Below are positions 1 through 33,770 of a stretch of 33,770 nucleotides of DNA, in pieces. Origin of the DNA: Actinomycetes bacterium (GTDB lineage Bacteria; Actinomycetota; Acidimicrobiia; Acidimicrobiales; Acidimicrobiaceae); assembly GCA_021806545.1 (NCBI GenBank), contig JAJZXI010000008.1, forward strand, positions 4,105 through 37,874, given 5' to 3'. Numbering within the stretch: the first letter of the stretch is position 1; each line of letters opens with the position of its first letter. Below the pieces are notes generated by a model. The model was not told where the DNA came from and made no database searches. It saw only the letters and a list, made by a program, of their open reading frames with translations. The position numbers and the translations under genes were made by a program.

Positions 1-194
1 ACTCCTGCAGCTCCGTGCTTGCTTTGGCTGCGCACCGATTCAGCTGGCCCACACTCAAAGCTGCGGTAGCGCAAGTCAGAAGCTGGTACCACGACGGTAC
101 GGTACGGTTCTTCCACTCGTTATGACGCCCACTCCGAGGGACGGGGCTGGTCGGTCGGCGCTTTTCGGCCACAAGGGTCCTGGCCAGGGCCTGC

Positions 195-1052
195 TCAGGG
201 GGTAATGATCCCTTGGAGGAAGAGCTTGCCACGTTTGGCTGATCCAACGGTAGCACGATTCGAAAACACGTCGTATCCAACCCGCTCAATCTCATCGAGA
301 ATCGCTGAATAGAGACGACGAGCAGTCCGAACACAGCGAAGCGCCCGCCCATGAAGATAGGAGTCTCCCGTCAACGAGTCGGCGTACCATCTCCGATTGC
401 GAGCGATCTCAAAGGCCATCAGGTCACAAAAGGAGTCGGTGACACGCCGGGTCCGCAACGCCTCGAAGGCTCCGAAGCGCTCTACGTCCTGCATCGGCAG
501 ATAGATGCGATCACGTTCAAGGTCCTCTCCGACATCGCGCAAAAAGTTGGTCAACTGAAACGCGTTCCCCAACGCTCGTGCAGGTTTGCGAGCCGCCTGA
601 TCACTCACGCCCAGGAGCGGCAGCATCATCTCCCCAATCACTGCAGCCGAACCATCCATGTAGACGAGAAGATCATCGATGCTTTGGTATCGATTCACCA
701 CAAGGTCTTGCCTCATCGACGAGAAGAAGCGCTCGAAATACTCGATCGGTATTCCGAAGCTGCGTATCGTCATGATCGTGGCTGCCACGATCGGGTCATC
801 GGAATCACCCTGCGCGAGCCCGGCAAGGAGACGGTCGCGAATGGAATCGATCCTGTCGAGGCGTTCAGCCACCGACCCTTGCTCCACATCGACAATGTCA
901 TCGACAAAGCGACAAAACCCATACAGCGCAAATACATAGGGGCGTGTTCGTGACGAGAGGAGCGCCGACGCCAGGTAATACGTCTTGCCGTAACGTCTGT
1001 TTAGCTCACGCGAGAGCGCAATGATCTCGCCGTCAATTTGCGCACCGCTCAA
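195..1052 (-). CDS. crtB: Phytoene synthase (squalene/phytoene synthase family)
   Basis: Condenses two geranylgeranyl diphosphates head to head into phytoene, the first committed step of C40 carotenoid synthesis; the family acts at the membrane surface. The 285-residue protein has both aspartate-rich Mg-diphosphate sites: YGFCRFVDDIVD near residue 45 and FLRDVGEDLERDRIYLP near residue 170. Length is normal for the family. The start is a TTG that overlaps the crtI stop in TTGA; a GAGAGGG ribosome-binding sequence lies about six bases upstream, so translation is coupled to crtI. It is the last gene of crtE-crtI-crtB. A squalene synthase role is possible from the fold alone, but the crtI and crtE neighbours make phytoene synthase much more likely. 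Confidence 0.93.
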   Translation of the reverse strand: MSGAQIDGEIIALSRELNRRYGKTYYLASALLSSRTRPYVFALYGFCRFVDDIVDVEQGSVAERLDRIDSIRDRLLAGLAQGDSDDPIVAATIMTIRSFGIPIEYFERFFSSMRQDLVVNRYQSIDDLLVYMDGSAAVIGEMMLPLLGVSDQAARKPARALGNAFQLTNFLRDVGEDLERDRIYLPMQDVERFGAFEALRTRRVTDSFCDLMAFEIARNRRWYADSLTGDSYLHGRALRCVRTARRLYSAILDEIERVGYDVFSNRATVGSAKRGKLFLQGIITP

Positions 1053-2536
1053 CCGAGACCCTCTCGTACTCGCGCAGCCGCCAGTCGACCCGATACCGTC
1101 ACCAGCGGCAGACCTACGCCAGGCTGGGTACCGGAACCTGTTCGCACCAGGTTGCGAACAGTTCGATCTCCAAGGGAAGGCCGAAATGGACCACTCTGAA
1201 AGAAGGTGTGGGCGATGGAAAATGGTGTCCCACCATCCATCCCCATCCGAGCCCAGTCACGTGGGTCCAAGTCATGGCGTACCAGCGTGGCGAGATCCCT
1301 GGTCACTCCGATACGCTCAAGTCGCCGATCGAAACGGGCCACGAAACCGGCACCCAAGCGATCCCAATCCAAGCGACCCTGCAGGCTCGGCGTTGGCTCG
1401 AGCGCGTACACGATATGGGACCCAGGCGGAGCGAGCTCGGGATCGGTACGGGTCGGTATGCTCACCAGCATCGACGGGTCAGCCATCATACGTTGGTTGT
1501 CCACCAGATCGCGAAACGCCCCAGACCATTCCACACCAAAGAAGATGTTATGATGTATGAGACTCTCCGGCAGTTCACCGCGCACCCCACGAAGTGACAA
1601 GAAGCACGATGGGGACATCCTCCAGTGCATCCCCCCTACGCGGGCGAACGATCTGCCAAGCATGCGTGCAAGCTCGCCAGGGTCAGCAGAGGTGATAACC
1701 GCATCGCAGGACAGGCTGCCACTGTCGGTAACCACGCGAGTCACTCGGCGTTCACGCATGACCATCGCCTCGACCTCGGTCCGGTAAAGGAACCGAACTC
1801 CCCGATCTGACGCGAGAGCTGCGAGTGCATCTGCTGCAGCGCGCATTCCACCAACCGGCTGTACCACCCCCAACACCACATCCATGTAGGCGATAATTGC
1901 GAAAATACCGAGCGCCCGAATTGGGGAAAGGCCAGCGTACAACGACTGAAAGCTAAAGAGGCGCCGAAGGCGGTCATCGCCGAAGAAATGACTCATGATC
2001 TTTGGAAGACGCAGAAAGCCACCCAATCGCACCAGCCCCAACAGGGCACGAGGGTTATTGAGCAGTGCGACAACACCGTCGAGCTCTCCATCGATGAAGT
2101 TTGGAAATTCAATCGTGAAAAGCTCCTGGAGATAGCGGCGAAATCTGAGGTATGCGTCGGCATCGGTCCTCGAGACCTTCGTCTCGATCTCGTCGTACAT
2201 CTGCTCCGGATCGGAATACGTTACAAGGCGACCGCCACCGTCGATCGACGAGGCGTCGGCGAATATCGCTTGATAGCCGGGTTCGAGACGATGGAACTCG
2301 ACATAGTCGTCAGGGTCTGCACCCGCCCGGCGAAAGATATCGCGGAAGAGCTCTGGCATCGTGAACACCGTGGGGCCGGTATCAATTCGAAAGCCCCTGC
2401 GGTCGTGGCGACCTGATCGCCCTCCGGGATAAGGGTTCCGATCAACCACGGTCACCTGGTAGTTTCTACTGGCGAGCTCCACGGCCGCGGTCAACCCAGC
2501 AAATCCGGCGCCAACCACCACGACCGAGGGAGGCAT
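1049..2536 (-). CDS. crtI: Phytoene desaturase, CrtI type
   Basis: FAD-dependent desaturase that introduces double bases of conjugation into phytoene to give neurosporene, lycopene or similar products. About 495 residues, typical of CrtI. The N-terminus carries the dinucleotide-binding motif VVVVGAGFAGLTAA followed by the CrtI-type segment PGGRSGRHDRRGFRIDTGPT. The C-terminus has TQPGVGLPLVTVSGRLAA, corresponding to the family's C-terminal FAD-contact motif. A TTG at 2539 is directly followed by an ATG at 2536; the ATG shares one base with the crtE stop (TGATG), so I place the start there. The number of desaturation steps cannot be read from sequence. No lycopene cyclase or carotenoid-modifying enzyme is seen inside the window; one could lie beyond base 1. 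Confidence 0.93.
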   Translation of the reverse strand: MPPSVVVVGAGFAGLTAAVELASRNYQVTVVDRNPYPGGRSGRHDRRGFRIDTGPTVFTMPELFRDIFRRAGADPDDYVEFHRLEPGYQAIFADASSIDGGGRLVTYSDPEQMYDEIETKVSRTDADAYLRFRRYLQELFTIEFPNFIDGELDGVVALLNNPRALLGLVRLGGFLRLPKIMSHFFGDDRLRRLFSFQSLYAGLSPIRALGIFAIIAYMDVVLGVVQPVGGMRAAADALAALASDRGVRFLYRTEVEAMVMRERRVTRVVTDSGSLSCDAVITSADPGELARMLGRSFARVGGMHWRMSPSCFLSLRGVRGELPESLIHHNIFFGVEWSGAFRDLVDNQRMMADPSMLVSIPTRTDPELAPPGSHIVYALEPTPSLQGRLDWDRLGAGFVARFDRRLERIGVTRDLATLVRHDLDPRDWARMGMDGGTPFSIAHTFFQSGPFRPSLGDRTVRNLVRTGSGTQPGVGLPLVTVSGRLAAARVREGLG

Positions 2537-3630
2537 CAATGCAACCTATCGACCACAAACCCCGCCATCTCGCCGAGGGCAGCTCGAGCCTCAGGTATGA
2601 TCGGAAGCTCGTCGAGCGCCTGCATGGAGCGCAAAAACAGCTGATCGATGCGGTCCTCTACGGCCTGCAGGGCACCAGTCTCTTCGATCATCACCTGTAG
2701 TGCAGTGATTTCACTCACAGAAAGATCGTCTCGTCCAAACAGTCCTTCGAAGAGCTCGCGCTCTGAGGAGGTGCATCGCTGGCACGCCAACCCGATCAAG
2801 AGAGTCTGTTTTCCTTCACGGAGGTCATCGCCGACTGGTTTCTTCGTCCGCTCCGTCATACCGAAAACTCCCAAGACATCGTCCCGGAGCTGAAAGGCCA
2901 TCCCCAGCGGGACGGCAAACCTCGTGATCGCATCTGAGGTGCTGAAATACCGCCCTGCCATCGCGGCTCCGATATGCATCGGCCGTTCCACCGTGTACTT
3001 TCCTGACTTGTAGAGCGCAATGCGCTCAGCCTTAGCCAAGGTGGTGTTCAGAGCGAAGCTACCAGAGATGTCCAGAGACTGGCCGAGGTTCACCTCCAAC
3101 TTGAGCTCCGAGTAGAGCTGCCGCGCGCGTCGGTTCGCGTCAATGAGCATCTGATCGGCATAGGCAAAAGCGAGATCGCCAACCAGGATCGCCATGGAGT
3201 CCCCGTACTGGGCCGACGAACCTCGCAACTCCTCCTGACGATGCTGGGTTGCAAACGCCGTATGTACCGAAGGTTCACCTCGACGAAGTGCGGAGCGATC
3301 CATCAAATCGTCATGAATGAGCGCAAAAGTGTGGAGCAACTCCAGACCCAACAAGGTCTTCATCAGGCCCGGGTCGCTAGGATCCAAGCCCAAGCCAACC
3401 GCGGTCCAGAAACAAAACGCCGGGCGCAGGCGCTTGCCACCCGAGATCACAAACCGCCGCAGCGCCTCGATCGGTATCGCAAAGTCCGCGTCGACCAACA
3501 TCCAGCGGGTGTGTTCGGTCGTGAGAAACTGAAGAAGCTCGGACTCAACTCTCCTAGAAATCTCCACGATCGAGTGGGGTGCCGCAACTTCGACCAACAT
3601 TCGAGCCAACGAATCGTTCTCCTCCAGCAC
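2536..3630 (-). CDS. crtE: Geranylgeranyl (polyprenyl) diphosphate synthase
   Basis: Trans-isoprenyl diphosphate synthase that elongates allylic diphosphates with IPP, presumably to GGPP for the downstream phytoene synthase. The first aspartate-rich motif is HDDLMD in a HTFALIHDDLMDRS context; the second is RDDVLGVFG, the form seen in many actinobacterial GGPP synthases. GGKRLRPAF is the usual substrate-binding GGKR(L/I)RP site. The frame stays open to 3738, but the extra 36 residues are basic and low in complexity. A GTG at 3630 has an AAGGGAG ribosome-binding sequence five bases upstream and gives 364 residues, a normal size. First gene of the carotenoid operon; chain length (C20 or other) is inferred from the neighbours. 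Confidence 0.88.
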   Translation of the reverse strand: MLEENDSLARMLVEVAAPHSIVEISRRVESELLQFLTTEHTRWMLVDADFAIPIEALRRFVISGGKRLRPAFCFWTAVGLGLDPSDPGLMKTLLGLELLHTFALIHDDLMDRSALRRGEPSVHTAFATQHRQEELRGSSAQYGDSMAILVGDLAFAYADQMLIDANRRARQLYSELKLEVNLGQSLDISGSFALNTTLAKAERIALYKSGKYTVERPMHIGAAMAGRYFSTSDAITRFAVPLGMAFQLRDDVLGVFGMTERTKKPVGDDLREGKQTLLIGLACQRCTSSERELFEGLFGRDDLSVSEITALQVMIEETGALQAVEDRIDQLFLRSMQALDELPIIPEARAALGEMAGFVVDRLH

Positions 3631-3950
3631 GCCTACTCCCTTTCGCCAGAAACCCTGGCCGTTACAACCACGTGAGCGCCGCCTCCTCTTCCCAGTTGCT
3701 CGTACTGCCATTACGACCACAAAGCCACCCGTCAGCACCTCTGTTGTTCTAGCTTACAGACCCCGAAACGCTATACGAAAGCCAGCAACCCACTGGTCCT
3801 TTACCCGCCGGGCTCCACACGCTGCCCATATGCGACATGAACTGCGGTGTTCAAGTGATCATGAGAAGCCACCAGCGCCCTCCCACGCGACTCCACCAAA
3901 CTCTTGCCTCTGTCGTTACCTACGATGATCACAGATCCGCTCCAACATCT
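3631..3950. other. Non-coding gap upstream of the carotenoid operon
   Basis: This 320-base stretch separates the start of crtE from the 3' end of the PHP gene, both on the minus strand. It must hold the promoter of the crtE-crtI-crtB operon unless that operon is read through from the PHP gene. I found no convincing -35/-10 pair, no strong terminator hairpin and no credible coding frame beyond the N-terminal extension of crtE. Confidence 0.5.
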
Positions 3951-4631
3951 TCACACTGGGGACGTAGCCGATGTACCCGGTGTGACTACGGTCTTGGTGA
4001 GATCGCGAACTGGATCAAAGAACTGATGACAACAACGGCCATCGCCCAGGAGGCCAAGCAGGTCGTCAGGGTCGCTGGGCAATCGGTCGATGACGGTGTG
4101 GCTCGAGCCGATGGCCCCACCAACGTGAGCGTCCGAAGAGGCTGCGACGGGAAGCCCAAAAGCGTGTGCGATGCCCTGTGCCTCGCGATCAACCGTGACC
4201 GCCTTCGAGTTGCCAACCTCGACGATATCGACGAGCCCTGCTTGGCAAAGGCCAGCAAGGCGCCCACCACCGATGCCGTGTCGCCTTGCGTCCGTCGGAT
4301 GCGGAATATAGACCAACCCCCCCTGGTGTCGAATTCGGCGACAGGTGTCCACCAGGCCCAGACCACGGGGGACCACCGACGAGAGATACAGGCCGATGAC
4401 CTCTCCTTGACCAGTATTGATCTCCTCACCCACGATCACCGAAAGTCCATACTGATCCTGGAGGACCGAGCCAGCGAATAGGTCGTGGTGGTCGGTGACC
4501 GCAACGAGATCCATCGATGCTGACCCACTGCAGTATTCGTCAAAGGTAGTCCCAGCGTCACCGGAGCGATAGGTATGCGTATGAAGGTCAACTTTGATAC
4601 CATCCACTCTATCGTCACGCGACCGGCGCAC
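3951..4631 (-). CDS. PHP-domain metal-dependent phosphoesterase
   Basis: The 226-residue protein has the complete set of PHP metal-binding motifs: DLHTHT near residue 15, TDHHD near residue 46, GEEINT near residue 67, an IPHP segment near residue 108 and SSDAH near residue 167. Stand-alone PHP proteins of this size are phosphoesterases, for example acting on nucleoside or nucleotide 3',5'-bisphosphates, or of unknown substrate; the polymerase-associated PHP domains are much larger. The start used is GTG at 4631 with a weak AGGGG upstream; another GTG at 4607 is possible and would still keep DLHTHT. It stands alone, with gaps on both sides. The substrate cannot be predicted from the sequence. 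Confidence 0.82.
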   Translation of the reverse strand: MRRSRDDRVDGIKVDLHTHTYRSGDAGTTFDEYCSGSASMDLVAVTDHHDLFAGSVLQDQYGLSVIVGEEINTGQGEVIGLYLSSVVPRGLGLVDTCRRIRHQGGLVYIPHPTDARRHGIGGGRLAGLCQAGLVDIVEVGNSKAVTVDREAQGIAHAFGLPVAASSDAHVGGAIGSSHTVIDRLPSDPDDLLGLLGDGRCCHQFFDPVRDLTKTVVTPGTSATSPV

Positions 4632-4675
4632 CCCCTGATAGTCAGCGACGATCCCGGCTCTTGAGCATCAATACG

Positions 4676-4692
4676 AGTCTGGTCATCGACGA
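4676..4692. repeat. Direct repeat, copy 1 (17 bp)
   Basis: AGTCTGGTCATCGACGA, identical to the copy at 4815-4831, 139 bases apart. On the minus strand it encodes the LVDDQT core of the peptide similarity described for this gap. Confidence 0.6.
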
Positions 4693-4814
4693 GCATGTCG
4701 GAGTCCCGCCCCTCGTCAAAGAGTATTCGATACACCGTCAGGAGCAGGGACCACTACTCGATGGCAGACCTATTCCCACATCGAGCTTGGGTTTTTGGGG
4801 TCGCGGTCGACCTT

Positions 4815-4831
4815 AGTCTGGTCATCGACGA
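4815..4831. repeat. Direct repeat, copy 2 (17 bp)
   Basis: Exact second copy of AGTCTGGTCATCGACGA. On the minus strand it encodes FVDDQT inside a short open stretch that ends at the TAG at 4770-4772. Confidence 0.6.
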
Positions 4832-4990
4832 AGACGTTCACACCCTGTCCAGGGGTGACGGACCTCGTTCACTTTCCAACGGGAGCTGAACCGACAAATC
4901 GTTTTATCCTTCTTCTAAGCAGACGCACGATCTCGCCAACCAAAAACCGTGACCGCGCAACGCATCTCTGTGGACACGACCCTAGGTCCG

Positions 4991-5007
4991 TAGGCCAAGA
5001 AGGCCTA
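4991..5007 (-). terminator. Hairpin just downstream of fmdB
   Basis: TAGGCC and GGCCTA form a perfect six-base-pair stem with a five-base loop, about 16 bases past the fmdB stop. The position suits an end-of-gene structure, but there is no T-run after it on the minus strand, so intrinsic termination is uncertain. Confidence 0.35.
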
Positions 5008-5023
5008 GGCGCTGTGCGAGCGA

Positions 5024-5350
5024 TTATGCCGCCGAATCAGAGCCCTTCGCCGAACCCGACGACGGTGGGGTCACCGAAGGAGATGACGACGTGCTAGTAT
5101 CTGCGGCGACTGGTGCCGTGGTCTCCGAACTAGCGGCACCAGGACTCGTCGATGACGCGGCCGCCGACGAACCGCCACGCGAATCTGTCTTGTAGAACCC
5201 CGAACCCTTGAACACGATCCCAATATTACCAAATACCTTGCGAAGTTCACCTCCGCATCCATCGCAGGTTGTCAACGGGTCATCGTAGAATGACTGTACA
5301 ACCTCAACGTGTTTGCCGCACTGTTTACAGGCGTACTCGTACGTCGGCAT
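5024..5350 (-). CDS. fmdB: FmdB-family zinc-ribbon protein with low-complexity tail
   Basis: The first 50 residues are a classic FmdB zinc ribbon: MPTYEYACKQCG, then TTCDGCG, giving two CxxC pairs that would bind one zinc, followed by the family's LRKVFGNIGIVFKGSGFYKTD segment. The remaining half is a Ser/Thr/Ala/Pro-rich, probably disordered tail, longer than in minimal FmdB proteins. Family members are small putative regulatory proteins of unresolved function. The start is the ATG at 5350 (108 residues); a GTG one codon earlier lies too close to the GGGAGG ribosome-binding sequence. A CIRCE operator lies 33 bases upstream, between a possible -10 and the start codon, which predicts repression by HrcA and heat-shock induction. 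It is divergent from galU. Confidence 0.88.
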   Translation of the reverse strand: MPTYEYACKQCGKHVEVVQSFYDDPLTTCDGCGGELRKVFGNIGIVFKGSGFYKTDSRGGSSAAASSTSPGAASSETTAPVAADTSTSSSPSVTPPSSGSAKGSDSAA

Positions 5351-5382
5351 CACACCTCCCGTTTCGACTTCATCTCAATCAG

Positions 5383-5409
5383 TTAGCACTCCAGCTGTTA
5401 GACTGCTAA
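5383..5409. promoter_or_regulatory. CIRCE element (HrcA operator) between fmdB and galU
   Basis: TTAGCACTC, nine bases, then GACTGCTAA. The family consensus is TTAGCACTC-N9-GAGTGCTAA, so 17 of 18 arm positions match; the only change is at 5403. It lies just downstream of a plausible minus-strand -10 and 33 bases ahead of the fmdB ATG, the usual geometry for HrcA repression. For galU it would be upstream of the promoter. A second, near-perfect copy precedes groES in this window, which supports HrcA being present in the organism. Confidence 0.85.
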
Positions 5410-5413
5410 CCCC

Positions 5414-5419
5414 AGTGTA
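5414..5419 (-). promoter_or_regulatory. Possible -10 of fmdB
   Basis: TACACT on the minus strand, ending five bases before the CIRCE element, so an initiating polymerase and HrcA would compete. No good -35 is visible at the expected distance. The call rests mostly on position. Confidence 0.3.
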
Positions 5420-5450
5420 ACCGGCACGTGTCGCAGGTGACCCCGCATGA

Positions 5451-5456
5451 TAGAAT
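5451..5456 (+). promoter_or_regulatory. Possible -10 of the galU operon
   Basis: TAGAAT lies 26 bases before the galU start codon, implying a leader of about 20 bases that includes the ribosome-binding site. The -35 at the expected distance is poor, which is common in actinobacterial promoters. Confidence 0.35.
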
Positions 5457-5481
5457 GGGCCGGGCAACGAAGGAGTACTGC

Positions 5482-6366
5482 ATGTCGCAAATCACAAAGG
5501 TGGTCATTCCCGCCGCAGGCCTAGGTACACGGTTCTTGCCGGCCACCAAGGCCCAGCCCAAGGAGATGCTCCCCGTCGTCGACAAGCCAGCGATCCAGTA
5601 CGTTATCGAAGAGGCGATCCGTAACGACCTGACCAATATCTTGGTCGTCACCGGGCGCGGCAAACGCTCCATCGAAGACCACTTCGACCAGTCCTTTGAG
5701 CTTGAACAACTGCTGACCGAGTCAGGGAGATCCACGGAGCTTGAGGTCGTTCGCTCTATTGCTCGGCTCGGCAATATCCACTACATCCGCCAAGGCCGTC
5801 CTCTCGGGCTCGGCCACGCGGTTCTCGCTGCAAAAGCCCATGTCGGCAACGACCCATTCGTCACCATGCTTGCGGATGATATCATGTCACAAGACTCGGA
5901 TCTGCTCGCCAGGATGCTGCAACTGCATCACCGTACTGGCGCGAATGTGCTCTCTCTCATGGAGGTGCCGCGCGAACAGATTCGCCTCTATGGCTGCGCC
6001 GAGATCGTCCAGGAGGCCGACGGGACGACGCGGGTCGTCTCGGTCGTCGAGAAGCCAGATCCAAGTGATGCGCCGTCGACGCTAGCGATCACGGGAAGGT
6101 ATCTGTTCACTCCGCAGATCTTCGATGCCATTGAGACCACACCGTCTGGCAAGAACGGTGAGTTCCAGCTCACCGATGCCATCGAGCAGCTCAGTCGCAC
6201 CCAGCCGGTTCTCGGCGTGGTCTTCCAACATGGTCGCTACGACATCGGCGACAAACTGGAGTACCTGAGGGCAGTCGTAGAGATGGCACTCCTTCGCGAA
6301 GACATTGGTCCAGCCTTTGCCGCCGACCTGCGAGCAATCATGGCTCGGGAGTTTGAGGCATCATGA
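5482..6366 (+). CDS. galU: UTP-glucose-1-phosphate uridylyltransferase
   Basis: Makes UDP-glucose from UTP and glucose 1-phosphate, feeding polysaccharide and cell-envelope glycoside synthesis in the cytoplasm. The 294-residue protein starts with the nucleotidyltransferase signature AAGLGTRFLPATKAQPKEML and has the family segments PFVTMLADDI (metal-binding region) and VVSVVEKP. The C-terminal segment QHGRYDIGDKLEYLRA is typical of bacterial GalU rather than RfbA-type enzymes. The frame is open from 5428, but ATG 5482 has an AAGGAG ribosome-binding sequence six bases upstream and begins at the usual MSQITKVVIPAAG. It overlaps moeA by ATGA. The order galU-moeA is conserved in actinobacteria such as Mycobacterium. 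Confidence 0.95.
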   Translation: MSQITKVVIPAAGLGTRFLPATKAQPKEMLPVVDKPAIQYVIEEAIRNDLTNILVVTGRGKRSIEDHFDQSFELEQLLTESGRSTELEVVRSIARLGNIHYIRQGRPLGLGHAVLAAKAHVGNDPFVTMLADDIMSQDSDLLARMLQLHHRTGANVLSLMEVPREQIRLYGCAEIVQEADGTTRVVSVVEKPDPSDAPSTLAITGRYLFTPQIFDAIETTPSGKNGEFQLTDAIEQLSRTQPVLGVVFQHGRYDIGDKLEYLRAVVEMALLREDIGPAFAADLRAIMAREFEAS

Positions 6367-7616
6367 AGCCGCTCCAGGAGGTCATCGACCACACACTGGC
6401 CAACATCGAACGCATGCCAGAGCTGTCCACTACCCTTGGCGAGGCCAGCGGGCTATTCCTGGCCCACCCGATCGTCGTAGAGAACCCCGTCCCACCGTTT
6501 GACAATACGGCGGTAGACGGATTCGCCGTGTGTATGGAGACGTTTGCCACTGGCATAGCTGAAGATCTCAACGTGGTAGCGACCGTTGCCGCCGGAGACG
6601 ACCCATCTCACCTGCGCCTGCGATCCGGCGAAGCGATCCGGATCATGACCGGAGCTCCGCTTCCACCAGGTACCGACGCGGTCGTCATGATCGAAGACAC
6701 GCTTCTCCAAGGCGAGAAGGTCAAGGTTCTCCGACTACCGACACTTGGGGCGAACATCAGACGTAGAGGCAGCGACGTGGATGCTGGCGAACACATCTTC
6801 GAGACCGGGACAAGGATAACCCCAGCGGTCAAGGGGGTTCTCGCATCGCTCAGCGTCACCCATGTCGCGGTTTTCCGGCGACCGATCGTTGGTGTCATCT
6901 CCACGGGTGACGAGCTCAGTGACGATCCCATTCTCGCTCCAGGAAAAATCCGTGACTCCAACCGCCCCTCGCTGTACGACGCGGTAGCGGCAGCCGGGGC
7001 CACCGCGGTCGATCTCGGTAGCGTCGGCGACGATCCCGATCAGCTGCGTGCCGCCTTCACACACGCCGTTGCAAGCTGCGACGCGCTCGTCACCTCAGGC
7101 GGAGTCAGTGTTGGTGACTTTGACTATACGAAGGCTGTGCTCGACGAGCTCTCTGATAACCAGTTCACATGGTTCCAGGTCGCCATCAAGCCAGCTAAGC
7201 CCTATGCATTCGGTCGAATCGCCGGGGTGCCCGTATTCGGGCTGCCGGGCAATCCAGTCTCCGCCTTGGTCAGCTTCGAGCTCTTCGTACGACCGTCGAT
7301 TCGCAAGATGCTCGGCACGCCACGACTTTTTCGCCCAACAATGCGCGCGACGCTGACCGTTGCCATCAACCACCAGCCCGACGGAAAGCTTCATCTCCTC
7401 AGAGGAGTCGTTGAGACAGACGGTCATGGCGGGCTAATCGTCACACCGCAAGGTCATCAGGGCTCGCATGTACTGACCGGAATGGCTCAGGCAAACGGGT
7501 TGATGCTTGTGCCAGACGGCGCGCACCTAAAGCCAGGCGACGCGACTGATGTCATCATCGTCGAGGAGCTCGGCAACCCTACGCTCACGCTACCCCACAC
7601 AAAAACAGACGGATGA
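6363..7616 (+). CDS. moeA: Molybdopterin molybdenumtransferase MoeA
   Basis: Inserts molybdate into adenylylated molybdopterin in the last step of molybdenum cofactor synthesis. The 417-residue protein shows the MoeA landmarks in order: FDNTAVDGFAV near residue 42, GAPLPPGTDAVVMIED near residue 98, ISTGDEL near residue 180, TSGGVSVGDFDYTK near residue 245 and FGLPGNPVSALVSFELFV near residue 290, plus a C-terminal domain IV. Length is normal. The ATG overlaps the galU stop and the gene overlaps the next one by ATGA, so all three are translationally coupled. No other moa or mob gene is in the window. A glutamate- or glycine-receptor-clustering type function does not apply to bacteria. Confidence 0.94.
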   Translation: MKPLQEVIDHTLANIERMPELSTTLGEASGLFLAHPIVVENPVPPFDNTAVDGFAVCMETFATGIAEDLNVVATVAAGDDPSHLRLRSGEAIRIMTGAPLPPGTDAVVMIEDTLLQGEKVKVLRLPTLGANIRRRGSDVDAGEHIFETGTRITPAVKGVLASLSVTHVAVFRRPIVGVISTGDELSDDPILAPGKIRDSNRPSLYDAVAAAGATAVDLGSVGDDPDQLRAAFTHAVASCDALVTSGGVSVGDFDYTKAVLDELSDNQFTWFQVAIKPAKPYAFGRIAGVPVFGLPGNPVSALVSFELFVRPSIRKMLGTPRLFRPTMRATLTVAINHQPDGKLHLLRGVVETDGHGGLIVTPQGHQGSHVLTGMAQANGLMLVPDGAHLKPGDATDVIIVEELGNPTLTLPHTKTDG

Positions 7617-8101
7617 CTTCAGCGAGCGATCCGATCGCAACGGTGCGCAAGCGACTCGTCAGCCACGGTCTGGCTGACACGATCGTCGCCTTCGGCGTGA
7701 GCACGCATACCGCTCTCGATGCTGCAACCGCCGTCGGATGTGAGGTGGATCAAATCGCAAAAAGCATTGTCTTCGCTATTGGGGATCAACCGATCATAAT
7801 CGTGGCGGCCGGCAGCAAGCGCATCAACAAGCAGCTGGTTGCCAGCACCATCGGCGCCGCGCTGCGTTCAGTTGGACCTGACTACCTTCGCGACCGACTT
7901 GGGCTCGAACCTGGCGGCATCACACCACTCGCGGTGAGCCCGGAGACACCCTGTCTCCTCGACAAGACCCTTCAGCGCTTCAGCACTATCTGGGTAAGTG
8001 CAGGCACACCGTCACAGGTACTGAGTATCACCCCCGATGATCTCGCAACGCTGACCGGTGGTCAATGGATCGCCGTCAGCGACGATGAGCCTTCCTCGTA
8101 G
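7613..8101 (+). CDS. YbaK/EbsC-family aminoacyl-tRNA deacylase
   Basis: The 162-residue protein matches the YbaK/ProX editing-domain family, which hydrolyses mischarged aminoacyl-tRNAs such as Cys-tRNA(Pro) in trans. Visible family features are the conserved lysine in QIAKSIVFAIGD, the following IIIVAAGSKRINKQLVA stretch, the PGGITPLAV segment and the C-terminal TIWVSAGTPSQVLSITPDDLATLTGG. In actinobacteria this family often accompanies unrelated housekeeping genes. It overlaps moeA by ATGA and ends the galU operon. The amino-acid specificity cannot be assigned. Confidence 0.88.
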   Translation: MTSASDPIATVRKRLVSHGLADTIVAFGVSTHTALDAATAVGCEVDQIAKSIVFAIGDQPIIIVAAGSKRINKQLVASTIGAALRSVGPDYLRDRLGLEPGGITPLAVSPETPCLLDKTLQRFSTIWVSAGTPSQVLSITPDDLATLTGGQWIAVSDDEPSS

Positions 8102-8123
8102 GGCAGCTGGCCCATCGTCGAGG
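8094..8123. terminator. Dyad between converging genes
   Basis: CCTCG/CGAGG (8094-8098 with 8119-8123) encloses GGGC-AGCTG-GCCC (8101-8113). The structure overlaps the end of the ybaK-like gene and lies just before the 3' end of the opposing gene. It could stop transcription from both sides, but there is no T-tract. Confidence 0.3.
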
Positions 8124-8131
8124 ACGAAAGG

Positions 8132-8323
8132 CTACGACCGCCGAGTCGTGACCCTCCAGGTGAGAATGGCGAATCCAGTCGAGATGGCACCCAGTCCAAT
8201 GTGAACGAGCCGAAATCGCATCGAGTGCTCCCGATCCTTGATCATGTTCTTGATCAAGACTGACCAAACATAGATACTCCATGCGGCACTCGCTCGCAAC
8301 AGCCACTTCTCTCTTGTCTGCAT
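8132..8323 (-). CDS. Small membrane protein, SCO4848-like
   Basis: A 63-residue protein with two predicted membrane segments (around residues 8-24 and 40-57) and a basic C-terminus. The arrangement W-S-x-x-x-W, then IKNMIKD in the loop, then a VHIGLGAIS start of the second helix, resembles the actinobacterial SCO4848 family of small membrane proteins of unknown function. I recognise the pattern from memory and could not search. ATG 8323 has only a weak GGTG upstream. It is convergent with the ybaK-like gene and divergent from the secreted protein at 8524. Confidence 0.6.
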   Translation of the reverse strand: MQTREKWLLRASAAWSIYVWSVLIKNMIKDREHSMRFRLVHIGLGAISTGFAILTWRVTTRRS

Positions 8324-8468
8324 GTCACCAAGCCTAACCTATGCCGTTGGCTCTGCACCCAATGGTACCTGCGCATGCGCTGGGGACACCAGAGAAGGGA
8401 GAAATTATCGCACTCACTGTAACGGAACGCACCGGATGTGCGCTGTTATGGGTAGTACTGGCTATCGG

Positions 8469-8502
8469 AACGAGTGCTCGCTCTACGAAACGAGCACTCG
8501 TT
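8469..8502 (+). promoter_or_regulatory. Strong leader inverted repeat
   Basis: AACGAGTGCTCG (8469-8480) and CGAGCACTCGTT (8491-8502) are perfect 12-base arms around a 10-base loop. The second arm ends about nine bases before the GAAAGGA ribosome-binding sequence of the following gene. It could be an mRNA hairpin controlling translation or a dimeric repressor site. It is not a terminator with a T-run and matches no riboswitch I know. Confidence 0.7.
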
Positions 8503-8523
8503 GACACTGAGAAAGGACGAGAT

Positions 8524-9036
8524 ATGCTGATCAACCTCATCTCCGGCAAGGGTGTCATTGCGGCGCTCATCGCAATAACGGGCGGAGTCGGAGCGACTGT
8601 GATTGTTCATTCCCAAGCGTCGGCAAAGCAGCCGGTAGCAGTGATGCTGAGCACGCGTTCGAACGCTAACGCGCTCGCCAACACCAAGACGGCATCGAAC
8701 TCTCCCAGACGGACGCATCAACAGTCGACAACTCCAGCAACCAGCAACACCACCACGACGAGCGGGTTCAACAACGGATTGGCATCAGGTGCCAGCATCC
8801 ATGGTCTGTGCGTCGCGTATCGTGCCCATCTCATGGCAAGTGCTCGGGTGACGTCGAACCTAGAAAGTCACCTCGCGCAGTCCAAGGCCTTCCTTGGCCT
8901 TGCTCAGTATGCGACTGCTAAGGGCGAGACCATCGCAACCCTGTGTGCAACACAGGGCGGGGTCAAGATATCGCCACTACCGACGAGCCACGCCAATGCG
9001 GCGGCAAAACTCCCGAGCGGCGCAGCGCTAGGGTAA
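8524..9036 (+). CDS. Secreted or membrane-anchored protein, unknown function
   Basis: Not recognised as a named family. The 170-residue protein has an N-terminal hydrophobic helix (residues about 9-28) that could be a signal peptide or anchor, a Ser/Thr/Asn/Gln-rich linker (about 45-90), then a small domain with two cysteines, HGLCVAYRAHL and ATLCATQG, spaced about 40 residues apart. The pattern GLC-x-AY ... S-x-AF-x-x-L ... C resembles a small cysteine-pair domain I recall from exported actinobacterial proteins; the cysteines may form a disulphide outside the cell. The frame is open from 8341, but ATG 8524 has GAAAGGA seven bases upstream, and the upstream part carries the inverted repeat at 8469-8502. 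Confidence 0.65.
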   Translation: MLINLISGKGVIAALIAITGGVGATVIVHSQASAKQPVAVMLSTRSNANALANTKTASNSPRRTHQQSTTPATSNTTTTSGFNNGLASGASIHGLCVAYRAHLMASARVTSNLESHLAQSKAFLGLAQYATAKGETIATLCATQGGVKISPLPTSHANAAAKLPSGAALG

Positions 9037-9083
9037 GCCGCTCAACTCCTTGCCCGACCACGGTGTTGGGTACTAGACCTTAA

Positions 9084-9109
9084 CCCACCCATGCGGTCCA
9101 ATGGGTAGG
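9084..9109. terminator. Possible hairpin between converging genes
   Basis: CCCACCCAT pairs with ATGGGTAGG around an eight-base loop with one mismatch. It lies between the 3' ends of the secreted protein and the phosphoesterase. No T-run follows on either strand, so the call is weak. Confidence 0.25.
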
Positions 9110-9208
9110 CAGTCTGGCACGAAACTCTAAGGAGTAATCGGTCGACTGTCTACCTGTTGGACAAACGGCTTTTTCTCGACATCTCGACCTACTCCACTGT
9201 TTGCTCCC

Positions 9209-10738
9209 CTAGGCGCGCAACCACCGAGGGCGTCTCTGGCGCCAGGAGAAGTTCCGGTCCGTTGCGTTGCCCTCTGGAGCACGGCCCAGCCCGGGCGTGT
9301 TGGCCGCGAGGAGGCGATGCCACGATGCGAGACCTACCGTGTCAAGCTGCTCTGGCCCAGGGGTTCCGGCACCGTCGAAGTTCAACATCACCGAGGTGAT
9401 CCAAAGGTCGTCCTCGTCAACCGTTATCTCAAGCGACCTTGCCTCACACGGCCAGTCCATCAACGCAGAGGTGGTGACCTCGAGTAATTGTCGGGTACCG
9501 TCCCGGTGCACCTGCACCCGGTTCTCATGAGTATGGCCGTTGAGAAAGAGAACGACGTTGGGGAATTGCAGGAGTGTCGTACACAACCAATCTCCAAGGA
9601 GAAAACCAGGTTGTACCCCGGCTCGGCTGTTTGTCATCGTCGCTAGGGGGTGATGCGCAGCCACCACGATCAAGCGATCGTCGCCATCGCAGGTCACGAC
9701 CGATCCGTCATCACCCCAGTATTGGGTTGAGTAGCGTCTTAGCACCTCCACCAACCAACGAGCTTGCGCTACGTCAATAGCACCTTGCGCACCTCCCCAG
9801 CGATAGGCGGTGTCCAATCCAACGAGCACCATCTCGTCACTGAGTTCGCTCGCATAATAAAGGAGGTCGTCATCGTTGAGTCCATGCCCTTGTGGTGTGC
9901 CGTTGGCCTGACGAATCGCCCGAGCGAGCACCCTGCGATTTACAAACTGACGGCCAAGGTCAGGTGCGACCGACTGACTTGGCCCACCGGTTAGCAACAC
10001 CACAGGCATCTCGACACCTGATCTCTCCGGATCCGTTGGCAAGACCGTCGGTGGCCCAACCTGCTTTTCTCCTCCCACGGCGATCGATGCCGTCTCCTCA
10101 TCCGTAATTCCGATACCTTGAATCAGAAGTTCGTGGTTCCCATTGGTCACAAACCAGTCGCAGGCAAGGCCGGGGGAGACGATCGGGCGAAAGGCAGCCT
10201 CAAGCATTCCCTCAACCGTAGGGTAGCCCCAACAACGCTTGTAATCATCGTCGCCAGGGTCGGGATGCCAGAAGGACACATCACCAAATCCGTGCGCTGA
10301 TACCAGCGCCATCGATGAATCGCCGGATTGCAGGTTGACGATGCCTCCTGCAATAGCGGCAACGAAATTGTCAAGCTCATTGCGCTGGGAATTATCGATC
10401 GAGTCGCCGGTTACGACGGCACAAACGCGCTCCTCGCCTGCTACGAGGTCGTTCAGATGACGTATCATCGCGACGAGCGCGTGAGCCACCATGAACTCCT
10501 GAGCACGATAGCTCGGAATCAACTCGCCAAAGCCCTCGACACCAGAGAATGCATTAGCCCACTCGTAGCGAGCTGGTGACTTCACGTCTGCCAACTGAAT
10601 GTCCGACAGGTGAACTATCTTCGCCAGCCTCCTGCCTGGCGCCTTGTGTTGCTGCTCCGACGTGGCCTGGAGGCCAAAGAAGCCCCCCTTCTGGCCCCGC
10701 TCTAGCTCCTCCGACCTGACAAATCGTACCGCCTCCAT
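9209..10738 (-). CDS. Calcineurin-like metallophosphoesterase, PPA1498-type
   Basis: The 509-residue protein carries the dinuclear-metal motifs of calcineurin-like phosphoesterases in order: HLSDIQLAD near residue 43, VVTGDSIDNSQ near residue 108, TNGNHE near residue 197, AAHHPL near residue 360 and LNGHTHENRV near residue 401. Length and the tail resemble the actinobacterial PPA1498 family (TIGR03767), which has no established substrate. There is no clear signal peptide, although members of this family are sometimes exported. The ATG has GGGGAGG immediately upstream. It is divergent from tRNA-Thr, with 170 bases between. Confidence 0.85.
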   Translation of the reverse strand: MEAVRFVRSEELERGQKGGFFGLQATSEQQHKAPGRRLAKIVHLSDIQLADVKSPARYEWANAFSGVEGFGELIPSYRAQEFMVAHALVAMIRHLNDLVAGEERVCAVVTGDSIDNSQRNELDNFVAAIAGGIVNLQSGDSSMALVSAHGFGDVSFWHPDPGDDDYKRCWGYPTVEGMLEAAFRPIVSPGLACDWFVTNGNHELLIQGIGITDEETASIAVGGEKQVGPPTVLPTDPERSGVEMPVVLLTGGPSQSVAPDLGRQFVNRRVLARAIRQANGTPQGHGLNDDDLLYYASELSDEMVLVGLDTAYRWGGAQGAIDVAQARWLVEVLRRYSTQYWGDDGSVVTCDGDDRLIVVAAHHPLATMTNSRAGVQPGFLLGDWLCTTLLQFPNVVLFLNGHTHENRVQVHRDGTRQLLEVTTSALMDWPCEARSLEITVDEDDLWITSVMLNFDGAGTPGPEQLDTVGLASWHRLLAANTPGLGRAPEGNATDRNFSWRQRRPRWLRA

Positions 10739-10908
10739 TCCCTCCCCGTCCCTTCAAAGCTCGATCTCGACGTGCGCAAGCTCGGCCTTCAAGCTACGCC
10801 CCGAAGTTGACCCGCAGGCAACCACAGGGTAAACAAAACCATCCAAAGAAGCCTGTCCGGGTGACGCCTAACTCGACCCCTCGACACAATAGGCTTGACT
10901 TGACACCT

Positions 10909-10984
10909 GCCGGTGTGGCGCAGCTGGTAGCGCAGGCGATTTGTAATCGTCAGGTCGTCGGTTCGAGCCCGACCACCGGCTCCA
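10909..10984 (+). tRNA. tRNA-Thr (anticodon UGU)
   Basis: Full cloverleaf: acceptor GCCGGTG pairs perfectly with CACCGGC, followed by discriminator T and an encoded CCA. The D stem is GCGC/GCGC. The anticodon stem GGCGA/TCGTC has one G-U pair around loop TTTGTAA, giving anticodon TGT. The T stem GTCGG/CCGAC encloses TTCGAGC. It is a single tRNA with no neighbouring tRNAs and no integrase nearby. Confidence 0.97.
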
Positions 10985-11229
10985 TGACCCACAGGGACAC
11001 GACAATGGGGTCACACGCGCAAGCGGCCTGCGGGCAGCTTGGCGCAGCTACCATCTCGTGCTCGAGGGTATTGATCACCTCCAGATCAAGCGATGCACCA
11101 CGGCATCGACCCAGACGCTCGGCGCGTCAAACGACAACGCTAACTCGTCGAGTAGACGTGCGACCCCTCCCAATGACAGGTATCACCATCTCGAGCACGC
11201 TACGCTCTATCTTGGTCAAGGAGATGCTC

Positions 11230-12909
11230 ATGACACCGTCGATCAACGAACTCGCCGCCAACTATCTGAACAAGCTCGTTAAACTCGACCCGATCCTCGC
11301 TACGGAGCTCGGCACCCCAGATGATCCCGCAGCGTTGCCGGACTTCTCCCCTGAGGGTCAGCACGCACGTGCAGAGCTCCATCGGTCGACGCTGGCCACG
11401 GCCAACGTCACCGAGGCATCCGAGGCGGAGCAGATCGGCAAGGAGCTCATGATCGAGCGACTGACCACGCAACTTTCCCTTTACGAGGCTGAGGAGTGGT
11501 TGAGCGAGATCAACGTCATTGACTCGCCTCAGCATCAGATCAAGCAGGCCATCGATCTAATGCCCCGCGAGACCGACGAGGATTGGGAGTCAGTCACCGC
11601 ACGGCTCACCCGAGTCCGAGGTGCCCTCGAAGGCTATCAACAAACCTTGCAACTTGGGCTCGCCCGTGGACGTATAGCTCCGCAACGTCAAGCGCTCCAA
11701 GCTGCGCGACTCGCCCGGCAGACTGCGACCCCGGGTGGGCCGTCCTACTTTGACGAACTTCTTACCTCTCGACGTCGCCAGCGACCAGAGAGCGTCGCGC
11801 GTCTCGAGGCCGCCTGTCATGAGGCCGCCACCGCCTACCTCGATTTTGCCAACTTTCTCGAACTCGAGTATCTCCCAAAGACACCAGAGGTTGATGGCGT
11901 CGGGTCGGATCGCTGGCGCCTGTACTGTCAGCTGTTCAATGGCGCGACCTTTGATCCTCGTGAATCCTATCTATGGGGATTCGATGAGCTTGCCCACATT
12001 CGCCGCGAGATGGAGAGCGAAGCCGACAAGATTCTCCCTGGAGCAGGCCTTGCCGCCACCATCACCCATCTCGACACCGACCCGTCTCGTGTCATCCACG
12101 GTGCTGACGCCTTTCGACTCTGGAACCAACAGATCCTCCAGGAAACGGTCGCGGCACTCAATGGTACACACTTCGACATCCCGGATGCCATCATGCGCAT
12201 CGAGGCGATGCTGGCGCCTCCAGGAGGTGCGGCAGCCATGTACTATACGCCACCATCAGCCGATCTCTCACGCCCAGGCCGGACCTGGTATCCAACGCAA
12301 GGGCGGACAGAGTTTCCGCTGTGGCACGAGCTCTCGACGGTGTTTCATGAGGGCGTGCCGGGACACCACCTCCAGATCGGCTACACCACATGGCTCGGCG
12401 ACCGGCTGAACGCCTTCCAGCGCACTCTCGGGGGCAACTCTGGGCACATCGAAGGGTGGGCGCTCTACGCCGAAGCCCTGATGGATGAACTCGGGTTCTT
12501 CGAGGAATCCGCCTATCGCCTAGGCATGCTCGCATCACAGGCATTTCGCGCCGCCCGAGTTGTGATCGATATCGGACTCCACAACGGCCTTGCGGTACCC
12601 CGTGATCTGTTGCCCGAAGCCCCAGAGCGATGGACTCGCGAGTCCTCGATTCCCTTCCTCCAAGCGATGGCAGGACTAGATCGCGACTTTGCCACCTCAG
12701 AGGTCGATCGTTACCTCGGTTGGCCAGCCCAAGCCACGAGTTACAAGCTCGGTCAACGCGCCTGGCTCGACATTCGTGACCGGCTACGCCGGCAGGAGGG
12801 TCCGTCGTTCGACCTCAAACGCTTCCATCATCGGGCCCTCGAGTTGGGCTTCGTCGGCCTCGATCAACTCGCGCGCGTCCTGGTTGGTTCACCCACGCCG
12901 CCGCGCTGA
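11230..12909 (+). CDS. DUF885 family protein, putative metallopeptidase
   Basis: A 559-residue protein of the DUF885 family. The diagnostic motif is FHEGVPGHHLQIGY near residue 372, a gluzincin-like HExxxGHH arrangement, followed by the family segment GGNSGHIEGWALYAEALMDELGFF with a conserved glutamate. Many members are exported; this one has no clear signal peptide and so is probably cytoplasmic. The frame is open from 10807 through the tRNA gene, which must be spurious; ATG 11230 has AAGGAG six bases upstream. A GTG- or ATG-start at 11224 would be too close to that site. It stands alone between tRNA-Thr and the convergent glycosyltransferase. The catalytic role is inferred from the motif, not known. 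Confidence 0.85.
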   Translation: MTPSINELAANYLNKLVKLDPILATELGTPDDPAALPDFSPEGQHARAELHRSTLATANVTEASEAEQIGKELMIERLTTQLSLYEAEEWLSEINVIDSPQHQIKQAIDLMPRETDEDWESVTARLTRVRGALEGYQQTLQLGLARGRIAPQRQALQAARLARQTATPGGPSYFDELLTSRRRQRPESVARLEAACHEAATAYLDFANFLELEYLPKTPEVDGVGSDRWRLYCQLFNGATFDPRESYLWGFDELAHIRREMESEADKILPGAGLAATITHLDTDPSRVIHGADAFRLWNQQILQETVAALNGTHFDIPDAIMRIEAMLAPPGGAAAMYYTPPSADLSRPGRTWYPTQGRTEFPLWHELSTVFHEGVPGHHLQIGYTTWLGDRLNAFQRTLGGNSGHIEGWALYAEALMDELGFFEESAYRLGMLASQAFRAARVVIDIGLHNGLAVPRDLLPEAPERWTRESSIPFLQAMAGLDRDFATSEVDRYLGWPAQATSYKLGQRAWLDIRDRLRRQEGPSFDLKRFHHRALELGFVGLDQLARVLVGSPTPPR

Positions 12910-13109
12910 ACCGACGCATCGATTAGGCACGCAAGGCTGGCATGGCTGGCAGCACGGGCGAAAGGTCCACGCCCTATCGGTCAAACGATGTCACGGTCCG
13001 TCTACCTCGATGTGACCCAACGGTGCACGCCCTGCACACGTGACCCAAACTGTCAACGGGCCAAGAGCCGTGGTCTCGCGCCAGCCACTTCGGAGTGTCA
13101 TCCCAATGG

Positions 13110-15128
13110 TCAACTGGCTTCATCGTGTTGGTGGCCGACCAGGACCTCCGTCTCAGCCACGAAGAGCTCGGGCCGCAACCCCTTCGGGAAGTCATCACCT
13201 GGTCGTGCGGCATCGATCAGCTTCGCCCGGAGCGGGTCCGCGTAGGTGTGTTGCACGATCGCGTACTTTGCGTCGTCCGCCAAGGCCAAAAATACCACTC
13301 CAACACCCGTGTTGTCGACAGAGCGCACCTCGCCATGGCACGGCAATCTATCACCACCGAAGCGCATTGTCAGAACGATCGCATCTCCGCGTTGAAGACG
13401 CATGGTACCATTCAGCAGTACCCTCGCCCCATGAAGGCTGACATCAACCATGGTTGCGCCCACAATGGCGATCGTTGACCCAGTGATCGCGAGGTCACAG
13501 GGCACCCTGCACTCCACGCGATAATGATACCGCTGCTGTCTCCTGCCGCTGACCAACAGGACCGTTCGAGCCAGCCGACGGATCTCGATAACTCCGAGGA
13601 GCGATACGAACCATGCGGCTAGTCCAGGTAGTCGCGGAACGAGCCCGCTGAGTTGGCCAACGACACCGACAAAAAGCAGGATACCAATCGCTACAACCCA
13701 CTTGAGTTGGTACAACACCACCACGCCACCCCAATCGTTCGATGTCTTTGGCGTCACCTTGAACGAGCGGCTGGTCTTCTCAAAGAGAGCAGCCTTCCAA
13801 GCCTTGGAGAAGATCTCCATCGTGAGTGTCTCAAAGTGGAGAAATTCTGGATTCAAAGAATAACCCTGAGCGAGCAGGGCAAAGACAAACTCGTTGAGAA
13901 GAAACGCCGGCAGCCAGAGGATTGCCAACTCCGCAACCGTCGCAGACAGAGGCACTTGCCCGGTGATCAGCGTCACGACCAGGATGAGCAGCATCACCAG
14001 TCGTGTAACACCCGATCCGTAAGCAAAGAGGCTTTCAGAGAAGGCGACACGCTGCTTGAATGTCAGTCCCCGTGCGATCAACGGATTATCACGAGAGCGC
14101 AGCACCGAGAGATTCCCCCTCGCCCAGCGATCGCGTTGGATCAGATACGCGTTGAGGTCCCCCGGTGCCATGCCAAGCACATAGGTGACATTGACATATC
14201 GCGTCGTCCATCCTCTTCCAATCAGCTTGATCGAGGTGTGATAATCCTCCGCCACCGTCTCGACCGCTACGCCGCCGATATCCATAAGGGCAGCTCTGCG
14301 CAGGATTGCCGCCGAGCCACACCAGAATGCGGCACCCATCTCATCCTTGCTGGGCATAAGAACGCGAAAGAAAAGCGACTGCTCGTGACGGTAGCGCGAG
14401 TAGTGCTGAATCGAATCGAGATTTGCGAACTCGTGCGGCGTCTGAACGACCGCTAGCCTGGGATCATCAAAGAGGCCCACCAGATCTTCTAGCATCGATG
14501 GCAGCACGACATGATCCGCATCAAGCGTGAGAATGAGTTCACCAGTTGTCACACCAAGGGCGTGGTTGATGTTGCCAGCCTTAGCGTGCAAATTATCGAG
14601 TCGACTGAGGTAGCCTACCCCCAGCGATTCCGCTAGCTCGCGGACCCTGGAGCGCCTTCCATCGTCAAGCAGCCAGACCGAGTGCTCTCCCCGTAGCTCC
14701 TTGGCGCTCACAATGGTCGGGAATAGCACCTCTGGATCTTCATCATACGTTGTAATAAAGACGTCGATCGTTGGCCATCGTGCGGGAGGATGGAGCACAG
14801 GTTCGACCCGATGACGAGCTGCAACGCGATAGGTCAACGCAAACAACAACGCCACGATCGCGTACGCCTGCACCAAGACCAACCCAATGGCGAGAACCAT
14901 GCTGAAGCCATACAGGAGATGAGCGAGAACCCAGTAGCTCCAGAGTGCGGATGAGGCCACAGCAGCAATACTCAAGACTACGACCGCCGCGCGATGGCGT
15001 CGAAAATATGCCATCCGATAATCGTTGAGCCGCTCGGCAAACGTGGAGATCCGTGCAACGTTCGTCGTCATGTCGACCCCACACAATCGTCCAATGACTC
15101 GATAGGTACGTCCTGTACGCATCAACAC
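13110..15128 (-). CDS. Cellulose-synthase-like glycosyltransferase with PilZ domain
   Basis: Membrane processive glycosyltransferase of family 2 (BcsA-like), 672 residues. Two transmembrane helices (about 46-66 and 72-100) precede the catalytic domain, which has WLLDDG (155-157), the DAD metal motif (203-205), VAEDYHTS as catalytic-base motif (293-295) and QRDRW (331-335). Four or more helices follow (about 375-525). The C-terminus is a PilZ domain with RVECR (537-541) and DVSLHG (562-567), the RxxxR and DxSxxG c-di-GMP contacts. Polymer synthesis is therefore probably switched on by c-di-GMP. No bcsB, bcsZ or bcsC is adjacent, so the polymer may not be cellulose. The start is uncertain: GTG 15128 has GAGGA nine bases upstream; ATG 15122 and ATG 15071 are alternatives. 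Confidence 0.88.
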   Translation of the reverse strand: MLMRTGRTYRVIGRLCGVDMTTNVARISTFAERLNDYRMAYFRRHRAAVVVLSIAAVASSALWSYWVLAHLLYGFSMVLAIGLVLVQAYAIVALLFALTYRVAARHRVEPVLHPPARWPTIDVFITTYDEDPEVLFPTIVSAKELRGEHSVWLLDDGRRSRVRELAESLGVGYLSRLDNLHAKAGNINHALGVTTGELILTLDADHVVLPSMLEDLVGLFDDPRLAVVQTPHEFANLDSIQHYSRYRHEQSLFFRVLMPSKDEMGAAFWCGSAAILRRAALMDIGGVAVETVAEDYHTSIKLIGRGWTTRYVNVTYVLGMAPGDLNAYLIQRDRWARGNLSVLRSRDNPLIARGLTFKQRVAFSESLFAYGSGVTRLVMLLILVVTLITGQVPLSATVAELAILWLPAFLLNEFVFALLAQGYSLNPEFLHFETLTMEIFSKAWKAALFEKTSRSFKVTPKTSNDWGGVVVLYQLKWVVAIGILLFVGVVGQLSGLVPRLPGLAAWFVSLLGVIEIRRLARTVLLVSGRRQQRYHYRVECRVPCDLAITGSTIAIVGATMVDVSLHGARVLLNGTMRLQRGDAIVLTMRFGGDRLPCHGEVRSVDNTGVGVVFLALADDAKYAIVQHTYADPLRAKLIDAARPGDDFPKGLRPELFVAETEVLVGHQHDEAS

Positions 15129-15402
15129 CTGCTGCCATCCTCGTCTCGCAGGCCTGGGGAGAACCTAAGTCTCCCCCGTTGGCCAACGATTTCTACCGAG
15201 AATGATCGACGCGAAACGCCCTGACCTAAAGGTCGCAGTCCGAGCCTGAAAATTCTCTCAGGACTCAGGTCGAAGCTGTGGCGGCAACCTCATCACTGCT
15301 CACGCCACTGTTGGCTCGCCGTCTCCTGAAGAATTTCTCCCACCGCTGACTACAGCGCAACCCTTCTCTTATCGAAGCACGGGAGAGGTAGTCCGAGGGC
15401 CA

Positions 15403-17547
15403 CTACACCAATTTAAGCTTCGCAGCCGAGCTAAAGAACACCCGTTCACCTGCGTCATCAAAGTAAACGACCACCTCACGATCGACCGATCGCTCCCGAA
15501 TCGCTCGCACCTCACCCTCGCCATACCGGGCATGAAACACTCGATCCCCTACTCGATACGGCACAGGGTCAGAGGTGGGGCGCTGAGGAGTCGACCTAGG
15601 GGCCGGGGGAATAAAGCCGGATGACTTCACGCGGATGAGGACATCCTCGGGTAATTCAGTGATGAATCGACTTTCGGGGCTATAAGAAAACTTGCCTTGG
15701 AAGTTTCGCCGCCGGGCCGCCGAGGAGAGCACAAGTCGTTGCTTGGCTCTCGTGACCGCGACGTAGAGTAAACGGCGCTCCTCTTCGACCTGGTCTGGTG
15801 CCGTCAGCGAGCGAATGTGCGGGAAGATTCCGTCTTCGAGCCCGACCACGAAGACAACGGGGAACTCCAACCCCTTTGCCATGTGTACCGTCATGAGCGT
15901 CAAACTCGACTGATCGAGCTCTGCATCGATCGCGCTAAAGAGTGCCGTCTGCTCCAGAAATGCCTCGAGCGAGTCAGCCTCAGCGGCCACCGTCCGCAAC
16001 TCTGCAAGATTCTCCAAACGACCTTCAGCGGTGAGTGGATCCTCTTCGTTCACCATCGCAAGATACTCGGTCTGAGCAATGACCTGATCGAGCACCATGG
16101 GGGCACTCGCCCCCTCGTGGACCAGGGTACGCAACCCTCCAATGAGCTCTACAAAGTGCGCGAGCGCCTTTGCTGCTCTCGCAGAGAGTCCAAGGTCCTG
16201 GGCGCCATACAACTCCAAAGCGTGCAGCATCGTGACGTTGCGAGTCCGAGCAGCGCTTTGGAGCTGCTCCTGGGTGCCGGACCCAATCCCTCGATGTGGC
16301 GTGTTGATAATGCGAGCGAGTGCGACGTCATCGTCAGGATTGACAAGGATGCGCAGATACGCCAGGATATCTCGTATCTCACGACGATCATAGAACCGAA
16401 CCCCACCCACGACGCGGTAGGGGATACCGGCTTTGGACAGCTCCTCTTCGATCACCCGGCTCTGGGCGTTGGTACGGTAGATCACCGCTACGTCGCGCAG
16501 GCTGTGGCCCTCCGCAAGGAACGATAAGAGCTGGTGAACGACGAATTCGGCCTCCGCACGATCATCTTGAGCAGCGAAGTAGAGAGGCTGTTCGCCCTGT
16601 CCCAGCTGTGACCACAACGTCTTATCGTGGCGTCTTGCATTGTGGGTAATCAACGCATTGGCGAGGTCGAGAATTGCGTTGGTGGATCGGTAGTTCTGCT
16701 CGAGGGAGATCGTGCGGGTCGAAGGAAGACGCTGAGAGAATCCGATGATGTTACCAAGGTCCGCTCCGCGAAAGCCGTAGATCGACTGGTCCGAATCGCC
16801 AACTACGAAAATATTGTTCTCTGGCTCCGCCAACAACCCGATGAGTTCGTTCTGAGCTCGATTCGTGTCCTGATACTCGTCGACAAGGAGGTACCTGAAG
16901 CGACGCTGATAGTACTCGCGTACCCCGGAGTGTTCACGGAGACCAAACACCACCGAGTTGACGAGATTATCGAAATCGACGGCATTGCTTTCGATTAGGG
17001 CCGCTTCATAGGCCTCAAAGATGGTAGCGACCAGTCGGCCGTAGGCGCCGCGAGTCTCGACCGCCATCTCCTGGGGCGTCATCAAGTCCGCCTTCGCGCT
17101 ACTGATTCTCGCCATGACTGCCCGTGGGGGAAATCGCTTGGTGTCGAGTTCGAGTGACCGAATCGTCCTCTCAATGAGCCGTCGTGCATCATCAGCGTCA
17201 TAGATAGTAAAACCAGGGCGGAGCCTCCCTAGCTCGGGATGAACCCGTAGGATGCGGCTACACGCTGCGTGGAAGGTCGAGATCCAAAGTGACTGTGACG
17301 CCTCCCATCCAACCAGCTCCTGGACGCGCTCAACCATCTCTCGGGCCGCCTTGTTGGTAAAGGTGATAGCGAGAATCTCGCTCGGCTGAACCCCTTGTTC
17401 AAGAAGATACGCAATCCTGCGGGTCAGAACCCGCGTCTTGCCGGACCCTGCCCCAGCGACCACAAGAACGGGGCCTTTGAAGGTCGAAACAGCCTCAACT
17501 TGTTGTTCGTTCAGCCCTGCGAGGATCTGCCGATCGACCACTGACAC
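15403..17547 (-). CDS. pcrA: ATP-dependent DNA helicase, UvrD/PcrA type
   Basis: Superfamily 1A 3'-to-5' helicase for nucleotide excision repair, replication restart and removal of RecA or stalled polymerase. The 714-residue protein has the Q-motif region LNEQQVEAV, Walker A GAGSGKT near residue 32, VDEYQDTN, VVGDSDQSIYGFRGAD, QNYRST, and the UvrD C-terminal motifs MTVHMAKGLEFPVVFVVGLEDG and LLYVAVTRAKQRL. The last 50 residues (YRVGDRVFHARYGEGEV) form the Tudor-like fold that contacts RNA polymerase in PcrA and UvrD. The GTG start is four bases after the guaA stop, with TGGGAG upstream, so it is in the guaB3-guaA operon. Confidence 0.94.
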   Translation of the reverse strand: MSVVDRQILAGLNEQQVEAVSTFKGPVLVVAGAGSGKTRVLTRRIAYLLEQGVQPSEILAITFTNKAAREMVERVQELVGWEASQSLWISTFHAACSRILRVHPELGRLRPGFTIYDADDARRLIERTIRSLELDTKRFPPRAVMARISSAKADLMTPQEMAVETRGAYGRLVATIFEAYEAALIESNAVDFDNLVNSVVFGLREHSGVREYYQRRFRYLLVDEYQDTNRAQNELIGLLAEPENNIFVVGDSDQSIYGFRGADLGNIIGFSQRLPSTRTISLEQNYRSTNAILDLANALITHNARRHDKTLWSQLGQGEQPLYFAAQDDRAEAEFVVHQLLSFLAEGHSLRDVAVIYRTNAQSRVIEEELSKAGIPYRVVGGVRFYDRREIRDILAYLRILVNPDDDVALARIINTPHRGIGSGTQEQLQSAARTRNVTMLHALELYGAQDLGLSARAAKALAHFVELIGGLRTLVHEGASAPMVLDQVIAQTEYLAMVNEEDPLTAEGRLENLAELRTVAAEADSLEAFLEQTALFSAIDAELDQSSLTLMTVHMAKGLEFPVVFVVGLEDGIFPHIRSLTAPDQVEEERRLLYVAVTRAKQRLVLSSAARRRNFQGKFSYSPESRFITELPEDVLIRVKSSGFIPPAPRSTPQRPTSDPVPYRVGDRVFHARYGEGEVRAIRERSVDREVVVYFDDAGERVFFSSAAKLKLV

Positions 17548-17551
17548 CCGC

Positions 17552-19099
17552 TTACTCCCACTCGATCGTTCCCGGAGGTTTCGAGGTTATGTCATAGACG
17601 ACGCGATTGACGCCATCGACCTCTCCGACAATACGATGCGCAATAGTATCAAGGATCTCATAAGGGATTCGCGCCCAGTCGGCGGTCATCGCATCATCAG
17701 AGTCCACGCAGCGAACGATGATCGGTGCATCGTAAGTACGCTCATCGCCCGAGACACCGACACTGCGCAACGAGGGAGCAAGCACAGCGAAGTACTGCCA
17801 CATCGAGCGCGCCAGACCCGCGCGAACGACCTCCTCACGCACGATCCGGTCAGCTGCACGGACACGACCAACCGCCTCCTCGGTGACCTCACCAACAATA
17901 CGGACCGCAAGACCAGGGCCCGGAAACGGCTGGCGCCACACCATCTCCTCGGGAATACCCAACTCGACACCAATAGCGCGCACCTCATCCTTGAACAGGA
18001 AGCGAAGGGGTTCAACCAACGCGAACGACATATCATCGGGCAGCCCACCGACGTTGTGGTGACTCTTGATGAGTGCTGCAGAACCACTCCCTGACTCGAT
18101 CACATCAGGGTAGAGCGTTCCCTGCACCAGAAAGCCACCCGCATCGATATCCCGGGCCGCCTCCTCGAACGTGCGTATGAAGAGGTTCCCGATAGTCTTG
18201 CGTTTGAGCTCTGGATCGAGCACACCGGCAAGCGAGGAGAGAAACTGCGAAGCAGCGTCGATGACCACCAACTTGATGTGGAACTGTGACGAGAACAGCG
18301 AGACGACCTGGTCCGCCTCGCCTTCGCGCAACAAGCCGGTATCGACAAAGACGCAGGTCAACTGGTCGCCGACCGCCTCATGCGTCAAAACGGCAGCAAC
18401 AGTAGAGTCAACTCCTCCGGAGAGGGCGCACAAAACGTTTCGCTCGCCGACCTGAGAACGAATCTGGGTTATCGACTCCTCAATGATCGAGAAGTTTGTC
18501 CACTTCGGCTCCAGTTTTGCCGCCCGAAATAAAAAATTGTGGAGCACCTCGCGCCCAAACTCTCCGTGGGAGACCTCAGGATGGAACTGCACGCCGTAGC
18601 GACGTTGTTCGGCGTCTTCAAAGCTCGCCACCACGGACTGCTCGGTGGTGGCAGTTACCAACGCACCGGCCGGCGGTGCCATGATCGTGTCTTGATGGCT
18701 CATCCACGATGCAAATGAGTCGGGCAACTCGGCCAGAAGCATGCCGGCTGTCGATGTCTGTCGAATTGCGGTGCGGCCATACTCACCCACCTCCGTACGC
18801 TCGACCCGCCCCCCAAGTGCGAGCGCCATAAGTTGAGCCCCGTAGCAGATGCCTAAGATCGGCAGACCCATCGCAAAGATCTCTGGATCGATCGTTGGAG
18901 CACCGGCAACATAGACCGACTTCGGACCCCCCGAGAGGATAACGGCCCGCGCTCCACGCGCGCGCAGCTCTGCCGCAGTTACCGTGTGCGCGACAATTTC
19001 GGAATAGACGTGAAGCTCTCGGACTCGGCGCGCAATCAGCTGAGCATACTGCGCGCCAAAGTCAACGACAACAACCGGAGACTCACGCGAACTCTCCAC
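17552..19099 (-). CDS. guaA: GMP synthase (glutamine-hydrolysing)
   Basis: Converts XMP to GMP with ATP and glutamine. The 515-residue protein has an N-terminal class I amidotransferase with nucleophile in [11 protein letters not shown] (about residue 85) and the catalytic His-Glu in [13 protein letters not shown] (about 172-174), followed by an ATP-pyrophosphatase domain with [11 protein letters not shown] and a C-terminal dimerisation domain ending in KPPGTIEWE, which is characteristic of GuaA. Both catalytic triad and P-loop appear intact. The GTG start directly follows the TAG of guaB3 with no gap, so the genes are coupled. Length is normal. Confidence 0.97.
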
Positions 19100-20263
19100 C
19101 TAATGGCCCATGCCGACATGTTGGGCCTGCTGGAGTGCCTTTCCTTCCGTCTGCAACGCGGGAGCCACCATAACCTCGGCCTTCTGGAACTCCTTGATCG
19201 TCTCATAGCCGCACGTAGCCATCGACGTTCGTAGGGCTCCGAAGAGATTCATTCGACCGTCATTTTCGTGGGCTGGACCGACAAGGATCTCCTTGAGCGA
19301 CCCGCGCGTCTCCGTCTTCACGCGCGCCCCACGTGGAAGTGTTGGGTGGAAGGTGGCCATTCCCCAATGGAATCCGCGGCCTGGGGCTTCGTAGGCTGCG
19401 GCCAGAGGGGAGCCCATCATGACCGCATCAGCTCCGACGGCGATCGCCTTGGAGACGTCACCGCCCTTGGACATACCGCCATCGGCGATCACGTGGACAT
19501 ACACTCCGGTCTCGTCGAGGTGACGCATACGCGCTGCCGCTGCATCCGCGATAGCCGTCGCCTGAGGCACCCCAAGCCCCAAGACCGCCCGTGTCGTGCA
19601 GGCGTTGCCAGGTCCAACGCCCACGAGCACCCCGACCGCGCCGGTCCGCATGAGATGAAGCGCCGCTTGGTACGATGCGCAGCCGCCAACGATGACCGGG
19701 ATTTCGAGCTCGCGAATGAACTTCTTGAGATTGAGCGGCTCCTCCGAGCGTGACACATGTTCAGCGGAGACGACCGTTCCTTGAATTACAAGGATATCGA
19801 GCTCACCCGCGAGTATAGCTTTGAGGAGTGGCTGGGTCCGTTGTGGAGTAACCGACGCTGCCACCACGACGCCTGCGGCTTTGATCTGGCGGATGCGCTC
19901 CGTAACCAGTGACTCCTTGACCGGCTCTTGATACACCTCCTGCATACGCGCCGTCGCCTTTTCCGCAGGTAACGAGGCGATCTCGGAGAAGATGGGCTCA
20001 GGATCCTCGTATCGCGTCCAAAGTCCTTCTAGATTGAGCACACCAAGTCCGCCAAGTCGACCGATCTCGATCGCCGTCGCCGGAGAGACCACACCGTCCA
20101 TTGCGGACGCAAGGAATGGAAGCTCAAACCGGAACGCATCGATCTCCCAGGAGATGTCGACATCCTCGGGATCCCGCGTCCTCCGGGACGGCACGATTGC
20201 GATATCATCAAAACCATAGGCACGCCGACCAGACTTGCCGATGCCAATTTCTATCTCAGCCAA
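19100..20263 (-). CDS. guaB3: GuaB3 family IMP dehydrogenase-related protein
   Basis: About 387 residues with an IMPDH/GMP-reductase TIM barrel but without the two CBS domains of GuaB. Family features visible are LPFLASAMDGVVSP near the N-terminus, the catalytic-loop cysteine in GVGPGNACTTRAVLG, and VIADGGMSKGGDVSKAIAVGADAVMMGSPLA, the phosphate-binding segment. This is the actinobacterial GuaB3 group (Mycobacterium Rv3410c-like); its activity has been unclear, but the group is associated with GMP synthesis genes, as here. The frame is open to 20317, but a TTG at 20263 has GGAGGAA about five bases upstream and starts the usual AEIEIGIGKSGRRAYG. First gene of guaB3-guaA-pcrA. Confidence 0.9.
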   Translation of the reverse strand: MAEIEIGIGKSGRRAYGFDDIAIVPSRRTRDPEDVDISWEIDAFRFELPFLASAMDGVVSPATAIEIGRLGGLGVLNLEGLWTRYEDPEPIFSEIASLPAEKATARMQEVYQEPVKESLVTERIRQIKAAGVVVAASVTPQRTQPLLKAILAGELDILVIQGTVVSAEHVSRSEEPLNLKKFIRELEIPVIVGGCASYQAALHLMRTGAVGVLVGVGPGNACTTRAVLGLGVPQATAIADAAAARMRHLDETGVYVHVIADGGMSKGGDVSKAIAVGADAVMMGSPLAAAYEAPGRGFHWGMATFHPTLPRGARVKTETRGSLKEILVGPAHENDGRMNLFGALRTSMATCGYETIKEFQKAEVMVAPALQTEGKALQQAQHVGMGH

Positions 20264-20559
20264 AACTTCCTCCAATCGACCGACGAACACGCAACTCCAA
20301 CGCCCTTGACCTTCCATCTTGCCACGGAAACCAGCCGTTCGACCCTGTAGTCTTAACCGCTGGCCACCCTACCAACAGGCGTCACTCCTGCTCGTGGGTA
20401 CTCTCATTCGCTACCCGCCTCAAGAGAATGGCACCCACGCTCACGCTTTGACCACCAGGAACCCTAATTCCAACCCTTGATGACTCCATCGAACTGCGCA
20501 CCAAACTCAACCGTTAGAATCCTTAAGTCTAGTTGCTGCGACCTGCATGGAGGTTCCAC
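20264..20559. other. Divergent intergenic region guaB3 / lipoprotein
   Basis: 296 bases that must contain the promoters of guaB3-guaA-pcrA (minus) and of the fluoride-export operon (plus). A TAGAAT at 20515-20520, about 40 bases before the lipoprotein start, is a possible plus-strand -10 with a poor -35. A TGATGACTCC at 20479-20488 recalls the 3' part of the crcB (fluoride) riboswitch, but the paired 5' elements are not found, so no riboswitch is called. Confidence 0.4.
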
Positions 20560-21513
20560 GTGCCAACCCATAACAGAGGACGTGTTCTGGGTGCGCTCGT
20601 TCCGATAGTTGCGGTTGCACTTGCCGCCTGTGGGACAACGACCGCTAAGGTGTCGAGCACGCCCGTAACACCCAATAAGACCACGACAGCGCTCCGCCCG
20701 GTGTCGCTCAACGGCGTCACACTCACGGCCCTGGTCGCTACCCCGCTTGAGACCACCTTCAGCGGCGCACTCGTCAACCTCGCACACCTCTATCCCCACC
20801 TCAAGGTAGCCGTGACTGCCAGCACGGCGACCAGCATGGATCTTGCGAGTCTCGAACACTCGGCTGATCTCCGGCTGTTCTCGGTCAACCCGGGACGCAC
20901 GCTCATTGCACAGATTGGAGGGGTCGAATCTGTCCCGATTGGCACCAGTACGCTCTACGTGTCGGCCGACCTTGCGACCTCTCGACCCATCACCTTGACC
21001 AGTGCGATACTCATCGGCATTATCGAGGGCTCGATCACGAACTGGAACAACTCGCTCATCGCGACTGCCAACCCGAGGGTCATTCTTCCCAACCTTGCCA
21101 TCACAATGAACCCCCTCTCGCACTCGGGTCAGCGAGCCGCAATTATCACTCACAAGCTTGCGGTGCTCCCTGCCAACTTCGGTGCGGCATACTCAAACCA
21201 CTGCGCGACGACACCCGGTTGCATCGATTTCAGCCTCAATGCCCCTTCGCTGCCGCTACCAATCGATAGCCTCGGCGGGCATCCCAACCTTCCCTCGAGT
21301 AACCTGTACCCCTTGGTGACCAGTCAGCTCGCCGTTATCACCATCGATTCCGCCCATCCGCGCCGGGAGGCGGCCGCCGTCCGACTGGCTGAGTTGCTCG
21401 TCGAGGACTCCAATCTGCCTGCCAGTACACGCACCAGCGAACTCACGAACCTTCGTGCGTTGCAGGATCGGCTCGCGCTCACCTACTACGCCAGCGACCC
21501 AGCGGCCACATGA
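20560..21513 (+). CDS. PstS-like periplasmic-binding lipoprotein
   Basis: A 317-residue exported lipoprotein. The signal peptide ends in VALAACG, a lipobox with the lipidated cysteine at residue 24, followed by a Thr/Ser-rich linker. The rest resembles phosphate-binding proteins of the PstS/PBP-like type: a first lobe of LTALVATPLETTFSG type, and the hinge segment ILIGIIEGSITNWNN, which matches the PstS pattern of G-x-I-x-x-W-(N/D), followed by SHSGQRAAIITHKL in the place of the PstS SGTxxxF segment. It is strongly diverged. GTG 20560 has GGAGG six bases upstream. The stop overlaps the crcB start (ATGA), so the two are translationally coupled. Ligand unknown; phosphate or another oxyanion are possibilities. 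Confidence 0.7.
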   Translation: MPTHNRGRVLGALVPIVAVALAACGTTTAKVSSTPVTPNKTTTALRPVSLNGVTLTALVATPLETTFSGALVNLAHLYPHLKVAVTASTATSMDLASLEHSADLRLFSVNPGRTLIAQIGGVESVPIGTSTLYVSADLATSRPITLTSAILIGIIEGSITNWNNSLIATANPRVILPNLAITMNPLSHSGQRAAIITHKLAVLPANFGAAYSNHCATTPGCIDFSLNAPSLPLPIDSLGGHPNLPSSNLYPLVTSQLAVITIDSAHPRREAAAVRLAELLVEDSNLPASTRTSELTNLRALQDRLALTYYASDPAAT

Positions 21514-21920
21514 GAGCCGCGGTGACCCGATTCGGACCAATTGCAGTCGGTGGCGCACTCGGCACGCTCCTGCGCTATTGGCTTGAACTCCAGCTCGGGA
21601 GCGCTGTGGGTTTCCCCTTAGGGATCTTCGTTGCCAATGTCACGGGGGCCTTCATCATCGGAGTGACGCTCACGTTGTTACCCATTGCATCGTCACGATC
21701 CGGACCTTTGCTGCGCCTGTTTCTTGCGACGGGCTTCTGCGGTGGACTGACAACGCTTTCAACCTTGGCGGTTGCGATTGCCACCGCGCTCATGAAGCTG
21801 GGTATCGGGGCCGCACTTTGGTATGCTGGTGCTACGATAGCCGCAGGGGTCGTGGCAGCAATAGCCGGACGTGGAGCTGGTCGTGTCTGGTATCGCATTC
21901 GCCGATCCCCAGCCTGCTAG
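21510..21920 (+). CDS. crcB: CrcB/Fluc fluoride channel subunit 1
   Basis: A 136-residue protein with four transmembrane helices and the family landmarks GGALGTLLRYWLE, the pore asparagine in FPLGIFVANVTGAF, and GFCGGLTTLSTLA. Fluc channels expel toxic fluoride as dual-topology dimers. In most of the family the last motif reads TTFS; here the phenylalanine of the Phe box is leucine, so this subunit may be partially degenerate and need its partner at 22254. Translation is coupled to the lipoprotein upstream. Basic residues occur at the C-terminus (GRVWYRIRRSPAC). Confidence 0.9.
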   Translation: MRAAVTRFGPIAVGGALGTLLRYWLELQLGSAVGFPLGIFVANVTGAFIIGVTLTLLPIASSRSGPLLRLFLATGFCGGLTTLSTLAVAIATALMKLGIGAALWYAGATIAAGVVAAIAGRGAGRVWYRIRRSPAC

Positions 21921-21929
21921 CCAGGAGGG

Positions 21930-22250
21930 ATGGAGTTGGACTACGAAATTCTTGTGATCTTCGTCAATGAGTCCGATCGGATTCATCACCACTCGGCCGT
22001 CGATTATATCATCCGACAGGCCTTGACAGCCGAACTCGCAGGAGCATCGGCGTTTCGTGCAATCGATGGCTTCGGCATCCATCATCGCATGCATCGCCAA
22101 ACCCTGCTCTCGATGACCGATGACGAGGGTGTGGCGGTCGTGATCTGCGATACCACGGAAAAGCTTGATCGCTTCCTTGCCTCGCTCGCCGACGCAGGCG
22201 TCACCGGTGCGACCCTGCGGCTTCCTGCTACCGCGGGGCACCTCGGCTAA
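21930..22250 (+). CDS. DUF190 protein (PII-like fold)
   Basis: A 106-residue soluble protein of the DUF190 family, recognised by YEILVIFVNESDRIHHHSAVDYIIRQALTAELAGASAFRAIDGFG and a C-terminal VAVVICDTTEKLDRFL. The family has a PII-like ferredoxin fold and is commonly encoded beside crcB; a regulatory role has been proposed from this association but the function is not established. The ATG at 21930 is only one base from the AGGAGG sequence; a TTG at 21936 with better spacing, giving MDYEILV, may be the real start. It lies between the two crcB genes, nine bases after the first and three bases before the second. Confidence 0.9.
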   Translation: MELDYEILVIFVNESDRIHHHSAVDYIIRQALTAELAGASAFRAIDGFGIHHRMHRQTLLSMTDDEGVAVVICDTTEKLDRFLASLADAGVTGATLRLPATAGHLG

Positions 22251-22253
22251 GGG

Positions 22254-22616
22254 ATGATCTGGCTCCTCGTCGCGATCTTCGGTGCACTTGGTGCCGTCAC
22301 TCGGTATGTCCTCGATCGACTCATCATGAGCCGCCTCGCAACCGACTTTCCAATTGGCACGCTTGTCATCAACCTGAGCGGCGCGCTCGCCCTCGGGATC
22401 GTCATAGGGCTGGCGACTCGTCACGTCATCGCCACGGATGTCGTGGTCGCCATCGGCGATGGTTTCATAGGAGCATACACCACGTTTTCGACACTCACCT
22501 TTGAGACGCTCTCACTCGTCTCGTCAGGCTCGCTCACCTTCGGCGGTCTGAACATGTTCGGCACGGTTATCGCCGCCTCCGGACTTGCCTATTTAGGCAT
22601 CCACCTTGCGCACTAG
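22254..22616 (+). CDS. crcB: CrcB/Fluc fluoride channel subunit 2
   Basis: A 120-residue four-helix protein with GALGAVTRYVLDR, the pore asparagine in FPIGTLVINLSGAL, and GFIGAYTTFSTLTFE. Unlike the first subunit it keeps the TTFS Phe-box motif. Paired crcB genes encode single-topology subunits that assemble as heterodimers in known systems, so these two probably form one channel. It follows DUF190 by three bases with a weak ribosome-binding site, suggesting coupled translation. It ends the operon. Confidence 0.92.
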   Translation: MIWLLVAIFGALGAVTRYVLDRLIMSRLATDFPIGTLVINLSGALALGIVIGLATRHVIATDVVVAIGDGFIGAYTTFSTLTFETLSLVSSGSLTFGGLNMFGTVIAASGLAYLGIHLAH

Positions 22617-22976
22617 ACGGGCCACGGATAAGAGCACGAACCTTGCAGGCGCGTGGAAAGCGACGTCCCGAGGTCCCAAAGGCTCGCCACTGAACGTCAT
22701 GCGGGCACCTGAGAACCCGATCTGCCCGGTTCGGGCCGATCGAGATCGGCACCAAGGTTCAAGGCGAGAGGGAATAGTACCCGCGCCGTAAGTCAGCAGT
22801 AACGCGACAGATCACTCCCTGGTGCAAGATTCCGCCAATCTCCGACGAAGGTGCCCGTGTCAGCCATGCGCTGGTTGCGTCCGAACCGGCACAGGCACAG
22901 AATCATCCGCGGCGAAGCCCCTGGTCACGCCTTAGTCCTCCATTAGACTGCCATGCAATACGTGGAGGAGACCACC
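22617..22976. other. Gap with several dyads after the crcB operon
   Basis: 360 bases without a credible gene. It holds the palindrome GCCGATC-GA-GATCGGC (22735-22750), an overlapping CCCGA/TCGGG dyad just before it, and the short inverted pair GAACCTTG / CAAGGTTC about 105 bases apart. These may contain the operon terminator and the promoter of the thioesterase gene; none is followed by a T-run. Confidence 0.45.
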
Positions 22977-23810
22977 ATGCCACCTGATCATAATGGAGCG
23001 ACTGGGCACAGCGGAGTAGAGCCCTCCTCATCCGGCGGTGATAGCTACTTCTTCCAGCTCGACAACCATCGCTTTCGACCGCTCCGGCCGAGCCAGGGTC
23101 CATGGAGTCCCGAGGCCTGCCACGGTGGCCCTCCATCAGCGCTCGCCATCCACGAACTCGAACAACACATGTCCAGCGATACGTACCGACTTGCCCAAGT
23201 ACACATCGACTTCTATGGCGAGGTCCCGCTCACTCCCTTGACGTTCGCCACGAACACACTTCGCCCAGGTAAGCGTATCCAGCTCCTCGAGACGACTGCG
23301 CGTACCGACGATAACCGGGTTGTCATTGCGGGTCGCGGTTGGTATCTGGCCGTCGCCCCCGGTCGAGGTCCCCGGGTCGAGCAGCCATTGACCATCCCTG
23401 GCTTCGAGGCTGGCCACGCAGACAGCGCCATCACCTCCTTCCCCTACGGCGCATCGATTGACTGGTCCTTTCTCGAAGGAGGCTTCTCCGAACCCGGCCC
23501 TGCAACTGTATGGGCACGGCCCAAGCTGAGCCTGATCAATCACACTCCCCTGGCACCGACCGAGGCGGCTCTGCTGGTCGCTGACTCGGCGAACGGCATT
23601 AGCTCCGAGTTGGACTTTGCCGCCTTTCTCTTTCTGCCAACGGTCGTAGAGGTGGTGTTCCGCTCCGCGCCTACGACGACCGAGATCGGACTCTCCGCGC
23701 GAACCACCATCGACCCAGAGGGTGTGGGGGTTACTCGGGGTACCCTCTTTGACCGCAACCACAGCTACGGGCACCTCCTCCAGACCCTCTACATCGAGAG
23801 ACGCGTCTGA
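22977..23810 (+). CDS. Acyl-CoA thioesterase-like double hot-dog protein
   Basis: A 277-residue protein resembling the 4HBT_3/TesB-like acyl-CoA thioesterases with two fused hot-dog domains. The first domain contains the typical PEACHGGPPSALAIHELEQ segment and a VHIDFYGEVPLTPLTF strand region; the second carries LIADSANGISSELDF-like residues (LLVADSANGISSELDF) and SLINHTPLAPTEAALLVADSANG. Substrate is probably an acyl-CoA, not further specified. The frame is open from 22953, but ATG 22977 has a GGAGGAG ribosome-binding sequence seven bases upstream, so I use it. It is convergent with the NUDIX gene, five bases apart, and preceded by the dyad-rich gap. Confidence 0.78.
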   Translation: MPPDHNGATGHSGVEPSSSGGDSYFFQLDNHRFRPLRPSQGPWSPEACHGGPPSALAIHELEQHMSSDTYRLAQVHIDFYGEVPLTPLTFATNTLRPGKRIQLLETTARTDDNRVVIAGRGWYLAVAPGRGPRVEQPLTIPGFEAGHADSAITSFPYGASIDWSFLEGGFSEPGPATVWARPKLSLINHTPLAPTEAALLVADSANGISSELDFAAFLFLPTVVEVVFRSAPTTTEIGLSARTTIDPEGVGVTRGTLFDRNHSYGHLLQTLYIERRV

Positions 23811-23815
23811 GTCGG

Positions 23816-24463
23816 CTACTCGAGGATTGCCAACAGGTCGACGAGCAGACGCGCTGAGGCTCCCCAGATCAGGTCCGGTCGACGAACGAAAAAGTGGAAT
23901 AGTCCCCAACCCATGCTGTTGCTATACCAAAGCTCGCTGAAGTAGTCGCTTGAGCCCACGATACTCAACGGAAGCTCGACGACCTCCTCGACTTCGTCGA
24001 TGCTGGTTCGAATGCTTGGCCGCGTTGGAGCATGACCAACCACGCACGAGAAGCTGCGTCCACTGACGCGAACCGCCCCCGACCCAAGGAGTCCGATCAA
24101 CTCGACATCAGCAGGCTCGATGCCCACCTCTTCGTATGTCTCGCGGAGCGCGGTCTGCGCAAGCGTCTCTCCAGGCTCCGCAGCACCGCCAGGAAATGAG
24201 ACCTCGCGCGGGTGATGTCGCAAAGTGGCTGCACGCCGAGTCATGAGCACCGTCGACGTACCATCATGAGGGTAGACAAGTATGAGCACCACGGCCGGGT
24301 TTCCCACGAGCTCGGCGGTCACAGGTGATAGTCGTGCCATCAACGTCGCGATGACTTCGGTGTGAGATCCAATTTTGAATCGCTCTCTGTCAAACGTCAC
24401 CGGCACGCGACGTTCGACGGCCGGTAGACGCTGAAGATATTGCGTCAGATCGTGTAGCTCCAT
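23816..24463 (-). CDS. NUDIX hydrolase, CoA-pyrophosphatase type
   Basis: A 215-residue NUDIX protein. The Nudix box GGAAEPGETLAQTALRETYEEVGI matches GX5EX7REUXEEXGU in full. It is preceded by LMTRRAATLRHHPREVSFPGG, the R-x-x-x-x-x-H-x-G/R-x-x-S-FPGG segment typical of the CoA diphosphatase group (NudL/Nudt7), which cleaves CoA or acyl-CoA to 4'-phosphopantetheine. The frame extends to 24493; ATG 24463 has AAGGTGG about five bases upstream and is preferred. It sits just downstream of the groEL terminator and opposite an acyl-CoA thioesterase-like gene, which fits CoA-related chemistry, though the pairing could be accidental. Confidence 0.85.
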   Translation of the reverse strand: MELHDLTQYLQRLPAVERRVPVTFDRERFKIGSHTEVIATLMARLSPVTAELVGNPAVVLILVYPHDGTSTVLMTRRAATLRHHPREVSFPGGAAEPGETLAQTALRETYEEVGIEPADVELIGLLGSGAVRVSGRSFSCVVGHAPTRPSIRTSIDEVEEVVELPLSIVGSSDYFSELWYSNSMGWGLFHFFVRRPDLIWGASARLLVDLLAILE

Positions 24464-24520
24464 GGTCACCACCTTGCAGACGAACGGTGCCAATCACGAA
24501 TCCCGAAAAGCACAAAACTC

Positions 24521-24552
24521 ACTCTGGCGGGTGCAGACACACCCGCCAGAGT
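24521..24552 (-). terminator. Strong terminator of groES-groEL
   Basis: Perfect 13-base inverted repeat (24521-24533 and 24540-24552) with a six-base loop, about 32 bases after the groEL stop. On the minus strand the stem is followed by a T-rich run (GAGTTTTGTGCTTTT), the form of a rho-independent terminator. Confidence 0.9.
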
Positions 24553-24584
24553 AGTTCCTCAACGAAGAAGGACAGGATTGAAAG

Positions 24585-26527
<1,943 letters not shown>

Positions 26528-26573
26528 TCTGTTTTGCCTCCTTGTTCGAGCTAACGTGCCACTAATTGGCCAA

Positions 26574-26600
26574 CTAGCACTCTAGTACCTTGAGTGCTAA
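26574..26600. promoter_or_regulatory. CIRCE element of groES-groEL
   Basis: CTAGCACTC, nine bases, GAGTGCTAA: only the first base differs from the TTAGCACTC-N9-GAGTGCTAA consensus. It lies in the 5' leader or promoter of groES, the standard place for HrcA repression. Confidence 0.95.
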
Positions 26601-26680
26601 CTTCCATCCACGCGACTCGGTTTTCTCACCCGCACCAACCGATCGATTATCCACCCAGCCGGACCAAACGCGGTTTACGA

Positions 26681-27796
26681 TCACGCGATAAGCATGCGCT
26701 GGGGATCGGCATCGACGGCCACTACACCCGGGTCACCGAGTGAGCGATGAAAGGCTGCCGCGGCAGCGATCATTGCACCGTTGTCGGTGCAATAGCGCTT
26801 CGATGGTATCGCGCTCGCGATACCATATACCTTCGCCGCCTCCCTGACGCGATCGCGCAACAGTTCGTTCGCGGCAACACCACCGCCGATGACGAGTGAG
26901 GCGTAGGGCGCCATCGAGAGCGCACGTTCGACCTTGATCATGAGCGAGTCGATCGCCGCCAACTGGAAGGCGGTGGCGATCGGTGTGACGCCAACCTCTG
27001 GGTGTGTGCGCACAAAAGACATGACCGAGGTCTTGAGGCCCGAGAACGAGAAATCGAGACCCTCGCTGCGCATGCCTCGAGGAAAAACCAGATCGGGGTC
27101 CACCTCACCAGCAGCGGCTCGCTCGATCGCGGGCCCACCCGGGTACCCTAGGTCCAGTAGCCGGGCTATCTTGTCGAATGCCTCGCCGGCGGCATCATCC
27201 TTGGTTCTGCCGACCAATCGATACCGCCCAGGGGACTCGACCGCGATCATCTCGGTATGGCCCCCGGACACCAGCAACACCAGTGCCGGGAGGGCAACCG
27301 CCGCCTCAAGCGCAGCGGCAAAGAGATGTCCCTCCATGTGGTCGACAGGGTAGAGTGGTAGCCCACGACCCAAAGCTAAACCCTGGGCGCTAGCGACACC
27401 GACCATAAGCGCACCGGGAAGACCCGGACCATTAGTTACTGCAATGGCATCGAGATCCTCTAGCCCAAGACCTGCATCAACCAGCGCCCGACCGACGGTC
27501 TCGAGAATCGCCTGATCGTGTGCGCGCGCCGCCAACTCTGGGACAACACCGCCAAAAGAAGCATGAATCTCCACCTGGGAATGGATGATCGACGAACGCA
27601 CCTCCGTCCCAGCCAGTACCGCGACCGCGGTCTCGTCGCACGAGGTCTCGATGCCGAGGATAACACCGGCGTCAACCAATGAGAGTGTCGAAGGAGTCTC
27701 GCTGGAGAACGCCACCTCCGAGTTGGAGGCCGTGTCCCCACGCCCCGCGTGCATCGAAACAGAACCATTACCCAACGTGGGCGCTCCCTTGGCCAT
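26681..27796 (-). CDS. tsaD: tRNA N6-adenosine threonylcarbamoyltransferase TsaD
   Basis: Transfers the threonylcarbamoyl group to A37 of ANN-decoding tRNAs with TsaB and TsaE. The 371-residue protein has the ASKHA-fold motifs ILGIETSCDETAVAVL, the metal-binding HMEGHLFAA, VSGGHTE, GEAFDKIARLLDLGYPGGP and GGVAANELLRDRV, and CTDNGAMIA near the C-terminus. ATG 27796 overlaps rimI by 29 bases; it gives an N-terminal extension of about 43 residues before VILGIETS, longer than usual. Start sites nearer the domain (GTG or TTG codons) are possible, but none has a good ribosome-binding site. Last gene of the nnrD operon. Confidence 0.95.
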   Translation of the reverse strand: MAKGAPTLGNGSVSMHAGRGDTASNSEVAFSSETPSTLSLVDAGVILGIETSCDETAVAVLAGTEVRSSIIHSQVEIHASFGGVVPELAARAHDQAILETVGRALVDAGLGLEDLDAIAVTNGPGLPGALMVGVASAQGLALGRGLPLYPVDHMEGHLFAAALEAAVALPALVLLVSGGHTEMIAVESPGRYRLVGRTKDDAAGEAFDKIARLLDLGYPGGPAIERAAAGEVDPDLVFPRGMRSEGLDFSFSGLKTSVMSFVRTHPEVGVTPIATAFQLAAIDSLMIKVERALSMAPYASLVIGGGVAANELLRDRVREAAKVYGIASAIPSKRYCTDNGAMIAAAAAFHRSLGDPGVVAVDADPQRMLIA

Positions 27797-28286
27797 CCAG
27801 TGTCTCTGCTATAGCGCGTCGCCGGGCCAACTCGGCCGGGGCATCCAGATCGTAAAGCCACATAATGATCGCATCCTCGCCATTGTCATGATAATACCCT
27901 CGGCGCAGCGCTACGGGAGCAAAGCCAAAGCGCAGGTAGAGGCGTTTGGCGCGCTCGTTGCGCGCTCGCACCTCAAGCGTGCAATCCTTGACACCTGCCA
28001 CCATCGCCGCCTCAAGCGCGTCCAGCAGCAACCGCGTCGCTATCTGGTTGCCCCAATGCCCGGGCTCCACCCCAACGGTGGCAATATGTGCCTCATCGAC
28101 GATATAGAGCATGCCCAAGTATCCGACAACCTCACCATCTTGGATAGCCACACGATAGCGTCGGCCGTGTGCGTGGGCAAGCTCCTCCTCGAACAGGCGA
28201 CGACTCCATGGGATGCCTGAGATCGCCCGCTCGATTTGCACAACTTCATCGAGATGCTCGACGGTCATCGGCTCGATACTCGTCAC
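27768..28286 (-). CDS. rimI: RimI-like GNAT acetyltransferase
   Basis: A 172-residue GNAT protein in the usual tsaB-rimI-tsaD position. RimI acetylates the N-terminus of ribosomal protein S18 and possibly other proteins. It begins TSIEPMTVEHLDEVVQIERAI and has IVDEAHIATVGVEP and the RARNERAKRLYLRFGF acceptor-side helix typical of RimI. The acetyl-CoA loop reads HWGNQIATRLL; the usual motif is (Q/R)-x-x-G-x-(G/A), so the central glycine is replaced by glutamine, an oddity. GTG 28286 overlaps the tsaB stop (GTGA) with AGGCGAGG upstream; a longer frame to 28415 lies inside tsaB and is not used. Confidence 0.88.
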   Translation of the reverse strand: MTSIEPMTVEHLDEVVQIERAISGIPWSRRLFEEELAHAHGRRYRVAIQDGEVVGYLGMLYIVDEAHIATVGVEPGHWGNQIATRLLLDALEAAMVAGVKDCTLEVRARNERAKRLYLRFGFAPVALRRGYYHDNGEDAIIMWLYDLDAPAELARRRAIAETLDGQGSAHVG

Positions 28287-28975
28287 GGCCTCGCCTGTCC
28301 TACGCGTGAGATCGAACCGTCCGGCGCCCGAACATCGAAGCCGCGACGCACCCCCGAGTCCTTCACATACCAGGCACGCAGATCGGCAAGCGCCGTCACC
28401 ACACCTCGTCGCCATAACCAGTCCGCATAGTCGAGCAGCTCGGCGTCTGAAGGTGAGTCGATATCGACGATCTGCGCACCAAACTTCCGAGCCTGCTCAC
28501 GCAGGCGACCTGCAACAAGATCATCTCGCCCGATCGCCAGTTCGGAAAACCCAACCACTCGCACTCCCTCGATTCGTGGAGTTCGATCATCGCGCACCTC
28601 CGCCGCCAGGACTTGGCTCCGCCCGAGCGGCTCGAGCAGCCAACCGCGTTGGCCAGGCCCGAGTAACGCGCCAAGTCGGGTGGCGAGGGGATCGAGCGAG
28701 CGGAAACTGACGACTAGTCGCCCCTGCGACCAGGCGAAGAATCGTACAAAGGCGGCCGCACTGCGCAATGGCAGCAACGGGCCTGGACCAGTCACGAAAC
28801 CAAGGACTCCGAGAGTGTCCCCCCCGAGCACCTCAGAGACCTTGGCCGCCAGGTCAGAGAGTGGACGCTCACCCAAATCAACTCGTACATCGACTCCCTG
28901 TCTTCGCGCCAGGATCCGGCCCGGGCGACCTGTGCAGTCGATCACCAGCATCACCTCGTTGCTCAAGCCAACCAC
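28283..28975 (-). CDS. tsaB: TsaB-like protein (divergent)
   Basis: The position between tsaE and rimI and a GPGPLLPLRSAAAFVRFFAW stretch, the counterpart of GPGSFTGLR-x-(G)-x-A in TsaB, identify it as the partner of TsaD in the t6A complex. The C-terminal DLRAWYVKDSGVRR resembles the TsaB tail. The rest is poorly conserved: SFT is replaced by LLP and the ASKHA nucleotide motifs are weak, so it may serve only as a scaffold, as TsaB does in general. GTG 28975 overlaps the tsaE stop by 13 bases with GGGAGGAG upstream. Length 230 residues is normal. Confidence 0.72.
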   Translation of the reverse strand: MVGLSNEVMLVIDCTGRPGRILARRQGVDVRVDLGERPLSDLAAKVSEVLGGDTLGVLGFVTGPGPLLPLRSAAAFVRFFAWSQGRLVVSFRSLDPLATRLGALLGPGQRGWLLEPLGRSQVLAAEVRDDRTPRIEGVRVVGFSELAIGRDDLVAGRLREQARKFGAQIVDIDSPSDAELLDYADWLWRRGVVTALADLRAWYVKDSGVRRGFDVRAPDGSISRVGQARP

Positions 28976-29415
28976 GACAGGCGCTCCTCCCAGATTTGCG
29001 ATCCCCTGAACTCGAGCACCCGACGCTCACCGACAACGGCAATCGAGATCGTCAATGGGGAGAATTCTTCAAGCCCGCGAGCATGATCCGACCACTCGAC
29101 GACCACGATCGCACCACGCTGGAGTTCTTCGAGAATTCCCTGGTCGTCGAGATAGTCTTTGTCGTCGATCCGATACAGGTCGACATGATAGAGATCGACG
29201 CCCGAACCAAGCGCGTAAGGTTTAATGGTAACGAAAGTCGGCGAGGTCACCGGACGTTCAATCCCGAGTCCATGCGCAATTCCTTGGGTGAGGGTTGTCT
29301 TACCCGCGCCGAGTTCACCAATGAGGCACACGAGATCACCCGAGTGGAGCTCAGCACCGAGCCGTCGGCCCAGGTCAAACATCGATGCTGCGGTGGGGAC
29401 CTCAAGCCTTTGCAT
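28963..29415 (-). CDS. tsaE: TsaE ATPase of the t6A pathway
   Basis: A 150-residue P-loop ATPase that drives turnover of the TsaBD complex in threonylcarbamoyladenosine synthesis. Walker A is GELGAGKTTLTQGIAHGLG near residue 33, followed by the family motif VTSPTFVTIKPYALG, DLYHVDLYRIDD and VVVEWSDHA. ATG 29415 follows a GAGGGC sequence, 14 bases inside the preceding UDG gene, so it is coupled. Length is normal. Confidence 0.95.
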   Translation of the reverse strand: MQRLEVPTAASMFDLGRRLGAELHSGDLVCLIGELGAGKTTLTQGIAHGLGIERPVTSPTFVTIKPYALGSGVDLYHVDLYRIDDKDYLDDQGILEELQRGAIVVVEWSDHARGLEEFSPLTISIAVVGERRVLEFRGSQIWEERLSWLA

Positions 29416-29980
29416 CGCCGCCCTCTAAGAGAACCAAGCGGGCACGAGCGAAATCTACTCGCATCTCAGTCAGGCGGGCAGCGCCTCCCCGCAACGCGTA
29501 GGCTGGGTGGTACGTGGGGATCGCTACCGCTGAGCCAGCGAGAGGATGGACGGTACCGCGCAACGAAGTCAAGGATTCCTTGACACGCAATACACGTCCA
29601 ACCGCGGTCCGCCCGAGGAGAAGAATCACGCGGGGAGCCACCAGGGCCAACTGACGCTCCAGCCACGGCGCACAGGCATCCATCTCGTCAGGCAAGGGAT
29701 CCCGATTGTTGGGCGGTCGGCATTTGACCACGTTCGCGATATAGGTCTGATCCCGAGCACGCCCCAGCTCCTCGTGGATCAGTCGATCGAGCAACGCACC
29801 CGATCGTCCTACGAAGGGGCGCCCGAGCTCGTCCTCCCGCGCACCGGGTCCCTCTCCGATGATCATGAGATCACAAGGGACCGCACCCTCTCCCACCACC
29901 ACTTGAGTTCGTGTAGTGGCGAGTGCACAGGACACGCAGCAGGAGGCCTCACGAGTGAGGCGCTCTATCGTATCAACCAC
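29402..29980 (-). CDS. Uracil-DNA glycosylase, type 4-like (UdgA)
   Basis: About 193 residues. It removes uracil from DNA with a [4Fe-4S] cluster in the family's members. Visible parts are the CVSCALATTRTQ cysteine pair near residue 16, the active-site motif IIGEGPGAREDELGRPFVGRSG (type 4 enzymes have GEAPG or GEGPG with ED), CRPPNNRDPLPDEMDAC with further cysteines, and TYHPAYAL as motif B. GTG 29980 has GGAGGT four bases upstream and overlaps the alr stop by eight bases; a longer frame up to 30172 is inside alr. Placement within the alr-tsaE block is unusual compared with the mycobacterial order, and implies co-expression with t6A genes. Confidence 0.88.
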   Translation of the reverse strand: MVDTIERLTREASCCVSCALATTRTQVVVGEGAVPCDLMIIGEGPGAREDELGRPFVGRSGALLDRLIHEELGRARDQTYIANVVKCRPPNNRDPLPDEMDACAPWLERQLALVAPRVILLLGRTAVGRVLRVKESLTSLRGTVHPLAGSAVAIPTYHPAYALRGGAARLTEMRVDFARARLVLLEGGDAKA

Positions 29981-31097
29981 GGTACCTCCGGGGGACGCGA
30001 TCACTGATCCCGGTGAGGATCTCATAACTGATAGTACAGAGCCGAGATGCGATCTCGTCGGCCCCAAGGAAATCATCCCCCTGCCCCCCAATGAGAACCA
30101 CCTCGTCACCCACTGCAACCGTCTGGTCATCGACCACGACCATGACATGATCCATGGCAACAACCCCCGCAAGATCGTGGCGACGCCCCCGAATCAGTAC
30201 CTGACCTCCAGCATCGAAGAGGTTGCGACGTACGCCGTCGGCATACCCGATCGGAATCGTTGCGATCGTCGTCCCCGAGGGCAATGATCGCCGGTGGCCA
30301 TAGGAGACTCCCGAATCTCCATCAAGTTCATGCAGTCGCGCCACACGGCTCACCAGACGCAATGCTGGCCTGAGACCGAGCGTCGAGGGGCCCTCGTAGC
30401 CGTACATGCCGATTCCAAGGCGAACCAGATCAAAAGCAGTCTCGGGATAGCGCAACAGGCCGGCGGTATTGGCCATATGGAGGAGTGGCCGATAACCAAG
30501 AACCTCACAGGTGCGTTCATATGCTTTCGTGAGCCGGGCTACCTGCACAAACACGCTAGCGCGCCCCGGTTCACCCTCGTCGGCTCTAGCAAGGTGCGAA
30601 TAGACGCCGGCCACCTCTAGCCCGTGCGCGCGTGCCAGCGCTGCAAGCTCCAACACGCTCGAGGTATCGCTACCCAGTCGGTGCAGGCCGGTCTCGACCT
30701 CCAAATGCAGCGCCGGCCGCCAAGACCCGTGACGACTATGCGTGAGTGCGATCATCGCCTTGAGCGTCGTCATCTGATGGATGGTAGGGGTTATGTTGGC
30801 CTCGAAGACCTCGTCTAGGTAACGAGAGTCCGGCTCGCCCAGCATCACAATGGGTGGCTCTGGTAAGCTCGTCCGCAGGGAGAGTGCCTCATCAAGAGTG
30901 GCGACAAAGAACATCTCCGCACCCGCCTCGTACGCGGCATGGGCCACCTCTCGGGCTCCGTGACCATACGCATCGGCCTTCACCACCGCACCGATGTGCA
31001 CCGACCCACGAGCGAACGACCCAAGCTTGATCACGTTGGCGCGTATGGCTCCAAGATCAACCTCGACATAGGTTGGGCGACGCAACGATGGTATCAC
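29973..31097 (-). CDS. alr: Alanine racemase
   Basis: PLP enzyme that converts L- to D-alanine for peptidoglycan. The 374-residue protein has the PLP lysine in VVKADAYGHGA near residue 40, SHLARADEG, the MANTAGLL segment, RLGIGMYGYEG and the catalytic tyrosine of the second domain in GVSYGHRRSL. Length is standard. GTG 31097 overlaps the nnrD stop by GTGA with AGGA upstream. The order nnrD-alr-tsaE is common in actinobacteria; here a UDG gene is inserted after alr. Confidence 0.95.
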   Translation of the reverse strand: MIPSLRRPTYVEVDLGAIRANVIKLGSFARGSVHIGAVVKADAYGHGAREVAHAAYEAGAEMFFVATLDEALSLRTSLPEPPIVMLGEPDSRYLDEVFEANITPTIHQMTTLKAMIALTHSRHGSWRPALHLEVETGLHRLGSDTSSVLELAALARAHGLEVAGVYSHLARADEGEPGRASVFVQVARLTKAYERTCEVLGYRPLLHMANTAGLLRYPETAFDLVRLGIGMYGYEGPSTLGLRPALRLVSRVARLHELDGDSGVSYGHRRSLPSGTTIATIPIGYADGVRRNLFDAGGQVLIRGRRHDLAGVVAMDHVMVVVDDQTVAVGDEVVLIGGQGDDFLGADEIASRLCTISYEILTGISDRVPRRYRG

Positions 31098-32494
31098 CGA
31101 AGCAAATCCTGAGGAGGCATGACGCGATCGAGCCCGCCATAATAGTGCGCAATCGCCTCGATGAGCGAGGTCGCAGTGACCTTGCCCGTTGAGACGCTAG
31201 CGCCAGCGGCACCATGGAGGTAGGCACCCGCCCAGGCCGCCTCGTATGCCGACATTCCCTGTGCCAAGAATCCAGCAATAACACCAGCCAATACATCGCC
31301 GGTGCCCGCGCTCGCTAGCTTGGCGGATCCGGCCGCTATCAGAGCGACCGACCCTCGGGGGTCGGCGACGATCGTCGGTGACCCCTTCAACAGTACGACC
31401 GCACCTGATTCGTCTGCGGCCCGACGACATGCCTCCACTGGGGAGCCATCGATAGTCCCGAATACCCGTTCGAACTCACCCCGATGCGGGGTGAGCACGG
31501 TAGATGCTCGCCGACGCGAGAGCGTTCGCGCCAAATTACCCGCGTCGCGAAAGCAGTTGATACCGTCAGCATCGAGAACAACCGGGCAGTCTGAATCGAT
31601 GAGCAGACGACGCACGAAGTTCCCGATCTGCAACGAACCACCAAGTCCGGGTCCAACCACCATCGAGCGGAACCTCCTCGATGCCGTAACCACCGGCTCG
31701 GCGAAGTATGACTCCACACGGTCCACGACAACCTCTTGAGGGTGGGCAACCGGTTCTGTCGGCTCCGCCCGCGTGACCAGATGCACTATCCCGGCGCCGA
31801 CGGCCATGGCCGCAGCGCATCCAAACGCTGCCGAACCGCGCATGCCTGGCGATCCTCCAACCACCATCACACCCGCACTCCACTTGTGACTCTGACTCGG
31901 TACCGCGGGCACGACAGCGTCAAGATCACGGAAGGTGATCAGGTGCGCTTGCACATTCGCCGGGCGCAACTCCGGAAGGATTCGGATTAGACGTCCTGCA
32001 TGGGCCGGGCCAGCGCCAAAGACGTGGCCCAACTTGAGCGCTCCAACCGCGACGGTGTAGTCCGCCCGCACGGCCTCACCCATGACTTCACCACTGTCAC
32101 CACTGATGCCTGATGGGATATCGATCGAAAGCACAGGCACGTCATCGGAGAGTTTTGGCGGTTCAAAGGGACGTCGTAGACCCGTCCCTACCATCGCATC
32201 AACGATCAGATCCGCGCGCGGTGCGACGCTGAGGCTGGTGAGTGCGCCGAACTCCACCACAGACACGCGCACGCCAATCCGCTCAAGATGGCGCCCCATG
32301 CTACGACCGTCCTCACCGTTGTTGCCGCGGCCCACTATGATCGTGACTCGCCGCCCGTATGTTCCGCCGAGTAGCCCAACCGCCACCTGTGCCAGCGCAT
32401 AACCTACCCGATCAATTACCTGGGCAATCGATCCACGCCGCATTAGTTCGGAGTCGAACCTCGTGATTTCTTCGACCGAGACCACTGGATCCAC
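31094..32494 (-). CDS. nnrD: NAD(P)H-hydrate epimerase / ADP-dependent dehydratase
   Basis: Repairs hydrated NAD(P)H. The N-terminal YjeF-N epimerase domain has VGRGNNGEDG (usually GNNGGDG), VDAMVGTGL and SIDIPSGISGDSGE; the C-terminal ribokinase-fold dehydratase has VVGGSPGMRGSAAF, VVGPGLGGS, VVLDADGINCF, LTPHRGEF and the catalytic GSAKLASAGTGDVLAG. About 467 residues, slightly short but with both domains. The frame is open to 32563, but GTG 32494 has AGGAGG eight bases upstream and begins at the usual VSVEEITRFD. Probable first gene of the long minus-strand operon ending in tsaD. Upstream to the right is the non-coding mobile-element flank. Confidence 0.93.
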   Translation of the reverse strand: MDPVVSVEEITRFDSELMRRGSIAQVIDRVGYALAQVAVGLLGGTYGRRVTIIVGRGNNGEDGRSMGRHLERIGVRVSVVEFGALTSLSVAPRADLIVDAMVGTGLRRPFEPPKLSDDVPVLSIDIPSGISGDSGEVMGEAVRADYTVAVGALKLGHVFGAGPAHAGRLIRILPELRPANVQAHLITFRDLDAVVPAVPSQSHKWSAGVMVVGGSPGMRGSAAFGCAAAMAVGAGIVHLVTRAEPTEPVAHPQEVVVDRVESYFAEPVVTASRRFRSMVVGPGLGGSLQIGNFVRRLLIDSDCPVVLDADGINCFRDAGNLARTLSRRRASTVLTPHRGEFERVFGTIDGSPVEACRRAADESGAVVLLKGSPTIVADPRGSVALIAAGSAKLASAGTGDVLAGVIAGFLAQGMSAYEAAWAGAYLHGAAGASVSTGKVTATSLIEAIAHYYGGLDRVMPPQDLLR

Positions 32495-32801
32495 GACTAC
32501 GACCTCCTGTTGTTTGCTCGACCATGAGCCTAGCCGCGAGATCCTCTGGGCCCTAAACGACAAGGCTTTCTCGGTCGCTCACGCGAATTCACTGGTTGAC
32601 GCTTTACGGGTCGCTGGACTGTGCCCTCGGCACAACGTGCGACGTACCTCCATGTCAGTCACCAACAAACCCCTTGGCAATGCTGCCCTTGGCTGCATTG
32701 GCGTCGACGTTGTTCGTGTGGTATTTGCCTGGCGACAAGGCGTTCCTTGGCTCTTGCGTTCCTCGTGGCCACACTTTGAAGAACAGATCCTCAGGAAAGC
32801 G

Positions 32802-32826
32802 GGGTCACAAAAGGCGATTGTGACCC
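32802..32826. repeat. Perfect nine-base inverted repeat
   Basis: GGGTCACAA and TTGTGACCC around a seven-base spacer. No T-run on either side. It could be an end structure of a mobile element, a regulator site or a weak terminator. Confidence 0.6.
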
Positions 32827-33078
32827 GATTTGTGGCGTTGGTCGCCTGGTCACTCAGCCGTTGACGACGCGTGCCCCAGCCCTGTGCGAGAATGACTTGA
32901 TTACGACCGGACGCAGCCTTGATGTGGCTCCCAGACGATCAGGCCGTCATCTCGTACCAGCTCGGTCGCCTCTCTGGTCCAGCACTTGGGCCGGTTGGAC
33001 TCTCGGCGGAGAGTTTGCTTCTCTCTTGGAGTCCTTGATCTGTCGGGCAAATTCACGCCGTAGTCGTCACATACCGCG

Positions 33079-33183
33079 TTATTCGCCTTTGGCGAGTAGT
33101 TTCGCCAGCTCACGAAGTTGGCAGGTCAACATCGCTACCGTGAGAGCGACGCACCCATCCAAGTTGACGATCTCGCTGGTTGG
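33079..33183 (-). pseudogene. Possible gene fragment, unknown family
   Basis: Minus-strand reading PTSEIVNLDGCVALTVAMLTCQLRELAKLLAKGE followed by TAA has a protein-like amphipathic composition, but the frame is not supported upstream and there is no start with a ribosome-binding site. It may be the C-terminus of a gene cut by the mobile element next to it. I do not recognise the family. Confidence 0.3.
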
Positions 33184-33239
33184 TTCTCGTGTGATCAGTG
33201 AAGACGGATAGGTACAGCTCACCAACCATCGGCCGGCTC

Positions 33240-33420
33240 TCTCTCTGGTGACTCGCGCTGATCTGAGGCGCATTCGATGTCGTGCCACTTGCGCGTGGCA
33301 CAAACCTCACCCAAGCACACTTGAGCGCCAGAACCTCGCCGCTCCAAAACACATACACACTCATATGCACCTCTTTTGTCTTCGCTCTCCAGCCGCCTTT
33401 GCGTGTTCTGCCCTATCCAC
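33240..33420 (-). ncRNA. Possible TnpB-associated omega RNA region
   Basis: In IS200/IS605-type elements the guide (omega) RNA overlaps the 3' end of tnpB and extends to the element's right end. The corresponding minus-strand stretch here contains GTGCCAC-GCGCAA-GTGGCAC (33282-33301) and a GAGCG/CGCTC stem just before it. The exact ends and the element boundary cannot be fixed by eye, so this is a location guess, not a defined RNA. Confidence 0.22.
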
Positions 33421-33768
33421 AGGGACAAAACTAGGGCGAGTCGATGGTTGTTTACCTCCCACGTCCAACTTTCGTTGTCGTGGTTTGCTTGGAGTCGGGC
33501 CGTGAGCGGTAGCAGCATCATCTGTCGGGATTCCTCGGCTTTGCATTCGGCGTAGGAACCTCTCATCAAGGATCTTGTTCACTTCCTTGTAGGGAGTGAA
33601 CCGGCTGATCTCGCGATCTTTGATCCTTGACTTGATGCTCATGGCGGCTACGTGATCCACATCGCCCTGCCAGTTGCACTCCCAATAGGGATTGCGACAG
33701 TGAAACACATCCCCGTGTCGGTTGTCCCTATGGACATACCCACACGTTGGATCAGGACATGTTTGGCT
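33361..33768 (-). CDS. tnpB: TnpB-like protein, C-terminal part, running off the window
   Basis: Partial: the 5' end is beyond the right edge. The 136 residues seen begin SQTCPDPTCGYVHRDNRHGDVFHCRNPYWECNWQ, a four-cysteine zinc ribbon of the OrfB/TnpB family, followed by GDVDHVAAMSIKSR, corresponding to the D-x-N-A-A-x-N-I end of the RuvC domain with its third catalytic aspartate. A basic, low-complexity tail of about 85 residues follows. TnpB proteins are RNA-guided nucleases encoded in IS200/IS605-type elements. No tnpA is seen; it would be outside the window or absent. The part in the window is uninterrupted, ending at TGA 33361. Confidence 0.8.
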   Translation of the reverse strand, partial: SQTCPDPTCGYVHRDNRHGDVFHCRNPYWECNWQGDVDHVAAMSIKSRIKDREISRFTPYKEVNKILDERFLRRMQSRGIPTDDAATAHGPTPSKPRQRKLDVGGKQPSTRPSFVPVDRAEHAKAAGERRQKRCI

Positions 33769-33770
33769 GG

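What the first reader, a model, noticed from the sequence alone, without database searches (positions are those of the whole stretch)
5383..5409. Second CIRCE element in front of an FmdB gene
A 17/18 match to the HrcA operator lies outside the groESL locus, positioned as a repressor site for fmdB and back to back with galU. HrcA regulons are usually restricted to chaperone genes. This links FmdB zinc-ribbon proteins, whose role is unclear, to heat-shock or misfolded-protein stress.
Basis: partly seen in the sequence, partly recalled or inferred. Interest (0 to 1): 0.6.

Follow-up and report, generated by a model that had tools for sequence, protein, structure and literature searches.

The report
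HrcA heat-shock operator before fmdB/ruc
A genuine heat-shock repressor site sits in front of a small zinc-binding protein gene; the same wiring is already demonstrated in Mycobacterium tuberculosis, where the protein is a chaperone, and it is conserved across many actinobacteria, so the finding is real but largely known.

Summary
A CIRCE element (17 of 18 bases) lies at 5383-5409, 32 bases upstream of the fmdB start codon (5350, minus strand). It is one of three CIRCE sites in the 2.4 Mb genome; the others precede groES-groEL and a second groEL. hrcA is present, next to dnaJ. The site is conserved in all seven genomes of the genus, in 32 of 34 fmdB loci drawn from the order without reference to CIRCE (0 of 532 control pieces), and in at least 120 further loci, nearly all Actinomycetota. 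It follows fmdB whether or not galU is a neighbour, so fmdB is the target. The biology is established in M. tuberculosis: Rv0991c (Ruc), same family with the same four cysteines, is directly repressed by HrcA, induced by heat, and is an oxidation-activated chaperone (PMC7448276). The regulon here nearly matches the one reported there. What is added is how widespread the link is in the phylum, and a recurrent altered half-site at fmdB. No expression or binding data exist for this organism. Verdict: real, a new member of a known kind, modest interest.

The parts
5383..5409 (-). CIRCE (HrcA operator), read toward fmdB: TTAGCAGTC-TAACAGCTG-GAGTGCTAA; one mismatch, G at position 7 of the promoter-proximal half
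5414..5419 (-). putative fmdB -10 box TACACT (TTACAAT/TTACACT/TTAGAAT in congeners); places the start of transcription inside CIRCE
   Evidence: alignment of 7 congeners; inferred, no transcript data
5024..5350 (-). fmdB/ruc, 108 aa: zinc ribbon with C8, C11, C29, C32 plus a Ser/Thr/Ala-rich low-complexity tail
5451..5456 (+). putative galU -10 box TAGAAT, invariant in 7 of 7 congeners, about 41 bp beyond CIRCE
   Evidence: inferred
5482..6366 (+). galU, divergent neighbour, probably not the operator's target
26574..26600 (-). CIRCE in front of groES-groEL (same regulon)
26234..26527 (-). groES
   Evidence: PF00166
24585..26234 (-). groEL
   Evidence: PF00118

Best explanation
The element is an HrcA operator that overlaps the transcription start of fmdB, the counterpart of M. 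tuberculosis ruc (Rv0991c). In unstressed cells HrcA bound to CIRCE blocks fmdB transcription together with groES-groEL and groEL2. On heat or misfolding stress HrcA loses activity, the regulon is derepressed, and FmdB/Ruc is made as a small chaperone whose zinc ribbon can respond to oxidation and whose disordered tail helps hold unfolded proteins. Shown here: the site, its placement, hrcA in the genome, and conservation. Shown elsewhere in M. tuberculosis: HrcA repression, heat induction and redox chaperone activity. Inferred: that the same holds in this organism.
For: 17/18 match, no chance hits. Only three CIRCE sites in the genome, the other two at chaperonin genes. hrcA present, E=6e-35, followed by dnaJ. 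Site conserved in 7/7 genomes of the genus and in 32/34 fmdB loci of the order, against 0/532 control pieces. In 140 loci selected only on the fmdB-proximal half-site, the other half is within 2 mismatches in 137, against 13 of 1960 control offsets. In 36 loci with at least 2 kb of upstream DNA and no galU, the site is still there. The protein is 62% identical over 55 aa to a Mycobacterium homolog, and its cysteines sit at exactly the positions mutated in Ruc (8, 11, 29, 32, and the primer names in PMC7448276). M. tuberculosis HrcA directly represses ruc and the hsp60/hsp10 genes (PMC7448276; PMC8557902).
Against: No binding, transcript or heat-shock data for this organism. Two of 34 order-level loci (L013, L034) have no recognisable site. 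The half-site mismatch could weaken HrcA binding. FmdB chaperone activity is tested only for the M. tuberculosis protein.
Confidence: 0.93

Rival explanations
1. The operator serves galU, or both divergent genes, tying UDP-glucose supply to heat stress.
For: The site lies in the shared fmdB-galU intergenic region, and divergent promoters can share one operator.
Against: The galU -10 is about 41 bp away from CIRCE. In 63 of 65 galU-containing loci fmdB and galU are more than 400 bp apart and the site stays at fmdB; in 36 loci with at least 2 kb upstream galU is absent and the site is still there.
Confidence: 0.08
2. A chance or relic inverted repeat with no current regulatory role.
For: One half-site mismatch; no expression data.
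Against: Conservation across genus, order and phylum at similar placement, with spacer sequence free to vary; expected chance frequency about 0.002 per genome.
Confidence: 0.02
3. fmdB is mainly activated by a stress sigma factor (SigH-like), with HrcA a secondary layer.
For: In M. tuberculosis SigH also induces ruc and its site overlaps the HrcA site (PMC7448276; PMC4803200).
Against: The conserved element upstream of CIRCE here looks like a housekeeping -10 box (TTACAAT/TAGAAT), and no SigH-type site was seen by eye; this was not tested systematically.
Confidence: 0.15

Closest known systems
M. tuberculosis ruc (Rv0991c) and the HrcA regulon
   Same: FmdB/zinc-ribbon protein with cysteines at 8, 11, 29, 32 and a disordered tail; HrcA operator in front; co-regulated with groES-groEL1 and groEL2; galU close by on the other strand in mycobacterial loci.
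   Different: In M. tuberculosis ruc is also SigH-induced, is in an operon with rv0990c, and hrcA-dnaJ2 is itself HrcA-controlled; here no CIRCE was found in the held DNA around hrcA, and galU is directly adjacent (about 130 bp between start codons) whereas most galU-containing loci have a gap of 700 bp or more.
CIRCE/HrcA control of groESL
   Same: Same operator sequence, 9-bp spacer, and position in the leader or promoter.
   Different: Target is a small zinc-ribbon chaperone instead of a chaperonin; promoter-proximal half-site carries a recurrent C-to-G change.
Hsp33 (HslO)
   Same: Analogous role proposed for Ruc: oxidation-activated, zinc-dependent holdase (PMC7448276).
   Different: Unrelated sequence.

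Membership tests
CIRCE / HrcA operator | TTAGCACTC-N9-GAGTGCTAA inverted repeat | tested here: met
   17/18
CIRCE / HrcA operator | hrcA in the same genome | tested here: met
   G000:C47, PF01628 E=6e-35
CIRCE / HrcA operator | located in promoter or leader of the target | tested here: met
   32 nt from fmdB ATG, just after a conserved -10-like box
CIRCE / HrcA operator | HrcA binds and represses | not testable with these tools
   Shown for M. tuberculosis ruc in PMC7448276 and references therein
FmdB / Ruc family | N-terminal zinc ribbon with two CxxC pairs | tested here: met
   TIGR02605 and PF09723 above cut-off; C8, C11, C29, C32
FmdB / Ruc family | variable hydrophilic C-terminal tail | tested here: met
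   Ser/Thr/Ala-rich tail of varying length in congeners; disorder itself not computed
FmdB / Ruc family | oxidation-activated holdase activity | not testable with these tools
   Shown only for M. tuberculosis Ruc

The most novel reading that the evidence does not exclude
The HrcA-fmdB/ruc link is an ancestral, phylum-wide part of the actinobacterial chaperonin regulon, kept where galU synteny is lost, and the fmdB operator has a repeatedly used, weakened promoter-proximal half-site that sets a lower derepression threshold than at groESL.
Probability: 0.4. Interest if true: 0.35.

Novelty: new member of a known kind. Interest (0 to 1): 0.2.

Why it matters
It extends an experimentally established M. 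tuberculosis circuit to a distant actinobacterial order and shows, from sequence, that HrcA control of the Ruc chaperone is a widespread actinobacterial feature. That supports a proteostasis role for FmdB proteins outside mycobacteria and offers harmless actinobacteria as test systems.

Tried and rejected
No paper held contains HrcA, CIRCE and FmdB together; the link was found under the name Rv0991c. No solved structure resembles the protein by sequence. A sigma-70 consensus scan found no promoter in 5330-5500, so the -10 boxes rest on conservation only. Rfam gave only a tRNA. A phylum sample with an exact pattern found 20 of 296 genomes; the pattern is strict (one half-site exact, limited spacing), so this is a lower bound and not a frequency. 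Chance and galU-target readings were considered and rejected as above.

Full report
Observation. The window carries TTAGCACTC-CAGCTGTTA-GACTGCTAA at 5383-5409, a 17/18 match to CIRCE; the only other window match (1 mismatch) is at 26574-26600 before groES, and 100 shuffles gave none. In the whole genome (2.42 Mb, 161 contigs) there are three sites at up to 3 mismatches: these two and one on contig 61, about 32 nt before a second groEL. hrcA is present on contig 47, followed by dnaJ. No CIRCE with up to 6 mismatches was found in the 3.7 kb held around hrcA.

Anatomy. fmdB runs on the minus strand from an ATG at 5350 with a GGGAGG ribosome site. Reading toward fmdB the order is TACACT (5419-5414), four bases, CIRCE (5409-5383), 32 nt, ATG. 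Alignment of seven genomes of the genus shows the TTACAAT/TTACACT/TTAGAAT box and both CIRCE half-sites nearly invariant, while the 9-bp spacer and the leader vary more. In other genera a TAGAAT or TATGAT box abuts or overlaps the start of CIRCE. The transcription start would thus fall inside the operator, the usual place for steric repression (inference). The galU -10-like box (TAGAAT, 5451-5456) is invariant in the seven genomes and lies about 41 bp beyond CIRCE.

Conservation. All six congeners have the site directly upstream of fmdB. For fmdB loci taken by protein family alone, 32 of 34 with a recognisable start have a CIRCE-like site within 150 bp, against 0 of 532 control pieces of the same loci. 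The distal half-site, which was not part of the pattern, is within 2 mismatches in 137 of 140 loci, against 13 of 1960 control offsets (the 140 include loci and the window itself). In 36 of the 120 loci no galU is found despite at least 2 kb of upstream DNA, and in nearly all of those with galU it lies 700 bp or further away. The site follows fmdB.

Known biology. M. tuberculosis Rv0991c (Ruc) is the same family: 62% identity over 55 residues between the window protein and a Mycobacterium homolog, the same cysteine positions 8, 11, 29 and 32, and a hydrophilic tail. [quoted passage not shown] that Ruc rises at 45 C and in an hrcA mutant; that SigH also induces it; and that oxidised Ruc prevents protein aggregation and works with Hsp70. 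PMC8557902 lists the HrcA operons as groEL2, groES-groEL1, rv0991c-rv0990c and hrcA-dnaJ2. That paper does not use the name FmdB, which is why a search under that name finds nothing.

What is left. No phylum-wide description of the HrcA-fmdB link turned up in the papers searched, though most subscription papers are not held. The fmdB operator repeatedly has G at position 7 of the promoter-proximal half: 10 of 32 unbiased loci, 0 of 32 at the symmetric position, 7 of 7 in this genus, while the chaperonin-gene sites listed keep C. This may tune repression; relatedness was not corrected for.

Noticed in passing
window 5383-5409: Promoter-proximal half-site of the fmdB CIRCE is often TTAGCAGTC (C-to-G at position 7); seen at fmdB sites in several distant genera and not at the chaperonin-gene sites listed.
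   Followed up: partly
L001 versus L204-L207: In the window's genome hrcA-dnaJ has no recognisable CIRCE, whereas a related genus has a 1-2 mismatch CIRCE in front of hrcA-dnaJ, so autoregulation seems to be lost or gained within the family.
   Followed up: partly
L208, L209 (genus g6): FmdB is only 65 aa, nearly lacking the hydrophilic tail, yet has a perfect 18/18 CIRCE; relevant because the tail is thought to matter for chaperone activity.
   Followed up: no
L113:5944-6213: A Dehalococcoidia (Chloroflexi) MAG has a perfect CIRCE in front of fmdB with non-chaperone neighbours, suggesting the link reaches beyond Actinomycetota or was transferred (or the contig is misbinned).
   Followed up: partly
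L013 (G012) and L034 (G044): Two order-level relatives keep fmdB beside galU but have no recognisable CIRCE there, although both genomes have CIRCE elsewhere.
   Followed up: no
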